A stretch of DNA of 64,000 bases from Dictyobacter arantiisoli (GTDB taxonomy: Bacteria > Chloroflexota > Ktedonobacteria > Ktedonobacterales > Ktedonobacteraceae): contig NZ_BIXY01000019.1 of assembly GCF_008326305.1 (NCBI RefSeq), positions 1-64,000 on the forward strand, written 5' to 3'. How positions within the stretch are numbered: the stretch's first letter is position 1; every line of letters begins with the position of its first letter. Made by a program: the position numbers and the translations under genes. Shown piece by piece: positions 1 through 64,000 of the stretch. The notes under the pieces were generated by a model that saw nothing but the letters and a program-made list of their open reading frames with translations, made no database searches and was not told the DNA's origin.

Positions 1-38
1 AATTGGTCACTGACTTCCCACGGTTTGGTTCGGGCCAT
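1..38 (-). CDS. IS5-family transposase, N-terminus only (cut by window edge)
   Basis: The first 38 bases read on the minus strand as ATG plus eleven codons, MARTKPWEVSDQ. This resembles the usual start of IS5-family (IS4/5, DUF4096-type) transposases. A good ribosome binding site (AAAGGAG) lies seven bases before the ATG. The rest of the gene runs off the left edge, so intactness cannot be judged. The right end of the element would lie in the following spacer, but its terminal repeat cannot be identified without the other end. Confidence 0.6.
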   Translation of the reverse strand, partial: MARTKPWEVSDQ

Positions 39-633
39 CTTGGTTTCTCCTTTGCTTGGGGGATTCGTGTTCCTTTCCTTGTTCTTGATTCTATCATCTC
101 CTTCCACGTTTTCGGATAAGTTCATAGGGGTCCTGAACCCCAAAATCTGTCAGTAGCGCAACTGCAGGATGTGTGGCAGCATCCAAATTAACCACAGTAC
201 TATAGTCCTCTCGTAAACGTCAAAAAAACTGTTTATAGCATATACTCAAACATACAGAATGATCTAACAGAGCCGAGGATGCGTCAATAGTCACGTATCC
301 CGCCCGATAATTAGGACATTACAAAAGATGTATGCTATACTAGCCCCGAATACAGACACGGCGCTGGACGCGGCACAGCAAGACCAGGGCAGCAAGGTAC
401 ACAGAACTAATATCACCACAGAGACATTAGGACGTCAACTTCTTCCACCAGAATGTCTGGTGAATAACCAATGTACTTTCTCCTCGCACGTGTGTTTCCG
501 ACTGTGCCTGTAGGGAAGGGGTATACGCACAGGAGGCTTTGATGGACAAAGGCGTAAGGTCAAACAAGCACGTAATCACATTTACCCCTGTAAACTCGGT
601 TATCAAGCGAGACACAACTGGAGTCATACAGGT
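39..633. other. spacer; IS end and leader of the next gene
   Basis: No convincing gene. The left part must contain the end of the insertion sequence whose transposase starts at 38. A TATACT box at 333-338 is a possible promoter for the gene at 634, which would leave a leader of almost 300 bases. Two short open frames here lack ribosome binding sites and were not accepted. Confidence 0.5.
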
Positions 634-3093
634 ATGAATATAAGTACAGGTGGACCACATATTCTTCTCTTTGAACGCGATCAGCAGTTTGCTACGCTGC
701 TAGCCAGTGAATTGCAGTTAGCTGGCTACACAAACCATACAGCCCGTACCGCTGTTGAGGTGTTTGATGCAATCGCACGTAATCCTATCCGACTGGTCCT
801 GGTAAATCTCGCGCAGGCAGCCGCCGCACGCCGCGAGTTTTGGGTTGCCTTAGATGCACAGCGCCGAGACCGAAAAGTTCAGGCGTTGACATTTCTGTGC
901 AGTAATCTCGCTGGCTATGGTCCCCGCGATGTCGAAGACCATTCCCCAAACACCAATGTCGATATGGAAATTGATGGCATGCTCGGCTTGATGAGTCTGG
1001 TGGATGCGGTGCGTGCCCGCGTGCCCAATGGCGCAATTGAGGCTGCCGCCCATACCTTGCCACGTTTGCCACGCTTTAACTCATCATCGTCCTCTTCTCT
1101 GTCATCACAGCCTTTTTTTACTAGCAGTACCAACCATACCTCCGGCAATAACACACACAATACCGGAAATACCAATGGATTGGTCTTCAATGCCTCCCCT
1201 GCCCGAGAGGATAGTTCGTCAACGCATACACCCGGCCCCGACATGTTGCCCCATACCCCATCGAGCGATACCTTTGCATCACAACAGGCTGCCATGCCAT
1301 CCATGAACAATCAAAATCCTATGCCTTCACCGGCCACTGGATTACCTGGCTCCAATCAACCTTCATACAGCGAGAAGATCCGTGCTGTCCTCTATCCAAA
1401 TCAACGTACATGGAGCGCACAGGATTCAGGCAATCAGCTTCAGACGTCAGATTTTAAAGAGAGAACCGAAGCAACACTGGCACAGCCAACACAACAACCC
1501 GAACAAACCTTCACGGCGAATAATGACTCCACTGTCTTACAACGTCTTGCCAGCGGACAATTAAGTTATGATGGTCCCAACGAATCGGGTCTGGCCCAAC
1601 TATCACGCATGGCTCAGGGCTTCCACTCAACCATAAACAACGAATACATAAACACACCTGCACAACAGCCTGCCACCCAATGGACCACGCTCGGCTCAAC
1701 TGCCTATACCAATCAACAAGCCGCCTATACACCTCAATCCACAAACTATACCAATCAACAAACTGCGTCTACCTCTCAATCCACAAACTATACCAATCAA
1801 CAAACTGCGTCTACCTCTCAACAAACAAACTCTATCAATCAACAATCGACTTATACGAACCAACAAGCAACGTATACTCCCCAGTCATCGGCTTATACAA
1901 CCCAATCCGTAGAAAGCAAAGAGCAACTTGCAGGACAAGCGCATCCGCGCCAGTCAGCCTACACACCAGATACGCCCTCCTATACAACCAATACAGCATC
2001 CCAGGCGCGTGCAAATACAGGCAATAGCAATATCTATTCGCCGCTGGAAGCGGCCCGTGAACAACACACAAGCAGTGAAGAGCCAGCTCTGAGTCAGACT
2101 CATCAGATTCCTACCTACACGCCCTATCATGCCTCATTGCCTCATCTCACACCTGCGGATGAGAAAATCGCGGCCCAACCATTACGCGCATCTCCTATCC
2201 AGGATATCCTGCTGGAACGCACGATCAGTGGACCGGCCATTGGTGAGACAGCACCCAAACGTCCAGATGTCCTTTCACGCGCAAATTATGGACAGGTGAC
2301 CGGCGCATTGTCATCTTCAACTACACAGCAGCAAGGGGCAACGTCACATCTGGCATCTATCGCAACTCCCATGCCGCCCGTGTCACGCAATACCAATAAG
2401 AGTGCTACAGTCACACCACCTGCCACTCCAGAGCCAGCCTCTGAAGAAGCTAAGCAAGCAGAGCCGCAACAAGAAACCCATACCCAGAATAAAAGCGCAG
2501 ATCTGGCAGCAGAACTGGGCAGGATCGCAAGGGCCCGGGAGAAAGTTACCCACCTTCCAAAGATGCCAGAGACGATGACACAGGGCGAAGAACAGACAGC
2601 AGGAGTTGGACAGTCTTCAGATGATCTCGCAGAAAGTATGAACACCAACAATGCCGTCCTGCTTGATATTGTCCAAAGCTTGCCACCCATGCCAGCGCTT
2701 AATCAACAGCAGCAACAATCATCAGTACAAGCACAGGTCTTAAATGGTCGAGCCACGCGCTCACTCAATAAAGTCTTATTGGATGGACATCTTGTTCCGC
2801 AAGATCGTTTAGATGTGGCCCAGAATATTCAGCGCATGTTGCGTGGAGTAGATTTAAATTATCAGCTTGGGGAAATATTATTAATGTTTAAATTGCTGAC
2901 GCCTGATCAACTTTTAGCGGCAAGTCTCGTCAGCTATGGTCTGATTACGACCACACAGATCAGTTCTCTGGGTCGCATTCGCCAGGAATTATATTCGATT
3001 GGTCTGGAATATGATCTGGAGAATTTATTGATCCTCTTCAGAATACTCACGCCCGAACAGTTGCGCGAAGCCCGCTCAAGCCTGCAAAGCTAA
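634..3093 (+). CDS. large pseudo-receiver protein with Q/T/S/P-rich linker and duplicated C-terminal helical domain
   Basis: An 819-residue protein in three parts. Residues 1 to about 95 resemble a response-regulator receiver domain, but the usual phosphorylated Asp is Asn (LVLVNL) and the acidic pair at the start is incomplete (LLFERD), so phosphorylation is unlikely. About 160-700 is low-complexity sequence rich in Gln, Thr, Ser, Asn and Pro, including 14-residue repeats. The last ~100 residues contain two similar copies of a ~38-residue unit ending LLTPDQLLAA and ILTPEQLREA. This resembles the MshEN/GspE N-terminal fold found in type IV pilus and secretion ATPases. An output or scaffold role is inferred. 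The start is the first ATG after a weak GGAG. Function is unknown. Confidence 0.75.
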   Translation: MNISTGGPHILLFERDQQFATLLASELQLAGYTNHTARTAVEVFDAIARNPIRLVLVNLAQAAAARREFWVALDAQRRDRKVQALTFLCSNLAGYGPRDVEDHSPNTNVDMEIDGMLGLMSLVDAVRARVPNGAIEAAAHTLPRLPRFNSSSSSSLSSQPFFTSSTNHTSGNNTHNTGNTNGLVFNASPAREDSSSTHTPGPDMLPHTPSSDTFASQQAAMPSMNNQNPMPSPATGLPGSNQPSYSEKIRAVLYPNQRTWSAQDSGNQLQTSDFKERTEATLAQPTQQPEQTFTANNDSTVLQRLASGQLSYDGPNESGLAQLSRMAQGFHSTINNEYINTPAQQPATQWTTLGSTAYTNQQAAYTPQSTNYTNQQTASTSQSTNYTNQQTASTSQQTNSINQQSTYTNQQATYTPQSSAYTTQSVESKEQLAGQAHPRQSAYTPDTPSYTTNTASQARANTGNSNIYSPLEAAREQHTSSEEPALSQTHQIPTYTPYHASLPHLTPADEKIAAQPLRASPIQDILLERTISGPAIGETAPKRPDVLSRANYGQVTGALSSSTTQQQGATSHLASIATPMPPVSRNTNKSATVTPPATPEPASEEAKQAEPQQETHTQNKSADLAAELGRIARAREKVTHLPKMPETMTQGEEQTAGVGQSSDDLAESMNTNNAVLLDIVQSLPPMPALNQQQQQSSVQAQVLNGRATRSLNKVLLDGHLVPQDRLDVAQNIQRMLRGVDLNYQLGEILLMFKLLTPDQLLAASLVSYGLITTTQISSLGRIRQELYSIGLEYDLENLLILFRILTPEQLREARSSLQS
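1741..1824 (+). repeat. 42-bp tandem repeat inside the pseudo-receiver gene
   Basis: A 42-base unit beginning ACAAACTATACCAATC occurs at 1741-1782 and almost perfectly again from 1783. More diverged copies lie on both sides, roughly 1700-1900. Each unit encodes 14 residues (TNYTNQQTASTSQS), so gain or loss of copies keeps the reading frame. Confidence 0.85.
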
Positions 3094-3177
3094 CAAAGTG
3101 TCAGCCTCCCAGTATCATTGGGATCTTGCTGCTCACTGGCTGGCAAGCGCTTGCGTGCCAGCTCCCTTTTTAGTATG
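3091..3177. repeat. dispersed repeat family 2, copy 1
   Basis: Starts at the stop codon of the preceding gene and shares the block gtgtcagcctccca...gggatcttgctgctc and a GC-rich hairpin (GGCAAGCGCTTGCGTGCC) with 30930-30995. A looser match lies at 35115-35190. Its position directly after a gene fits a terminator-like palindromic repeat. Confidence 0.6.
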
Positions 3178-3178
3178 T

Positions 3179-3345
3179 CATGAGTCATCTCGAAATTTTG
3201 AAGCAAAAGTTCGATAACATGGGAATGCAGAGGGCGAAGCCTTCTGCCGGAGTGTGGGATGTCCCCACCTCCATCTTTTCCCCTTTTTGCATGCCGCCTG
3301 AGACGGCGCGAGGAAAAAGAAATCAGCCTTCCCAGGGAAAATTTC
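3179..3345. repeat. MITE-like family 1, left part (truncated copy)
   Basis: Begins CATGAGTCATC and then carries the block ggaatgcagagggcgaag, cttctgccgg and a GC-rich stem with ggcgcgaggaaaaag. All are shared with the complete-looking copy at 55680-55940. The right terminal repeat seen there is not recognisable here, so this copy seems truncated or decayed near the end of the XRE gene. Confidence 0.65.
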
Positions 3346-3363
3346 AATGCTACACGTGATTCC

Positions 3364-4203
3364 TCATATAGCACATGAGGACAGAGAAAGTTGTTCGAGC
3401 TTTCTGGCTGTCTCCTCGCATGCGGGCAGATAGACCACCATTTTCAGTCCTGGTGAGCCGTCGATCTGAAAGGTGCTGTGTTCGAAAACGAGCGAGCCTA
3501 CTTGAGGATGATTGAGTTCCTTCCGCCCGTCCTGTCGCCCTTGCACTTCACACTTCGACCACCAGCACGCAAATTCTGGACTGCGCTGTTGAAGTTCTGT
3601 AATTAATGCATGAAACTGTGCTTCATTGCGATACTGGCTGTGACTGGTACGAAACTGCGCCACCATGCGCTGTGCTACTCCTTCCCAATCCACGAAGCGA
3701 CGACGACACTCCTCGTTGGTAAAGGTGAAATGCACGATATTGCGCTCTTCTACCGGAATGGTTGCGAAGTTTACAAACACCTGACACGCCGCCTCATTCC
3801 AGGCAAGTACGTCCCATCTTCGGCCTGTGATGTACGCGGGACTGGTTCCCATCTGCTCAAGGAGTCGAGAGAGAAAAGGACTTACCTGCTCTTGCTGCGG
3901 GACTGGATACGCAGGAGACGTTTGCCCCGCGAGAAGAAAGAGATAGGCTTTTTCAGCAGGAGTCAGCCTGAAGGTATGTGCGAGACTCTCAAGCACCTGG
4001 GTGGAGACGTGGATGTCTCGCCCCTGTTCCAGCCACGTATACCAGGTCAGGCCAACGCCTGCAAGCTGAGCAACTTCCTCTCGTCGCAATCCCGCCGTTT
4101 TGCGACGCGCTACATGCGGTAATCCCACTTCTTCCGGTAACAGATGACTTCTCCGAGTTCGCAAGAAGTTTGCCAGTTCCGAGCGCAACTCGTTCTGCGT
4201 CAT
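3364..4203 (-). CDS. XRE-family regulator with MmyB-like ligand domain
   Basis: A 279-residue DNA-binding protein. A helix-turn-helix of the XRE type covers about residues 35-75 (GLRREEVAQLAGVG...WLEQGR). It is followed by the long C-terminal domain typical of MmyB-like regulators (about 105-270), which is thought to bind a small hydrophobic ligand. The gene is divergent from a medium-chain oxidoreductase whose ATG is 115 bases away, and such pairs often have the regulator controlling its neighbour. That relation is inferred from position only. Length and domain order are normal for the family. Confidence 0.88.
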   Translation of the reverse strand: MTQNELRSELANFLRTRRSHLLPEEVGLPHVARRKTAGLRREEVAQLAGVGLTWYTWLEQGRDIHVSTQVLESLAHTFRLTPAEKAYLFLLAGQTSPAYPVPQQEQVSPFLSRLLEQMGTSPAYITGRRWDVLAWNEAACQVFVNFATIPVEERNIVHFTFTNEECRRRFVDWEGVAQRMVAQFRTSHSQYRNEAQFHALITELQQRSPEFACWWSKCEVQGRQDGRKELNHPQVGSLVFEHSTFQIDGSPGLKMVVYLPACEETARKLEQLSLSSCAI

Positions 4204-4318
4204 GCAACGGTCCTTTCCCTGGTAGTACTACTACTAGTAGCAACACACTCTGGTATAGCTTTCAATTGTATTGCATCATACTATCATACTGAGATACAAC
4301 TGTGAAAGGAAACTTTGT
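4204..4318. promoter_or_regulatory. divergent promoter region with CTACTAGTAG palindrome
   Basis: The 115 bases between the XRE regulator and the oxidoreductase contain a perfect 10-base palindrome, CTACTAGTAG, at 4231-4240 inside a TACTAC-rich stretch. This is a candidate operator for the XRE protein. No strong -35/-10 pair is obvious. Confidence 0.35.
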
Positions 4319-5389
4319 ATGAAAGCCGCAATTCTGAAAGCATTTGGTCAGCCTCTTCTTCTTGAAGATATTCCTGAACCTGTTCCCAGCGCGGGTGAAG
4401 TCCTCATTCGTGTGCTGGCAGCCCCTGTTGGTTGGTATGCACAAGAAGTCTTTAGTGGAGAAAGACCCTATCCCCTGGTCCTTCCTCTTGCTCCCGGCTA
4501 TGGAGCAATTGGAGTCGTGGAAAGGACTGGACCTGATACCACTCGGCTCCAACCCGGTCAGCTTGTTTTTTGTGATCCGATGGTTCGACCACGCGACGAC
4601 AGCACGACACCAGCCAATAGTATGCTGCAAGGATGGATAGCCCGAGGAGAGGGGCCACAGAAACTCCAAACCTACTTTCGCAATGGTCCATTTGCTGAAA
4701 AGATGCTCATTCCCCTTGAGAATGCTGTTCCACTCGACCATATGGATGACATAGACCCTGTGAAACTGAGCTGGTTGGCTGCCTTGCTCGTTCCTTACGG
4801 TGGACTGTTAGCAGCAAACGTCCAGCCGGGACAGACGGTGATGGTGAATGGAGCCACTGGCTACTTTGGCGGCGCAGCAGTGGCGGTTGCTCTGGCGATG
4901 GGCGTGGAACGAGTCGTTGCGCCTGGAAGAAATAAGCACCGTCTTGAGGTCCTGGTGAACCACTTTGGGAAACGTGTCAGGCCCGTTCTGCTCTCTGACA
5001 ATGATGCAAGCAATAGCCAACGCATTGCACAGGCTGCCGAGGGTCCAATTGACTGTATGCTCGATATATTGGGGCAAACACAAGATCCTGGGCCAACTCG
5101 TCGCGGCATTCTGGCGGTACGCCCAAACGGAACCGCCGTTTTGATGGGAGGCGTCAATGCTGACATAGAGATACCGTACGGGTATGTCATGCATAATAAC
5201 ATCGTGATACGCGGTCAGTATATGTATCCACAACACGCTCCCTCATTGCTCGCAGGATTAATTCGCGCTGGTCTACTCCGTCTCGATGTACTCTCAACCC
5301 GTGTCTTCCCCCTCGAAGAGGTGAATTCAGCAATCCGGTATGCACACGACCACGGGAGTGCTTTTCAACTGACGGTGCTGACGCCATAG
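4319..5389 (+). CDS. zinc-independent medium-chain dehydrogenase/reductase
   Basis: A 356-residue member of the medium-chain dehydrogenase/reductase superfamily (quinone reductase or alcohol dehydrogenase-like). The N-terminal half is the GroES-like fold. The nucleotide-binding motif NGATGYFGG lies at residues 177-185. The GHE motif and the cysteines that bind catalytic zinc are absent, so an NAD(P)H-dependent, zinc-free reductase is likely. The substrate cannot be predicted. The start was set at the ATG preceded by GAAAGGA; an upstream in-frame ATG at 4271 has no ribosome binding site. The gene is divergent from the XRE regulator and convergent with murA. Confidence 0.85.
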   Translation: MKAAILKAFGQPLLLEDIPEPVPSAGEVLIRVLAAPVGWYAQEVFSGERPYPLVLPLAPGYGAIGVVERTGPDTTRLQPGQLVFCDPMVRPRDDSTTPANSMLQGWIARGEGPQKLQTYFRNGPFAEKMLIPLENAVPLDHMDDIDPVKLSWLAALLVPYGGLLAANVQPGQTVMVNGATGYFGGAAVAVALAMGVERVVAPGRNKHRLEVLVNHFGKRVRPVLLSDNDASNSQRIAQAAEGPIDCMLDILGQTQDPGPTRRGILAVRPNGTAVLMGGVNADIEIPYGYVMHNNIVIRGQYMYPQHAPSLLAGLIRAGLLRLDVLSTRVFPLEEVNSAIRYAHDHGSAFQLTVLTP

Positions 5390-5446
5390 CGTGATGGTCT
5401 CCTTGTTTCGTCATTGAAGTTAATATAACAGAACAAAATTGATAAA

Positions 5447-5498
5447 GCGCATAAAAGGATTACCTACCACATTTATGGTAATTGATCCTTTTATGCGC
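5447..5498. terminator. bidirectional hairpin terminator
   Basis: Inverted repeat GCGCATAAAAGGAT...ATCCTTTTATGCGC with inner pairs TACC/GGTA between two convergent genes. No long U tract follows, but the stem is long and position favours termination for both strands. Confidence 0.75.
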
Positions 5499-5531
5499 AA
5501 AAGATGCGCTTACACAGCTCACGATGATTGT

Positions 5532-6872
5532 TTACTCGGCTACGATTTTTTCGATACGTGCCCCTAGCTGGCGCAACTTTTCGTCCAGATGCTCATAGCC
5601 ACGTTCGATATGCTCAATTCCATAGACTTCAGAAGTACCTTCCGCACAGAGCGCCGCCAGGATATACGAACATCCCGCGCGGATATCGGGGATATCCAGG
5701 CGTGTTCCCACCAGCGGGGTTGGTCCACTGACGACACAGCTATGCATAAATTGCTTCTCACGGAAACGACAGGGCACCTCACCCAGACATTTAGGATAGA
5801 GGCCAATCTGCGCGCCCATCTTCACCAGTGCGCTGGTATATCCAAAGCGATCCTCATAAATCGTTTCGTGGATCACAGACATACCTTCCGATTGCGTCAA
5901 TAAGATTGTGAAGGGCTGTTGCCAATCCGTCATAAAGCCAGGATGGACATCGGTTTCCAACGAGATGGCGGGTGGATTTTTGCTATCACCAATAAAGCGA
6001 ATACCTTCGTCGTCGATCTCAAAGCGCAAACCCATCTTCAAGAGGGTATTTAAAAAGGCCAGCAAGGGTTCTTGCTGCGCATGCCGGAGATAGACATTCC
6101 CTCTGGTTAAATAGGCAGCCGTGGCGAGCGAGACAGCCTCGTTACGGTCGCTGAGCAACGTGTGACTGGCCCCATGCAAAGTCTTCACGCCCTCGATGAC
6201 CAGACGGCGGCCGACCTTAAAATCAACGATAGCCCCCATCTTCTGTAATAACTTGACCAGATCCATAATTTCTGGCTCGGTAGCAGCGTTTTCGATGATT
6301 GTCACCCCTCTGGCGAGAGTGGCCGTGATCAACAGATTTTCGGTTGCCATGACGCTGGGAAAAGGTAACGAAATCGTTGCCCCATGCAAACCTTCTGGAG
6401 CCGAACAATGATAATAGCCAGCATGCTCGACGATTTTGGCGCCCATTTGTTGTAAACCCTGGAGATGAAAATTAATTGGGCGTGGTCCAATGCGATCACC
6501 GCCCGGCAGCGGCATCACTGCTTCACCACAGCGGTGCAACAAGGGTCCCACCGTCATAACACACAGACGATTGAGTCCTCCCACTGTACTCGAAATGTGG
6601 AAATCATCAATCTTCTGCGTCTGGATAGACAAAGTATGATCTTCACGATTGAGTTGTACGAATGCCCCTATGCCTTCGCACATTTTCATGGTCAGTTCCA
6701 GATCCCCAAGGATTGGAACATTGCGCAATGTACAGGGATCAGAGGTTAGCATCGATGCGATAACCATCTTCGTCACCGCATTTTTCGCTCCGCTTAACGT
6801 TACTTCCCCATGCAAGGGTTGGCCTCCTGTTATTCGATAATGGGAAGCTACGCGCACTTCATTGTTAATCAT
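5532..6872 (-). CDS. murA: UDP-N-acetylglucosamine 1-carboxyvinyltransferase
   Basis: MurA catalyses the first committed step of peptidoglycan synthesis, enolpyruvyl transfer to UDP-GlcNAc in the cytoplasm. The 446-residue protein has the two inside-out alpha/beta barrel halves and conserved stretches such as LSGAKNAVTKM (27-37) and RAGCSYILAAL near the C-terminus. The mobile-loop cysteine (Cys115 in Escherichia coli) is Asp126 here, in PGGDRIGPRP. The same replacement is known in naturally fosfomycin-resistant bacteria. The start was placed at the ATG 19 bases after the upstream crtI-like gene. The upstream AGGAAGG is 14 bases away, so the spacing is long. The two genes probably form an operon. 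Confidence 0.95.
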   Translation of the reverse strand: MINNEVRVASHYRITGGQPLHGEVTLSGAKNAVTKMVIASMLTSDPCTLRNVPILGDLELTMKMCEGIGAFVQLNREDHTLSIQTQKIDDFHISSTVGGLNRLCVMTVGPLLHRCGEAVMPLPGGDRIGPRPINFHLQGLQQMGAKIVEHAGYYHCSAPEGLHGATISLPFPSVMATENLLITATLARGVTIIENAATEPEIMDLVKLLQKMGAIVDFKVGRRLVIEGVKTLHGASHTLLSDRNEAVSLATAAYLTRGNVYLRHAQQEPLLAFLNTLLKMGLRFEIDDEGIRFIGDSKNPPAISLETDVHPGFMTDWQQPFTILLTQSEGMSVIHETIYEDRFGYTSALVKMGAQIGLYPKCLGEVPCRFREKQFMHSCVVSGPTPLVGTRLDIPDIRAGCSYILAALCAEGTSEVYGIEHIERGYEHLDEKLRQLGARIEKIVAE

Positions 6873-6891
6873 TATAAATATATAAACCTTC

Positions 6892-8421
6892 CTAAGATTT
6901 TCCAACGTTTCTAGAATTACCCGGTGCTCTCCACAACCAGCGCAACGCGTTGAGTCGAGAAGGCGGTGCCATGACATTGCGGCGGATACGCGGATCGTTC
7001 TTACGCACGGCCTCCTGCTCCTGATCCATATTCTCTAAAAGATCCAGGAAGTTATTGACACTTTGCGCCACGCCCTCAACCATCAGATAACCAGATGGCT
7101 TGACCGCATCACCGACCATATATAAGCCCCGCACATCCAATTGCGGATCTACATCTTCGCCTTGCGAGATGCGATTGACCGGCCATTCACCACGATACGT
7201 GCCCATGGTGAGAATCTGACAATGTTTGTCAAAGGTCTCCCCAAATAAGTAGCGCAGATCACTCAAGGCCAGCGCCCGCTCTTCCTCGACATTATTGCTC
7301 TGAATCACCTGATGGCTAATTAAGAGATGTTTGCCAGCGGGAGCCAGAGTGGGATCACTATTGGTTGGCTGTACCATCCCGGCAATCCGTTGTGTATCCA
7401 GGCAATACATGATGCCTTTATGTGGAATCAACGAGACATCGCTTAAAATATGTACTTTCAGGCCAACAGCCTCCTGTACATGTGCCGAAGCGGCCTCATC
7501 GCTTGATGAAGCGGTATCCTTTGGCTTGAGCACATCCGCCTGCTTCACACGACAATTATGCAGTAAACCATCCGTAGCACGAGGACCAATATCACTGACG
7601 ATCAGAGGAGCCTGAATCAGCTCTTCCTCGCCGGTATCTTTCTGTTTCACGCGTACAGCATTGACCACACCGTCCTCTTGCAGGATCTGCAAGACTTCAC
7701 AGGAGAGGCGAATCTCACCATTATAGGAATGGACAATCTGCTCTAACTGACGCGTAATCTCACCACATCCTCCCTTCACAATCGCAGGTGCGCCATAACG
7801 AAGCATGTTTTTCGTCGTGTTCACCACTTCGGCGGTACTCACCTGATGCAACTCAAGGCTGAGGGCGAAGCGCGCGATGCTGGCGAAAAATGCCACCAGC
7901 TGGGGACATTGCTCGACAGGAATATGGCGCTCCAACCAGAGATCAAAGGGAAGGCGGCGCTCTTCTTCTGGCAAAGGTTGGAAGAACATCAGCCAGCCAA
8001 GCCGCAGGAACCACCAGGACTGGCGGGGAGAGAAGAATTTCAAGACACCCAGCAGGCCACGTGCACGATAGGTCTTACCATGCGCATGAAATGAACCAAA
8101 CACATCAGCATCAAACAAGCGATGTGGCACATGCAGGCGCTGCAACATATGGGATAAAACCCCACTGCTCCCAAAGGGAACCATATGCACTGCGCCAGTA
8201 CTCACCTGGACGCCATGAAAATTCTTGGCGGTAAAACGTCCACCACTATGTGGCAAACGTTCCAGTACAACAACACGTTTGCCGCGCTGCAAGAGATGCG
8301 CGGCACTCAGCAGGCCACCCAGGCCCGCACCAATTACGATAGCATCAACATGCTTCGTAGAATGAGGTGCAGAGGCATCACGTGTGACACTTTCTACACC
8401 AGGAGATGCTTGTTCGTACAT
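6892..8421 (-). CDS. phytoene desaturase-like FAD oxidoreductase (CrtI family)
   Basis: A 509-residue FAD-dependent amine-oxidase/desaturase-type protein. The dinucleotide motif GAGLGG is at residues 31-36 and is followed by the expected ERLPHSGGR. The C-terminal FAD contact region is GLYMVGDAVKPSGYLMVEG. This arrangement is typical of phytoene desaturases, carotenoid isomerases and related NAD(P)/FAD proteins. A crtB-type synthase is present in the same window (40334-41299) but 32 kb away, so a carotenoid role is plausible but not proven. It is directly upstream of murA and probably cotranscribed with it. Confidence 0.8.
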   Translation of the reverse strand: MYEQASPGVESVTRDASAPHSTKHVDAIVIGAGLGGLLSAAHLLQRGKRVVVLERLPHSGGRFTAKNFHGVQVSTGAVHMVPFGSSGVLSHMLQRLHVPHRLFDADVFGSFHAHGKTYRARGLLGVLKFFSPRQSWWFLRLGWLMFFQPLPEEERRLPFDLWLERHIPVEQCPQLVAFFASIARFALSLELHQVSTAEVVNTTKNMLRYGAPAIVKGGCGEITRQLEQIVHSYNGEIRLSCEVLQILQEDGVVNAVRVKQKDTGEEELIQAPLIVSDIGPRATDGLLHNCRVKQADVLKPKDTASSSDEAASAHVQEAVGLKVHILSDVSLIPHKGIMYCLDTQRIAGMVQPTNSDPTLAPAGKHLLISHQVIQSNNVEEERALALSDLRYLFGETFDKHCQILTMGTYRGEWPVNRISQGEDVDPQLDVRGLYMVGDAVKPSGYLMVEGVAQSVNNFLDLLENMDQEQEAVRKNDPRIRRNVMAPPSRLNALRWLWRAPGNSRNVGKS

Positions 8422-8603
8422 GAGATTTCCGGTAAGCTAGCAAGATCGTTGACGCACAGACAACATGCGAAGAGTCAGGCGCTCCCTGACCAAAATCCTC
8501 CCATTTTTTCTGGCATTCTGGCATGCTACGCAGGATGAAAGGGGGGAAAATGGCAGTGCGTTTGTCTCATGGCAAGTGTCGTGCACCCGTACGACCAGAA
8601 GAA

Positions 8604-8638
8604 TAAAAAAAGGGCGACCTGCATAATTGGATCGCCCT
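8604..8638 (-). terminator. rho-independent terminator of the FHA gene
   Basis: On the minus strand, AGGGCGA and TCGCCCT form a stem followed by TTTTTTTATTC. It lies about 45 bases after the stop codon of the FHA gene. Confidence 0.85.
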
Positions 8639-8680
8639 GCAGGTAACAGAAACGTACGCACCCATGCGCTGACTGACTGA

Positions 8681-10057
8681 TTACTTTTCTTCGCCAATCA
8701 AGCCGCGCAGCAGGCTATTACATTCAGCCATAGTATTCAAAACGTTTTGATGGATCTGGAATACTTTATTCAATTCGCGAGCCTTACGCGCCAATTTTGT
8801 CACATACTCGATATCGCGCGGATTATTCATAACATCTTCCATGAGCTGTAACAACTCGGCCCAGGCCAGAGCCTCACGGCTACGCGCCACATCAGCAATT
8901 GTGTTATCCATGCGATCAGAAACACGGCGCACACCATCGCGTAACTGGTTGGCAGTATTGACCACCTCGCTATCATGATTACGTTGTGCCTCTTGCGTGG
9001 CATTAAATTGCTTCTGCAATGACATAATCTGCCCATCCAGGGACGAGAGAGATGCCATTAAAGCGCTCAGGTCAGGCAGCGCCGGCGGAGTAATGGATGC
9101 GAAACGACCGAAAGTAACCTCACCATCCTGTGTCTCGGCAGGAGCTTCCACATAGGAAGCTGGCTTCGGCTCAACATCATTCGATGCAGAGGATACAGAA
9201 GCAGGAGCAGGCACCGACTCGTAATCCGTAATCGATGCGGGCACATCAGGGGTCGGGGTTACAGGAGGTTCAACAAATTCAGGTTCGACAGCAGGCACAG
9301 CAGTACCGACTGGCTGGCTCTCTTCAGACTGTTCCTCTTCAATCGCGCGGGTATTGTAATCATCGATGTGGGCAGCAGGCGCTGCAAGCGCATCTTGAGG
9401 ATGGTTTTCCTCAGGCCTTCCATAGGCGGAATCCGAAGGAACTGCAATGGTAGGAAGATCCTCAATCTCGGGCGCCCTGTTGCCATGAGCGCGGAAGACC
9501 AGTTCATGTTCACCAATGCCGACATGATCCCCATCCTGCAACAGATAGGGTGTCGCCTCTTCCAATTGCTGTGCATTCACAAACGTCCCATTCGCACTCC
9601 GGTCATCCTGTAAGAAATATTGCCCATTTTCATACAAAACAGTAGCGTGGCGACGAGAAGTCAATTTATCTTTTGAAAGTAAGATATCGCTGGTAGGTGC
9701 GCGACCGATGACAATCTCCGCTTTATCTAAAGGAAAATCCTGCAACTCTTCTCCACTATCAGAGCGCAACACGAAATGACCGGGCTCTGCAATTTTTTCC
9801 AGGGTAGCCACCGCCGGCTCACGTGTAGCAGGTGGTTCTACGGACGGAGCAGAAGGATCACTGGCCCAGTTAGCATGATTATTGGAAGGAGCAGGAGCAG
9901 CATCAGGACTCCACCCCTCTGGTTCGGCAACCGTGGCGTCACCAATAGCCTGCGAATCTGAAGGCGAGGGAGTTGTAGAAAGCAGGCGATTGCCACAATT
10001 CAAACAAAAATTATCACCTTGCCGAGTCTCAGCCCCACAGTAGGGACACTTATCCAT
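8681..10057 (-). CDS. zinc-ribbon and FHA-domain protein
   Basis: A 458-residue protein. Residues 4-21 hold a CxxC...CxxC zinc ribbon (CPYCGAE, CLNCGNR). An acidic, Pro/Ala-rich linker leads to a forkhead-associated domain at about 94-190 with the canonical phosphothreonine-binding residues: GR at 118-119, SRRH at 134-137 and NGTFV at 156-160. Another acidic linker (190-325) is followed by a helical, probably coiled-coil C-terminus. FHA domains read Ser/Thr phosphorylation, and a matching zinc-ribbon Ser/Thr kinase is encoded at 56442-57635. A functional link is inference. The ribosome binding site is GGGAGG, and a TATAAT box lies at 10129-10124 on this strand. Confidence 0.88.
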   Translation of the reverse strand: MDKCPYCGAETRQGDNFCLNCGNRLLSTTPSPSDSQAIGDATVAEPEGWSPDAAPAPSNNHANWASDPSAPSVEPPATREPAVATLEKIAEPGHFVLRSDSGEELQDFPLDKAEIVIGRAPTSDILLSKDKLTSRRHATVLYENGQYFLQDDRSANGTFVNAQQLEEATPYLLQDGDHVGIGEHELVFRAHGNRAPEIEDLPTIAVPSDSAYGRPEENHPQDALAAPAAHIDDYNTRAIEEEQSEESQPVGTAVPAVEPEFVEPPVTPTPDVPASITDYESVPAPASVSSASNDVEPKPASYVEAPAETQDGEVTFGRFASITPPALPDLSALMASLSSLDGQIMSLQKQFNATQEAQRNHDSEVVNTANQLRDGVRRVSDRMDNTIADVARSREALAWAELLQLMEDVMNNPRDIEYVTKLARKARELNKVFQIHQNVLNTMAECNSLLRGLIGEEK

Positions 10058-10164
10058 GATAAAGGTTCCTCCCTTTTGTATGCGTGCATGAATACGTTAC
10101 GCACGCGCGTAAAACTTCCGTCCATTATATCAGAAGTGTAAGTTGAGCGTCGAGTATGCTGGCA

Positions 10165-10189
10165 ACCAGACAATGTGCCATTGTCTGGT
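10165..10189. terminator. perfect 11-bp hairpin
   Basis: ACCAGACAATG-tgc-CATTGTCTGGT, a perfect stem in the spacer after the lipoprotein gene. No U tract is seen on either strand, so it may be a terminator or an operator. Confidence 0.5.
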
Positions 10190-10300
10190 CCCATCTGAAC
10201 AGTTCTCAAGACTCACACATTCTAGATGAGTCATCTTCTCCATTAGTACGACGAATAGAGCCAGAAAATTTCACGGCTCACATCATAAGGGAGCAGGGCA

Positions 10301-11113
10301 CTATTTGGTAGGTTCCCAGGCAACATCCGGCTGAAGCGCCTGAAAGAATTGTTGTAAGGAAGCTGTCGTACCGCGTGACGAGAACACAATGTTCGTTTTA
10401 TCACGCACTCCACTACATAATTGTAGGGACTTCTGGGTAGCGCTGGTCGTTGCCCCGACCGTCGCCGTTGCCGTCACTGTTGGTGTAGCGGTCCCCGCCG
10501 TCGCCGTACTTGCCGTTCCAGTAGAAGTGGACGGGGATGAATCCTGCGTCACGTTACATTGGAAACTGCCATAGCCTGCATGCATGGGAGCCTCAGAAAA
10601 ACTAAGGGAATCCTGATTGGGCAAGACATAGGTGGCAGTGAAGTTACTGCTGAAAATAGGATCTCGCAGAGAACTGGCAACACTTAAAAGGCATGTGCCA
10701 GCAGGCAATGTTTTCGGTAAATACACAGTAAAGCCCAGATTGGCTTTCACCACATTCCAATCAGTGATTGTCCTGGGCTTGCCATCAGCGGGCCCTAATT
10801 GCGTGGATTTACCAGCATTTGCCACCTGAGCAGAGGCTTGATCCCGAAATAACGTATCGGGTTTGCCGCCACACCAGGACAACTGGGCAAGATCTGTCGG
10901 TGCCGGGGTAGCGGTTGGCACAGGACTAGAGGCACCAGAGCCGCCAGTATCCGGTGCAGCGGAACCACTCGAACAGGCAACCAGCATGATGCTTAAGAAG
11001 CAGACCAGACACAGACCATAGACCAGGGATGAAACAAAAGAAGGTTTTTTTTCATACACATGAGTCAGGCGTTTCACCGAACACAACTGACCAAACCTAT
11101 ACCAGAAGGACAT
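10301..11113 (-). CDS. secreted lipoprotein of unknown function
   Basis: A 270-residue protein with an N-terminal signal sequence. A hydrophobic segment (about residues 22-42) ends in a lipobox LVAC, followed by a Ser/Gly/Pro/Thr-rich linker. It is therefore probably attached to the outer face of the membrane. The rest is an unrecognised globular domain of about 190 residues, including an Ala/Thr-rich repeat. The start was set at the ATG preceded by AAGGAG, seven codons inside a longer frame that lacks a ribosome binding site. Confidence 0.75.
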   Translation of the reverse strand: MSFWYRFGQLCSVKRLTHVYEKKPSFVSSLVYGLCLVCFLSIMLVACSSGSAAPDTGGSGASSPVPTATPAPTDLAQLSWCGGKPDTLFRDQASAQVANAGKSTQLGPADGKPRTITDWNVVKANLGFTVYLPKTLPAGTCLLSVASSLRDPIFSSNFTATYVLPNQDSLSFSEAPMHAGYGSFQCNVTQDSSPSTSTGTASTATAGTATPTVTATATVGATTSATQKSLQLCSGVRDKTNIVFSSRGTTASLQQFFQALQPDVAWEPTK

Positions 11114-11689
11114 CAGAAGCTCCTTACATAACAATCTGCATTTTCAATTGTTTATACTTTCAACTCAATCCCACCCTATCATCTCCGATCCATTTATGCC
11201 ATGAAAACAGGTATACATGAAAAAGCAAGATAAATACACGTACCTCTCGGTACCCAAATAGCTATATCAGCTTCAGTATACTTTACACAACGTATGAAAT
11301 CTATGAGATAGTTATCATTCTGGTACCAAAAGAAATTATACACACCATTGCCATACTGCTTTACCTGCGTTCTCTTCTCCGTTTCCTTCTTAATAACAGA
11401 AGCAACGAGAAATAGGGACAGCAAGATACATTTGCACCTGCACGCACGGCTTCAGGGCCATAGAGAGCATTCTGCCATCAGGTATAATGAACTGGATGGT
11501 ACGAAAGGAGGGCTTTACAGCGTTTTGATTTAATGCTACCATTACATTCTGCCGTCACGAGAGAACTATCAGGCACTTATTTTTGTCTAAAAATGCCTAT
11601 ATCTACAACTGATAACGTGCGGAGAGCGTATTTAAGAGCAAATTAAGACACTAGCTCCAATAAAACCAATCCCCAAAGGGGTGCTGCGT
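11114..11689. other. long spacer upstream of dnaA
   Basis: About 575 bases, AT-rich, without a credible gene. No clear cluster of DnaA boxes (TTATCCACA-like) was seen, so there is no visible support for a replication origin here. A small hairpin (AGGCA...TGCCT) lies near 11572-11598. Confidence 0.55.
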
Positions 11690-13387
11690 GTGAATGCAAA
11701 ACAAATTTGGCAAACTGCAATTGAACGACTCAGAACAAGAGTGAATACTGCCGTGTTTACCTCCTGGTTTCAGGGAACATCGGCACTCTCCTTTCAAGAT
11801 GGCGTCTTTATAATTCTCGTTCCAACTACCTTCGTGAAAGCACAATTAGAGACGCGCTTTCAAGAGCTCATCCGTTCGACACTGATAGATATTACTGGTA
11901 GCCCCGTTGAGATTAAGATCGAAGTTACAAAAGAACAGCCATCACGAGCCAATGATCAGAACAATGGACGACAGCCTAAACGTACATATCGCCTTTCTAA
12001 AGGAAGATTAACTACTCCTTTACGTGGGAAGCGCATTGAGAATAATGCGGCAGCCAGTACAAACAATGGACAGACAGAGGGATCAGCTCAACCGCAAGAG
12101 AATATCTATACCCGGAAGAAGGAAGACTATACCCTCACACCACGTCCAGCCACTCCCCCTTCTTATAAGAAGGAACAACAGCCAGCCGAACAACATCCTT
12201 CCTATCTGACCTATGTGCAGGAGGAGCCGCAGGATCATGAAGCGCCCGCGCCACATGAAGCTCCAATCCATCACCCGGATGTGTCACGTCATGAGCCGAT
12301 ACGCCGCGAGCCACCTACCAGGATGCAAGAGTATAATCCCACTCGCCCTGGCGTAGAGGGACTGCTCAATCCGCGCTATACCTTTAGCTCGTTCATCGTG
12401 GGAAAATCCAACAAACTGGCCCACGCGACCTCATTGGCGGTGGCAGAAAATCCCGGGCGCATCTACAATCCCCTTTTCCTCTATGGCGGGGTAGGATTGG
12501 GCAAAACCCATTTGCTCCATGCGATTGGACATGCTGGTGAAACCGATGGCCTGAATGTGCTCTATACGACCTCGGAAAAATTCACCAATGAGATTATTAA
12601 CGCGATTCGTTTCCAGAAAACCGAAGAGTTTCGCTCGAAATATCGCCAGATAGATATTTTACTGGTCGATGATATTCAGTTTATCGCTGGCAAAGAATCT
12701 ACGGAAGAAGAATTTTTCCATACCTTCAATGCCTTGCATAACTCTAATAAACAGATTGTAGTAACCAGCGACCGTCCGCCCAAGGCGATCAGTAGTTTAC
12801 AGGACCGCCTACGCTCACGCTTTGAATGGGGACTACAGGCCGATGTGCAGCCTCCTGAATATGAGCATCGTCTGGCTATTTTGCGCTCTAAATGCGACTC
12901 ACTGCGCTTCACGGTACCTTTAAGCGTCATCGAATATATTGCTCGCCCGGTGTGTAGTAGCGTCCGTGAACTCGAAGGCGCACTTAACCGTGTGATTGCC
13001 TATGCAACCTTACACGATGCTCCTCTGACAGTTGGTTTAGCCGCCAAGGCTTTGGAACACATCTATGATAATAAGCCACCCACACGCACGGCTGATCTCA
13101 GCGTCTCCGAGGTTTTTGATGGAGTATGCCAGTATTATAATGTGAATCCAGAGCTCTTGCGAGGCAAGCAGCGCGATCGGGATATCGTCTGGCCGCGCCA
13201 GGTGGCGATGTATCTGATGCGCGAAGAAACATCGGCCTCCCTGCTACAGATCGGTACCACGCTGGGTGGGCGCGATCATACCACGATTATGCATGGCTGG
13301 GAAAAAGTACATGCCGAGATCGGCAATAATGATCAGGTTCGACAGGAAATAGCGGCAGTGCTTGAGTCGCTCCAACATCCTTCTTAA
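11690..13387 (+). CDS. dnaA: chromosomal replication initiator protein DnaA
   Basis: DnaA binds DnaA boxes, unwinds the origin and loads the helicase. All four domains are visible: domain I (about 1-80), an unusually long charged and Pro-rich domain II (about 85-210), the AAA+ domain with GGVGLGKTH Walker A and LLVDDIQF Walker B, and DNA-binding domain IV with [15 protein letters not shown]. The preferred start is the GTG at 11690, because AAAGGGG then sits eight bases upstream; a GTG at 11681 abuts that site. The usual partner dnaN is not adjacent, so this could be an additional DnaA copy or a rearranged origin region. Confidence 0.93.
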
Positions 13388-13448
13388 ACGTCGGCGAGAG
13401 AGTGTATAATAAAACCAAAAACGAGTATCCATCATCCTTACAGTGAAC

Positions 13449-13492
13449 GGCCCAGAAAGCCCCCGTCCATTTATGGCGGGGATGAATGGGCC
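13449..13492 (+). terminator. hairpin after dnaA
   Basis: GGCCC...GCCCCCG paired with CGGGG...GGGCC, about 60 bases after the dnaA stop codon. A short T-rich run (tctcttgttg) follows. Confidence 0.5.
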
Positions 13493-13499
13493 TCTCTTG

Positions 13500-13528
13500 T
13501 TGACGGACTCCAAACTATTCGTTATACT
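13500..13528 (+). promoter_or_regulatory. sigma-A-type promoter
   Basis: TTGACG, 17 bases, TATACT. It is well placed to drive the gene at 13798 through a leader of about 265 bases. Confidence 0.7.
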
Positions 13529-13797
13529 CCAATACATACAATGAAGCCATTGCAAGAGATTCATCTGCGGATGATGAGGCGTACACCCTCTTCACAGACG
13601 GTTTGGCTTCCTGTACCACAAGAAAAAATGTGGTTGGTACTGAGGGGCACTCAGGAACCTGTACACCTCGGTGTATGTAACGCTTCTGGACAGGAGGACC
13701 GCTACATACTGTCAGTAATGGCATTGTGCAAGTCGCTTGGACGAAAGAAGAATCCCCCGGATGTATCCGGGCGGAGTGTCAATAGGAGCTACTTCGT
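13529..13797 (+). other. long, structured 5' leader
   Basis: The stretch between the promoter and the ATG at 13798 contains several stems: GTACCACA/TGTGGTtGGTAC near 13614-13640 and CCCGGA/TCCGGG near 13756-13772. No known riboswitch class was recognised. An overlapping open frame from 13541 has no ribosome binding site and was not accepted. Confidence 0.4.
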
Positions 13798-14385
13798 ATG
13801 CAGCAACAACAACAACAGCATGCCAGCTATGATCTGTTGGCGGTCTTCCCTGACGAAACGAAGGCAGAGGAAGCTTCCAGCAAGCTCAAAAAAGCTGGCT
13901 TCAATGAGCAAGAGATCCATCAATTACCCGCAGGGAGCGTTGGAAGTGGTCAATTCCGTGAACATGGTCCTAATCAGGCTCGCGGAGACTTCTTCATGCA
14001 AACCCAACGCTCAGGTCCCAAAACAACCATCGTGATTCTATTCGCAGTAATCTGCTGCCTGATTGTCACAGCACTTACCTTCACAACAACCTTTGCGCTA
14101 CCACACCTGCCAGAACCAACGACGCTGCTCGTAGGAGCGGCATTGGGACTGGTGCTGGGAATTATCATTGGCTTGCTGCAACGCGGCCGTGTACGAGGCT
14201 CTATTGGCCAGGAGACCTCAAAAGCACCGCCAGCAAGTAGCAACGCAAAGGCACTACAAGGGAAACTCAATGTCATTGCCTTGCGCTTCCAGGATCCAGA
14301 GAATATCAGTCGTAAATCGCGCGCACGGGCGATTCTGCTCAATAGTCAGGGTCGCATCGACCGCAGTGTCAGCCGACAAGAATAA
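13798..14385 (+). CDS. membrane protein with Gly-rich transmembrane pair
   Basis: A 195-residue protein beginning with six or seven Gln residues. Residues 10-40 resemble the general-stress or heat-induced fold in which a regulator is compared with 'DETKAEEASSKLKKAGF'. Two hydrophobic segments follow (about 78-102 and 107-130), the second rich in Gly and small residues (GAALGLVLGIIIGL). A basic C-terminal tail follows. AGGAG lies ten bases before the ATG. Function is unknown. Confidence 0.7.
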   Translation: MQQQQQQHASYDLLAVFPDETKAEEASSKLKKAGFNEQEIHQLPAGSVGSGQFREHGPNQARGDFFMQTQRSGPKTTIVILFAVICCLIVTALTFTTTFALPHLPEPTTLLVGAALGLVLGIIIGLLQRGRVRGSIGQETSKAPPASSNAKALQGKLNVIALRFQDPENISRKSRARAILLNSQGRIDRSVSRQE

Positions 14386-14393
14386 CGACTCTT

Positions 14394-14440
14394 TAATAAA
14401 AGGCATCCCGTTTCAAATCGAAATAGGATGCCTTTTATTA
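14394..14440 (+). terminator. hairpin terminator
   Basis: TAATAAAAGGCATCC...GGATGCCTTTTATTA, a 15-base stem directly after the membrane-protein gene. The stem ends in AAAA/TTTT, so it can serve both strands. Confidence 0.85.
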
Positions 14441-14549
14441 TTATGGTAATATTCTTTGCCAGAACACTGGTAAATTACGTGGCTCTTGGTTACAATAGAT
14501 TGAGAAGTTCAAGGGATAATCATACTATTTGTTTATGGAGAAGCTACCC

Positions 14550-14858
14550 ATGTCCAGGGATCAATGGACTTTCATGCGTTCTGAAATAAAACCTGAAGAA
14601 GTGGTGCGCAATCGTACCAGGCTTCTTCCACCCTATAAGGTCATTGTCCACGATGACGATTACAATGAAATGAACTATGTGATCTTCGCTCTTGTGCATG
14701 CAGTGAATATATTGACAACACAGGAAGCCGAACGCATTATGTTAACCGCGCACCTGACAGGTCGGGCTGTTGTTATCGTCAGTCCTAAAGAAGTGGCCGA
14801 ATATTATCAAGAACGCTTATTAAGTTATAATCTTACAGCAACCATCGAGCCAGACTAA
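14550..14858 (+). CDS. clpS: ATP-dependent Clp protease adaptor ClpS
   Basis: ClpS delivers N-degron substrates to the ClpAP or ClpCP protease. The 102-residue protein has a short flexible N-terminus followed by the conserved fold: YKVIVHDDDYNEMNYVIFAL (binding-pocket Asp residues), TTQEAERIMLTAH, and a C-terminal strand. The start was placed at ATG 14550 because GGAGAAG lies eight bases upstream; an in-frame ATG at 14535 overlaps this site. No clp ATPase is in the window. The gene is monocistronic between two terminators. Confidence 0.9.
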   Translation: MSRDQWTFMRSEIKPEEVVRNRTRLLPPYKVIVHDDDYNEMNYVIFALVHAVNILTTQEAERIMLTAHLTGRAVVIVSPKEVAEYYQERLLSYNLTATIEPD

Positions 14859-14895
14859 AAGAGAAGCGGCCAGGACGGGTCGCTTCTCTTTTTCA
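14859..14895 (+). terminator. terminator of clpS
   Basis: AGAGAAGCG and CGCTTCTCT form a stem followed by TTTTTCATTTT, immediately after the stop codon. Confidence 0.9.
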
Positions 14896-14915
14896 TTTTG
14901 GGCACAAAGATTGTA

Positions 14916-14940
14916 AAGAGAGATGCCGGGCATCTCTCTT
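14916..14940. terminator. second perfect hairpin after clpS
   Basis: AAGAGAGATGC-cgg-GCATCTCTCTT, an 11-base perfect stem without U tract. It could be a back-up terminator or a protein-binding site. Confidence 0.5.
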
Positions 14941-15059
14941 CGTAGGTGTGGCAATTTGATTACCAGATTGGAAAGCGTTTACAACCATCTATCAACAGAG
15001 CAACCTGACAATGTGGTTAATGTACTCTCAGTAGAAACATCTTTATGTATACTTGCGCT

Positions 15060-15089
15060 ATTGACGTCAATGATACAAGAAGATAGAAT
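15060..15089 (+). promoter_or_regulatory. promoter with palindrome over the -35 box
   Basis: TTGACG, 17 bases, TAGAAT. The -35 box lies inside the perfect 12-base palindrome ATTGACGTCAAT (15060-15071), a candidate operator for control of the universal stress gene. Confidence 0.5.
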
Positions 15090-15196
15090 GCGTAATCGCC
15101 CGGATGTCAGTATAAGTAGGCGCGCGTTAAATTTGACTGACACTGAAGGTGCCAGATGATGCTGTTTTATCACGCTCCATCAGGAGGGGAGAAATC

Positions 15197-15703
15197 ATGG
15201 TTCACTTATGGGGTTCCAAAACCAGAGAAGAGACTGAGATAAGCAAATCAGCTCTAGGAGAATGTGAGGCGGGTGACATCGCCGTTGTAATCAGTGGCGA
15301 TAAGCTCGACACGAACCTGGTCTATCTTGGTTGCCAGATGGCAAAAGGAGCCAAACGTAAGGTCCATCTTGTTCATGTCATTGAAGTACCACGTGCTTTG
15401 CCGCTCAAAGCAGTCCTGACCCAGGAATCGGAACAGGCCGACCAAATGCTGAATACAGCGATGGGAATTGCTGAGCGCGTTGGTTGCGCCGCAGTTGCCG
15501 AGATTGTACAGGCACGCGATGCCGGTCCGGCCATTGTCGATGAAGCACGCGATCATAATTGTGCGCTACTGCTAATCGGTCTGATACGCAACCCTAATAA
15601 GAGTCAGAGTGAACTCAATAAAACGGTCTCTTATGTGCTGGCAAATTCTCCATGCCGCGTCTGGCTGGTACAAGATCCAGTGCCTGCAGCGGCTGTGCAT
15701 TAG
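15197..15703 (+). CDS. universal stress protein (UspA family)
   Basis: A 168-residue cytoplasmic protein with the single UspA alpha/beta domain: AVVISGDKLDTNLVYLGCQMAK at the first strand and helix, HLVHVIEV at the second strand, and the C-terminal SYVLANSPCRVWLV. The ATP-binding GxxGxxxxG(S/T) is poorly kept (LIGLIRNPNKSQ), so it may belong to the non-ATP-binding subgroup. The start at 15197 follows a strong AGGAGGGGAG. USPs help cells survive stasis and stress, and the exact role is unknown. Confidence 0.85.
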   Translation: MVHLWGSKTREETEISKSALGECEAGDIAVVISGDKLDTNLVYLGCQMAKGAKRKVHLVHVIEVPRALPLKAVLTQESEQADQMLNTAMGIAERVGCAAVAEIVQARDAGPAIVDEARDHNCALLLIGLIRNPNKSQSELNKTVSYVLANSPCRVWLVQDPVPAAAVH

Positions 15704-15780
15704 TATTCATTAATGTAAAGCCAGGAGAGATTGGTTTGCACTACCGGGAGTTGTTCCTCGTCTTACGCAAGACTACCATA

Positions 15781-15821
15781 GGGAAAAGTTAGCCGAAGTG
15801 AAAGAAATTCGGGCTTTTCCC
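15781..15821 (+). terminator. hairpin after the universal stress gene
   Basis: GGGAAAAG and CTTTTCCC are separated by 25 bases. It lies about 80 bases after the stop codon. Confidence 0.5.
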
Positions 15822-15830
15822 TGGGCGAAC

Positions 15831-15859
15831 TGATACGTATCATTCTACCAATACGTATT
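15831..15859 (+). promoter_or_regulatory. pair of ATACGTAT palindromes
   Basis: TGATACGTATCA at 15831-15842 and AATACGTATT at 15850-15859 share the core ATACGTAT. Their centres are 18 bases apart, and they lie upstream of the GAF gene. The arrangement suggests two operator sites for a dimeric regulator. Confidence 0.45.
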
Positions 15860-15923
15860 ACTAAGTGTGACATACATTGTTAAACTTAGCAAATAACCAT
15901 TGTGTATTGGGGAGGAGAGTAGG

Positions 15924-16520
15924 ATGACAAACGACTCTACAGGACAGAGCCAGGCGGCACCCCCGGAAAAAGATTATTATAAAGCTCTTCATCAAGCTGC
16001 GTTGACCCTGTCATCCAGCCTTGAACTCGATGAGGTTTTACAAAGTGTAGTAATCAGTATTACTCAGGCGATGCAAGTCAAAGCTTGTGGCTTGCGTTTG
16101 CTTGATCCAGAAACAGGTCAGATGCGTTTAAGCGCGGTTTATGGACTGAGTAACGAGTATTTAGCCAAGGGGCCGGTCAATGTGGTCAATAGCCCATTTG
16201 ATAGTGAGGCTCTGCTTGGCTCACCTGTCTACATCGCCGATGTACGCGTCGATCCACGTTTTCAATATAAAGATGCCGCCCGTCAAGAAGGGCTTGTATC
16301 TGTCCTCTGTGTACCACTTGAGGTCCATGGTAATGCCATTGGCGTAATGCGCGTGTATACCAATTCCCTGACAAACTTTCATGAAGATGATATTCAGTTT
16401 CTTTCAGTTCTGGCCAGCCTGGCGGCATTAGCCATTGAAAATGCACGCCTTTACGAGAGTATTCGTAATTCCTATCATGGTGTGATGAATGCCTTCTGGG
16501 GCACACAGGTTTCTCCGTAG
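15924..16520 (+). CDS. GAF-domain protein
   Basis: A 198-residue cytoplasmic protein consisting of one GAF domain (about residues 25-180) flanked by short tails. Typical features are LDEVLQSVVISITQAMQ, the ligand-pocket region and SVLASLAALAIENARLYE at the final helix. GAF domains bind small molecules or chromophores. There is no attached output domain, so the partner must be another protein. The start follows GGGGAGGAG. The gene stands alone and is convergent with the DUF711 gene. Confidence 0.85.
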   Translation: MTNDSTGQSQAAPPEKDYYKALHQAALTLSSSLELDEVLQSVVISITQAMQVKACGLRLLDPETGQMRLSAVYGLSNEYLAKGPVNVVNSPFDSEALLGSPVYIADVRVDPRFQYKDAARQEGLVSVLCVPLEVHGNAIGVMRVYTNSLTNFHEDDIQFLSVLASLAALAIENARLYESIRNSYHGVMNAFWGTQVSP

Positions 16521-16559
16521 TGCTCTGACTATCTTGCCGTGAAAGATTACCCGTTACGC

Positions 16560-16612
16560 GGGCAGGTGTGGGGGAATCATGAAACGGTATCTTCTGCTCC
16601 CCCATGCCTTTC
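16560..16612. terminator. hairpin between convergent genes
   Basis: GGCA.GTGTGGGGGA pairs with TCCCCCATGCC across about 25 bases, in the 100-base gap between the GAF and DUF711 genes. Confidence 0.45.
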
Positions 16613-16620
16613 AGAAGTTA

Positions 16621-17805
16621 TCACCCGGTAATACGTGTATTCGTGAGATAGGGAGAAGTGAATTGTGTGCGTTCTCCTGCACTCCGGCCCGGTACAGGAA
16701 ACAGGCGGGCAGAGAGTGGCTTTTGATAACGTGTTGCCAGGGTCGCAACATCCAGTAATAGGTGGGCGATATGCTCAGGAGTGCAATCCCCTGGCAAGGG
16801 AATCGTATCCAGACCAGTACCACAAACAGCCGAGTAGAGCAACAATTGATGCGCGTTGACGCGTCCCTCTTCCCAGCGCTTTCCCAGCACAGTATCTTCA
16901 AGCACAGGTAGCATCAAACCGTTATAGCCACAGGTTGGCAACGAAGTACCTTTCAGGGCTTTCGTCAGTGCCGCCGTGACAGCCAGCGTGCCAGGAGAAC
17001 CCAGCAAGCCATACCCGCATAATTCCAATGCTTGCACAATACTGACACCCCCCATGGGGGCTGGTGAGAGATCAATCCCTCCAAAGAGAAGACCCAGTTC
17101 CTGTGCGCAACGCTGTCCCAGCGCAACCAGAGGATCTCCTTGCATCTGTAAAACAGCACCGACCTGCGCCGTCACCTGTGCCAGATCCAGTGGATGCTGA
17201 CCATCACCACCTAGCGCAAGAAGTGCCTCACTGACCAGAGGAGCGCCCTGTAAACCGATACTCAGACTGGACTGACCGGCATGATAGGCCGCAGGAAAGA
17301 ATGGGCTTCCTGGCGCTACACAGGCCAGCATAGCAAAACGGAAATTGCCAAACCCTTCAGGCGTTTCATGTGCCAGGCGCTGGATGATCTGTGCGATAGG
17401 CAAAGCCGCTTCATAGCGCAATCCATAGACAGTATCAGCCAGCGTCACCGTCATGCTGATATCTCTGGTAGCAACCAATATATCCGCCAGCAGGTCTAAT
17501 GATGGCAGGGAAAAATCGGGATGCGCGGCAAAGGCAGTCCCCAGGGAACAATTCTCCAGGCCCAGATTGCTTAAATTGCGTTGCACATCCTGCACATACG
17601 CCAGAATATGCGCCGGTGACCAATCCGTCAGATCATCAAACAGGGGCCGCGTAGAAATACGCAGCGTCTGGACTTCATAGCCAGCGGCGTGATAGCGTGC
17701 GGCAGCCTGCTGTAAGTTAGCTTTCGCGCGCTCGAATGCCTGCCCCGCAATTGGATGTGGTTCAGACATGCCAAGTGTAATAGTGCGTATGGTTGGCAAT
17801 GACAT
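16621..17805 (-). CDS. DUF711 (UPF0210) family protein
   Basis: A 394-residue protein matching the DUF711 family, which is related structurally to glycyl-radical (PFL-like) barrels but lacks a known reaction. Recognisable pieces are the N-terminal IRTITLGM, the central FRFAMLACVAPGSPFFPAAY, and CGYNGLMLPVLEDTVLG. The internal GGIDLSPAPMG motif is also characteristic. No signal peptide or membrane segment was seen. It is a single gene, divergent from the Dna2-like helicase. Confidence 0.85.
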   Translation of the reverse strand: MSLPTIRTITLGMSEPHPIAGQAFERAKANLQQAAARYHAAGYEVQTLRISTRPLFDDLTDWSPAHILAYVQDVQRNLSNLGLENCSLGTAFAAHPDFSLPSLDLLADILVATRDISMTVTLADTVYGLRYEAALPIAQIIQRLAHETPEGFGNFRFAMLACVAPGSPFFPAAYHAGQSSLSIGLQGAPLVSEALLALGGDGQHPLDLAQVTAQVGAVLQMQGDPLVALGQRCAQELGLLFGGIDLSPAPMGGVSIVQALELCGYGLLGSPGTLAVTAALTKALKGTSLPTCGYNGLMLPVLEDTVLGKRWEEGRVNAHQLLLYSAVCGTGLDTIPLPGDCTPEHIAHLLLDVATLATRYQKPLSARLFPVPGRSAGERTQFTSPYLTNTRITG

Positions 17806-17969
17806 ACTATGCTTCCTTCTTTTCTAAATGGGCTACCAATGCCAGCATTATAGCATCCTGAAACAGAGCACAAAGCCATCCTGTATTGAACGACTTCTCC
17901 CCTGGCAGATCCGCCTGTCAGGCCTCTCGCTATGTCTGTGCATTACAATGATAAGGCCATACTTCATCC

Positions 17970-17998
17970 TTGACGAAAACGTATCTCTACCGTACACT
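17970..17998 (+). promoter_or_regulatory. promoter of the nuclease-helicase gene
   Basis: TTGACG, 17 bases, TACACT. The -10 box overlaps GTACACT (17992-17998), which is repeated in inverted orientation as AGTGTAC at 18024-18030, so the transcription start is bracketed by an inverted repeat. Confidence 0.6.
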
Positions 17999-18036
17999 TG
18001 CACTCAACAAAATAAAATGTGGGAGTGTACAGGCGT

Positions 18037-21000
18037 ATGCAAGGAAACGAAACAGAGTTCAACCAGGCATCAGAGATGCAAGGAAACGAATGCTTTCTTT
18101 GTACACTCGATCCCAAACACACCTGTCATACGCCCAATCTCTCAGGCTATCTGGTTGCCATCCACGAAGGCCAACACAATGGTGAGCGGCTGGCACTGCT
18201 CGTCCTGAACACAGGAACAGCCTACGTTGAAATAGAGGTTGAGGATTATTTCTATCGTGGCTTAATCAAAGAATTTAAAGAGCGCGGTGCCTCACCGGCC
18301 AGTTATCATTTGAAGCTTCAGATCTACCACTTACCCTCAGCGCCCGAAGCCATCGCCTATAAAACTCAGACCCGCCAACGTTATCGTGGAAATGCTTATA
18401 CGTTAACAGTTCTGGAACCGGATATACTTCTGAACATCACAGACCTCAATCAGGCAGATTATTGCACTCGCCAATATCTGCTCAAGCGGCTCGTGGCCTC
18501 CGGTGCCACCGAAGCTACCATTCGCGGTAATCTGGTCCATTATTGCTTTAAAGAACTGCTCAAGGAGCATGATCGCGGTACCTTTCTCGATGAGAACCAG
18601 GAAACACCCTTACAGGTGATGGAGCGCCATCTTACCCAGGCCATTGCAAATAACCAGATTGAGATAGGATTAGCCGATGTTCCTGCTGAAACGATGCGTG
18701 CTGAAGTCATCCCTCATCTGGAGCGTCTGGCCCGCTGGTATGAGAGAGAGAGCAATACTCTCTGGACACTGCCCGGGATGCAAAGCGAGGAGCAGTCGGA
18801 TGAGAACCAGGTGCGGGCTGAGACATTTTTACTGGCACCTGAAATCGGACTCCGTGGACGACTGGATCTATTCTGGCAACAGACAGGACAACAACGACTG
18901 CTGGAACTAAAAACAGGTGGCGCAACCGGCGAACTCCCCAAACGCGACCATCGCTGGCAGGTATTTGGCTATCATGCCTTGCTGGCGGTCAGACGACAAT
19001 CAAAAATGAAACGAGCCTTCGCCACCCTGCTCTATAGTGGTACTCCTGATCAGGCGCAGTCCTTTGGGATTAAAGCCACTATTCGGGACATCCAGCGCGT
19101 CAATGAAACGCGCAATATCCTTATGCTCAACCGAATAACAGGCATACCATCAGCCCCTCCCGGACCCTCGCGCTGTACACCCTGCTCAATGCTGAAACAG
19201 TGCCGAACCCTCTCCTCTTTGCTGCAATGGCAAGCCCCCGTAACCGATGAACAACCCAAAACTATCGTAGCACCTCAAACAATAGATGCAACAGATAACA
19301 GGCCCGAACGAAGTCCACTGCCAACACCGCGCCCTTTCCAACAGGAGAAGCAGCCGGAAGATAGTCCATTTTTCGCGCACTACTATCGACTATTGCAGAT
19401 TGAGGAACGCGCTAATGAGCAGCAGATGGCCCAATTATGGCAGACATCGGTCAAGGAACGCCTCGAACGCGGGAGCGCGATCCAGGGGCTTGAACCAATC
19501 GCACAACCCATCATTCAAAACGATGGCTGGTCGCTAACCTTTCACTGTCAGAATACATCAGAATTGCGGGAAGGTGACGAAATCCTGCTCAGTGATGGTG
19601 ATCCCATCACGGGCGAGGTTGTCAGCGGTACAATCACCGGCATCAGTTCGGGACAGTTAATCATCTGGAGTCGGGAACTGATTGCGCAACCACAACTGGT
19701 GGATCGTTATGATAATGATCTGGTCCACGTCCGCACCCTGCAAAATCTCCTGCGCTGGCATTATGTATCCTCTCATTTACAGGATCTGGTGGCAGGCAAG
19801 ATTCGTCCACGCTTCAAAGGTGAAATGATTGCGCCACGGCCAGATTTTAATGCTGAACAGAATCTCGCTGTTACACGCGCTTTGCAAATGCAGGACTATC
19901 TGTTGATCCAGGGACCTCCGGGCACCGGCAAAACCAGTGTTATCGCAGAAATCGTCACACGCCTGGTCGAACAGGGACAAACTGTTATGCTCGCCGCCTT
20001 CACTAATCAAGCCGTCGACAATATGCTCAAACGCCTCGTCAGTGAAGGCTTTGAACAATTTCTGCGCCTGGGTAGCGAACGGAGCGTCCATACAACCATT
20101 AAGCCCTGGCTCCTTAAAGAACAACTGGACAAGAAACTTCAGCAACCGAAGGATGCAGGAACACTTCCGCAACATCTATCATTGGTGGATGAAAAAAGCT
20201 ATCAGGATTATCTTTTTGAGCTCCTCTATACCACGCCAGTCGTTGCCTCCACTACAGCTACCTGGTCGTCGGACAAATATGCTCCGCATACGGCACAGGA
20301 TGGCACAGAGACGGCAAATAATAGTGGCTTTCTCTTTGATGTGGCAATCATCGACGAGGCGGGACAGCTCACGGTCCCGGCGATTCTGGGGGCGTTGCGC
20401 TTTGCCAGACGCTTTATACTGGTCGGAGATGAAAAACAGCTTCCCCCCCTGGTTCTGAGTAAAGAGGCCGCAGAAGCTGGCCTGGCTGCATCGCTCTTCA
20501 GCTTTCTCAAACAGAAAGATGAAGAACATATACCGGCCTATCCACTGGAGATCAGTGCCTGCGTGCCTTTGCGCACCCAATATCGCATGAATAAATGGAT
20601 CTCCCACTTTTCATCAACCGTCTTTTATGACGGGAAATTACAGGCACATCCAGCTATCGCAAACCGCCAGCTCGAATTTCCTCATGGGGAACAGCAACGC
20701 AACAGGAACATTATCCTGAAGCAGATCATTGATCCTAAATTCCCTGTAACTTTTATGGATGTGCGCGATGAACAAGCCAGTGCGGAAGCCAAGCAGAGTA
20801 ACGCCGAAGCAGAGATAGTGCGAGAAATCGTACAAGCCTTGCTGACATGTGGTATCCATGAACGTGAAATCGGCATCATTGCGCCCTATCGCGCCCAGGT
20901 AGCGAATATCCGCCGCCATCTCTTTACCAGCGATGCAACTATAGGATGGCAGGCTCTACCATCCACAACTCCTCTTAACGTTGATACGGTGGATCGTTTT

Positions 21001-21303
21001 CAAGGTGGTGAACGCATGATCATCATTCTGTCCTTCGCGACGACAAGTGAGCCAGCACCGGGAAGCCAACGGCGGGATTTTTTAAGCAATTCCAACCGTT
21101 TGAATGTTGCGTTGACCCGCGCCCAACGGAAACTCATCCTGGTAGGAAATGTGCCAGCATTGGAAAACCTGCCCATCTTCCAACGACTGATCACTTACTG
21201 CCGCAGTATGCGTACCTTACATTCGGCACAAGGAGAGATACACGTCGCCAGAGGGATACGCGTATCTCCTTCTCCTGTATCCTCAACCATCACAACCGAT
21301 TAA
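18037..21303 (+). CDS. Dna2-like Fe-S PD-(D/E)XK nuclease and SF1 helicase
   Basis: A protein of about 1,090 residues. Numbers count from the possible GTG at 18019. The nuclease part has His174 (RGNLVH), Asp283 (RGRLDLF) and Glu296/Lys298 (LELK). Cys149 plus Cys386, Cys389 and Cys395 (CTPCSMLKQC) form the four-cysteine Fe-S cluster pattern of Dna2, AddB and Cas4. The C-terminal half is an SF1B helicase of the DNA2/NAM7 type, with GPPGTGKT at 632-639, DEAG at 779-782, and late motifs VDRFQGGER and NVALTRAQ. A role in DNA end or flap processing is inferred. ATG 18037 is preferred (GGGAG upstream); a near-copy of its context occurs at 18076. The stop codons of this gene and the convergent gene overlap. 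Confidence 0.88.
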   Translation: MQGNETEFNQASEMQGNECFLCTLDPKHTCHTPNLSGYLVAIHEGQHNGERLALLVLNTGTAYVEIEVEDYFYRGLIKEFKERGASPASYHLKLQIYHLPSAPEAIAYKTQTRQRYRGNAYTLTVLEPDILLNITDLNQADYCTRQYLLKRLVASGATEATIRGNLVHYCFKELLKEHDRGTFLDENQETPLQVMERHLTQAIANNQIEIGLADVPAETMRAEVIPHLERLARWYERESNTLWTLPGMQSEEQSDENQVRAETFLLAPEIGLRGRLDLFWQQTGQQRLLELKTGGATGELPKRDHRWQVFGYHALLAVRRQSKMKRAFATLLYSGTPDQAQSFGIKATIRDIQRVNETRNILMLNRITGIPSAPPGPSRCTPCSMLKQCRTLSSLLQWQAPVTDEQPKTIVAPQTIDATDNRPERSPLPTPRPFQQEKQPEDSPFFAHYYRLLQIEERANEQQMAQLWQTSVKERLERGSAIQGLEPIAQPIIQNDGWSLTFHCQNTSELREGDEILLSDGDPITGEVVSGTITGISSGQLIIWSRELIAQPQLVDRYDNDLVHVRTLQNLLRWHYVSSHLQDLVAGKIRPRFKGEMIAPRPDFNAEQNLAVTRALQMQDYLLIQGPPGTGKTSVIAEIVTRLVEQGQTVMLAAFTNQAVDNMLKRLVSEGFEQFLRLGSERSVHTTIKPWLLKEQLDKKLQQPKDAGTLPQHLSLVDEKSYQDYLFELLYTTPVVASTTATWSSDKYAPHTAQDGTETANNSGFLFDVAIIDEAGQLTVPAILGALRFARRFILVGDEKQLPPLVLSKEAAEAGLAASLFSFLKQKDEEHIPAYPLEISACVPLRTQYRMNKWISHFSSTVFYDGKLQAHPAIANRQLEFPHGEQQRNRNIILKQIIDPKFPVTFMDVRDEQASAEAKQSNAEAEIVREIVQALLTCGIHEREIGIIAPYRAQVANIRRHLFTSDATIGWQALPSTTPLNVDTVDRFQGGERMIIILSFATTSEPAPGSQRRDFLSNSNRLNVALTRAQRKLILVGNVPALENLPIFQRLITYCRSMRTLHSAQGEIHVARGIRVSPSPVSSTITTD

Positions 21304-22316
21304 AGCGCGTGCAGATCGACCAGACCTTTTTTCACGGCATAGTGGATCAATAGCGGACGATTAAAAACACCCAGTTTATTATAGATCTTGCTAATATGAT
21401 TACGAACCGTCTTTTCACTGATACGCAGACGGTGAGCAATCTCCTTTGTGGCACAACCCTGTCCCGTCAAAGTGAGTATTTCACGCTCGCGCATCGTCAA
21501 ACCATCCTCCTTACTGGTGGAGCGTGTCTCTGCACTATCCACAGGCGTCATGACAGAGAGAGGGAGCGGTAAGATTACTTGTATGAGCGTGCCCTGATCC
21601 GGCGTACGCTCCAAAATGAGGCGTCCTCCCAGCAGAGCTATGCGTTCATAAAGATCATTGAGACCTTGATACCAGTTAAAGATCATATCGAAAACCATTG
21701 CGGTACGCGACATGGACACTGGTACCACGCCTGTGCCGGTATCCTGAACACCGAGCAATAGATGTCCATCCACTGTGGAAAGTGAAACGGTCACCTCTGC
21801 TTCAGCAAAACGTTTACACACATTGATAATAGCGGCACGGATAATACAGTAGAGGTTATAGTTATATTCTACAGGCAATTGGTTGGTAGATTTATCATAG
21901 TGAAGGTTGACAGTATAGCCCGCACCTTTTAACCATGTGAACATTTTTGAGGCTGCCGCTATAAAATCGAACTCTACTTGAGGCTGCTCATCCATACTCC
22001 CAAGGATGTGTCGTAGCTGTGCCAGGCTTGTCTGCGCCTGCACATACCAGGTATGTACCTCATTTTCCTGTTCTAGCGCTGTCATGGGAACCGTTAAATG
22101 GCTCTCCAGATCATTCACCAGAGACACTAATGGTTGCACAACTCCGTTCTGCAACGCCTGGGCGACGCGCTGACGTTCAGCCTCCTGTGCTTCGTAAATA
22201 TCAATCATATCAATCATATGCAGTGTCCATTCTCCTTCTTCCGCATGACCGCCATTACTGCTATGAATAGCTTCAATAGAAATACTCTCTAACCATCCTA
22301 CAAAAATACATCTCAT
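21300..22316 (-). CDS. histidine-kinase-like ATPase fused to LuxR DNA-binding domain, phosphoacceptor lost
   Basis: A 338-residue soluble protein. About 43-105 is a HisKA_3-type dimerisation helix, but the ELHDG-type motif is ALQNG (Gln56, Asn57), so the phosphorylated His is missing. About 140-255 is a HATPase domain with the N box (AAIINVCKRF), G1 (VQDTGTGV) and GGRLILE...GTLIQV. About 275-335 is a LuxR/NarL helix-turn-helix (LTMREREILTL...TVRNHISKIYNKLGV). No receiver domain is present. An ATP-sensing transcription factor is inferred. The start is uncertain: ATG 22217, behind AAGGAGA, would shorten it by 33 residues. Confidence 0.8.
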   Translation of the reverse strand: MRCIFVGWLESISIEAIHSSNGGHAEEGEWTLHMIDMIDIYEAQEAERQRVAQALQNGVVQPLVSLVNDLESHLTVPMTALEQENEVHTWYVQAQTSLAQLRHILGSMDEQPQVEFDFIAAASKMFTWLKGAGYTVNLHYDKSTNQLPVEYNYNLYCIIRAAIINVCKRFAEAEVTVSLSTVDGHLLLGVQDTGTGVVPVSMSRTAMVFDMIFNWYQGLNDLYERIALLGGRLILERTPDQGTLIQVILPLPLSVMTPVDSAETRSTSKEDGLTMREREILTLTGQGCATKEIAHRLRISEKTVRNHISKIYNKLGVFNRPLLIHYAVKKGLVDLHAL

Positions 22317-22429
22317 CCTTATTTATTATAATCATATAGTGCCATACAACAAGTTTAAAGCCGCTCTTACATGACAAATGTCTTAGTAAAAGGACATACA
22401 TTGCCCTTTAATAGAAAAACGTCAATCCT

Positions 22430-22458
22430 TTGACAAGAGTTGAATGATAAGATATATT
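22430..22458 (+). promoter_or_regulatory. promoter of the SufT-like gene
   Basis: TTGACA, 17 bases, TATATT, about 60 bases upstream of the chosen start codon. Confidence 0.65.
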
Positions 22459-22521
22459 ACGGGAAAGAGTAACCCTACTAAAATACTCGGATTAGTGGGG
22501 ACACAAAGGAGCAGCACAAAA

Positions 22522-22833
22522 ATGGCAGAAATAAATGAAGCAGAGCTCATGGATGCACTTCGTGAGTGTTATGATCCAGAAATACCCGTTAATATTGTTG
22601 ATCTGGGCCTGATCTATAATCTGGACATCAATAATGAGACAGGAAATGTCGACGTCAATATGACTCTGACCGCGCTGGGATGCCCGATGGCAGGCGAAGT
22701 TATGTCAGAGGTAGAAATGCGTGTGCGGCAGGTTGAAAATGTCAATAGTTGTAAGGTAGAGCTCACCTTTGATCCCCCCTGGTCTCCAGAGCGCATGACC
22801 GAGGATGCCAAATGGGAACTCGGCATGATGTAA
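22522..22833 (+). CDS. MIP18/SufT-like (DUF59) Fe-S assembly protein
   Basis: A 103-residue protein made of a single DUF59/MIP18 domain. It includes the typical MDALRECYDPEIPVNIVDLGLIY, the invariant cysteine in LTALGCPMAG, and LTFDPPWSPERM at the C-terminus. SufT-type proteins assist iron-sulfur cluster maturation. The start was placed at ATG 22522 after AAGGAG; an upstream in-frame start at 22444 overlaps the promoter region. It stands alone and no suf genes are in the window. Confidence 0.9.
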   Translation: MAEINEAELMDALRECYDPEIPVNIVDLGLIYNLDINNETGNVDVNMTLTALGCPMAGEVMSEVEMRVRQVENVNSCKVELTFDPPWSPERMTEDAKWELGMM

Positions 22834-22846
22834 ACCCGTTTTAGGG

Positions 22847-22957
22847 TGAAAGCGAGGTGCAGGGGCGGCAGTCCCTGACGGAGCGCGATGGCAGGCATGC
22901 CGGGGCATGACAGTCCTCGCACCTTCCCTCTTCCACCACCACCCGCAAGGACGGAGA
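22847..22957 (+). repeat. dispersed repeat family 3, copy 1
   Basis: Begins GGTGAAAGCG just after the SufT-like gene. It contains tgcaggggcg, cctgacggagc, tcctcgca and cttccctcttccacca. The same blocks occur in opposite orientation at 49433-49532. Non-coding on both strands as far as can be judged. Confidence 0.75.
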
Positions 22958-23089
22958 GTCACAAAAAGGCGCATATTTGCAATGCTTGCAAAGTATGCGT
23001 TTTTTTTATGCTTTGCCTTTTCCTGGCAACTCACCTTTAGTACTACACAATTATGCGGCTTTCGGTACAATATCGATAGGAGGTTGATG

Positions 23090-24220
23090 ATGGAATTTGA
23101 GGGAGATTTGGACTCATTGAAAGAGACGACATTATGGCTCAGTCAGTATGATGCAAGCAGAGGGATAAAACGAAGCATACAACTATCAGAGGATGAGCAA
23201 GTGGAGATTACCGTCCCGCCAGGTGCCTATGACGGGCAAAAGATGTATCTGGATGAGGCTGATGGCTATCCGCACGCCCTGCTTATCACGATACACATCA
23301 CGGATAAGGATGAGGCTGTTCGCAACCAGACGGCCCCGACAGTTACCAGTACAACGGCTCGCACGATGCCCCACAATCGGCATCCTCTCCTGCCTCACCG
23401 CCAGCATCAACGAAAACTGCGCCTGACCGCAAAAATGGCGATCATACTAAGCGTGCTCACGCTAATGGTTATTGGAAGTGGCATGCTTGGCTATATGACG
23501 CTGTATCGTCCCTATATGAAACAGGTACAGGCCACGGCCACCGTTGATGCAATTGCTGCTCAAACGGCTCAGGTGAAAGCTACGCGCATCGCCCATCAGA
23601 TAGCGACAGCCACCGCTCAGGCACGAGCTACGCTTACAGCTCTGACTCAACATCAAAACAATTATGACGATATTGTCAATACGCGTGCGGATATTAACGA
23701 CGATTTGCATGCCCCCGATACGTTCAATTGGGATACCGGTTCTGGCTGCTCCTTTACTAATCAGACGTATACCGCTACCGTTACCCAGCATGGCTTCTTC
23801 CTGCCCTGTCTGGCAAAAAATATTACGTTACACAATTTTATGTATCAGACAGATATGAATATTGTCAAAGGTGACGCTGGAGGATTGATCATGCGCGCCA
23901 GAGATGCGTCCTCACAATCCTATATCTTCGTCGTGGGACAGGATGGAAGCTACAGTGTCTATTACTACGCCGGTGATGACAGAAAAGCCGCACAGACCCT
24001 CACCGATGGGTATAGCGATACCATTAACACTGGCAATAATACAACGAATACGTTGGGAGTAATTGCCAGTGGCACGTCGCTTGATTTCTATATCAACAAA
24101 AAATATATCACGAGTATCGTCAATACCAGACTGACGACTGGCAAGATTGGTGTCCTGGCCAATAGTTACAAGCATCCAACTGAAATTAGATACAGACACG
24201 CCAAAGTTTGGAAGTTATAA
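23090..24220 (+). CDS. one-pass membrane protein with two-Cys lectin-like extracytoplasmic domain (paralogue 1)
   Basis: First of three tandem paralogues, 376 residues. The cytoplasmic N-terminus (1-85) contains VEITVPPGAYDGQKMYL, reminiscent of the DnaJ C-terminal beta domain. A transmembrane helix lies at about 115-137, followed by an Ala/Thr/Gln-rich helical stalk. The extracytoplasmic domain (about 215-376) has the shared pattern WD...GCSF.N...PCLA, GDAGGL, GKIGVLA and a final VWKL. The predicted all-beta content suggests a laminin-G/concanavalin-like fold (DUF1080-like), and the two Cys probably form a disulfide. Start 23090 is six bases after AGGAGG. The ligand is unknown. Confidence 0.75.
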   Translation: MEFEGDLDSLKETTLWLSQYDASRGIKRSIQLSEDEQVEITVPPGAYDGQKMYLDEADGYPHALLITIHITDKDEAVRNQTAPTVTSTTARTMPHNRHPLLPHRQHQRKLRLTAKMAIILSVLTLMVIGSGMLGYMTLYRPYMKQVQATATVDAIAAQTAQVKATRIAHQIATATAQARATLTALTQHQNNYDDIVNTRADINDDLHAPDTFNWDTGSGCSFTNQTYTATVTQHGFFLPCLAKNITLHNFMYQTDMNIVKGDAGGLIMRARDASSQSYIFVVGQDGSYSVYYYAGDDRKAAQTLTDGYSDTINTGNNTTNTLGVIASGTSLDFYINKKYITSIVNTRLTTGKIGVLANSYKHPTEIRYRHAKVWKL

Positions 24221-24384
24221 CAGGCAATATACGGCGCGACAAATAGTGCCCCGGAATACGTTCAAACGGCAGAATTCCGAAACATCACGATACAACTCTA
24301 CGCCAGATACACTCCCTTATGTGTATAAGAGGAGCGTATACGTTCATGTTCAGCCATCTGAGAGAGATATAATAGGAGCTTGTG

Positions 24385-25512
24385 ATGCAAAATTGTGCGA
24401 ATTGTGGAAAACAGCTTTCACCTGGTATGACTGCCTGCCCGCGATGCAAACAGCGTATCCCAACGTCCGAGATCCAAATCACCTATCAATCCTCTTATCC
24501 AGATATGGTGGCACAAGCACACAAGCACGAGGACCCGCAAGTACAACAGCAATCAGCACATTCCCGGCTACGACCGGGCATCACAACGCTCACTCACTCA
24601 GATTTTCCTGCTAGCAGCACGCCATCCTCAGATCCATCAGCGATCCCATCCATGACGATATTCTCCAAACTCATCATCGGCGTAACTTTCAGCATGGCAT
24701 TCCTCCTCATCATCAGCGGCCTTGGTCTGCTTTATTATGCGGAAATCGTGCATCCCACGCAACTCCGTCTCCAGGCAGAAGCCACGCTAGAGGCAGTGCA
24801 GGACGTAGACGCTGAAAATATGCGTAGTGCGCGACTTCAGGCAACCGCCACCGCCAGGGGGCAGATCAATGAGATCCATGCAGAGGCCACTGCTCAGGCT
24901 CAATCCAATGCCCAGATCCAGGCGACAGCAACTGCATTGCAAACGCTATACAAGCAGAGCACCAGCAAAAAACCATTCATGCAGAATCCACTCTTTTTTG
25001 AATCCAAAGCTGGCTGGGACATCTATCCCACGAAAGATGGGGGTGGCTGCGCCTTCACCAACAATGCTTTCCATAGCACCGTCTTTCAGAAAGGATATTT
25101 CGCTCCCTGTATCGCGCATAAGACCCATGTCCATAATTTCGCGCTGGAGATACAAATGACCATTCTTAAAGGGGATGAGGGCGGCATTATCTTTCGATCC
25201 AATACCAGAGATAGCAATTTTTATAGCTTTCGTATTCGCGCCGATGGCACCTATGCTCTCATGCTTACACATGCCAATGACACCACTTCCCTCGTCTCTG
25301 ACAGGAGCAACCTGATCAAAACAGGCAGAAGGAAAATGAATATTTTGACCGTTATAGTTCAGGGTAGCAACATCTACCTGTACATTAACAGGCACTATGT
25401 AGGGAGTGCCAGCGATAGCTCCTACCGTGCAGGTGCGATTGGCGTGATGGCAGTGGATCGCAAGCATGATACCGACGTGGCCTTCAACAATCTGCGCCTC
25501 TGGCGGCTTTAA
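24385..25512 (+). CDS. zinc-ribbon one-pass membrane protein with two-Cys lectin-like domain (paralogue 2)
   Basis: Second paralogue, 375 residues. The cytoplasmic end carries a zinc ribbon (CANCGKQ...CPRCKQ, residues 4-21) and a Ser/Thr/Pro linker. A transmembrane helix lies at about 95-117, followed by an Ala/Thr/Gln stalk with many ATA repeats. The outer domain (about 205-375) shares GWD, GCAF.N, APCIA, KGDEGGIIFRS, GAIGVMA and the terminal LRLWRL with its neighbours. Different N-termini on a common outer domain suggest module exchange. ATG 24385 follows AGGAG by seven bases. Confidence 0.75.
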   Translation: MQNCANCGKQLSPGMTACPRCKQRIPTSEIQITYQSSYPDMVAQAHKHEDPQVQQQSAHSRLRPGITTLTHSDFPASSTPSSDPSAIPSMTIFSKLIIGVTFSMAFLLIISGLGLLYYAEIVHPTQLRLQAEATLEAVQDVDAENMRSARLQATATARGQINEIHAEATAQAQSNAQIQATATALQTLYKQSTSKKPFMQNPLFFESKAGWDIYPTKDGGGCAFTNNAFHSTVFQKGYFAPCIAHKTHVHNFALEIQMTILKGDEGGIIFRSNTRDSNFYSFRIRADGTYALMLTHANDTTSLVSDRSNLIKTGRRKMNILTVIVQGSNIYLYINRHYVGSASDSSYRAGAIGVMAVDRKHDTDVAFNNLRLWRL

Positions 25513-25667
25513 TCCATGCTATCTCTATCCAAAACAAACTTTTGAGTTCGCCACTTGCCCATTTGTCTACTTTACCTGCACACTCAATGATAGTATGCTA
25601 TTCTATGGAATAAACATAAATAAAACCTTCTATATAAAAATATATTTACAGGGAGCAGACAAGCGAA

Positions 25668-26711
25668 ATGTCTAAACAAGAGACGGCCCTTAAGCAGGCA
25701 GAAAAGCATCCGGCAGATGATCCCAAACAGGAAACGACACCTCAAGCAACAACCGCTGCGACAAGCAGACCTGCATGGCCCCCTCCTCCACGTCCACGCA
25801 AAAAGAGCCATCCCATCCTTAAAATCATCAGCAGCGTAAGCATCCTTATCCTATGCTTTACATTGCTCTTCGGAAGTATTGGCTTGCTGCTTCTGCATAC
25901 CACAACCCACTATAAAGGCGCGCTACGCCATATCGCCACCGTTGAAGTCAAAGAGACGCGCAGCGTGGCAGGCACCGCGCAGGCGCAGGCACAGGCCACG
26001 TCTCAATATATCAATACCGCCCAGGCCAATATTGAGGCTACAGCAACTGCTCAAGGTATCGCAACCAGTCTGGCGACCCAAACCATTAATGATGGCACCG
26101 CAACAGCAGCGGCCAGCACCGATCTTTTTCAAACTCTCACCACAGGTACCCCGACGATCAGCGATCCCTTGACCGATAAAAATGGAAAGAACAAATGGGA
26201 TATTGGTGGACCAGATAGCCACACAGGTTGCGCATTTGATAATACAGTTTATCATGCCACAGAGGCACAGCAGACCTATCTGCAACCGTGTATCGCGCAG
26301 GGCACCGATATCAACAACTTCATCTATCAGGCCGAGGTAACTATCCTCAAAGGGGATCTGGGACAGGCGGGACTCCTCTTTCGCAGCGATACCAGCGGTA
26401 CAGCCTATTATTTTTTCCACGTCGATAGCTCCGGTGACTATGCCCTTGACCTCTACAATACCGGGAATCAGATCAGTACGCTATTACAGGGCACAAGCAG
26501 TGTCATTCAACAGGGCTTCAACCAGATGAATCAATTGCAGATCATCGCCACATCGAGCAGCATCACGATCCTGGCTAATAACACCTATCTGGGCACCATC
26601 GCAGACAACACGCTCACACAAGGCAAAATTGGAGTTGGCGTTATTGATAACAGCACCCCGATAGACGCCACCTTCGCCAACGTACGCGTCTGGAACTATA
26701 CCGGGAACTGA
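25668..26711 (+). CDS. one-pass membrane protein with two-Cys lectin-like domain (paralogue 3)
   Basis: Third paralogue, 347 residues. The cytoplasmic part is short (about 50 residues), Pro/Lys-rich and without zinc ribbon. A transmembrane helix lies at about 52-75, then the Ala/Thr/Gln stalk. The outer domain (about 165-347) shows KWD, GCAFDN, QPCIA, KGDLGQAGLLFRS, GKIGVGV and VRVWNY. It is followed by a decayed mobile element. The GGGAG ribosome binding site and AT-rich 155-base spacers between the three genes suggest separate or weakly linked transcription. Confidence 0.75.
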   Translation: MSKQETALKQAEKHPADDPKQETTPQATTAATSRPAWPPPPRPRKKSHPILKIISSVSILILCFTLLFGSIGLLLLHTTTHYKGALRHIATVEVKETRSVAGTAQAQAQATSQYINTAQANIEATATAQGIATSLATQTINDGTATAAASTDLFQTLTTGTPTISDPLTDKNGKNKWDIGGPDSHTGCAFDNTVYHATEAQQTYLQPCIAQGTDINNFIYQAEVTILKGDLGQAGLLFRSDTSGTAYYFFHVDSSGDYALDLYNTGNQISTLLQGTSSVIQQGFNQMNQLQIIATSSSITILANNTYLGTIADNTLTQGKIGVGVIDNSTPIDATFANVRVWNYTGN

Positions 26712-26913
26712 TTCATGGGCATTGGAATTATTTCGGGCAAAAATGTAGGTGCGGCACGAACGAATGTGAATCCCGCTTTCCTTATCCTCGTATAATCCCC
26801 TCGTTCGTCAACGTATCTGCGCCACCGGAATGGAAATCCCCCGAATTTGGAGGTCAGAGAAGAGAAATCTATTCTCCTTCAAACGAGAGGGGTCAATGAG
26901 AAAAGGCAATCAA

Positions 26914-27160
26914 TGTATACGAAAGAATTGAAGTAACAAGCAGTCCAATTCTTTGAAACCAGTGGGAAAACCAAAGCGCACATTGCCAGAGACCTGGGCA
27001 TTTCTGGCAGCGATTTCAGTAAATAGCGCAAACAATGTGGTGAAGAAGAGGAAGAAGCCTTTCCTGGCAAGGGTCATCAGTAACCGATTGAAAAGGAAAT
27101 GAAACGATGAAAGCGTAAAAGGGATGTCTTAAAAAAGCACCGAGCATCTTCGCGGGTAGT
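26914..27160 (+). pseudogene. IS3-family transposase OrfA remnant
   Basis: One frame reads TKELK-stop-QAVQFFETSGKTKAH, then IARDLGISGSDFSK-stop-RKQCGEEEEEAFPGKG, with further stops before KRDVLKK. The order (helix-turn-helix, AFPGKG, then a leucine-zipper region with DVLKK) is that of OrfA of IS3-group elements. At least four stop codons show it is dead. No orfB catalytic region is left. Confidence 0.8.
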
Positions 27161-27230
27161 GCTCCACTAAAAGATATTGTTGGCGAATTGGCCTGCTGTA
27201 TCCAGTGACCTTTCACACAGAGCTTATCGA

Positions 27231-27276
27231 GAGAATGTCCTATGATTTTTTGCTAAAAATATTATGGGACATTCTC
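27231..27276. terminator. hairpin inside the mobile element
   Basis: GAGAATGTCC.AT...AT.GGACATTCTC, a 10-base perfect outer stem with a weak AT-rich centre. It separates the orfA remnant from the small gene. Confidence 0.5.
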
Positions 27277-27325
27277 ACTAGTAGGTAACATTCGTCCTAA
27301 ATTGCTTTTAATAGAGAGGATACAA

Positions 27326-27637
27326 ATGATGGAAAAAGCAAACATTCATATTGAGCGTCGACCCGGCACTGTCGATCTTCTGCGTAGTTATAAAGTGTAT
27401 ATTGATGGTCAGCGTGTGGGAAAACTCCGAGAAAGTGAGCAATTTGTAGTACCGGTTCAACCGGGCGATCATGAGATTATTTTGAAAGTTGATTGGGCCT
27501 CTAGCCATCCTGTTACCGTTCATGTTGAAGCTAGTGAGGAAATATCAATTTACTGCCAGAGTATATCAAATATAATTACAGGCCTCTATACGATAGTATT
27601 TAATAGCAAGAATTACATTCAAGTGTTTTTGCATTAA
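27326..27637 (+). CDS. small PEGA-like beta protein within the mobile element
   Basis: A 103-residue protein. Residues 5-75 form a predicted beta sandwich of the PEGA or DUF-like type (SYKVYIDGQRVGKL, VPVQPGDHEIILKVDW), and the C-terminus is hydrophobic. No signal peptide is present. The ATG follows GAGAGGA. Its location between two inverted ends suggests a passenger gene or host DNA trapped between two element copies. Its frame is intact while the neighbouring transposase is not, which suggests selection. Function is unknown. Confidence 0.6.
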   Translation: MMEKANIHIERRPGTVDLLRSYKVYIDGQRVGKLRESEQFVVPVQPGDHEIILKVDWASSHPVTVHVEASEEISIYCQSISNIITGLYTIVFNSKNYIQVFLH

Positions 27638-27834
27638 GGGATATACAAATCTTAGAGCCACCGAATTTGGAGGTCAGAGAAGAGAATCTGTTCTCTTTCA
27701 AACGGGGGGTTCAATGGAAAAAGAAATGAAACGATGAAATGGAGCAGCGTTGGGGCGAGATGTCGGTACGGTGAACGGGAAAGCGGGACTCACGTTCGTT
27801 CGTGCCGCACCTACGTTTTCCACTATATTTTACC

Positions 27835-29148
27835 TTATTTGATGGTATTGGTCCAGGTGGATCGCCTGCAGGCAAGATACTGCCAGAGAAATGAGAATCC
27901 GAAGATAGCCCATATAATCAGCACTGGCTCGATAGGAGCGCGGAAGCGCGGCGCGCCATAGAAGATCAGATCTTGTCCGACCGTCAACAGGAGCAAGCAA
28001 TAAAAGACTATGAATTCTCGCCAGCGCTTGAGAGTTACCCATAAGCCTATGACAGCCAGAATATCGACAGGGATGGGAAAGATATTCATCATAAGTAGCA
28101 CAATCTGGCTTGAGGTCTGGCTGGAGAAACGATCTGTCGGCAAATCAGCCTCATGGACGGCGGGCAACCATGTATTGGCGAAATGGGCCATCAGCAATCC
28201 CGGCAAGGACGCAAGATGCTTTGAGATCCACGCCAGAGCATCTTGCTTGAAGGCATCTTCGCGGCTTATCTCACAACTAGCAGTACAGGTATACAGCGGA
28301 AAGCTCCGCGCAGCAACAGGTGCCGCACGCAAAGGAGTAATCCACGTCTCCTGATCCCAGGGCTTGGACAGAATCTGGTCATTATAAGAACCCAGGAGAA
28401 CGGTACCATCGCCAGTCGCCACTGGTAAGAAGCGTTGAGACACCAGAGCATTGCGCACCGTCCAGGGTGTCAGCAGGATGCCCACCACCAGCAGTACCAG
28501 CATGGCCATACGCCCCACGATGCGCCAGGCAAAGCGCTTCTGCCAACCCAATACAACCAGCCAGACTATAAATAAGGCCAACACCAATAAGCCATTCGGG
28601 CGTGTTAACGCCAGCAAGGCCACGGCGATCCCACTTGCCAGGGCAAAGCGCTGCAAACGCTCTTGGTACAAACAACAAAGCAAATAGCCAAAAGCCGTTA
28701 AGAGAAAAGTATAGAGTGTCTCGGAATAGAGCCAGCCAGTGTACACATAGAGACCGGGATAGAAGGCGGCCACGATACCAGCGACAAGCGCCAGACGTCG
28801 ATTGAGCAGGCGTGCGACCAGTAAATAAATCAGCACACAGGTGCCAGCATCCACCAGACATAAAAAGATGCGCGCCAGAAAATCACTGGGACCAAACAGC
28901 CCGGTGATAGTCGCAATCACAAAGGGCCAGAGTGGAGCACGTCCAACCGTTGAAATAGCGAGATGCAGACAAAAGCAATGCTCCGTCAACAAATGCAAAC
29001 CAATATCCCGATACTGCTGAGAATCGTGAAGGGGTGTATACTGCCGGGCCACCGTCACATTAAAGAGGATACGTACGATGATGGCTAATCCAAAAACGAT
29101 AAGCGCACCATCAGGAAATGCTGCACGTATTTTATGACTAAAAATCAT
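27835..29148 (-). CDS. GT39-like multi-pass membrane glycosyltransferase
   Basis: A 437-residue integral membrane protein with roughly ten to eleven hydrophobic segments. It belongs to the PMT/ArnT-type (GT-C fold) transferases, which use lipid-phosphate-linked sugars outside the membrane. The first loop carries the acidic HDSQQYRDIG that matches the catalytic Asp of the family. The sugar and acceptor are unknown. The gene stands alone. The element at 26745-27814 ends just beyond its stop codon, so the terminator may have been displaced. Confidence 0.8.
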   Translation of the reverse strand: MIFSHKIRAAFPDGALIVFGLAIIVRILFNVTVARQYTPLHDSQQYRDIGLHLLTEHCFCLHLAISTVGRAPLWPFVIATITGLFGPSDFLARIFLCLVDAGTCVLIYLLVARLLNRRLALVAGIVAAFYPGLYVYTGWLYSETLYTFLLTAFGYLLCCLYQERLQRFALASGIAVALLALTRPNGLLVLALFIVWLVVLGWQKRFAWRIVGRMAMLVLLVVGILLTPWTVRNALVSQRFLPVATGDGTVLLGSYNDQILSKPWDQETWITPLRAAPVAARSFPLYTCTASCEISREDAFKQDALAWISKHLASLPGLLMAHFANTWLPAVHEADLPTDRFSSQTSSQIVLLMMNIFPIPVDILAVIGLWVTLKRWREFIVFYCLLLLTVGQDLIFYGAPRFRAPIEPVLIIWAIFGFSFLWQYLACRRSTWTNTIK

Positions 29149-29234
29149 TTATCCCATTCCAAACAAATACACAGTGCTATTTTAAGCGGAAACGTCTCAG
29201 ACCAAACTATAGTATCACATCTGTAGATGTAAAT

Positions 29235-29263
29235 TTGACAATCAGTCAGCACACTGCTACACT
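29235..29263 (+). promoter_or_regulatory. promoter of the serS leader
   Basis: TTGACA, 17 bases, TACACT, just upstream of the T-box leader. Confidence 0.75.
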
Positions 29264-29269
29264 GGATTG

Positions 29270-29528
29270 AGTATACTATAAACAGTCGGCTATGAATGGG
29301 ATAAGTACCTCTTGTGAGTGTTTAGAGAGCTGCGGTCCGGTGCAACGCAGTGCGAGCAGGAGAGAAATCCACCCAGGAGCCTACGCGTTGAGCGTCAACG
29401 GTTGCCCCCGCTATCAGGCAGATATGAGTTTCAAGGCAGCCAGACTGTTTTGAAAGAAGTAAGGTGGTACCACGATTCCACGCGTTTAGCGTCGTCGTCC
29501 TTGTAGAAACGAAGGACACGGCGTTTTT
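29270..29528 (+). ncRNA. T-box leader of serS
   Basis: A tRNA-sensing attenuator. Stem I shows the AGTA motif, AGAGAG with a GGTG partner at the distal loop (around 29321-29345), and a specifier region GAAATCCA just before CCCA. Aligned to the leuS leader from the closing helix, the specifier codon is TCC (29368-29370), a serine codon. The conserved T-box AAGGTGGTACCACG is at 29461-29474. The terminator stem CGTCGTCCTT/GAAGGACACGGCG with seven T is at about 29489-29527. Uncharged tRNA-Ser would favour the antiterminator and switch on serS. Confidence 0.9.
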
Positions 29529-29596
29529 TTATTGCCTATCGCGTGGTCCATATGCGAAATGGAGGCACGCATTCAGAAGGAGGAGAGGAATATAGC

Positions 29597-30877
29597 ATGC
29601 TTGATCTAACATTTATCCGCAATCATCCCGATGTTGTCAAAGAAGCGGCCCACGTTAAAAACAATTCGATTGATATTGATGCCTTGCTTGCTCTGGATCA
29701 AAAAGTCGTGGCACTACAACATGAGGTTGAAGAGGCACGCGCCAAACAAAATCAGCTCTCAAAAGGTATCCAGCAGGCCGCCAGAGAAAAAAATACCGAG
29801 CTACGCAATGATTTGATTGCCGAAGGGAAGAAGCTAGCAGAGTTTATTAAGGCCAATGAACCAGAACTCAATCAATTAACAGAAGAGCGCTACAATCTGC
29901 TCTTGCTCGTTCCCAATATTCCAGATCCCAGTGCGCCCGTAGGCAAGGATGAGAGCGAAAACGTGCCCTTCAAATACTGGGGCGAAAAAACCGAGTTCGG
30001 CTTCACTGCCCTCGACCACTATGATTTGATGCTCAAACATAATCTGGTCGATATCGAGCGGGCGGTAAAAGTCGCTGGCTCACGGAGCTATGTCCTACGT
30101 GGCGAGGCGGCACGCCTGGAACTGGCTTTGATCAGTTTTGCGATGGATAAGATGGCCCGTAAAGGCTTTACACCACTCATCGTGCCTTCGATGGCCCGCG
30201 ATTTCAGTTTCATCGGTAGCGGCCAGTTTCCCAAAGGTCGCGATCAGGTATATGAAGTAAAAGATCAGGATCTGTTCCTGGTGGGTACTGCTGAAGTTTC
30301 GATTACTGGCATGTATAAGGATGAGATTCTGAAAGGGGATGAACTGCCACTGAAATTTGTGGGCTATAGTCCCTGTTATCGCCAGGAAGCAGGTACTTAC
30401 GGCAAGGATACACGCGGTGTCTTCCGGGTGCATCAATTTAATAAAGTTGAGCAGTATATTATCTGTAAGGCGGATCATGAGGAATCGGTCTACTGGTTTG
30501 AGCAATTGCTGCAAAATGCTGAAGAGCTGATCCAGGATCTGGAATTGCCGTATCGCGTGATCAATGTCTGTACCGGCGATATGGGCGATGGCAAGGTCGG
30601 TATGTATGATATTGAGTGCTGGGTGCCCAGTGAGGGTCGCTATCGTGAGACCCATTCGTGCTCATATCTGCATGAATGGCAGGCTCGCCGTGCCAATCTA
30701 CGCTATCGTGATGAAAATGGCAAGGTGAAATTTGTGCATACTCTCAATAATACCGCCATCGCTTCGCCACGTATCTTGATACCGCTGTTAGAGACACATC
30801 AGCAGGAAGACGGCAGCATCAGGATTCCCGAGGCGCTCCGTCCCTTCATGGGCGGTCAGGAATATATCGGTCGCTAA
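29597..30877 (+). CDS. serS: seryl-tRNA synthetase
   Basis: Charges tRNA-Ser with serine. The 426-residue class II enzyme has the N-terminal tRNA-binding coiled coil (about 30-105). Motif 2 is visible (SPCYRQEAGTYGKDTRGVFRVHQF), as is motif 3 near the end (NNTAIASPRILIPLLE). The start at 29597 follows GGAGGAGAGG, with 68 bases after the terminator T run. Expression is probably controlled by the T-box leader upstream. Confidence 0.97.
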   Translation: MLDLTFIRNHPDVVKEAAHVKNNSIDIDALLALDQKVVALQHEVEEARAKQNQLSKGIQQAAREKNTELRNDLIAEGKKLAEFIKANEPELNQLTEERYNLLLLVPNIPDPSAPVGKDESENVPFKYWGEKTEFGFTALDHYDLMLKHNLVDIERAVKVAGSRSYVLRGEAARLELALISFAMDKMARKGFTPLIVPSMARDFSFIGSGQFPKGRDQVYEVKDQDLFLVGTAEVSITGMYKDEILKGDELPLKFVGYSPCYRQEAGTYGKDTRGVFRVHQFNKVEQYIICKADHEESVYWFEQLLQNAEELIQDLELPYRVINVCTGDMGDGKVGMYDIECWVPSEGRYRETHSCSYLHEWQARRANLRYRDENGKVKFVHTLNNTAIASPRILIPLLETHQQEDGSIRIPEALRPFMGGQEYIGR

Positions 30878-30900
30878 GAAGCTCTCAGTGATCTTCACCT

Positions 30901-31042
30901 ATGAGTTTTCGTGTCTTTGACGCTTTGAGAGTGTCAGCCTCCCATCCCCATCGGGATCTTGCTGCTCCCTGGCTGGCAGGCGCTTGCGCGCCTGCACCAC
31001 ACAATAAAAAGATGTTTGAGCACCGCAGGTGCGAAAACTCAT
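30901..31042. repeat. dispersed repeat family 2, copy 2, with inverted ends
   Basis: Starts ATGAGTTTTCG and ends CGAAAACTCAT, an 11-base inverted repeat spanning about 140 bases. Inside are gtgtcagcctcccat, gggatcttgctgctc and a GC-rich stem GGCAGGCGCTTGCGCGCC. It matches the repeats at 3091 and 35100, and lies directly downstream of serS. Confidence 0.65.
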
Positions 31043-31093
31043 GCAAAGAGACTGTGGAGAGCATGAGAGTCCGACATACCCTCAAAAAAGATA

Positions 31094-31142
31094 GTTATGT
31101 TGTGTATAAAATGTTTTGCGAACATTTTATACACAACATAAC
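31094..31142. terminator. perfect 22-bp hairpin
   Basis: GTTATGTTGTGTATAAAATG... pairs without a mismatch with its partner across a five-base loop (31116-31120). It separates serS from the convergent phosphoesterase gene and is probably a bidirectional terminator. Confidence 0.75.
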
Positions 31143-31152
31143 AAAAGAGAGG

Positions 31153-31650
31153 CTACCTCGGCAATGGGATAGTTTCACCATGAACGCTCCCATCCTGATC
31201 ATCTATGGTAAGCATGCCAAGGCTACAGGTCGGTTGATGACGACGGTCCGTGGCACTCCCGGGATTAAAGAGCAATTGCCCGGCATGCTCCTCATTATAG
31301 GGATTATGGCTGTGCCCAAATACGACCACCCGCGCCAGTGGAAACTCACGCCGCGCCGTCTGCGGATATGCCTGCGCGCTCCCCAGAATATGGACAATAC
31401 CAATACGACAACCACCCACGGTAATCTCTTTCTTAATTGGTAACTGCATCACCACCTCCGGTAGCTCCACATTCCCCTGTACAGCCACTACAGGAGCCAG
31501 CGTTTCTAATTCAGAGAGCACTGAAAGTTGCGATAAATCTCCAGCATGAATAATCAATTCCACATCCGCAAAATGTGTCCAGAGCGCCTCGGGCAGTTGT
31601 TTGAATTGAGGCAGGTGGGTATCAGAAATCACCCCTATCCGATGTAGCAT
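31153..31650 (-). CDS. YfcE/MJ0936-type metallophosphoesterase
   Basis: A 165-residue calcineurin-like phosphoesterase. The metal-binding motifs are all present: SDTHL (D-x-H), HAGDLSQ (GD), QGNVE (GN instead of GNHD), IVHILG and FGHSHNP. Members of this family hydrolyse phosphodiesters or phosphomonoesters, often with Mn. The physiological substrate is unknown. The start was chosen at the ATG preceded by GGAGG. It is divergent from a second phosphoesterase 176 bases away. Confidence 0.88.
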   Translation of the reverse strand: MLHRIGVISDTHLPQFKQLPEALWTHFADVELIIHAGDLSQLSVLSELETLAPVVAVQGNVELPEVVMQLPIKKEITVGGCRIGIVHILGSAQAYPQTARREFPLARVVVFGHSHNPYNEEHAGQLLFNPGSATDRRHQPTCSLGMLTIDDQDGSVHGETIPLPR

Positions 31651-31825
31651 CTTTGTATCCTCCGCTATTTTGAGATATATTACTGATGGCTCATACAAAT
31701 GGCCAATCAGCATATCATTCATGGTTCCTACAATGAAGAAACCATGAAGATATCACAAACAATCATAACAATACAAAGAGAGAGTAGAGACAGGTACTGT
31801 CTGTCTCAAATCAGGACATCATTAT

Positions 31826-32536
31826 ATGCGTATTGCGATCATATCGGATATTCATGGCAATCAGATTGCATTGGAAGCGGTTCTTGAGGATCTATCAAAG
31901 CAACCGAATATTGATCAAATTGTCATCGCGGGAGACATTTGCTTGAATGGACCCTGCCCAAATGAAGTCATCCAAACAATCAAGGATTTACATTGTCCTA
32001 TCATTCAAGGCAATGTGGATAGTGACGTTGTCAACCAGACCTCAAAAAAAGGACCAAAAAAGCAAAGTGTGATCGCCTGGACCCGCGAACAAATCGGTCC
32101 TCAAGGTATCGATTATCTCGCTTCACTCCCTTTTAGCCATCTTGTTGCCAATCCCAATGGTACCGATCTTCTCGTCGTGCATGCGAATCCACGCAATCAA
32201 GATGAGGCTATCTTTCAGACGACTCCTGACAGTAAACTTGAATACCTTTGTCAGGACTTACCACCCTCGATTGGGGCGCTGGCCTTTGGTCATTATCATG
32301 TGGCATATATGCGCCGCTGGCAACACTTGTTACTGGTTGATACTGGAAGTTGCGGACTGCCCAGAGACGAGGATGTACGCGCCTCCTATGCTATCCTGAG
32401 CTGGCATGATAATGTCTGGCAGGCAGAGCATCGTCGCGTGAAATATGATCTAAAAGCGGTGATCAAGCAACTCAGGCATTGTGGCATTCCCACGGCTGAG
32501 AAACGGATCAAAATATTAACCGAAGCGAAATACTAG
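31826..32536 (+). CDS. metallophosphoesterase (calcineurin-like, YfcE/Icc-type)
   Basis: A 236-residue phosphoesterase with SDIHGN (residues 7-12), AGDICLNGP, GNVDSD, VVHANP and FGHYHVAYM, all in the expected order. The last ~40 residues form an extra helical tail (VIKQLRHCGIPTAEKRI). It resembles bacterial DUF-type phosphodiesterases fed by short distances between histidines. It is divergent from a smaller family member, so the two could share substrates or regulation. The substrate is not predictable. Confidence 0.85.
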   Translation: MRIAIISDIHGNQIALEAVLEDLSKQPNIDQIVIAGDICLNGPCPNEVIQTIKDLHCPIIQGNVDSDVVNQTSKKGPKKQSVIAWTREQIGPQGIDYLASLPFSHLVANPNGTDLLVVHANPRNQDEAIFQTTPDSKLEYLCQDLPPSIGALAFGHYHVAYMRRWQHLLLVDTGSCGLPRDEDVRASYAILSWHDNVWQAEHRRVKYDLKAVIKQLRHCGIPTAEKRIKILTEAKY

Positions 32537-32763
32537 TACTGGTCAGTCAGTCACTGACCCGGTTGCCATCCCCCCATGGCAACATGTTCTCTTCAAAACC
32601 AATCCCCATGGATAAGTCTGCATTTCACCATCGCAGTCCTGTTTCCATCCAGCCAGACATTGCCTCAACACCCTGCCATATGTCACCACTCTGTGCCATA
32701 AAAAACGCAGGCTCCCGAAGAAGTCTGCGCGGTATAGAGAACACACTGATAAACGTAAATGCA
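32537..32763. other. short spacer with hairpin
   Basis: Contains GGTTGCCAT-ccccc-ATGGCAAC at 32570-32582, a plausible terminator for the preceding phosphoesterase gene. Nothing else is recognisable. Confidence 0.45.
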
Positions 32764-32946
32764 CTAACATAATTGGAAATAATGCTCATCGGCCAACGCT
32801 ATATCGCTTAAGCAACTGGTCAATGCCGTTATATCCGAACCAGCATCCTTGCCAGGGATATCTTCACCCAAATAGCTGGCGGCCTCGCCAGCATCCACTA
32901 ATTCAAGCTCCTCAACAATCGCGCGAAGTTCTCCTGTTGTCGTCAT
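32764..32946 (-). CDS. small acidic peptide, unknown function
   Basis: A 60-residue acidic protein. GGGAG lies about six bases before the ATG, which supports translation. The N-terminal half is predicted helical (TTGELRAIVEELELVDAGEAA). The C-terminus has two Cys residues (SCLSDIALADEHYFQLC). The leader-plus-Cys tail reminds one of ribosomally made peptide precursors, but no modifying enzyme or transporter is nearby. It may equally be a small regulatory protein. Not recognised. Confidence 0.45.
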   Translation of the reverse strand: MTTTGELRAIVEELELVDAGEAASYLGEDIPGKDAGSDITALTSCLSDIALADEHYFQLC

Positions 32947-33654
32947 TGTGTACTCCCAGTTATGAATTTTGTGTATAAATCCTATTCACTGCCACCTATA
33001 CACAGGCACCCGCCACCAGGTATTTGTGCCTGCTTCTCGGAATAGATAGTTCGTGTACAGAGCAAGATAAAAGAAAGAATATTTGCCTCTGCATCTATTG
33101 ATACGTTTTATTTACACTACCGTCATGCGAGTAGGCCAAAAAGGTGATAGAGCCCCTCTCTTCTCAATTACCAGCAAAGCACATCTCAGCAAAACAGGTT
33201 GCTCCGCATATGGTCGTGAGTACCGGGATAGATGGAAACGTGGTATACTGTCGAAGAGCCAAACGATGTATCAAAGGGGTGACGGGATAGGCAGTTTAAG
33301 CAATCATTTGCGTCTCCAAGAAGGATATAAACTGAGCGGGAAGCACTATTGGCTTATGTATTGCGTGAAATATCCACCCTTACCAGATAACCACTCTGGA
33401 GACAACGCTACAAGTGGGAATAGCGACATGCAAGCCGCCGTTGCCAGGCGTTGCCCCCTGGCTATAAAACGATTATTTTTACCAACAACAAATCATTTGT
33501 CGTATCCATCCATCACAACAAAAAAGAGAGACTGTGCCCGGCATATTGACCCATCTATGCACTCAAGCAAGCGTTAATATACAATCATTTCTACGCAGAA
33601 AGCAGTATGCGTGGGTGTAAGATGCATGGTAGATACGATTTGTAGGAGAAATTC
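32947..33654. other. 700-base spacer
   Basis: No convincing gene. An open frame from 33083 to 33577 on the plus strand lacks a ribosome binding site, and its composition is untypical of neighbouring proteins. The region also contains the promoter side of lpdA; no strong -35/-10 pair was found. Confidence 0.5.
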
Positions 33655-35082
33655 ATGACGAGTACTCATTATGATGTCGCCGTGATCGGTGCTGGTCCTG
33701 GTGGCTATGTAGCAGCGATTCGCGCCGCCCAACAAGGTGCCAAAGTGGCAATTGTAGAGAAACAGTATATGGGTGGTACCTGCCTGAATGTGGGCTGCAT
33801 TCCCTCTAAAGCAATGTTACATGTGGCAGAAACACTACACCAACTGGCTTCTATCGAAGATCTAGGAATTACCCTCCCGCAACCTCCTGTCTTTAATATG
33901 AAGAAAGCCGTCAGCTTTAAAGATAAAGTTGTGAAGCGTATGACTGGTGGCGTCAGTTCGCTGATGAAAGCGAATAATATCGACGTTTTTGATGGCCTGG
34001 GTACCGTAGATATTTCAAAGACCGTCACGGTCACTAAAAATGGCGAGCAACAACAATTTAGCGCCGATAAGGTCATCCTCGCTACCGGCTCGGTACCGCT
34101 GATTCCGCCCATGCCCGGTGTGGATGGCGATAAGATCATGAATAGCGATACCTGCTGGAATCTATCCAAGACGCCAGAAAGCCTGATCTGTGTTGGCGGT
34201 GGCGTGATCGGCATTGAGCTGGCCTGTATGTTCAATGCATTGGGTACGCAAGTCACAGTCATTGAAATGCTGCCAAACATTTTAGCCCCCGTTGATGAAG
34301 AGGTCCGTAAATTGCTGGTACGTATTCTGAGCAAACGCGGCATCAATATCGTCACAGGCACAAAGGTGGAAAGCATCGCGGATGAGAATGGTCAGAAAAA
34401 AGTTGTGACCAGCACAGATAAGGGTCAGCAAGAATTCTATGGCGAGTATGTTTTGATGGCAGTGAGCCGCCGCGCCAATATCGCCGGTCTGGATAAACTG
34501 ATTGAACAGGGACTCGATACCGACCGTGGACGTGTACGCGTCAACGATAAATTAGAGACCAATCTGCCAGGCATTTATGCCATTGGGGATTTGATCCACG
34601 GCGCTGGTCTGGCACATGTCGCTTCTACGGAGGGTGAGATTGCCGCAGATAATGCTATCGGCCATAGCGCGACGATGAATTATGAGGTGGTGCCAAATCC
34701 CATCTATACGTTCCCTGAAATAGCTTTTGTTGGTCTGACCGAGGCGGCTGCCCGCGAGAAATATTCCGATATCCGCGTTGAACGCTTCCCCTGGGCCGCA
34801 ATTGGCAAGGCAGTTGCTATCGACGAAACCGAAGGCTTTACCAAGGTCATCATTGGCAAATACGGCGAATTCCTGGGCGCACATATCATCGGTCCAGATG
34901 CAACCAACCTGATCAGCGAATATTCCCTGGCGATGCGTGGCGAACTGACCGTTGAAGAGGTCAGTGAAACCATCCATCCCCATCCAACCCTCAGTGAAGG
35001 CCTGCGTGAAGCCGTCCTGGCGGTTGAGGGACGTCCTCTGCATATCGGGCCCAAACAGAAACAGGTGGCACGAGCACGCTAA
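33655..35082 (+). CDS. lpdA: dihydrolipoyl dehydrogenase
   Basis: The E3 flavoprotein of pyruvate and 2-oxo-acid dehydrogenase complexes, and of the glycine cleavage system. The 475-residue protein has GAGPGG near residue 13, the redox disulfide GGTCLNVGCIPSK at about 40-52, a second dinucleotide fold GGGVIGIE near 182, and the catalytic His in HPHPTLSEGLREA near the C-terminus. TAGGAG precedes the ATG. No E1 or E2 genes are in the window, so it is an unlinked E3. Confidence 0.95.
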   Translation: MTSTHYDVAVIGAGPGGYVAAIRAAQQGAKVAIVEKQYMGGTCLNVGCIPSKAMLHVAETLHQLASIEDLGITLPQPPVFNMKKAVSFKDKVVKRMTGGVSSLMKANNIDVFDGLGTVDISKTVTVTKNGEQQQFSADKVILATGSVPLIPPMPGVDGDKIMNSDTCWNLSKTPESLICVGGGVIGIELACMFNALGTQVTVIEMLPNILAPVDEEVRKLLVRILSKRGINIVTGTKVESIADENGQKKVVTSTDKGQQEFYGEYVLMAVSRRANIAGLDKLIEQGLDTDRGRVRVNDKLETNLPGIYAIGDLIHGAGLAHVASTEGEIAADNAIGHSATMNYEVVPNPIYTFPEIAFVGLTEAAAREKYSDIRVERFPWAAIGKAVAIDETEGFTKVIIGKYGEFLGAHIIGPDATNLISEYSLAMRGELTVEEVSETIHPHPTLSEGLREAVLAVEGRPLHIGPKQKQVARAR

Positions 35083-35099
35083 GTTACCTGCCTGATAGA

Positions 35100-35290
35100 A
35101 CATGATACGTCTAACAAAGTGTTTGTTTCCAATACCATCTGGTTTTTGTGGCTCACCTGCTGGCAGGCGCGCGCGCGCCTGCGCCCTTTTTAGTGTATGT
35201 TGCTGTAAATGCGCTTAGCGCATTTACAGCAACATACACTAAAAATTGGTTTGAGCACCAGCGGTGCGAAAAATCATGCACAGAGATCGT
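35100..35290. repeat. dispersed repeat family 2, copy 3, interrupted by a hairpin
   Basis: The left part (to 35186) has the GC-rich stem GGCAGGCGCGCGCGCGCCTGC. The right part (35247-35290) shares tttgagcaccgcaggtgcgaaaa- and catgca-type bases with 31015-31060. A 28-base perfect hairpin sits between them. The copy follows lpdA directly. Confidence 0.6.
35187..35245. terminator. perfect 28-bp hairpin
   Basis: TTTTTAGTGTATGTTGCTG... through GCGC, a three-base loop (35215-35217), and the exact complement ending AAAAA. The flanking T and A runs make it a terminator in either direction. It is the longest perfect stem in the window. Confidence 0.8.
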
Positions 35291-35331
35291 GGTGAGCATG
35301 GGAATCAAACACTTTATAAGGGTACAATATT

Positions 35332-35383
35332 ATAATAAAGCGGACTGGTATCTTTTTTTTATGATACCAGTCCGCTTTATTAT
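35332..35383. terminator. perfect 21-bp hairpin with T-rich loop
   Basis: ATAATAAAGCGGACTGGTATC and its exact complement around a ten-base loop made mostly of T. A second terminator-like structure within 200 bases of lpdA. Confidence 0.7.
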
Positions 35384-35445
35384 CGAGCATTCAGCGAAGG
35401 TAGATCTATAAAGTTGAGCTAATCAACGAGATTACTGTATGCTAA

Positions 35446-35578
35446 TTACCATCCATGTCTGCCACAGGAAGAGCAACGCGCTCGGTTACCGGCACTTATG
35501 CCACCAATCTCTTTCACAATCTGCCCTTTGTGGTACAACGTGCCACGCCAGAGGATAGCAGCTGATTTCGCCCCGTGT
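35446..35578 (-). pseudogene. C-terminal fragment of a lost gene (possible)
   Basis: On the minus strand a frame without a start codon reads LWRGTLYHKGQIVKEIGG, then ISAGNRARCSSCGRHGW and a stop. It looks protein-like and ends in a CxxC motif, but a TGA stands about 12 residues before it. It may be the decayed end of a gene. The family was not recognised. Confidence 0.35.
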
Positions 35579-35665
35579 CAATGGCAGCGAAACAATCGAT
35601 CAATTCAAAGCTGAAATGTCGCCATTTATCGCTTAAAGTGTATCTATCCGACTGCCTTCACGATC

Positions 35666-36127
35666 TTAGCTTTCTAACAGTCCCTGGCGTCTCTTCTCGA
35701 CCAGTTTTGCCCAGGCCATCATTTCTAACATAGACAGAGGTAAGGCAAATGTATAGGATTTATCGTGATCAGGCTTGCTGCTGAGCTCAAATTCCAAACG
35801 GCGCACATCCATCGTATTCATTCTGGTACCAGATAAGAACTGTTCAGCCGTGACGGAACTGGAAATAGTGCCTTCATTCTGACGTGCCAGCATATCTTCC
35901 ATCTCGGCCTCGGAAGAAGCAAAAAAGACGCGAATTAATTCTTTGGGGATATAACTATAAGCGCGCAATAATGTCAATAAAGCATGTGGAGAGGTCAACA
36001 GAGTTGAGCGCCATTTCCACACCATATCTTCTGCCACAGCCTGACAATGACTGTGAACCAGTTCTGTCAATTCTCTATTTTCAGTGGACGTTTGCTCTAC
36101 ATAAAAAGCAACACGATAATACATCAT
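35666..36127 (-). CDS. hypothetical protein, 153 residues
   Basis: A soluble protein that begins MMYYRVAFYVEQ and is mostly helical, with LLRAYSYIPKELIRVFFASSE, then a basic C-terminal part (AWAKLVEKRRQG). No transmembrane segment, signal or known motif was seen. The start at 36127 is preceded by GAGAGGTAGAG. A longer frame reaches 36175 but has no ribosome binding site. It lies upstream of and divergent from the tRNA-Ala pair. Function is unknown. Confidence 0.6.
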   Translation of the reverse strand: MMYYRVAFYVEQTSTENRELTELVHSHCQAVAEDMVWKWRSTLLTSPHALLTLLRAYSYIPKELIRVFFASSEAEMEDMLARQNEGTISSSVTAEQFLSGTRMNTMDVRRLEFELSSKPDHDKSYTFALPLSMLEMMAWAKLVEKRRQGLLES

Positions 36128-36346
36128 AGAATCTCTACCTCTCAACATATAACCCCTCCGCCAGATACAGGGCAATCAAAAAATTCTCAATGGCGGTTGT
36201 GTTCACTAACACTATACGCAATATGGTTCCCTTTTTCGAGAGTTTATGTAACCTTTTGGGCCCTTATTTTAGAGCTTGTTAGCTATTTGTGAGAAAGTGA
36301 ACAAGATGAAATTTGCCCGATCCCAGAAAATTGATCGTGAAAGGGG

Positions 36347-36375
36347 TTTACAATCAATGCACAGTGTGCTATTAT
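36347..36375 (+). promoter_or_regulatory. promoter of tRNA-Ala(CGC)
   Basis: TTTACA, 17 bases, TATTAT, with the mature tRNA starting 12 bases after the -10 box. Confidence 0.75.
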
Positions 36376-36386
36376 CAATCTCGCAC

Positions 36387-36459
36387 GGGGACGTGGCTCA
36401 GTTGGTAGAGCGCGACAATCGCACTGTCGAGGTCAGGGGTTCGATTCCCCTCGTCTCCA
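36387..36459 (+). tRNA. tRNA-Ala (anticodon CGC)
   Basis: 73 bases fold as GGGGACG/CGTCTCC acceptor, D stem GCTC/GAGC, anticodon stem CGACA/TGTCG with loop ATCGCAC, and T stem AGGGG/CCCCT with TTCGATT. Acceptor pair 3-70 is G-T, the alanine identity element. The anticodon CGC reads GCG. CCA is not encoded (CTT follows the discriminator A). Confidence 0.95.
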
Positions 36460-36505
36460 CTTGATCGCACCAGCATAGAAAGTGTGTTTCTATGCCATGC
36501 GCATC

Positions 36506-36534
36506 TTGCCTATCGCATACACATATGTTATACT
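36506..36534 (+). promoter_or_regulatory. promoter of the leuS T-box leader
   Basis: TTGCCT, 17 bases, TATACT, placed about 47 bases after tRNA-Ala(CGC) and just before Stem I. Confidence 0.75.
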
Positions 36535-36540
36535 TTAAGT

Positions 36541-36900
36541 AACATTCAGAAGCGACGAGCAGGAGTAGTAGGTCGCCCTTGCAACAGAGAGCAGCCGGTT
36601 GGTGCGAGACTGCATAAGATAGACTGAACTCGCCTGTGAGCAATAAGCATGAAAAAAGAATGTCCTTCATTCTGAAATAATGCTTTTCGGGACGCCCGTT
36701 ATCGCGTAAACTAAGAGTAGATCTTGGTTTGGTAGCATACCAGAACAATTTGGGCTTGTAGCGCAGCTGGTAGAGCGCCTCCATGGCATGGAGGAGGTCA
36801 GGAGTTCGAGTCTCCTCAGGTCCACCAATGCCACCATTGATCGAAAATCAGGGTGGTACCACGGAAAAACCTTTCGTCCCTTGCGGATGAAAGGTTTTTT
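36541..36900 (+). ncRNA. T-box leader of leuS, containing a tRNA gene
   Basis: Stem I (about 36550-36642) has AGTAGTA, the distal AGAGAG with GGTTGGTG, and the specifier region GAACTCG before CCTG, giving the leucine codon CTC (36629-36631). A hairpin AAGCA...TGCTT around AGAATG/CATTCT follows (36647-36685). The conserved T-box AGGGTGGTACCACGG is at 36850-36864, and the terminator ACCTTTCGTCC/GGATGAAAGGT with six T at about 36869-36900. Between the hairpin and the T-box lies a complete tRNA-Ala(GGC), giving a linker of over 200 bases against about 80 in the serS leader. Confidence 0.9.
36752..36827 (+). tRNA. tRNA-Ala (anticodon GGC) inside the leuS T-box leader
   Basis: 76 bases including CCA: acceptor GGGCTTG/CAGGTCC with the G3-T70 alanine identity pair, D stem GCGC/GAGC with one mismatch, anticodon stem CCTCC/GGAGG with loop ATGGCAT, T stem AGGAG/CTCCT with TTCGAGT, and encoded CCA. 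All usual conserved bases (T8, A14, GG, T33, TTC, A58) are present. It starts 110 bases after Stem I and ends 22 bases before the T-box. No strong promoter of its own was seen; a weak candidate is TTTTCG-17-TAAACT at about 36684-36711. Confidence 0.95.
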
Positions 36901-36941
36901 ATTGTTGAGAACATATTACAAGTCACAATGGGGGAGGCCCA

Positions 36942-39416
36942 ATGATTACACGCACCAAATATGATCCCAAAGAAGTTGAGCCAAAATGGCAATCACAATG
37001 GGATGCAGATCAGATCTATCATGCATCCGATAATTCATCCAAACCCAATTTTTATAATCTGGTCATGTTCCCTTATCCTTCCGGGGATCTCCATATGGGC
37101 CACTGGTATAACTATTCTCCTTTCGACGCTTATGGCCGTTTCAAACGTATGCAGGGCTATAATGTGATGCAACCCATTGGCTTTGATGCCTTTGGCCTGC
37201 CTGCGGAAAATGCCGCCATCAAACGCGGTATCCAGGCTCGTACCTGGACTCTGTCTAACATTGACAATATGCGCAAGCAATTACGGGCAATGGGCGCTCA
37301 ATGGGATTGGCAGCGCGAAGTTGTGACCTGCCAGCCAGAGTACTACAAATGGACACAGTGGCTGTTCTTACAATTCTATAAACAGGGGCTGGCCTATCGG
37401 ACCAAGGCTCCTGCGAACTGGTGCTCCAGTTGTAATACCACCCTGGCAAACGAGCAAGTGCTGGCAGATAACACCTGTGAACGTTGCGGCAGCGTGGTGA
37501 TCCGCAAAGAGATTGATCAATGGCTACTGAAAATTTCTTCCTATGCTGAGCGCCTGCTGGACTTCGCGGAGGTTGAAGATTGGCCCGAAAAGACCATCAC
37601 GATGCAACGCAACTGGATCGGTCGGAGCGAAGGTGCTGAGATTCGCTTTAAAGCCGAGATAGCTGGTCAGCAAGAGGAGATTCCGGTCTTTACAACACGT
37701 CCTGATACGATCTATGGCGCGACATTCTTTGTGCTGGCCCCTGAACATCCCTGGGTGGAGAAGATTACCACGCCAGAGCAACAGGCTGAAGTTGAGGCCT
37801 ATGTTGGACAAGCCCGTCGCATGACTGAGATCGAACGGATGAGTTCAGAGAAAGAGAAATCAGGCGTCTTCACGGGAGGCTATGTCACCAATCCTGTCAG
37901 CGGCGAAAAAACACCTGTCTGGATTGCCGATTATGTTCTGATGAGCTATGGCGCAGGTGCGATTATGGGTGTACCGGCACATGATCAGCGCGACTTTGAG
38001 TTCGCCCGTAAATTCAGCATTACGATCCGCGAAGTGATTCGCGCTAGCGATGAGGAACCGAGCGATCCCACCACCTGGACTGAGGCCAGAGAGGCCCTGG
38101 GGGAACTGGTCAATTCTGGTCCTTTCAATGGGACACCTGCTGCAGAAGCAAAGGCACGTGTGATTGACTATATCGAAGAAAAAGGGATCGGCACCCGGAA
38201 GATCAATTATCGCCTGCGCGACTGGCTGATCAGTCGGCAGCGCTATTGGGGCGCACCCATTCCAATCGTCTATTGTCCAGAGCATGGCACGGTCCCCGTA
38301 CCAGAGGATCAACTACCGGTCTGGCTGCCAGAGAACGTGCAATTCAAGGCTACAGGCGAATCTCCACTGCGTTATGAACCAGATTTCGTGAACACGACCT
38401 GTCCCGTTTGTGGTGGTCCAGCAACCCGTGAGGCCGATACCATGGATACGTTTATCGACTCGTCCTGGTATTATCTGCGCTATGCAGATCCTCACAATAG
38501 CGAGGTGCCCTGGAGTCCTGAAAAGATGCAGCAATGGCTGCCTGTCAATCAATATGTCGGTGGCATCGAGCACGCGATCCTGCATCTGCTGTATGCACGC
38601 TTCTTCATCAAGGCCTTACACGACATGGGACATATCACCTTTGACGAACCATTCAAGCGCCTGTTCCATCAGGGTATGGTATTGGGTGCCGATGGTCAGA
38701 AGATGTCGAAGTCACGCGGTAATGTCGAGGCTCCTGACAAATATGTCGAGAAATATGGAACCGACACAGTACGCTGCTATATGATGTTCATCGGTCCATT
38801 TGATGCGGGTGGTTCCTTCCGTGCCGAAAACCTGGAGGGCATCTGGCGCTTCCTGAATCGCGTCTGGAGTCTGATAGGTGAGAGCTGGATTGATCATCCC
38901 AATACGGTTGAGACAAAGGATAGTCAGGCTATTGAACGTCTGCGCCATAAAACAATCAAACGTGTTACGGAAGATCTGAAGCATTTCCACTTCAATACCG
39001 CACTGGCTGGACTGATGGAATTCAATAATGCCCTGATCAAGCAACAGCACAATCCAGTGGCCCAGAGCGCTACGTATCAAAAAGCGCTACAGACCCTGCT
39101 GCAACTGCTGGCTCCATTCGCGCCACATATCACAGAAGAACTGTGGCAGCAGAGCAATCATAAAAACAGTATTCATACCTCCGAGTGGCCCGTCTATGAA
39201 GAGGAACTGACCAAAGATGAAGCGTTTACACTGGTTATTCAATTGAATGGTAAGGTCAGAGAGCGCATTGAAGTCGCCGCTGATATCAGTGAAGAAGAAG
39301 TGCGTACACTGGCTCTGAACAATCCACGTGTGCAATCATTTATTGGGACAGCAAAAATACTCAAAGTCATTTATGTACCAGGCAAACTGGTCAACATCGT
39401 GGTCCGCCCTGCTTAA
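36942..39416 (+). CDS. leuS: leucyl-tRNA synthetase
   Basis: Charges tRNA-Leu with leucine. The 824-residue class I enzyme has HMGH (HIGH motif) near residue 51, a zinc-ribbon-like CxxC stretch in the insertion (CSSC...CERC near 165-187), the CP1 editing domain with TTRPDTIYG and GVPAHDQRD, and KMSKS near residue 587. The strong GGGGGAGG ribosome binding site starts eleven bases before the ATG. Expression is probably set by the T-box leader. The preceding spacer has no other gene. Confidence 0.97.
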
Positions 39417-39426
39417 ACAGATAGTC

Positions 39427-39471
39427 AAAAAAGCACACGGATACCTCTTTTGATATTCGTGTGCTTTTTAT
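39427..39471 (+). terminator. terminator of leuS
   Basis: AAAAAGCACACG...CGTGTGCTTTTT ten bases after the stop codon; A and T runs flank the stem. Confidence 0.85.
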
Positions 39472-40036
39472 TTTTGCTTCCATATAAAGTGTTTGAGGGG
39501 AAGAGAGAATCTCCAAACTATCCTTTTATTTCTCTTCGGGGTGCCCCCATTTCACTACATCAAACGTCTATAGAAGGTAAGATGGAAAGTACTCAAAATT
39601 GCCCCTGCATTCTAAAAATATAGACCCAGATAAACGTGTTAATAAGGGAAGAAACTTTTTTCCGGGAAGGGTGTGGAACCTTTCTTGAACGTCAAACGTA
39701 TATAGGGCAGATAGTTCATCTACACTGGCTCAGCAATACAGAGGCAGAATAGATGAGAAGAGACCTACAAATGTGAGCTATTTCACACTGAAACTGTCGC
39801 ATAGTAGATAGCTACTGCGTCCTCTTTCCGCTTATACTTAGCAAAGTGGGAATAAAGTGGTAGGGAAACTGCGCATCGGATGGTACAAAACAGAAACAGA
39901 TATTTGAAAAAGGACTACTTCCCACGTTTACTGTATCAGGGTTCATTTCTCTGGACAGGAGACGGGTACATTTATAAAAAGCGGGAACCATGCAGCGGTG
40001 AAATGCCTGTTAAAGGCATTGGTGGAAGGAACAATT
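39472..40036. other. 565-base spacer
   Basis: No convincing gene. It contains two related blocks, CAAACGTCTATAG (39561-39573) and CAAACGTATATAG (39693-39705). The second has a matching -35 element (see the ECF promoter). Confidence 0.5.
39675..39702 (+). promoter_or_regulatory. candidate ECF-sigma promoter
   Basis: GGAACC, 16 bases, CGTATA. This fits the GGAAC/CGT pattern of extracytoplasmic-function sigma factors. An ECF sigma gene is at 50474-51097. It would drive the small gene at 40037. Confidence 0.4.
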
Positions 40037-40249
40037 ATGAATACACAGCCTCTAGAAATGGTAAAAAACCCAGGCACTACTGAATCTGAAACAGATATGC
40101 TGACTCTGACTGGCTTCAATCAGGATGAGATTATTTCGCTTCTCTGGCTTCGACAGTGGTATCAACATGGGGGCAGTGACCGGGTAGAAGTGCTACGGCA
40201 TTTTGAATTTCTGAAACTGCTTGTAGTAAACGGTAAAGTCGATCTTTAA
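40037..40249 (+). CDS. small conserved-looking protein, 70 residues
   Basis: An acidic N-terminal half is followed by an amphipathic helix (DEIISLLWLRQWYQHGGSDR) and a hydrophobic end (EFLKLLVVNGKVDL). The start codon at 40037 is preceded by GGAAGGA, and the gene ends in a clear terminator. The pattern LWLRQWYQ.GGSDR looks like that of a small family restricted to Ktedonobacteria, though that is from memory. No function is known. Confidence 0.6.
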   Translation: MNTQPLEMVKNPGTTESETDMLTLTGFNQDEIISLLWLRQWYQHGGSDRVEVLRHFEFLKLLVVNGKVDL

Positions 40250-40299
40250 TTTTGTGGGACGCCATATTTATACACAATCCTCTTATTTAGAACCCTGAG

Positions 40300-40335
40300 G
40301 CCCGCTACTTGTTAGAAGTAGCGGGCTTCTTTTTT
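40300..40335 (+). terminator. terminator of the 70-residue gene
   Basis: GCCCGCTACTT-gttag-AAGTAGCGGGC followed by TTCTTTTTT. It also reaches the end of the convergent crtB gene. Confidence 0.9.
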
Positions 40336-41299
40336 AGGCCTGGTAATGGGAAGGGGCAACTTTCTGGCGAAGCACATCGTGTGAGCCTTTATTGTAGAGA
40401 TCAAGCTGCTGCATAAACCAGTGTGTTGAAGCGGTTACAAGCTTTGTCTGCAGAGGAACGCTAGCACGCATAGTAAAAACATCAAAATTATTCGCACGAA
40501 TACGCAGCAAGATATGTCGATAGAGCGTCCCACTGAGGCGTACAGCCAACTGACAATCAGCATTGAGCATCTCTATACCAGGCACGGCCGCATCATAATA
40601 CTCCTCGGCACGCTGCATCTGAAACTGGATGAGATTCTGAAAAGAAGCGTTAATCACACCTGCCATTAAATCACTTTCGCGATAGTCGAAGCGCTCCAAC
40701 TCATCCAGAGGGAGATAAATGCGTCCATTGCGCGCATCCTCGCCAACATCACGCAAAATGTTTGTCAACTGGAGTGCAATCCCCAGCTCGACGGCATAGT
40801 TCAGGGCACGCTCATCAGTATAGCCAAAGATCGAGGTAGATAAAAGACCTACCGTGCCTGCGACGCGATAACAATAGAGTCGTAGATCATCGAAGGTGCG
40901 ATAGCGCGTCTGCGCCAGATCCATCTCGACCCCCTCCAGTAATTCAAGCACAGGCTTGAGTGGAACAGTATAATGCTGGAGCACATGTTCCCAGGCGCGT
41001 AAAATAGGATCATCGTTAGCAATCCCTTGCTCATACAAATGTATCAGAGCCATGCGCCATTCATCAATGACCCTGACAGGAGAATGTGATCCTTGCAGAT
41101 GCCCGATGCGGGGAACATTCCCCTCTGTCGCTTCATCAACAACATCATCAACCTTCCGACAGAATGCATAAATGGCCCAGATCGCCTGTCTCTTCGCAGG
41201 CGGCATAAAAACAGAGCCCCAATAAAAGGTCTTAGATGCTCGTTGCGTCACCTGACGACAGTGTTCATAGGCATCGCTCACCTGCTGTGCCTGACGCAT
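40334..41299 (-). CDS. crtB: phytoene/squalene synthase
   Basis: Condenses two prenyl diphosphates (GGPP to phytoene or FPP to squalene) at the membrane. The 321-residue protein has the two aspartate-rich motifs DDVVDE (51-56) and DVGEDARNGRIYLP (184 on), with the RxG-type YRVAGTVG between them. The ATG at 41299 is preceded by AGGAGA; the longer frame to 41326 has no ribosome binding site. The crtI-like gene of the window lies 32 kb away, so carotenoid genes are not clustered here. Confidence 0.92.
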   Translation of the reverse strand: MRQAQQVSDAYEHCRQVTQRASKTFYWGSVFMPPAKRQAIWAIYAFCRKVDDVVDEATEGNVPRIGHLQGSHSPVRVIDEWRMALIHLYEQGIANDDPILRAWEHVLQHYTVPLKPVLELLEGVEMDLAQTRYRTFDDLRLYCYRVAGTVGLLSTSIFGYTDERALNYAVELGIALQLTNILRDVGEDARNGRIYLPLDELERFDYRESDLMAGVINASFQNLIQFQMQRAEEYYDAAVPGIEMLNADCQLAVRLSGTLYRHILLRIRANNFDVFTMRASVPLQTKLVTASTHWFMQQLDLYNKGSHDVLRQKVAPSHYQA

Positions 41300-41690
41300 C
41301 ACATATCTCCTATTCATTGTTAGCAACCAGTACTTTCCTGCACCTGACGGTGCTAAAGCTCCAGGTTACTCATAGTGTACTGGATCATTGTGCTTAAAAT
41401 CCTGAAAAGTGCATCTAAAAAGTAAAACGCAGCAATTGCGCACGCGATTGACCCATGGAACAACCTTTTTTAATCTCAACATGAATGCTTACCTGTGCAT
41501 TCAACATATTCGATAAAATAGATGCAAGTTTATGATAGAAATGGGTAACATGTGGCTAAACCACAACAAGAATGACGCATCAAACCTAAGCACTACGATT
41601 TGCGTACATATACTAGAACAATAAATGATCTGCAGACCGTTCAGGCGGTCATTGAAGTATAAAAAATCAACTAATCAGATAAGGATTTCA
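41300..41690. other. divergent spacer
   Basis: 390 bases between two divergent genes, AT-rich. No gene or recognisable operator was found. Confidence 0.4.
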
Positions 41691-42878
41691 ATGCGTATCA
41701 TTCTTTACCTTGGCAAAGGTGGTGTAGGCAAAACCACCGTTTCTGCCGCAACCGCTGTCCGCTCTGCATTGCAGGGGAAACGGACACTTGTTGTAAGTAC
41801 AGATCTAGCCCATAGCCTGGCAGATTGCTTACAAGTAAATCTAACGTCAGAACCCAAAGAGCTAGCCTCTAATCTCTGGGCCCAGGAAGTCAATGTACTG
41901 GATGAAATGCGACAGGGCTGGGGAAAACTGCAAGAATCAATGACCAAAACGCTCAAAAAACAGGGCATTAACGCCGTTCTGGCGGATGAGCTAGCCATGA
42001 TTCCCGGCATGGATGAGATTGTAAGCCTGATCAACATTTATCGCAATGCACGCGATGGAAACTTTGATGTGGTAGTGATTGATGCAGCGCCAACCGGTGA
42101 AACGGTGCGCCTCCTCAGCATGCCAGATACATTTCAGTGGTATGTAGGACGCCTGATGGGCTTGCAGGGGGCAGGTTTTAATCTGGCACGTCCCTTAATC
42201 AAAGCCATGCTACCTGTCTCAACTACGGAGATTATGGATGCGGTAAATGCATTGAGTGAGCGGGTCAAGACGCTACGAGAGGTTCTCAGCGATCCAACTG
42301 TCAGTTCATATCGTCCAGTCGTCAATCCAGAACGCATGGTCATCAAAGAGGCCCTGCGTGCAGAGACCTATCTGGCATTATTCGGCTATCCTATCGATGC
42401 AGTTGTCTGCAACCGTGTAATCCAACCGGGAGACTATCAGGACGCATTTATGCAGGATCTCTATCGTACGCAAGAGAAGCTACGGCAGAGCATCCACACT
42501 ACATTCGCGCCCTTGCCAGTCTGGGAAGCCCCTTATCGGTCACGAGAGATTCTGGGTATCGAAGCGCTGGGAAAACTTGCCGACACCATTTTCGGCGACA
42601 CCGATCCCACACAAGTTTTCCACAAGGGGCAAGTACAAGAAATTGTACGCGAAGGAGACAGCTATATCCTGCGCCTCCCGCTCCCTCATGTAGAAATGAA
42701 TAAAGTCGTCATGAGCAAAAAAGGTGATGAGATGGTGGTGGAAATTGGCAATTTCAAACGCGAAATCTCGCTTCCCAATGTGCTCATCAATCAAGAAGCA
42801 ACCGTCGCACGTTTCGTAAATAAAGCCCTGGAAATCCATTTCAGCGCCCCATCCAAGCGCAACAACAAATCAGCCTGA
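41691..42878 (+). CDS. ArsA/Get3-type ATPase with C-terminal HSP20-like domain
   Basis: A 395-residue soluble ATPase with the deviant P-loop GKGGVGKTT (8-16), the switch STDLAHSLAD near 41 and VVIDAAPTGET near 126. The last ~75 residues (YILRLPLPHVEMNKV to ISLPNVLI) match the ArsA_HSP20 beta domain often appended to these ATPases. In such bacterial proteins the substrate is usually unknown. No arsenic resistance genes (arsB, arsC, arsR) are adjacent, so resistance is not implied. The ATG follows AAGGA. Confidence 0.88.
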   Translation: MRIILYLGKGGVGKTTVSAATAVRSALQGKRTLVVSTDLAHSLADCLQVNLTSEPKELASNLWAQEVNVLDEMRQGWGKLQESMTKTLKKQGINAVLADELAMIPGMDEIVSLINIYRNARDGNFDVVVIDAAPTGETVRLLSMPDTFQWYVGRLMGLQGAGFNLARPLIKAMLPVSTTEIMDAVNALSERVKTLREVLSDPTVSSYRPVVNPERMVIKEALRAETYLALFGYPIDAVVCNRVIQPGDYQDAFMQDLYRTQEKLRQSIHTTFAPLPVWEAPYRSREILGIEALGKLADTIFGDTDPTQVFHKGQVQEIVREGDSYILRLPLPHVEMNKVVMSKKGDEMVVEIGNFKREISLPNVLINQEATVARFVNKALEIHFSAPSKRNNKSA

Positions 42879-42984
42879 GCACATTACGAAGAAATGAGGG
42901 CAGATTTGAAACCGGGCCATAACTTTGCCCTGCCACCTACCCTCATCTTTTTACTATAAAAGCTCTTTAAAACTATATGAAAGT

Positions 42985-43998
42985 CTACTGAGCACCTGAA
43001 ATGCTTTCAGGAATATGCAGTAAAATGTCCTTCACCTCAGCCTCGTCACTAGCATCAAGAACAGCATCAAAAACATCTTGCAAGACAGTACTATGCATAA
43101 CAGAAACCGTGTGCTCCTGAGCAAGCTCAACCAATGAGGGATAGCGCCGATGAATCTGGCGAATGAGAGAGTCACGTAACGCTTCCCGCTTTCCCTGCTC
43201 AATGCCTCGCTCAATGCCCTGCTCAATGCCTCGCTCGATGCCTCGCTCGATGCCCTGCTCGATGCCCTGCTCGATGCCCTGCTCGATGCCCTGCTTAATC
43301 CCTTGCTTCATTCCCTTTTCGATGCCTTTTGTCATACCTTTTTGTACCATTTCCTGGTAAGCCCAGGATTCTTCAAGAATGTCGTGCATGAGGTTAAACC
43401 TTTCTGCTAGCCAGAACTTGTCTGTGCTTTCTTTAAAGACTAAGGCAGCGATAGCATAAGCAATTGGAAGCAAATCTTGCTTGCCTGTACTATACAAGTC
43501 TGTAATCAGTTCCTCAACCACATCTCGTCGCGCGCTATTGTGGGTGAGTGGCAAGAGTGGAAGCATGCCTTCCAGGCCAGCTTGCTGCAACATTGATGGT
43601 GGAAGTTCCCATAATCGAATATTTTGAAAATGGAAGCTGTGTATCAATTCGCCATTCGGCAATCTCTGCAGATATGGCGACTCGATAATATTACCACCTT
43701 TGACGAGATACAACACAATTGAATAGACAGGAATGCCAGTAGCGCATCCTGTCAGTACATTATATTCCCAGACACGGCGTCCCATATTTGCATCGCGCCG
43801 ACGCTGAAATTCAACGTGCAGAATGATTTTCTCACCCTGCAGATCCACATTATATAAGAGATCGGCATTGACCGTACGTGCCTGTAATTCTTTGTCACGC
43901 TCGCTAATAAAAATTGCTCCTTGCAAGAGCAAAGAGACAAAGGCCTGCGGCTCAGCTTTTACCAGCAGCTTCATAACATCATCCCAATATTTAGGCAT
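42985..43998 (-). CDS. Rpn-family PD-(D/E)XK nuclease-like protein
   Basis: A 337-residue protein of the recombination-promoting nuclease (Rpn/YhgA-like transposase) family. The nuclease core has NADLLY and HVEFQRRRD (E-x-Q in place of E-x-K), both usual in the family. Residues about 230-270 are a run of four-residue repeats (GIEQ/GIER/GMKQ). These genes often multiply in genomes and occur near mobile DNA. Whether this copy is active is unknown. Confidence 0.85.
   Translation of the reverse strand: MPKYWDDVMKLLVKAEPQAFVSLLLQGAIFISERDKELQARTVNADLLYNVDLQGEKIILHVEFQRRRDANMGRRVWEYNVLTGCATGIPVYSIVLYLVKGGNIIESPYLQRLPNGELIHSFHFQNIRLWELPPSMLQQAGLEGMLPLLPLTHNSARRDVVEELITDLYSTGKQDLLPIAYAIAALVFKESTDKFWLAERFNLMHDILEESWAYQEMVQKGMTKGIEKGMKQGIKQGIEQGIEQGIEQGIERGIERGIEQGIERGIEQGKREALRDSLIRQIHRRYPSLVELAQEHTVSVMHSTVLQDVFDAVLDASDEAEVKDILLHIPESISGAQ
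43198..43318. repeat. 12-bp tandem repeat encoding GIEQ/GIER
   Basis: About ten units of 12 bases of the type TGCTCGATGCCC (plus strand) inside the Rpn-like gene. Each adds four residues, so copy number can change without frameshift. Confidence 0.85.
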
Positions 43999-44176
43999 TT
44001 CTCATCCCTTCCCACATGCTCCAGATGATTATGCTGTACTCTACCATCTCGTAGCAGAAAAGTACAGTGACAATTTATTCATTTTAGGGTAACAAATTGG
44101 ACAAGATGAGATATTTGGCAAGACAGACATTTAGCAATTTTGTTATCCAGAACAGCTCAAGTATTATCTCTAGCAC

Positions 44177-44206
44177 TTGACACCTGTTCCAATTACCCTC
44201 TATTAT
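44177..44206 (+). promoter_or_regulatory. promoter of recG
   Basis: TTGACA, 18 bases, TATTAT, with the start codon 48 bases further on. Confidence 0.65.
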
Positions 44207-44253
44207 GAACTCTGACAATTGAACGTTACAGTATCGAGTAAAAAAACGTATTT

Positions 44254-46962
44254 ATGTCAAATCGTCAGACAATAACACTTACAACTTATGTAGAACGCGC
44301 CCGCAAAGTTCTTCAATATGAACAACGGACCAATCATCAGGATCAAGCCATCAAACCAGGTGGCGTAGAAGCGTTTATCACCCGCTGGTATGCCGATACA
44401 AGCGCACTTTGCCAGACGACCGGGCAAGATAGCAGAGTCCTGCATCGTTTTACAGAACATCTCAGCAACTATCATCAACAAGATCCCATTCAGCGTGCCT
44501 CCAGCCTGCGTGCTGCACTGGCGATTCTGAATGAGGTTGATGGTGCTGTGCCTACCACCTCTCAAACAGGAGCAACGGTAGAAACAAGTCCAACGTCAAT
44601 ACCGCAGCAATCCTTAACAGCAGGTGATCTAACCACCGGGGATCATCATAAAGAACAGAAGGATCGTAAGACCGCTAAAACTGAGATGGATGGTGCAGCG
44701 ACAAAGCATCGCAAATCTGCAAAGGTTGCAGCGCCTACAGTCCATGAGATAGCAGAACCAATTCAGTTGGAGGCTGGTATGTCGCAGGGACATGTTGCCC
44801 TGACACTTCTAAGTGCCGACATCACAGCCATCCCCGGCGTTGGTCCAACCGCAGCAACGCGCTTGCAGAGCCTGGGTGTACGCACCGTTCGCGATCTTTT
44901 GCTGTATTTTCCACGTGAACACCGCGATTATAGCCAGTTAGAAAAAATCGCTCATGTCCCGTTTAATGAGCTTACAACGACGATGGGACTGATCTGGGAT
45001 GTGAAGACAACCCGGACCGGCAATGGAAAAACACGCACTATCGCGACGATCTCAGATGAAACGGGAAAGCTGTATGTCTCCTGGTTTAATCAGCCGTATC
45101 TGCAAAAGCAACTCCAGAATGCGCAGGGGAGTTATCTGGTCGTCACGGGCATCAAACAGCGCTTTGGCAATAAGGTTGAGTTTGCGGTCCGCACTCATGA
45201 GTTGCCGGAGCAGGGGGATCTACTTAATACAGGACGCCTGGTGCCAACCTATCCTTTAACAGAGGGATTAAGCGCCAAGTCGATGCGCCGCTTCACTAAA
45301 TATGCGGTTGATCGTTACGCAAAAATGTTGCCCGAGCATTTGCCACTCTCCATTCTTCAGGCGGGCAATTTGATGATGTATTCTAAAGCAATTGCGCAGA
45401 TTCATTATCCAGATGATGAAGATCTGCGTACTCGCGCCCATCATCGTCTCGCGTTTGACGAACTGTTTATGCTGCAACTGGGCATGCAAGAGAGACGATC
45501 ACGCTGGCAACAAGAGGCCAAAGACGGCAATGCCTTTACGCGCTACGATCATCGTATCTTTATTGAGCCAGATGCTCAGACGAAAAAAACACTCACTCCC
45601 CAACCGCAGAATAGAGCGGGGACAACCGGTGCAACTCTGTGGTCTGTAATTGCGACCGATAAGCCGTTTGAAGAGACTCTTCCTTTCTCATTTACTGCCG
45701 CACAGCGACGCGTAATACATGAGATTTTCGCAGATATGGCAAAGAGCCGTCCTATGAGCCGTTTGCTCCAGGGCGATGTAGGTGCGGGTAAAACCGCTGT
45801 CGCCGCCGCTGCTCTGCTGCTAGCAGCCCTGAATGGCTATCAAGGCGTGATTATGGCGCCAACTGAACTACTGGCCGAGCAACATGCCCGCAGCATCCGC
45901 GCCATGCTAGAACCATTTGGCATACAAACGGTCTTATTAACGGGTAGCCAGCGCCAACGTGAGCGCAATCATGCTCGCCAGGCATTGGAGTCTGGACAGG
46001 CGACAGTAGCTATCGGCACCCATGCCTTAATTCAGGACGATATTGCCTTCCAGAGCCTGGGACTGGTGATTGTCGATGAGCAGCACCGCTTTGGCGTAGA
46101 ACAACGCGATGCGCTCCGGCAAAAAGGTCGTCATCCCCATATGCTGGTGATGACGGCAACGCCTATTCCACGAACGCTGGCACTTACACTCTATGGAGAT
46201 CTGGATGTCTCCGTCATTGATCAGCTTCCACCCGGGCGTCAAAAGATTATTACCCGCTGGCGTACCGGCATACGACGCAATGAATCCTATACCACTATCG
46301 CCCAACAGGTCGCAGAAGGGCATCAGGCGTTCATTATCTGCCCGTTGATCGAGGAGTCCGAATCCCTAACCGCCAAGGCTGCAACAAGTGAATATGAACG
46401 CTTACAACGCGAAGTTTTTCCTCAGTTACGGCTCGGCTTACTTCATGGTGCTATGAAAGCAGCGGAAAAAGATACGATCATGCATCGCTTCCGGGATCGC
46501 GAATTGGATATTCTGGTCGCCACATCAGTGATTGAAGTTGGTATCGATATACCCAATGCAACTGTGATGGCAATTGAAGATGCGGATCGGTTTGGCTTAT
46601 CACAACTTCATCAGTTCCGTGGACGTGTTGGCCGTGGCAAGCATCAATCCTACTGTTATGTCCTGAGTGCTGACGCCAGTATTCAAGCCCAGGAGCGCCT
46701 GGGAGTCTTTCAGGATACCGATGATGGCTTTAAGCTTTCCGAAGAAGATCTCCGTCTCCGCGGTCCCGGTGACTTCATTGGCGTACGGCAAAGTGGTATG
46801 CCTGAATTACGGATTGCCGATTTTAGCGACACGGTTTTAATCGAACAAGCACGTACAGCCGCCGAACAACTCTGGCAGAGCGATCCCTATCTACGCAAAC
46901 CAGAACATGCCGCGCTCCGCGAACGCATGCATTTGTTCTGGCAACAATTTATGGCTCATTAA
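44254..46962 (+). CDS. recG: ATP-dependent DNA helicase RecG
   Basis: Rescues stalled replication forks and branch-migrates Holliday junctions. The 902-residue protein begins with an unusual extension of about 185 residues ending in a charged low-complexity linker. The standard wedge (OB) domain follows (IPGVGPTAATRLQSLG, then LLYFPREHRDY). The helicase core has GDVGAGKTAV near 506, DEQHRFG near 608 and MTATPIPRTLALT. The C-terminal signature DADRFGLSQLHQFRGRVGRG is present. The extension is longer than in model RecGs (about 700 residues). Confidence 0.95.
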   Translation: MSNRQTITLTTYVERARKVLQYEQRTNHQDQAIKPGGVEAFITRWYADTSALCQTTGQDSRVLHRFTEHLSNYHQQDPIQRASSLRAALAILNEVDGAVPTTSQTGATVETSPTSIPQQSLTAGDLTTGDHHKEQKDRKTAKTEMDGAATKHRKSAKVAAPTVHEIAEPIQLEAGMSQGHVALTLLSADITAIPGVGPTAATRLQSLGVRTVRDLLLYFPREHRDYSQLEKIAHVPFNELTTTMGLIWDVKTTRTGNGKTRTIATISDETGKLYVSWFNQPYLQKQLQNAQGSYLVVTGIKQRFGNKVEFAVRTHELPEQGDLLNTGRLVPTYPLTEGLSAKSMRRFTKYAVDRYAKMLPEHLPLSILQAGNLMMYSKAIAQIHYPDDEDLRTRAHHRLAFDELFMLQLGMQERRSRWQQEAKDGNAFTRYDHRIFIEPDAQTKKTLTPQPQNRAGTTGATLWSVIATDKPFEETLPFSFTAAQRRVIHEIFADMAKSRPMSRLLQGDVGAGKTAVAAAALLLAALNGYQGVIMAPTELLAEQHARSIRAMLEPFGIQTVLLTGSQRQRERNHARQALESGQATVAIGTHALIQDDIAFQSLGLVIVDEQHRFGVEQRDALRQKGRHPHMLVMTATPIPRTLALTLYGDLDVSVIDQLPPGRQKIITRWRTGIRRNESYTTIAQQVAEGHQAFIICPLIEESESLTAKAATSEYERLQREVFPQLRLGLLHGAMKAAEKDTIMHRFRDRELDILVATSVIEVGIDIPNATVMAIEDADRFGLSQLHQFRGRVGRGKHQSYCYVLSADASIQAQERLGVFQDTDDGFKLSEEDLRLRGPGDFIGVRQSGMPELRIADFSDTVLIEQARTAAEQLWQSDPYLRKPEHAALRERMHLFWQQFMAH

Positions 46963-47002
46963 AATGTCTGGCTCATGCTTGAATGAGCCAGACATTCTTT
47001 TC
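46963..47002 (+). terminator. terminator of recG
   Basis: AATGTCTGGCTCAT-gcttga-ATGAGCCAGACATT followed by CTTTTCTTC, one base after the recG stop codon. Confidence 0.85.
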
Positions 47003-47108
47003 TTCATCCTTCCCTTTTCTCTTGTAACAGTCGATCCCACCACAACGTGCTATAGATGACCTATCTCTGTTTATTATAAAACTCACATATAAAAGGAGTC
47101 TGCTGACA

Positions 47109-48317
47109 ATGAAAGTCCTGATCTTTAATGCCGGGTCAAGTAGCCATAAAAGTAGCCTGTACGAGGTTGAAAGCCCCTTAAGTTCGACACCACCCGATCC
47201 CCTCTGGGAAGCACAGGCGGATTGGACTCAGACGCAGGGCCAGACCTCTCTGAAGATTAAAGCCAATGGACAGACTATAAACAAACAACTTGCGACCGAT
47301 GAGCGCGCAAAAATCATTCAGACCATGCTCGAAACGCTCTGGTCTGGCCCCACAAAAGTTATCAATGATCTCTCAGATATTGCCGTGGTCGGACATCGTG
47401 TGGTGCATGGTGGCACGAAGTTTGAGGAGAGTGTACGCGTCGATCAACATGTAAAAGATGAGATTCGTAAGCTGGCTCAATTCGCCCCACTCCATAATCC
47501 AGCCAATCTCGAAGGTATTGAGGCAATTGAACGTATAAAAAAGGATATCCCCCAGGTCGTTTCCTTTGATACATCATTTCATAATACAATGCCCGCTGCC
47601 GTCAAAGCTTATCCCGGTCCTTATGAGTGGTATGAACAGGGTATTCGACGCTATGGCTTCCATGGAATCAGCCACCAATACTGTGCGCGGAGAAGCACAC
47701 AACTGCTCAACAAAACTCCAAATGAGATACGACTGGTCAATTGCCATCTTGGCAATGGCTGCTCGATCACCGCGATTCAAAATGGGAAGAGCATCAATAC
47801 CACGATGGGCTTTACTCCTCTTGACGGCCTGATGATGGGTAGCCGCTCAGGCTCCATTGATCCAAGCATCCTGTTCTATCTGGAACGCGAGAAAGGCTAT
47901 CAAGCGGACAAGCTTGACCACATTCTCAACAAAGAAGCTGGTTTCAAAGGCATATCAGGTGTCTCTAGCGACGTACGAGCCATCCATGAAGCCATCGCAA
48001 AAGGGAATGAGCGCGCACGGCTGGCTTTGGATATGTTTGTAGATCGCCTGTGTCACTTTATCGGAGGGATGATTGCCACGTTGGGCGGCATCGATGTTTT
48101 GACCTTTACAGGTGGTATTGGTGAGAATGATGCGATTATTCGTGCACGAGCCTGTGAGAAGCTAGGCTTTGTCAATCTCAAACTCGATCCCCAAAAGAAT
48201 GATGCTTCGCCCGCTGACACAGAGATTTCGACTCCTGATTCCGCTGTGCGTGTCCTGATTGTCCATACCCAGGAGGACTGGGAAATCGCACGCGCATGCT
48301 GGCAACTGATGCAATAA
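47109..48317 (+). CDS. ackA: acetate kinase
   Basis: Converts acetate and ATP to acetyl phosphate, or the reverse, in overflow metabolism and acetate use. The 402-residue protein has the N-terminal NAGSSSHKSSLYE (phosphate binding), VVGHRVVHGGTKF (active-site Arg and His), and FTGGIGENDAIIRARAC near the end, in the normal ASKHA order. GGAGTCTGCTGACA precedes the ATG. No pta gene is adjacent. The central insert is slightly longer than in Methanosarcina. Confidence 0.95.
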   Translation: MKVLIFNAGSSSHKSSLYEVESPLSSTPPDPLWEAQADWTQTQGQTSLKIKANGQTINKQLATDERAKIIQTMLETLWSGPTKVINDLSDIAVVGHRVVHGGTKFEESVRVDQHVKDEIRKLAQFAPLHNPANLEGIEAIERIKKDIPQVVSFDTSFHNTMPAAVKAYPGPYEWYEQGIRRYGFHGISHQYCARRSTQLLNKTPNEIRLVNCHLGNGCSITAIQNGKSINTTMGFTPLDGLMMGSRSGSIDPSILFYLEREKGYQADKLDHILNKEAGFKGISGVSSDVRAIHEAIAKGNERARLALDMFVDRLCHFIGGMIATLGGIDVLTFTGGIGENDAIIRARACEKLGFVNLKLDPQKNDASPADTEISTPDSAVRVLIVHTQEDWEIARACWQLMQ

Positions 48318-48507
48318 TAGCCCATGAATTGGAAGCGCAAAATGTGAGAAATACAAGAGTCGCTTCTGACAGGAATACAACAGGCAAAAGTCACATCCCC
48401 TTGTCTAAATGAAACCACATGCGTTGTTGAAGCGTGTTTATAGTAAGCAGTACAACAATACATTAAAAATTTCTTTATAGACAATTCGGCAAGCGAAAGG
48501 AGGGCGT
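48318..48507. other. spacer after ackA
   Basis: 190 bases without a clear promoter or terminator. GAAAGGAGGG precedes the next start codon. Confidence 0.35.
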
Positions 48508-49341
48508 ATGGCTCATTTGCTCGACCGCCTGACATCAACTGATCAATCTGCAAAATATCAGCAGGCTCAGAAAAAAACGCAGCAGGCGCAGGATACCGCG
48601 CAGGCAACCTATGAAAATGTAAAAGATGCTGCCCAATCGGCCTTAGAGGCCACCAAAGACGCCGCTAAAACAACGCTATCAACCACCAAAGATGTAGCAC
48701 AGTCAACATTAGATAATGTACAACACGGTGTTAAAAGTGGCCTGACAAAGTCACAGGCCGCCCTGGCAACCGGTGCCGGTGCAGCAGCCTTTCTGTTAGA
48801 ACAGAATCAGAAGAAAAACCAGAAAAATCTGAAACGGGCTCAGAAAAATCTGCAAGGCTTCCAATCCAATCTGCAAGATAATGCGAATACAGGCCTGGCA
48901 AGTGCCAGGAGTGCCGTAGCTGTTTTACAAGACGCCTTGCAAGACAATGCCAGTCGGGCTCAGAATACTTATGCGAAGAATAGCAAACAGGCAAAGAAGA
49001 GCTTGAAAAAGGCTCAGAAAAACCTTGCGAAGCTTCAAAGCGTAGCTCAGGACAGTGTAGAATCTGGTCTGTCTGCAACACAGGATGCCTTTAATAAAAC
49101 GTCGAAGCAAGCCAGCAAAAATTTACAAAAAGCTGCTAAAAACGCCAAAGGCTTGACTGACTCGGTGCAGGATCAATACGAGCACTATCAGCAAAAACGC
49201 AAACGGGCCAAAACGTTGTTCCGCTTTGGTCTTGTTGCCGGAGTTGTCGCGGCACTGCTCTTCACACCAGTCGCTGGTTCAGAAGTGCGCAGTCGCATCA
49301 CTGCACAATGGAACCAGTATCGCTCATACTTCGGACTTTAA
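48508..49341 (+). CDS. LEA-like repetitive helical protein with YtxH-type C-terminus
   Basis: A 277-residue protein, extremely rich in Ala, Gln, Lys, Asp and Ser. Residues about 10-230 form heptad- or 11-residue-like repeats (AQSALEATKDAAKTTL, AQKNLQG), typical of LEA-type or apolipoprotein-like amphipathic helices. At about 237-265, LFRFGLVAGVVAALLFTP matches the YtxH membrane segment of small stress proteins. A desiccation or envelope-stress role is inferred. The gene has a good AAAGGAGGG ribosome binding site and its own terminator. Confidence 0.75.
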   Translation: MAHLLDRLTSTDQSAKYQQAQKKTQQAQDTAQATYENVKDAAQSALEATKDAAKTTLSTTKDVAQSTLDNVQHGVKSGLTKSQAALATGAGAAAFLLEQNQKKNQKNLKRAQKNLQGFQSNLQDNANTGLASARSAVAVLQDALQDNASRAQNTYAKNSKQAKKSLKKAQKNLAKLQSVAQDSVESGLSATQDAFNKTSKQASKNLQKAAKNAKGLTDSVQDQYEHYQQKRKRAKTLFRFGLVAGVVAALLFTPVAGSEVRSRITAQWNQYRSYFGL

Positions 49342-49362
49342 TATAAATATGGCATGAGGATC

Positions 49363-49414
49363 ATAATAACAGAAAAGAGGTAGCAATGAATTGCTACCTC
49401 TTTTCTGTTATTAT
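49363..49414. terminator. perfect 24-bp hairpin
   Basis: ATAATAACAGAAAAGAGGTAGCAA and its exact complement around the tetraloop TGAA. It lies 22 bases after the LEA-like gene and before a convergent gene. Confidence 0.8.
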
Positions 49415-49432
49415 GCGCAAAAATTCTTGGCC

Positions 49433-49532
49433 CTTCGCTCTTCCGGGTGATGGTGGAAGAGGGAAGTTGCGAGGACACCTTGTGCTCCGTCAGGAGCAAT
49501 CGCCCCTGCATCCCGCTTTCACCTGCCGAGAG
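49433..49532 (-). repeat. dispersed repeat family 3, copy 2
   Basis: Inverted relative to 22847-22957. The reverse strand reads GGTGAAAGCGGGATGCAGG, cctgacggagc, tcctcgca and cttccctcttccacca. Its first bases (GGTGA) overlap the stop codon of the HAD phosphatase gene. Confidence 0.75.
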
Positions 49533-50196
49533 GGGATGATGAGTAGTGCGCCAGGAGATCTGCAGGATCATCGTAGATGGCGACAGAGCCCTGTAAATCT
49601 GTATCCTTCCAACCGCCACAGCGGAGCGCAATCGTAGCAATTCCGGCTTTGGTGGCGGATTGAATATCATAGGCGGTATCGCCAATCATAACCAGTTGAG
49701 AAGCATCCATTTGAATGCGTTTTATCGCTGCCAACATGATATCCGCATCAGGCTTTGATTGTGGGGCATCTTTAGAGGTCGTCTGGGCCAAAAAAAACTT
49801 TTTTGTATCCGAACCAATAAGCACCAACAGTTTTTCCAGTTCCTCTGGTTCGGCGGAAGTGGCAATGATCATTTTCTGGCCCTGATCATGGATATGCTGT
49901 AGCAATTCATAGGTATGGGGAAAAGCCTTTACGGTCGAGTAGTACCGCTCTTTAAAGATCTCTTTGCGCCGCTCACTGATCTTCTGGCCTTCCTCGCTGT
50001 CTTTCTCAATATGTAGGACCTCAGGCAAGACTTTATCACCTCCCATGCCGATCAAGGGTCGGACGGTCTCAAAAGCGACCTGATGACCTTGTTCCTGCAT
50101 AGCATCGATCCAGGCATGGGTATGGGCATCATTGCTATCCACCAGTGTCCCATCCACATCTAATATCATACCTTTGACAGGATGATGATTTGACAT
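49519..50196 (-). CDS. HAD-superfamily phosphatase (Gph/beta-phosphoglucomutase type)
   Basis: A 225-residue haloacid-dehalogenase-like hydrolase. Motif I is DVDGTLVDSN (residues 13-22), motif II IIATSAE, and motif III/IV a Lys and acidic pair (SKPDADIMLAA, VMIGDTAYDIQSATKAG). An alpha-helical cap lies between motifs I and II, so a small phosphorylated substrate is likely. Phosphoglycolate or a sugar phosphate are the usual guesses. The final residues and TGA come from the adjacent repeat. No neighbour suggests a pathway. Confidence 0.9.
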   Translation of the reverse strand: MSNHHPVKGMILDVDGTLVDSNDAHTHAWIDAMQEQGHQVAFETVRPLIGMGGDKVLPEVLHIEKDSEEGQKISERRKEIFKERYYSTVKAFPHTYELLQHIHDQGQKMIIATSAEPEELEKLLVLIGSDTKKFFLAQTTSKDAPQSKPDADIMLAAIKRIQMDASQLVMIGDTAYDIQSATKAGIATIALRCGGWKDTDLQGSVAIYDDPADLLAHYSSSPLGR

Positions 50197-50473
50197 AAAA
50201 ATTTTCCTCTTTCCAATTTACTACTTTTTACCGCAACAAAAGCGGCAGGATTTCACTGACATGTGTCTAACACGTATCAGCCAGCCATCTCTATTCAAAC
50301 GTCTCTGATGCGGTAGTATGCAGAGCTACGAATAGATGAGGTGAGATGATAAAAAGAAGGTCCAGCATCCCTGCCAGAACCTGTATGGAGTGGAGATTTT
50401 ATGCCACAGGCTCTCCTGCCTCTGAAGATGCCAATAGGCTAACCATTTGCTTTTTATAAAAAGTCATGCCACG

Positions 50474-51097
50474 CTAGACATAGGTGGCATGAGTCTGGGC
50501 GCTAAGAATTTTCCTTAACAATACCTTGGCTCGGTGAAAATACGTTTTCGCAGTAGCCTCAGGCATGCACAATATACGACCAATCTCAGAGAAGCTTAAC
50601 TGTGAGGCATAACGAAGCACGACAACTGAGCGAAATTTTGGAGGCAGTGATTCAATTGCCTGCCGTAAATGTATTTGCAAATCGCGGCGCTCCATCAATT
50701 CCTCGGGTAGGGGGCCAGGATCAGGGATATCGTTGAGAACTGAAAATTCACCCTCTCCATTTTCTACTTCTAGTTGAGAAAAGTGGATCGCATAGCGATG
50801 TCGACGGCGTAACTCATCAACACAACAATTGCGAGCAACCTGGAATAACCACGACTTGAAAGGCTCGCCAGTCCCTAGCTTCGGTAGCGACAGATAAAAA
50901 CGTAAGAAGACCTGCTGGAGCACATCACAGGCCAGGTCATAGTCACCCAGGAAGCGACAAATAAAATTAAAGAGAGGCGTATGATAGCGCCGAACGAGCA
51001 GCTCAAAAGCACTTTGATCGCCGTCCAGAATCATCCGGGCTAATACAGCGTCAGTCAATTCTGGAGAAGGTGTTTTCATAAATTCTTGAGTTTGCAC
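50474..51097 (-). CDS. ECF RNA polymerase sigma factor
   Basis: A 207-residue sigma-70-type factor of the extracytoplasmic-function class. Region 2 covers about residues 27-95 (DYDLACDVLQQVFLRFYLSLPKL, region 2.3/2.4 WLFQVARNCCVDELRRR). Region 4 covers about 140-200 (LPPKFRSVVVLRYASQLSFSEIGRILCMPEATAKTYFHRAKVLLRK). No anti-sigma factor gene is adjacent, which is unusual. The GTG start follows AGAGGTT. A GGAACC/CGTATA promoter at 39675 might be a target, but this is speculative. Confidence 0.92.
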   Translation of the reverse strand: MQTQEFMKTPSPELTDAVLARMILDGDQSAFELLVRRYHTPLFNFICRFLGDYDLACDVLQQVFLRFYLSLPKLGTGEPFKSWLFQVARNCCVDELRRRHRYAIHFSQLEVENGEGEFSVLNDIPDPGPLPEELMERRDLQIHLRQAIESLPPKFRSVVVLRYASQLSFSEIGRILCMPEATAKTYFHRAKVLLRKILSAQTHATYV

Positions 51098-51380
51098 GGG
51101 TAACCTCTTCGTTTCTGAATAGAATTATGATCTGTCACACTATTCCTTTTATAGTTACTAGCATATACTCTTCAAACGATAATTACAATGGAAATATCAA
51201 CAAATAAAACCCGACAATTCTATTAAAATTTATAATTTGTGACAATGTTACCAGGCAGATAGTACTATCCTTTTTATAGAAAACCGTTCCTGTATTTATC
51301 GTCTTTCCAGCCAAATAAAAGTGGACTATGCAGACATAGCCCACTGAATAACAAAAAAGTGTGTAATCCTGGATAGTAAT
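51098..51380. other. spacer between the Rieske and sigma genes
   Basis: 280 AT-rich bases. A stem GTGGaCTATG-caga-CATAGcCCAC at 51321-51344 is a likely terminator of the Rieske gene region. A weak promoter TTGAAG-16-TATAAA reads leftwards to the sigma gene. Confidence 0.4.
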
Positions 51381-52316
51381 TTACGCGTGTTCTAAACGGC
51401 GCAACTCTATTTTGCCTGCGCGTCTCCGGACCGCAAATGTAGGCTGCGCATATACGGCTGGACTGTTTACGACACTACCATCACACATACGGAAGCCAGA
51501 ATTATGCCAGGGACAGTGCACTACACCATCCTCATACGTTCCTTCATCCAAAGGACCGCCCAGATGTGAGCAGGTTGCCGCAATCGCATGGATCGTATCA
51601 CCCTCTTTTAGCAGTACCGCGGGAATACCAGCCACATCCACCCGTTTCAATTTTCCCACTTCCAGCTCTCGCTCATCCAGCACAGCTACAAAATCATCTG
51701 AGCCACCTTCAGGAATAACGCGATTCACACCAATGCCATTTGAATAGGCCAACTCTCCACCAAGATAGGCTGAATAGATCGTCAGACCATAAGCGGTACT
51801 CGCCAGGGTAATCGCTGTGCGCCGTTGACCAGTGATGCGTAGCACAGCTGAGGAGAGATTTAAGACGGTAATGCCACCATTGAGCAGTGCATGAAGCATG
51901 CCTGTGCGCTGCTCCTGACCATCTGTATCAACCCAGTTGGAGAGGCCAGTGGTGGCAGAGCCAACGGCCCCGGCCAGACCTAACCACAGGATGATGTCTG
52001 AGCTACGAGCCACACCATCATCCTGATCAGCCAGCCAGGCAAGATCGAGTACCAGCGAAGCGGTCCAGGCGCCGATAGGGATGGTCACCAGCACGGGATG
52101 CAGAGGATGACCCAACCAGACGCCTGCCAGAAAATCTTTGAGACGATAGCTTTCTGATCCAGGCTCCCCAAACACTTTGTTACTCCAATTCTGTAAAGGA
52201 GTGGTGAGCTTATCCAACCAGGGCATCCTGGTCACTAACAAAGAACTATAATGACGTAGCAAAGGGAAGCGGGGGGGAGTATCCATCCAACTGGTGGTTG
52301 GAGCTGTTGGATTCAT
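51381..52316 (-). CDS. Rieske [2Fe-2S] protein with DUF2231 membrane domain
   Basis: A 311-residue membrane protein. Residues about 60-190 are the DUF2231-type domain with four hydrophobic helices (HPLHP motif near 70). The C-terminal Rieske domain (about 205-310) has the cluster ligands Cys249, His251, Cys268 and His271 (CSHLGG, CPWHNSG). It may pass electrons at the membrane, but its partner is unknown. The gene stands between the methyltransferase and the sigma factor. DUF2231/Rieske fusions are known in Actinobacteria and Chloroflexota. Confidence 0.88.
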   Translation of the reverse strand: MNPTAPTTSWMDTPPRFPLLRHYSSLLVTRMPWLDKLTTPLQNWSNKVFGEPGSESYRLKDFLAGVWLGHPLHPVLVTIPIGAWTASLVLDLAWLADQDDGVARSSDIILWLGLAGAVGSATTGLSNWVDTDGQEQRTGMLHALLNGGITVLNLSSAVLRITGQRRTAITLASTAYGLTIYSAYLGGELAYSNGIGVNRVIPEGGSDDFVAVLDERELEVGKLKRVDVAGIPAVLLKEGDTIHAIAATCSHLGGPLDEGTYEDGVVHCPWHNSGFRMCDGSVVNSPAVYAQPTFAVRRRAGKIELRRLEHA

Positions 52317-52361
52317 AGATGTGTCCTTTCATACAGAAGCCTGTCATCCAGTTTTCGAGAA

Positions 52362-53339
52362 TCATTCTTTCTTTAATGCTTCTAGCATTAGCCAGAAATA
52401 ATCACAGGGTGGATTCATGCCAATTACGGAAAAAGGAACTTCTGCTTTGTGGGTTTGCTCCAGGTAGCGCGTCACTGCAGGATTATGGGCATAGAAGAGA
52501 TGAGCGCACTCAAAAGCGCTGTTCAAGGAACGAAAATGTACACACATTTCATCCTCGACTGGCAGAGAAACATACTGAAAACCATGAGCAGTAAACCATC
52601 CGTGATCCTCTGTACGCGGCCAGATAACAATAATTGTTCCATCTGGTCGGGTGACACGTTTGAATTCAACCAGTCCTGGCTCACCACCCTGCTCATCCAT
52701 GGCTGTAAAAGCAGAACATGAGATAGCGGTATCTACACTATGGTCAGCCAGGGGAAGACGATCAAAACGTCCTGTTGCCGCCACGATCTGTTGGGCAATC
52801 CCATGCTGCTGAATCTTCTTCTGCAATAAGTGCAATAATCCCGGTGAAGGTTCAACCGCCTGAACCAGCGCGGCTCCATAGCGTATACATTCAAAAGAAG
52901 CTCTCCCGCTGCCCGCGCCAGCATCCAGTACGACTTTGCCGCGTAGCTGTGGCTCAAGCGATTGAAAGATCCCCTGATGCAAATGTTCTCCCTCGGTCAA
53001 TTCTTCATAGAACTCGGGAGTTTTCCAATAGATCAGTTCCCAGAACAGTTTGTTGAGTACATGCTGACGGGCAACTTTGATCTGGCTCGACGAGAGCGGG
53101 CGCTGTACCTCTTGTTGGAAGAGACGCTGTTGCTCAGGTGGCAGGCTTTGCTGGACACGTCTCACCAGAGAAGGCGCAACGCCATGTAAACTCTGAGCAA
53201 GCAGTTTGCTTGTCTGTTCGACCTGACCAATGGAAAACATGCTATGCATTGTCTCGCGATCAAACACCTGCAAGTCTTCAATCTGAAATGGATTTTCAAA
53301 CACGACATCAGATTGAGCAGATATATCACTATTAACCAT
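52362..53339 (-). CDS. SAM-dependent methyltransferase
   Basis: A class I methyltransferase of about 325 residues. Motif I DAGAGSGRAS lies near residue 140, the acidic residue of motif II at AVEPSPGL, and motif IV near SCSAFTAMDEQGG. An N-terminal extension of ~100 residues contains helical Q-rich sequence. The substrate is unknown. The ATG at 53339 is preferred to a TTG two codons upstream because AGAAGGG lies six bases before it. The Rieske gene follows 45 bases downstream, so they are probably cotranscribed. Confidence 0.82.
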   Translation of the reverse strand: MVNSDISAQSDVVFENPFQIEDLQVFDRETMHSMFSIGQVEQTSKLLAQSLHGVAPSLVRRVQQSLPPEQQRLFQQEVQRPLSSSQIKVARQHVLNKLFWELIYWKTPEFYEELTEGEHLHQGIFQSLEPQLRGKVVLDAGAGSGRASFECIRYGAALVQAVEPSPGLLHLLQKKIQQHGIAQQIVAATGRFDRLPLADHSVDTAISCSAFTAMDEQGGEPGLVEFKRVTRPDGTIIVIWPRTEDHGWFTAHGFQYVSLPVEDEMCVHFRSLNSAFECAHLFYAHNPAVTRYLEQTHKAEVPFSVIGMNPPCDYFWLMLEALKKE

Positions 53340-53724
53340 CGGCAACCCTTCTCCTCGCTTGCATATACCTCTTACCTACGTCAACCTCCATATGTACCTC
53401 AACCGGGAGAGTAAAGGTATATGAAGGAAACAAAATGTCGCTGTCGGAACTATTGATAATGCTTATCTCTATTTCGTACGCCTTTTCTGAACAAAAAGTT
53501 TCTAGCACGACGACCGTCCCTTTTTCATGGATAGAAGGCATGTCAGTGACACTAACTCGTCAGTTAGTGCGTGTTATACAATGAAGACTTGTGGCAGAAG
53601 TTCTATGGTACAAATACTGTCAGAGAAGATTATAACTTATTCCTATTTCATATTCATATTCATCTATCACCACATGTTACGATACGCATAGTTCGCTAAC
53701 TATGCATGAAGGAGTCGCTTCCTT
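53340..53724. other. divergent spacer with two palindromes
   Basis: 385 bases between divergent genes. CACTAAC-6-GTTAGTG lies at 53550-53569, and GCATAGTT-cgct-AACTATGC at 53686-53705, just before the lipid-kinase ribosome binding site. Both look like operators or mRNA hairpins. The short open frame from 53541 lacks a ribosome binding site. Confidence 0.5.
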
Positions 53725-54735
53725 ATGCAAACTGTACTCATTCTCAATCCGACTTCTGGTGAATCGGCTCTGGCAACGCACCATGAGGCACCAGAAACCA
53801 ATGAAGAACGTATTCTCGCCGCATTGAGGGCTCATCAGATTGAGCCAACGGTTCTCTATACTACGGTCGAAGATCCAGGGAAGGAGATGGCCCATCAGGC
53901 AGCTCTGGATGGTGCTGAAATGGTTATCGCGGCAGGCGGTGATGGTACCCTTCATGCGGTAGCCAATGGCTTACTAAATACAAAATGCGCACTGGGAATT
54001 ATTCCAATAGGGACCATGAACAATATCGCATGTAGCCTTGCTATTCCAGATGATATTGAAAAAGCATGTGAGATTATCGTGAGGGGCACAACCAGCCGTA
54101 TTGATGTTGGTTCAATCAATGGACATATCTTTTTAGAGGTGGCAGGTATTGGATTAGAGGCCGCACTGTTTCCGGCTGCCGAGGAATTTAAGAGCAAAGG
54201 TATGCATTCAACCCTACACGGTATTGTGCAAGGATTACGCACGCTGATAACCTTTCAGCCGACCAATTTTACGATTACATTTGATGGCAAAAAACGCCGC
54301 CGTGTCCGTGCTATCCAGATTAGTGTCTGCAACTCTCCTTATTATGGCGCACACTTTCGTTTTGCCCCCAATGCGGTCATGGATGATGGCTTATTAGATG
54401 TGCTCATCTATCGCAAATTCAGCAAGTTTGATTATATGTTGCATGCCCTCTCGATCAGTCAGGGGAGACGTGATCTGGCTCCCAGAATCAGTCGACGCAA
54501 AATAAAAACCATCCAGATTGAGGCAGAACCGCCCGTCGAGATTCATGCGGATGGTGAACAAAAGGGCACTACACCGGCAACCATCAGTATACAACCGGGA
54601 GTCCTGCAAGTACGTGTACCACAAAACACGGCCAAGGGCCCGAATATGTCTTCACCCACGCACAAGAAGAGAGCCATCTTCCAGGGTGCAGTCGAGAATG
54701 AACAGAATCAAGAGAAAGGTCCAGCGTATGTTTAA
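53725..54735 (+). CDS. diacylglycerol kinase-type lipid kinase (DagK/YegS family)
   Basis: A 336-residue soluble or peripheral kinase. The signature GGDGT is at residues 71-75 (IAAGGDGTLHAV), preceded by LNPTSGE at 8-14, and followed by GTMNNIA and the C-terminal beta sandwich. Family members phosphorylate diacylglycerol or related lipids. The last 40 residues are basic and may bind membranes. The downstream PAP2 phosphatase starts before this gene ends, so the two are translationally coupled and may act in opposite directions. Confidence 0.9.
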   Translation: MQTVLILNPTSGESALATHHEAPETNEERILAALRAHQIEPTVLYTTVEDPGKEMAHQAALDGAEMVIAAGGDGTLHAVANGLLNTKCALGIIPIGTMNNIACSLAIPDDIEKACEIIVRGTTSRIDVGSINGHIFLEVAGIGLEAALFPAAEEFKSKGMHSTLHGIVQGLRTLITFQPTNFTITFDGKKRRRVRAIQISVCNSPYYGAHFRFAPNAVMDDGLLDVLIYRKFSKFDYMLHALSISQGRRDLAPRISRRKIKTIQIEAEPPVEIHADGEQKGTTPATISIQPGVLQVRVPQNTAKGPNMSSPTHKKRAIFQGAVENEQNQEKGPAYV

Positions 54736-55669
54736 ACGATCACGTAAGTCTATACCGACCAACCTGGTTACCAATAAAAAAGCAATCGATCTCAGCCAGG
54801 TTGACCCGGGTGTGAAGAATACTAGCAGTCCCGTAGGTTTGCCCATCCCGCCGGTCAAGTTACCTGAAATAAATCCAGTCATGACTGAAGCGCAACGCGT
54901 TGCTGCCACCACCTCGGTTTCCGGACGGCGAGCCGTTTCACGTGGAACCATGTTTATGGCATTGTACCTGTGGATGCTCTCGGGAGCCGTGATCTTATCC
55001 CTCATCGCACGCCGGACACAGTTTTTCCCGGGTGATATGTCCATCACAGCGCGGCTTCAGAAAAATCGTCAGCCCTGGCTACGCCGCTTCTTTTTTGGCG
55101 TCTCAGAGATTGGTTTTGTCCAATATGCCATTCCTCAAACACTTGGCGTGGCGGGCATCTTCTGGGCTCTGCGTTTCCGCCTTGAGGCGCTCTTTATTCT
55201 TTTAACTTCATCAGCCACATTACTCAATGTGATTGTGAAACGGGTTATCAAACGCCCACGTCCCACCAACAATCTGGTTACCGTCGTAAAAGTAATTAAC
55301 GAGCCCAGCTTTCCCAGCGGTCATGTCATGTACTATACCAATTTTTATGGGTTACTCATCTATCTCCTGGCGACAAACTGGCGTTCTGGCCGTATTCGTA
55401 ATTTTCTGATTGGCATCTGTGCCACCCTGATCGCCTGTATTGGACCCTCACGCGTCTATCTGGGCGCGCACTGGCCCAGCGATGTTGCGGCAGGTTACAT
55501 CTATGGAGGACTCTGGTTTAGCGGTGTTATGGCCCTCTATCTGCGCGTCAAAGCCTGGCTCCATCCTGCTAAAGCAGCGAAAGGCGTATTATCCAATGCC
55601 ATTAAGCCCCTTCAACAACCCGGGGATGAGGAGGAAAAAGATGCAGCCGATACAGATGCACAGCAGTAA
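54728..55669 (+). CDS. PAP2-family lipid phosphatase
   Basis: A 313-residue membrane protein with about five to six transmembrane helices (residues about 75-270). The three active-site motifs are intact: K-x5-RP (Lys171 to Arg176, KRVIKRPRP), PSGH (196-199), and SR-x5-H-x3-D (Ser241, Arg242, His248, Asp252). Such enzymes dephosphorylate phosphatidic acid or undecaprenyl diphosphate. The start at 54728, behind AGAAAGG, overlaps the kinase gene by eight bases, in another frame. The N-terminus (1-70) is basic and unstructured. Confidence 0.88.
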   Translation: MFKRSRKSIPTNLVTNKKAIDLSQVDPGVKNTSSPVGLPIPPVKLPEINPVMTEAQRVAATTSVSGRRAVSRGTMFMALYLWMLSGAVILSLIARRTQFFPGDMSITARLQKNRQPWLRRFFFGVSEIGFVQYAIPQTLGVAGIFWALRFRLEALFILLTSSATLLNVIVKRVIKRPRPTNNLVTVVKVINEPSFPSGHVMYYTNFYGLLIYLLATNWRSGRIRNFLIGICATLIACIGPSRVYLGAHWPSDVAAGYIYGGLWFSGVMALYLRVKAWLHPAKAAKGVLSNAIKPLQQPGDEEEKDAADTDAQQ

Positions 55670-55679
55670 ATACACCTCA

Positions 55680-55940
55680 CATGAGTTATCCCAAACTTTT
55701 GAAACAAACGTTCGCTACAATGGGAGTGCAGAGGGCGAAGCCTTCTGCCGGGGTGTGGGGTGTCCCCACATACTTCTTTTCCTCTTTTTGCACGCCGCCT
55801 GCGGCGGCGCGAGGAAAAAGAAAAAGGACAGGGGACACCCCTGTAACCCCGGCAAGGGGCTAGCCGCCCCTTGCAACCCCGCTTGTAGAGCGGATTGAAG
55901 TCGATCGAACATTTGTTCGAAAAATTCGGGATAACTCATG
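55680..55940. mobile_element. MITE-like element with ~38-bp inverted ends (family 1)
   Basis: Begins CATGAGTTATCCC and ends GGGATAACTCATG. The inverted ends extend further with mismatches (TTTTGAAACAAACGTTCG against TTTTTCGAACAAATGTTCG). The 261-base centre has GC-rich stems and no gene. A truncated relative lies at 3179. It sits 10 bases after the PAP2 gene. Confidence 0.75.
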
Positions 55941-55971
55941 AACTCTCTACATAGGACAGGCTAGAGCAGGG

Positions 55972-56256
55972 TCAGGCATCCACGGTTACACCATGCCAGA
56001 AAGCCACATAATCCTTGATCTCTTTGGCGGCATCTTTCGGCTCTGGGTAATACCAGGCAGCATCTTTATTGACTTTGCCATCTACTTCAATGCTGTAATA
56101 GCTGGCTAACCCCTTCCAGGGACAGGTGCTATGGGTCTCACTTGGCTTGAAGTATTCACGTTGCACAGCATCTGGCGGAAAGTACTGATTGTTCTCAATA
56201 ACGATACAATGATCACTTTCAGCCAGTGTGACACCATTCCAGGTCGCTTTTGGCAT
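55972..56256 (-). CDS. DUF427-domain protein
   Basis: A 94-residue protein consisting of a single DUF427 domain (MPKATWNGVTLAESDHCIVIENNQYFPP, then STCPWKGLASYYS and AAWYYPEP). The fold is a small beta barrel. The reaction is unknown, though some members are implicated in isonitrile or redox chemistry. Ribosome binding site AAGGAG. It stands alone between the MITE and the kinase gene. Confidence 0.9.
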   Translation of the reverse strand: MPKATWNGVTLAESDHCIVIENNQYFPPDAVQREYFKPSETHSTCPWKGLASYYSIEVDGKVNKDAAWYYPEPKDAAKEIKDYVAFWHGVTVDA

Positions 56257-56441
56257 AAGAAAAAATCTCCTTATTGCATACGATCTACCATATTGCAGAA
56301 TAGAAACTTATCTTCAATCTTGTTACGAATGAAGATATTAATAGTGTACGACAAAATAATGGGTTCTGCCGCAAAGACGCAGAGCTACGCAAAAATGGGT
56401 ATCGCCTTCACAATCCCAGGCGGCCCTGAAGATATTGAGGC

Positions 56442-57635
56442 TCAGGGCCGGGCCAGAATACGCCGGGAAAGGTTGTTTACGCCCGACCAGATACGGCGCA
56501 AGGGAGAGCGTGAATGAGGAAAATAGGGCGGTGTGTGGACTGCAGAAGGCGGATGTGGGATCGCTGGTGGCAAATTTGAAGGAACCTGCGGGTTAGAGAT
56601 AGATAGCTGTACACTGGCTGGTCGTAACACCAGGGGACGCTTGGAGGTTTGAGCCATATAATGCACGCGTCCCATAGCGATACGTTGCAACTCGCGCTGA
56701 ATATTGCCCATATTGACCGGTCGCTTTTTAGGGTCCATCTCTACCATACAATGAATCAGGATACTTAACTGTGGATATTCTGGCAGGTCAAGCTCTTGAT
56801 AGCGGAAGGGATGTTGTGAAGGATCAATACCAGTCAATAAATGGTGGAGTAACGCACCCAGGCTATATACATCGGACTGAGGCGTGGTCTGCATGCGACC
56901 ATACTGCTCAGGGGCCGCATAGCCCGGTGAACCAAGAATGAAGGTGTCTTTACGTTGTCCAGGCTTAAAATGACGGGCAATGCCAAAATCAATCAGATAA
57001 ATCTGTCCTTCGGGCGTACGCATAATATTGGATGGCTTGAGATCACGGAAAATAATCGAGGGCTTGCGGGTATGGAGAAAACTAAGGACGGCAGCCAGTT
57101 GAATCCCAATTTGCAGGACCTTTTCGATGGGAAGAGATCCGCCACGTTGCCTGGTATAGCTCTCCAGCGTTTCTCCATCTATATAGCTCATGACAAGATA
57201 CCAGTTGCCCTGCTCCGAAAAATAATCATAAATACTTGGCAGATTGGGATGGGTCAGGGTCGCCAGCAAGGTTGCCTCCCGCTTAAAACCCTCAATCGCG
57301 TCCAGCAACTCCTGTGCATTCAGTCCTTGCTGGATCATTTCTTTGACTGCGACACGGCGCTCCATAAATTCAGTGTCAACTGCTGCATAAACCTCACCAT
57401 AACCACCCTGACCTACTCGCCGTACAATTTTATAACGCTGCTTGAGCAGTTGATCGATTTGCACCCGCTGTGTGAGTACCGCCCCTTGCGGCTCTGCCAC
57501 GGCTACGGCGGGAGAAGATGACGCTCCCAGCGACACCAGCCCACTGATAGCATGTCCACAAAAGCGACAGAAGTTTGCATATCCCGGATTAGCGCATCCA
57601 CACTGATTACAGAACAGGTCCTGGTCCCTCCCCAT
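56442..57635 (-). CDS. zinc-ribbon Ser/Thr protein kinase
   Basis: A 397-residue soluble kinase. A CxxC...CxxC zinc ribbon (Cys9, 12, 23, 26) precedes a Hanks-type kinase domain (about 69-335). Glycine loop GQGGYGEV is at 75-82, the catalytic Lys is Lys98 (AVKEM), the DFG is at 216-218, and the catalytic loop is FRDLKPSN (196-203), with Phe where His usually stands. There is no transmembrane helix. A Ser/Pro tail of about 60 residues follows. The FHA protein at 8681-10057 also carries a zinc ribbon. The start at 57635 follows AAGGAG. An in-frame ATG at 57677 lacks a good site. Confidence 0.9.
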   Translation of the reverse strand: MGRDQDLFCNQCGCANPGYANFCRFCGHAISGLVSLGASSSPAVAVAEPQGAVLTQRVQIDQLLKQRYKIVRRVGQGGYGEVYAAVDTEFMERRVAVKEMIQQGLNAQELLDAIEGFKREATLLATLTHPNLPSIYDYFSEQGNWYLVMSYIDGETLESYTRQRGGSLPIEKVLQIGIQLAAVLSFLHTRKPSIIFRDLKPSNIMRTPEGQIYLIDFGIARHFKPGQRKDTFILGSPGYAAPEQYGRMQTTPQSDVYSLGALLHHLLTGIDPSQHPFRYQELDLPEYPQLSILIHCMVEMDPKKRPVNMGNIQRELQRIAMGRVHYMAQTSKRPLVLRPASVQLSISNPQVPSNLPPAIPHPPSAVHTPPYFPHSRSPLRRIWSGVNNLSRRILARP

Positions 57636-57838
57636 GACAAGCTCCTTACGATTCTTTCCATACAATTTTTGATACATAAATAAAGAGAGCGTATGACAAA
57701 AAAATATCTGTACAGTAAAATAGGTATTCTACGCAATGCTACTCTCATAATAAATTAATTCTAATAAAATTACTATGATCTACCTCACATTTATTCTTTA
57801 TATCTGGTCAAATGCTGACTGTTCTCGCGATGCTTCTC

Positions 57839-57885
57839 TTGACTTCTTTATAAAATCCTCGCTATAATCAAGTCAGAACTGACTT
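57839..57885 (+). promoter_or_regulatory. promoter and operator of the PadR gene
   Basis: TTGACT, 18 bases, TATAAT (57863-57868), directly followed by the perfect 16-base dyad AAGTCAG-aa-CTGACTT (57870-57885) at the transcription start. This is typical of autorepression by PadR-like proteins. Confidence 0.65.
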
Positions 57886-57904
57886 AAACGGCGGTGGCCC
57901 TGAC

Positions 57905-58504
57905 ATGTATAAACAAATTATGTTGCTCGGTATCCTTCTCGAAAAACCTCTCTATGGTCAGCAAATTCGCGAGGTTATCGAAACGCATCATGATCTCTTC
58001 GCCAATCATATCAAAAAACCGACTATCTATTATCAGCTTGAACGGCTGGTAGCGGATGGTTATCTTGAGATGCGCCGTGAGCCGGTTGAAGCTCCGGGTC
58101 CCGGAGCGGCACATGAAGATCGTGCGCTACGCGAGCGAGATCTCTATTATGTCACAGAGGCAGGAAAAAGTCATTTTACGACCCTGCTCCGCGCCATGAT
58201 CAGCGAGTTTAGCCCCGGTTTCAGTGAAGTCGATGTCTGCCTCTATTTTTTACATCATCTCAGTGCGCAAGAGGCTTGCACATTACTCAATAGCCGTCTA
58301 CAGTTAATCATGACCTGTCGTACAAGCGTGGCCCGTCAAATGGATACCGCGTATCCAACAGATGCCGCCCATCAGCTTGTCACGGCTCATAAACTGCTGC
58401 TCCTCGATGCTGAGATCCAATGGCTTCGGTCAGCCATTGCCTGCATCGGTACGGGATCGCTGACAGCTATCCCGGATCAGCCGCCGGAGCAACCAGTTGT
58501 ATAA
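57905..58504 (+). CDS. PadR-family transcriptional regulator
   Basis: A 199-residue regulator. A winged helix-turn-helix covers about residues 1-85 (MLLGILLEKPLYGQQIREVIE, IYYQLERLVADGYLEMR), followed by a helical C-terminal domain for dimerisation (about 100-190). PadR proteins usually repress their own gene and a nearby transporter or membrane gene. The next gene, a four-helix membrane protein 50 bases downstream, is the obvious candidate. The dyad at 57870-57885 is the likely operator. The ligand is unknown. Confidence 0.88.
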   Translation: MYKQIMLLGILLEKPLYGQQIREVIETHHDLFANHIKKPTIYYQLERLVADGYLEMRREPVEAPGPGAAHEDRALRERDLYYVTEAGKSHFTTLLRAMISEFSPGFSEVDVCLYFLHHLSAQEACTLLNSRLQLIMTCRTSVARQMDTAYPTDAAHQLVTAHKLLLLDAEIQWLRSAIACIGTGSLTAIPDQPPEQPVV

Positions 58505-58554
58505 GTTGATAGAGAAAACTATACTTTTTCATTCGTAGGTTAAGGAGAAAAAAC

Positions 58555-58950
58555 ATGATCGTTCGTATTGGTATCATGGCACTACGCGCCTGCGTCGTGC
58601 TCGCACTTATTTTAGGTATTTTACTCTGGATCAATGCTGTTCCTGGTGGCATCGTTATGGTTCATATGCTACTGGGTATTCTGGCCGTCGTTGCATTATG
58701 GATGCTGGCCTATGGTATTGCGACCGCCCCCAAAGGGCGTAACATTGGTTTAGCCATTGGAGCCTTTGTAATGGGTCTGTTGCTGCCAATCATCGGCCTG
58801 GGCCAATTAAGCTGGCTCTACCTTGGTGCCTCAACCCATATCGTGATCCAGATTGTGCATCTGCTGGTCGGTCTCCTGGCGATTGGCGTCGGCGAGATGA
58901 TTGCGGGACGCTACAAACGCCTGAATAAAGCAGAAAAACAACTTGCCTGA
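58555..58950 (+). CDS. small integral membrane protein, four helices
   Basis: A 131-residue, very hydrophobic protein with predicted helices at about 8-27, 33-54, 64-84 and 93-114, then a basic tail (GRYKRLNKAEKQLA). AAGGAG lies ten bases before the ATG. It follows the PadR gene and probably shares its transcript. It may transport or sense a compound that PadR responds to, which is inference. Family not recognised. Confidence 0.75.
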   Translation: MIVRIGIMALRACVVLALILGILLWINAVPGGIVMVHMLLGILAVVALWMLAYGIATAPKGRNIGLAIGAFVMGLLLPIIGLGQLSWLYLGASTHIVIQIVHLLVGLLAIGVGEMIAGRYKRLNKAEKQLA

Positions 58951-59000
58951 GCAGGCAACTTGGCGGCAAGCATACAGCCGTTGGACATCTCCGTTTTGTC

Positions 59001-59032
59001 AAACCCGGACCTGGATTATCAGGTCCGGGTTT
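59001..59032 (+). terminator. terminator after the PadR operon
   Basis: AAACCCGGACCTG-gattat-CAGGTCCGGGTTT, a perfect 13-base stem followed by ATTATTGTT. Confidence 0.85.
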
Positions 59033-59142
59033 ATTATTGTTCGGCTATTGCCGAACGGCCGCGAATATGTTTTAATGAAGGTATTCTTTTCGCCGCTAGC
59101 AACAATATATGTAAACACAGCAGCGTCAGCAAAGGAGCTAAT

Positions 59143-59655
59143 GTGAGCCAGCAGGAACCGCGTCACTATCTGGCTGTCTATCCAGGCAGCTTTGACCCAC
59201 CTACAAATGGACATCTGGACATCGCACGCCGTGGAGCTCGGCTGTTCGATCAACTTATCGTAGCGGTGTATGCATTCCCGGCAAAAAATGTGCTTTTCTC
59301 AGTGGACGAGCGTGTAGCACTCTGGCAAGAAGTGATTGCAGAAGAAGGTTTACAGAATGTACGCGTCGAAAAATTTACTGGTCTCGCCATCAAATATGTA
59401 CGCGCAGTAGGCGGACAGGCTATTATCAAGGGGCTGCGCTCTCCCAATGACTTCGGGACAGAATTTCAACAGGGGCTGATGAACCGGAAACTGGCCCCTG
59501 AAATAGAAACCGTCTGTTTACTTACCAATCTTGAGCATTTGTTTGTCAGCTCTTCCTTATTAAAGGAGGTCGCGGGCCTGGGTGGCGATGTCACAGATAT
59601 GTTGCCAGCCACTGTTATACGCGCCTTGCAACAAAAACAAACGGGAAAGAATTAA
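59143..59655 (+). CDS. coaD: phosphopantetheine adenylyltransferase
   Basis: Makes dephospho-CoA from phosphopantetheine and ATP, the penultimate step of CoA synthesis. The 170-residue protein has the nucleotidyltransferase motif TNGH (21-24) in PGSFDPPTNGHLD. Further matches are AIKGLRSPNDFGTEFQQGLMNR and SSSLLKEVAGLGGDV. The start is the GTG at 59143 preceded by AAAGGAG; the frame extends further upstream but over a terminator. It opens a region of fatty-acid and ribosome genes. Confidence 0.93.
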   Translation: MSQQEPRHYLAVYPGSFDPPTNGHLDIARRGARLFDQLIVAVYAFPAKNVLFSVDERVALWQEVIAEEGLQNVRVEKFTGLAIKYVRAVGGQAIIKGLRSPNDFGTEFQQGLMNRKLAPEIETVCLLTNLEHLFVSSSLLKEVAGLGGDVTDMLPATVIRALQQKQTGKN

Positions 59656-59846
59656 AGCCAGAATTGCAACACAACAGACACACTGATCGTATGTATGCAT
59701 AGGAATTCCAACACATGTGGAATTGTTAAGGACTGCGAGCCCTTAAGCTGAGGTGTGGAATCGCATCCCTTTACCAATCAGCTTGCGTAAACATAAGTTG
59801 ATACCTGAGGGAGACACAACGGCAAGGGAAGGAGGCAAGGCACAGT
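59656..59846 (+). other. spacer with two hairpins
   Basis: AATTCCA-7-TGGAATT and TTAAGG-8-CCTTAA lie at about 59703-59750, before GGAAGGAGG of the next gene. Possibly a structured leader or a terminator of coaD. Confidence 0.4.
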
Positions 59847-60485
59847 ATGGATATTCTCTATCTAGTTGATCGCCTGGAGAACCTTGTCGCCAGTAGTAAA
59901 CGGATGCCTTTAGTCAACCAGATTATCCTCAAAGAGGCCGATATTCTGACGATTATCGAACAATTGCGAACCTCGGTTCCCGCTGAAATCAAACAAGCCC
60001 GACGCGTTATTCAGGAAAAGGATCGCATTATCGCTCAGGCTCAATCAGAGGCCTCGATGCTGCTAACTCGTGCCAGAGAAGAGACGGACAGGGCATTAGG
60101 ACGCGAAGGTCTGCTGAAGACCGCCGAGGATCGCTCACAAGATATCTTGCGACGTGCCAATGATCAGGCTCAAACTATTGTCAGACGTGCGGAAACCCAT
60201 ACGGAACAGATGCAGATTGAAGCGGATACCTATGCCTCTGAAACATTACGTAATTTACGCGAACATCTCTTAAATGTTGAGATGGAGATTGAGCGTACGG
60301 TCATGAGTATAGAACGCGGCCTGGAAAGCCTGGATGGCCGTCCCGAAGAGGAAAGTTCAACTGCCATGGAACCCGCAGATGAACAAGAGGCGGATGATGA
60401 CAGTGACGCCCTCCCATCCCGCTCGCTGCCACGCCGAGCTTCTCTCGCAGCAGATACGATGGGTGGACCGAATTATCCCGCCTGA
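59847..60485 (+). CDS. coiled-coil protein resembling DivIVA/ATP synthase b-type helices
   Basis: A 212-residue protein, almost entirely helical. Residues about 5-160 form a long amphipathic coiled coil (RRVIQEKDRIIAQAQSEASMLLTRAREE, EADTYASETLRNLREHLL), like DivIVA-domain or F-type ATPase b-subunit proteins. The tail is acidic and disordered. Similar genes sit next to coaD in several Chloroflexota and Actinobacteria, where they may guide cell-pole or septum proteins. This context is from memory. Ribosome binding site GGAAGGAGG. Confidence 0.7.
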   Translation: MDILYLVDRLENLVASSKRMPLVNQIILKEADILTIIEQLRTSVPAEIKQARRVIQEKDRIIAQAQSEASMLLTRAREETDRALGREGLLKTAEDRSQDILRRANDQAQTIVRRAETHTEQMQIEADTYASETLRNLREHLLNVEMEIERTVMSIERGLESLDGRPEEESSTAMEPADEQEADDDSDALPSRSLPRRASLAADTMGGPNYPA

Positions 60486-60640
60486 ACGTGTTATGATTTG
60501 AGAAGCGCGCAAGGTGATAGCGCGCATTGCTAACGACTTGTCCAAAAAAAGGATACACTGGCAGGTTCTGAAAAAATCCTCCCTCTACTACTCTCCTGAG
60601 CGCATCTGAGATATGAGGCGCGACGCATTAGAAAGAGGAC

Positions 60641-60669
60641 TTGACACCCTCACATGCCTTGTCTATAAT
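60641..60669 (+). promoter_or_regulatory. strong sigma-A promoter of the DUF177-rpmF-fabD cluster
   Basis: TTGACA, 17 bases, TATAAT, the best match to consensus in the window, 107 bases before the DUF177 start. Confidence 0.85.
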
Positions 60670-60776
60670 GATCAAGCGCCAGAGAAGAGTAGGGAGCACA
60701 TCACCTTGCGCAAAAACGTATCTATCAGCAAGAGTTCTCAATTCTGTTTAGATCTCTCTGGAAAGGAATAAATTCC

Positions 60777-61304
60777 ATGATCTTTAATGTGGCGCAATTG
60801 ATGAAAGAACCAGTTGGCTCGGGTGCTTCATACGAAGACGACATCGCTGAGGAACAGGTTCAGCTCGACAAAGATCTCACCATTGTTGGACCCATCACAG
60901 GCCATGCCCGCATGCGCCGCGTCAATCAGGGGCTCCTGATCGATGGCTGGGTGGATCTCACGCTTGGTCTTGAATGTGCACGGTGCTTAAAACATTTTGA
61001 GCAACCAGAACATGTGACATTTGAAGAGCGCTTCAATCCTACGGTGGATGTGGTGACTGGTACACCACTGCCCCCCATCGAGGAAGACGACGTCTTCCCC
61101 ATCGATGAACACCATCAGGTTGATCTCACCGAAGCAATCCGTCAAGCAGTGTTGCTCGCGATCCCGATGGTACCCTTGTGCAAGGAAGATTGCGCAGGCC
61201 TGTGTGCACAGTGTGGACATGATCTCAACCTTGGTCCCTGCGATTGCAAACCAGAGATTGATGACCGCTTGAATGTGCTCAAACAATTACTGCAAAACGA
61301 ATAA
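60777..61304 (+). CDS. DUF177/YceD-family protein
   Basis: A 175-residue protein of the DUF177 (YceD) family, normally found next to rpmF as here. Characteristic features are ECARCLKHFEQP, VPLCKEDCAGLCAQCGHDLN and the paired cysteines at the C-terminus, which may bind zinc. In plants and bacteria the family is linked to 23S rRNA maturation. A strong TTGACA/TATAAT promoter drives it. GGAAAGGA lies seven bases before the ATG. Confidence 0.92.
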   Translation: MIFNVAQLMKEPVGSGASYEDDIAEEQVQLDKDLTIVGPITGHARMRRVNQGLLIDGWVDLTLGLECARCLKHFEQPEHVTFEERFNPTVDVVTGTPLPPIEEDDVFPIDEHHQVDLTEAIRQAVLLAIPMVPLCKEDCAGLCAQCGHDLNLGPCDCKPEIDDRLNVLKQLLQNE

Positions 61305-61396
61305 ATTATTATCACACACTAGCCACACAAGTAGGTACCCCTGAGCACAAATGATGCATTCAGGACACATTACTGGTGGAAGAGGAGAAGACAGCA

Positions 61397-61585
61397 ATGG
61401 GAGCGTTACCTAAACAACGCATTTCGCACGCTCGTCAGGGTGAGCGTCGTGCACATCATCATCTGGATTTACCACAGTTAGTGGCCTGCCCACAGTGCAA
61501 GCGCCCACGCCTTTCGCACCACGCCTGCCCGAACTGCGGCACCTACCGCGGTCGCCAGGTTACTTTGCCAAAATCCCAGAAGTAA
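61397..61585 (+). CDS. rpmF: 50S ribosomal protein L32
   Basis: A 62-residue ribosomal protein with the typical basic N-terminus (PKQRISHARQGERRAHH) and a zinc-ribbon pair CPQCKRP...CPNCGTY. It follows DUF177, the usual order. The start was taken at ATG 61397 after AGAGGAGAAG; an in-frame GTG 21 bases upstream overlaps this site. Slightly longer than in many bacteria (56-60 residues). Confidence 0.95.
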   Translation: MGALPKQRISHARQGERRAHHHLDLPQLVACPQCKRPRLSHHACPNCGTYRGRQVTLPKSQK

Positions 61586-61805
61586 TGACAAAGTAGCATG
61601 TATGCGCTGCGATGAATGAATAAATGCACGCTCATCCGCGTAGTAGTCTCTTGAGAATGATTACGTGGGGCGCGTGCACTTCTATAATAAGATGCACTAT
61701 CGTAGAACTTCAATCGCAAGGGATCGAGGAACTGAGTATGGTTTCTTATTTGTAGCATTCATAGGAGGCACACAACATCTGCTTTCTGTAGACGAAGTGA
61801 ACAAA

Positions 61806-62834
61806 ATGACGACACAAGTTGCCTTTCTCTTTCCAGGACAGGGAAGCCAGACAGTGGGGATGGGAGAAGATGTTTTCGCGGCATCTGCGGCTGCACGACA
61901 CGTTTTCGCTACCTTTGACCAGATCTTAGGCTTTTCACTGAGTGATCTTTGCTTTCAAGGACCGGAAGAGACCTTACGCTCAACAATTAACGCCCAACCA
62001 GCCATCGTCGCTGTAAGTCTGGCATATCTGGCAGCTTTTCAAGAAGCGCTCTCTCCTCAATACTCATCCTGGTCCACACCGCTTACTCCCAGTTATACCG
62101 CCGGTCATAGCGTTGGTGAATGCTCAGCGCTGGCAGCCTCGGGTGCCATTGATCTGGCTGGCGCAGCCTATCTGGTCAAAGAGCGCGGCCGACTGATGCA
62201 TGAAGAGGAAACTGCTTGCCCGGGTGGCATGGCCGCGATCATTGGCATGGATGCACAGACATTACAACAAATCTGTGAGGATGTATCCAAAAAGATGCAG
62301 CAGGAACAGACGGATAATTCCCGACATCCTGGCTTTGGACAGGTCATTCTGGCAAACTTTAATGCTCCCGGACAAATTGTGATTTCAGGCGAACAGCATG
62401 CCTTAGAGGCCGCTTGCCTCCTGGCGAAGGAACGCGGGGCCAAACGTGTAATCCCACTCACTGTAAGTGGAGCCTTCCATTCACCAGCCATGCAACCAGC
62501 CGTAAACAAACTGGCCGTATCCATAGCCTCAACCGAGCTACGCGACACGGTTATTCCAGTTATCGGCAATGTGAAGGCACAACCCCTGACAACGGAGGCC
62601 GAGTTACGCACCGAGCTGGCCGAGCAGGTTGCTCAGTCCGTCCAGTGGACAGGAATCATCGAATATTTAGCAGCTCAGGGAGTAACCACATTCTTTGAAA
62701 TCGGTCCGGGTCAGGCGCTGGCAGGCATGATTAAAAGAATTGTCAAAGGCGCTACGATTATTAATATTGGGAGCGTATCTGATATTAAAAAAGCGGTCAA
62801 CAAAGTACAGGAATCAGACTTGCTGGCAGAATAG
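61806..62834 (+). CDS. fabD: malonyl-CoA:ACP transacylase
   Basis: Transfers malonyl groups to acyl carrier protein to feed fatty-acid elongation. The 342-residue protein has FLFPGQGSQ (8-16), the catalytic Ser102 in GHSVGE, and the conserved His in GAFHSPAM. The C-terminal FFEIGPGQALAGM is also typical. ATG 61806 is chosen because the protein starts as usual there. The best ribosome binding site (AGGAGG, 61763-61768) is 37 bases upstream, so an alternative start in between remains possible. The ruined fabG follows. Confidence 0.95.
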   Translation: MTTQVAFLFPGQGSQTVGMGEDVFAASAAARHVFATFDQILGFSLSDLCFQGPEETLRSTINAQPAIVAVSLAYLAAFQEALSPQYSSWSTPLTPSYTAGHSVGECSALAASGAIDLAGAAYLVKERGRLMHEEETACPGGMAAIIGMDAQTLQQICEDVSKKMQQEQTDNSRHPGFGQVILANFNAPGQIVISGEQHALEAACLLAKERGAKRVIPLTVSGAFHSPAMQPAVNKLAVSIASTELRDTVIPVIGNVKAQPLTTEAELRTELAEQVAQSVQWTGIIEYLAAQGVTTFFEIGPGQALAGMIKRIVKGATIINIGSVSDIKKAVNKVQESDLLAE

Positions 62835-62877
62835 CTCTCTGCAACATCACAGAACACTAAGCGATTTTTCATGCCAG

Positions 62878-62992
62878 AGCAAAGACGATTGGGATACTAT
62901 ACTTGACACAAACCTGAAAAGCGCATATCTTTGCAGTAAAGCAGCATCGCACTTGGAAATCAGGTCCGCCTGAAGAGATTGCAAACCAATTG
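62878..62992 (+). pseudogene. fabG remnant (3-ketoacyl-ACP reductase)
   Basis: Two pieces of a short-chain dehydrogenase of FabG type remain. KDDWDTILDTNLKSAYLCSKAA at 62881-62946 matches the conserved W-x-x-x-x-x-x-N-L-x-x-x-F-x-x-x-K-A segment. GPPEEIANQL at 62963-62992 matches the later PEEIAN segment, but in a different frame and only 16 bases further on instead of some 250. A large internal deletion plus frameshift therefore ruined the gene. Confidence 0.65.
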
Positions 62993-63076
62993 CACTCGTT
63001 CATACGTACCAGTTTACAAGACGATAGTACATATCGACAGAGGTAAACCACTGTCGTCAGGAGGAGTGTAAGCACT

Positions 63077-63415
63077 ATGGCTAACGAATCACAGCCCGCT
63101 GGAGTCGTCCGTGTGGCACGTCCAGTGCTCACAACCATTGTGTTGAATACCGCCCTGCAAATACGTGGTGTTGTACGTATGGCCCATACCAGTGACCAAT
63201 GGTCACGACTGATGGGGCGTGATGTACCACAACACGGCATCAGCCTTATGGTCAAAGATAACACATTTTCTGCCGATCTCTACCTTATAGTAGAATCAGG
63301 GAGCAATATTGTGGAAGTAGGTACTGCTGTTCAGGAAGAAGTTGCAACCGCCATTGAAAATATGATCGGGATGCAAGTTCAGGGCATCAATGTTTACATC
63401 CAGGACGTCGCATAA
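63077..63415 (+). CDS. Asp23/Gls24-family protein
   Basis: A 112-residue protein with the Asp23 (alkaline-shock, DUF322) domain: VLTTIVLNTALQIRGVVRMAHT at the start, ISLMVKDNTFSADLYLIVESG in the middle and VQGINVYIQDV at the end. Asp23-type proteins associate with the membrane and envelope stress. AGGAGGAG precedes the ATG. It is probably cotranscribed with nusB. Confidence 0.9.
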   Translation: MANESQPAGVVRVARPVLTTIVLNTALQIRGVVRMAHTSDQWSRLMGRDVPQHGISLMVKDNTFSADLYLIVESGSNIVEVGTAVQEEVATAIENMIGMQVQGINVYIQDVA

Positions 63416-63526
63416 AATAATCATTATTATGATTTGAACAATATGTCACGCTTCCTCTCTTGAGGCACTCCAGCCTCTTCTGAGAAAGCTCCTGACACCA
63501 GTTAGTCACTATTCGAGGATACTCTA

Positions 63527-63970
63527 ATGCCAGGGATACGCAGACAGGCGCGAATTATCGCACTGCAAACACTCTACGAATACGACATAGCCAATCATGC
63601 CCCGGAAGAGGTCTTGCAGCGCCACGCCGAGGAGCGCAATCTGCATCTTAAGGTAGTAGAATACGCCAGCGAACTCGTCCTGGGATCTTACAACCATCTG
63701 GCAGATATTGATGCGCATATCCAGAGCGCGGCCCGTGAATGGCCTTTGCAACAGATGGCGCGCATCGATAAAAATATTCTTAGACTTGCAATCTACGAAA
63801 TTCTGTTTAATAATACGGTACCAGCCAAGGCGGCTATTAATGAAGCAGTGGAACTCGCGAAGATCTATGGCAGCGAAACATCCAGCCGTTTCATCAATGG
63901 TGTCCTCGGCACGATATTTAATCGGGCACAAGAACAGCCCACCCCAACTGCTGAAAGCGAGGTGAAATAA
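63527..63970 (+). CDS. nusB: transcription antitermination factor NusB
   Basis: Binds boxA RNA with NusE (S10) during rRNA transcription. The 147-residue protein has RRQARIIALQTLYEYD at the N-terminus, DKNILRLAIYEIL in the middle and AAINEAVELAKIYGSETSSRFINGVLG at the C-terminal helices, all standard for NusB. It follows Asp23 and overlaps the next gene by one base (TAATG), which suggests translational coupling. Confidence 0.93.
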   Translation: MPGIRRQARIIALQTLYEYDIANHAPEEVLQRHAEERNLHLKVVEYASELVLGSYNHLADIDAHIQSAAREWPLQQMARIDKNILRLAIYEILFNNTVPAKAAINEAVELAKIYGSETSSRFINGVLGTIFNRAQEQPTPTAESEVK

Positions 63971-64000
63971 TGTCTAGTATTCAAGAGCGCTTGAAAAAGA
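63970..64000 (+). CDS. acpP: acyl carrier protein, N-terminus only (cut by window edge)
   Basis: Ten codons read MSSIQERLKK, the usual start of acyl carrier proteins, and the gene overlaps nusB by one base. fabD nearby supports the call. The sequence ends at the window edge before the phosphopantetheine serine, so only the beginning can be judged. Confidence 0.55.
   Translation, partial: MSSIQERLKK

Follow-up and report, generated by a model that had tools for sequence, protein, structure and literature searches.

The stretch of DNA analysed here (the window) covers positions 1-64,000 of the forward strand of contig NZ_BIXY01000019.1 from the soil bacterium Dictyobacter arantiisoli (GCF_008326305.1). 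On its plus strand lies leuS, which codes for a leucyl-tRNA synthetase of 824 aa (36942-39416; TIGR00396, 1021 bits), and upstream of this gene is a leader that matches the Rfam T-box family RF00230 over the full length of the model (model positions 1-219) at 36546-36884, scoring 100.3 bits against a gathering threshold of 93. T-boxes are textbook tRNA-sensing RNAs; nested within this T-box call is a match to the Rfam tRNA family (RF00005, 36752-36824, 55.8 bits), and ARAGORN, which is independent of Rfam, calls a tRNA-Ala(GGC) with an encoded CCA at 36752-36827. These calls bear out the core of a preliminary description of this DNA, made from its letters, which had placed a complete tRNA-Ala(GGC) gene inside a leucine T-box upstream of leuS.

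In 5' to 3' order, all on the plus strand, a promoter with an extended -10 element (TTGCCT-17-TATACT, 36506-36534) is followed by Stem I (36552-36641) with a CUC leucine specifier (36629-36631, in the context GAA-CUC-G), Stem II (36644-36687) and a Stem IIA/B region (36688-36706, CGGGACGCCCGTTATCGCG), the stems being positioned by the RF00230 alignment and the last of them also by its sequence. Then come the 5' arm of Stem III (36720-36737; GATC plus TGGTAGCA), the embedded tRNA-Ala(GGC), the 3' arm of Stem III (36829-36842; TGCCACCA plus GATC), which pairs with the 5' arm, the T-box motif AGGGTGGTACCACGG (36850-36864) within the antiterminator (36850-36881 in the alignment, with the T-box bulge UGGUACC), and a competing intrinsic terminator hairpin with its T run at about 36865-36900, which folds at -21.2 kcal/mol and was missed by a simple terminator scan. 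The promoter, the leucine specifier, the T-box motif and the succession of terminator and leuS had all been read in this way from the letters, and the placement of Stem I by the RF00230 model is compatible with that reading.

The specifier agrees with the regulated synthetase gene, and a tRNA-Leu(GAG) that can read CUC is present in the genome; the bulge of the window's leader, UGGU, is of the form UGGN, in which N pairs with the discriminator A of the ligand tRNA. Judged from its sequence, the leader shows each of the T-box features that were tested: like the transcriptional T-boxes of RF00230 it has Stem I with a specifier, Stems II and IIA/B, a Stem III with RRRxG and AA flanks, the T-box bulge, an antiterminator opposed by a terminator, and a cognate synthetase gene downstream; unlike them, it carries at the tip of its Stem III a complete tRNA gene that is under selection and belongs to another amino acid.

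A separate tRNA-Ala(CGC) gene (36387-36460, plus strand; ARAGORN and Rfam), with a sigma-70-like promoter of its own (36347-36375, plus strand; TTTACA-17-TATTAT, 10/12), precedes the leuS T-box, an order kept in nearly all genomes of the family and found also in some other Chloroflexota (L266, L273). In the predicted fold of the window's leader, TGCCACC (within 36829-36858) can also pair with GGGTGGTA, giving a hairpin that resembles an anti-antiterminator and hides the T-box bulge.

Distribution and conservation of the embedded tRNA

Comparison of leuS leaders, as the preliminary description had suggested, revealed that the arrangement recurs in nearly all genomes of the family Ktedonobacteraceae as well as in Chloroflexota of other families. 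An isotype-neutral pattern (a T-loop, 27-57 bases and the T-box motif), which sees tRNAs close to an antiterminator with a fitting motif and which other geometries or isotypes could escape, matched 51 of 400 Chloroflexota genomes, a few of them by chance, and at least 119 stretches of a species-level genome collection. Among the matches listed, an ARAGORN-confirmed tRNA lies ahead of the antiterminator at 65 of 80 loci. The hosts at these 65 loci are Chloroflexota, Thermomicrobiota, Atribacterota and deep members of Bacillota, among which are Desulfotruncus, Syntrophomonas, Symbiobacterium and Thermaerobacter; the remainder come from single MAGs that bear the labels Armatimonadota, Actinomycetota and Pseudomonadota. 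When the matches listed are taken together with the relatives, at least 121 loci, corresponding to 97 distinct leaders, have a tRNA shortly before the antiterminator of a T-box; within this combined set the tRNA is tRNA-Ala(GGC) at 121 of 121 loci and leuS lies directly downstream at nearly all of them. A recheck of eight distant loci with Rfam gave, at each of them, a T-box match over the full length of the model (70-133 bits, four exceeding the cut-off) that encloses a match to the tRNA family or its clan. A chance overlap between an independent tRNA gene and a T-box call is refuted by this conservation, with 121 loci in several phyla sharing isotype, gene and position in Stem III, and we accord it practically no weight.

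Both parts of the composite RNA bear the marks of selection. Each of the 97 embedded tRNAs has an acceptor stem of seven base pairs and keeps A73 as well as G3:U70, the pair that marks alanine identity; therefore, selection acts on it as a tRNA. Likewise, AACUC, with its CUC specifier, is present in all 96 readable leaders; thus, selection acts on the switch as a leucine T-box. The UGGU bulge is seen in 94 of the 97 leaders, and the tRNA of the window combines the cloverleaf, the GGC anticodon, G3:U70 and A73 of a functional tRNA-Ala. In 17 genomes of the family, two of them assembled as a single contig, no tRNA-Ala(GGC) was found besides the embedded one, the other alanine isoacceptors being recovered by the same search. 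A sole copy is no proof of being essential, since in some relatives a pattern search for tRNA-Ala(GGC) found none. Taken together, the retention of the alanine identity features in 97 of 97 leaders and the sole copies in these 17 genomes speak against the tRNA-like domain being a mere structural cap that is never processed, a reading that we consider very improbable, although the presence in the D. arantiisoli genome of a second, near-identical tRNA-Ala(GGC) (C2:70155-70236; the window's genus has such a second copy) would accord with it.

With regard to transcription, of 35 leaders 29 have a promoter-like site scoring at least 9/12 ahead of Stem I and one has such a site in its interior; in the relatives such a site lies before Stem I and none between Stem I and the tRNA. 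A promoter belonging to the tRNA itself was considered and rejected, as promoter-like sites inside the leaders occur at background level.

Placement of the tRNA within Stem III

The preliminary description had the tRNA taking the place of the linker that normally carries Stems II and III. This has to be revised: in the RF00230 alignment Stem II and Stem IIA/B are intact upstream, and the tRNA lies inside Stem III. According to a review (PMC7583486), the recently recognized motif 5'-RRRxG-Stem III-AA-3' belongs to the discriminator, whose function needs Stem III. These published flanks bracket the tRNA; sequence comparison places it as nested within Stem III and forming its tip, while none of the preceding stems (I, II and IIA/B) is missing. 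In the leader from Thermosyntropha (L140), it is exactly the loop of Stem III that Rfam's own model fills with the tRNA.

Several properties of the leader set bear on this placement. The AA flank stands at the expected site in 88 of the 97 distinct leaders, and in most leaders outside the window's family a helix starts past the purine motif, heads to the tRNA and closes past it. When the arms were anchored on the flanks, with no energy optimisation, 4.23 of six positions were paired, as against 3.00 +/- 0.13 with the 3' arms swapped across species; several standard pair types are seen at each anchored position, i.e., the arms of Stem III covary. In a duplex-energy test that shuffled each leader's own letters, 38 of the 97 leaders gave p values no higher than 0.05, with about five expected. 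For the window, the stalk formed by 36720-36737 with 36829-36842 is marginal against such shuffles (z -1.7, p 0.045), with local hairpins competing, and in the window's genus the 5' flank fits RRRxG poorly and the stalk is weak; hence, the assignment to Stem III leans on the leader set more than on the window alone.

The closest published structures are the insertions in Stem III/helix A2, which, like the embedded tRNA, add an extra domain to the discriminator and leave the core intact; in the portions of PMC7583486 that deal with them, they are of unknown function and, unlike the present case, not described as tRNA genes.

A proposed dual-use leader and competing readings

We propose that the leader is put to a dual use, serving as a leucine sensor and as a source of tRNA-Ala, with the tRNA processed out of it and the Stem III stalk permitting this; we would place the probability of this reading at about two in three. 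Transcription would start at the promoter before Stem I, the only recognizable one. As the tRNA precedes the regulated terminator, every transcript, whether attenuated or read through, contains it; consequently, the supply of tRNA-Ala should be independent of leucine and that of leuS dependent on it. RNase P and 3' processing would free mature tRNA-Ala from attenuated and read-through transcripts alike, and the attenuated leader, otherwise wasted, would be a tRNA precursor for which the T-box terminator acts as the terminator. The stalk might keep the folding of the tRNA apart from the discriminator, which comprises Stem III and the antiterminator, so that tRNA-Leu is sensed with the tRNA in place, and would probably hold both halves together when excision comes first. 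In sole-copy genomes that use the tRNA, RNase P and 3' processing would have to release it.

There is a parallel in tRNAs of rRNA spacers and in tRNA-mRNA cotranscripts, where RNase P and 3' processing excise the tRNA and the flanking stems are kept. The leader is like these in that its tRNA sits within a longer transcript, the excision here being predicted; it is unlike them in that the host RNA is a tRNA-sensing switch, with the tRNA between sensor and output. It had been thought that excision would cut Stem I from the antiterminator, but it need not, because the arms of Stem III pair across the tRNA. That a riboswitch thus cut open still works, with the tRNA excised, the halves held only by the arms of Stem III and leuS still under control, is a tentative proposition that we regard as possible but doubtful.

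Alternatively, the tRNA could be a passenger whose processing begins only once the polymerase is beyond the attenuator, with Stem III as no more than a tolerant insertion site. The Stem III tips of known T-boxes do vary and take insertions, according to PMC7583486, and two relatives have leuS T-boxes with a plain, tRNA-free Stem III (L261, L272). However, the stalk covaries and keeps its register across phyla, and its strength differs with the copy number of the tRNA: within the family, 17 of 17 stalks from single-copy genomes lie at or below -18.2 kcal/mol and nine of nine from two-copy genomes at or above -15.0 kcal/mol, an association with p 4e-5 that is uncorrected for relatedness, comprises about three independent contrasts and uses energies that vary somewhat with arm length. 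This correlation is suggestive, being as expected if the stalk matters only where the tRNA must leave the leader. We therefore deem separation in time, with the stalk playing no part, an unlikely reading, though the most serious of the competing ones.

The preliminary description had also raised the possibility that the supply of alanine tRNA and the expression of leuS are coupled. Such coupling, in which processing or folding of the tRNA-Ala would alter the leuS decision and feed processing capacity or alanine status into it, could draw on the strict association, seen in several phyla, between a single isotype and a single synthetase gene, and on the need of the discriminator for Stem III (PMC7583486). 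Against it, the leaders have no element that reads alanine charging, the specifier being always CUC, and this tRNA occurs outside the T-box as well, or beside leuS where there is no T-box, which points to a history as gene neighbours. The tRNA, standing upstream of the regulated terminator, is transcribed either way; the suggested coupling is thus unsupported and in our view improbable, and the only coupling that the sequence would imply is that of a shared promoter.

Here an RNA that senses tRNA itself carries a tRNA gene for a different amino acid, and isotype and target gene stay the same over several phyla; if the dual-use reading holds, attenuated leaders, usually viewed as waste, could be productive RNA precursors. 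The leader makes it possible to test RNase P cutting inside a working riboswitch and how the co-transcriptional order of events is set. It also offers a natural substrate for structural study of Stem III, which PMC7583486 presents as only recently recognized to be essential. For annotation it carries a warning, in that overlapping Rfam matches to T-box and tRNA may be legitimate. We found no description of a T-box with an embedded tRNA gene in the open-access (PMC) literature, in agreement with the preliminary description, which knew of none; subscription papers may hold one. In a 2008 survey comparing leuS T-boxes the term 'tRNA gene' is absent, and word searches of the T-box database paper and of the 2020 review (PMC7583486) gave no tRNA gene inside a T-box.

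Chloroflexota without the embedding and further T-boxes

Some Chloroflexota have the same tRNA on the same strand beside leuS in other configurations. In five leaders tRNA-Ala(GGC) lies ahead of a complete T-box (L265, L266, L273, L281, L283) and in five others it adjoins leuS with no T-box (L258, L259, L267, L274, L275); these neighbours are unlike the embedded leaders in that the tRNA stands before the whole T-box or the T-box is absent. Since the tRNA is outside the T-box or missing in some Chloroflexota, embedding is unnecessary for either function. In L275 (genome G062) the tRNA abuts leuS, 19 bases before it and with no T-box; hence, 3' processing of the tRNA would make the 5' end of the leuS mRNA.

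In L263 (genome G064) Stem III consists of GGGCCTG...CAGGTCCA with a short loop and resembles a tRNA shrunken to its acceptor stem; a pattern search of this genome found no intact tRNA-Ala(GGC). From its sequence, this Stem III is possibly a decayed embedded tRNA-Ala. In a leuS tree (FastTree), sequences of the Chloroflexota and Bacillota types stand mostly apart and embedding occurs in both, the sample having been chosen for embedding, so that gains and losses are not countable from the tree. The pattern may reflect horizontal transfer; an old neighbourhood of tRNA-Ala(GGC) and leuS with one or a few embedding events would fit it.

The D. arantiisoli genome has 19 T-box matches in all, and a search of the other 18 for an embedded tRNA found none. 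Among them is a second T-box in the window (29283-29505, 94.0 bits) with a UCC serine specifier; the ORF that follows it at 29543 reads as a seryl-tRNA synthetase. Another contig has two tandem T-boxes on its minus strand (G000:C14:20925-21189 and 21265-21536).
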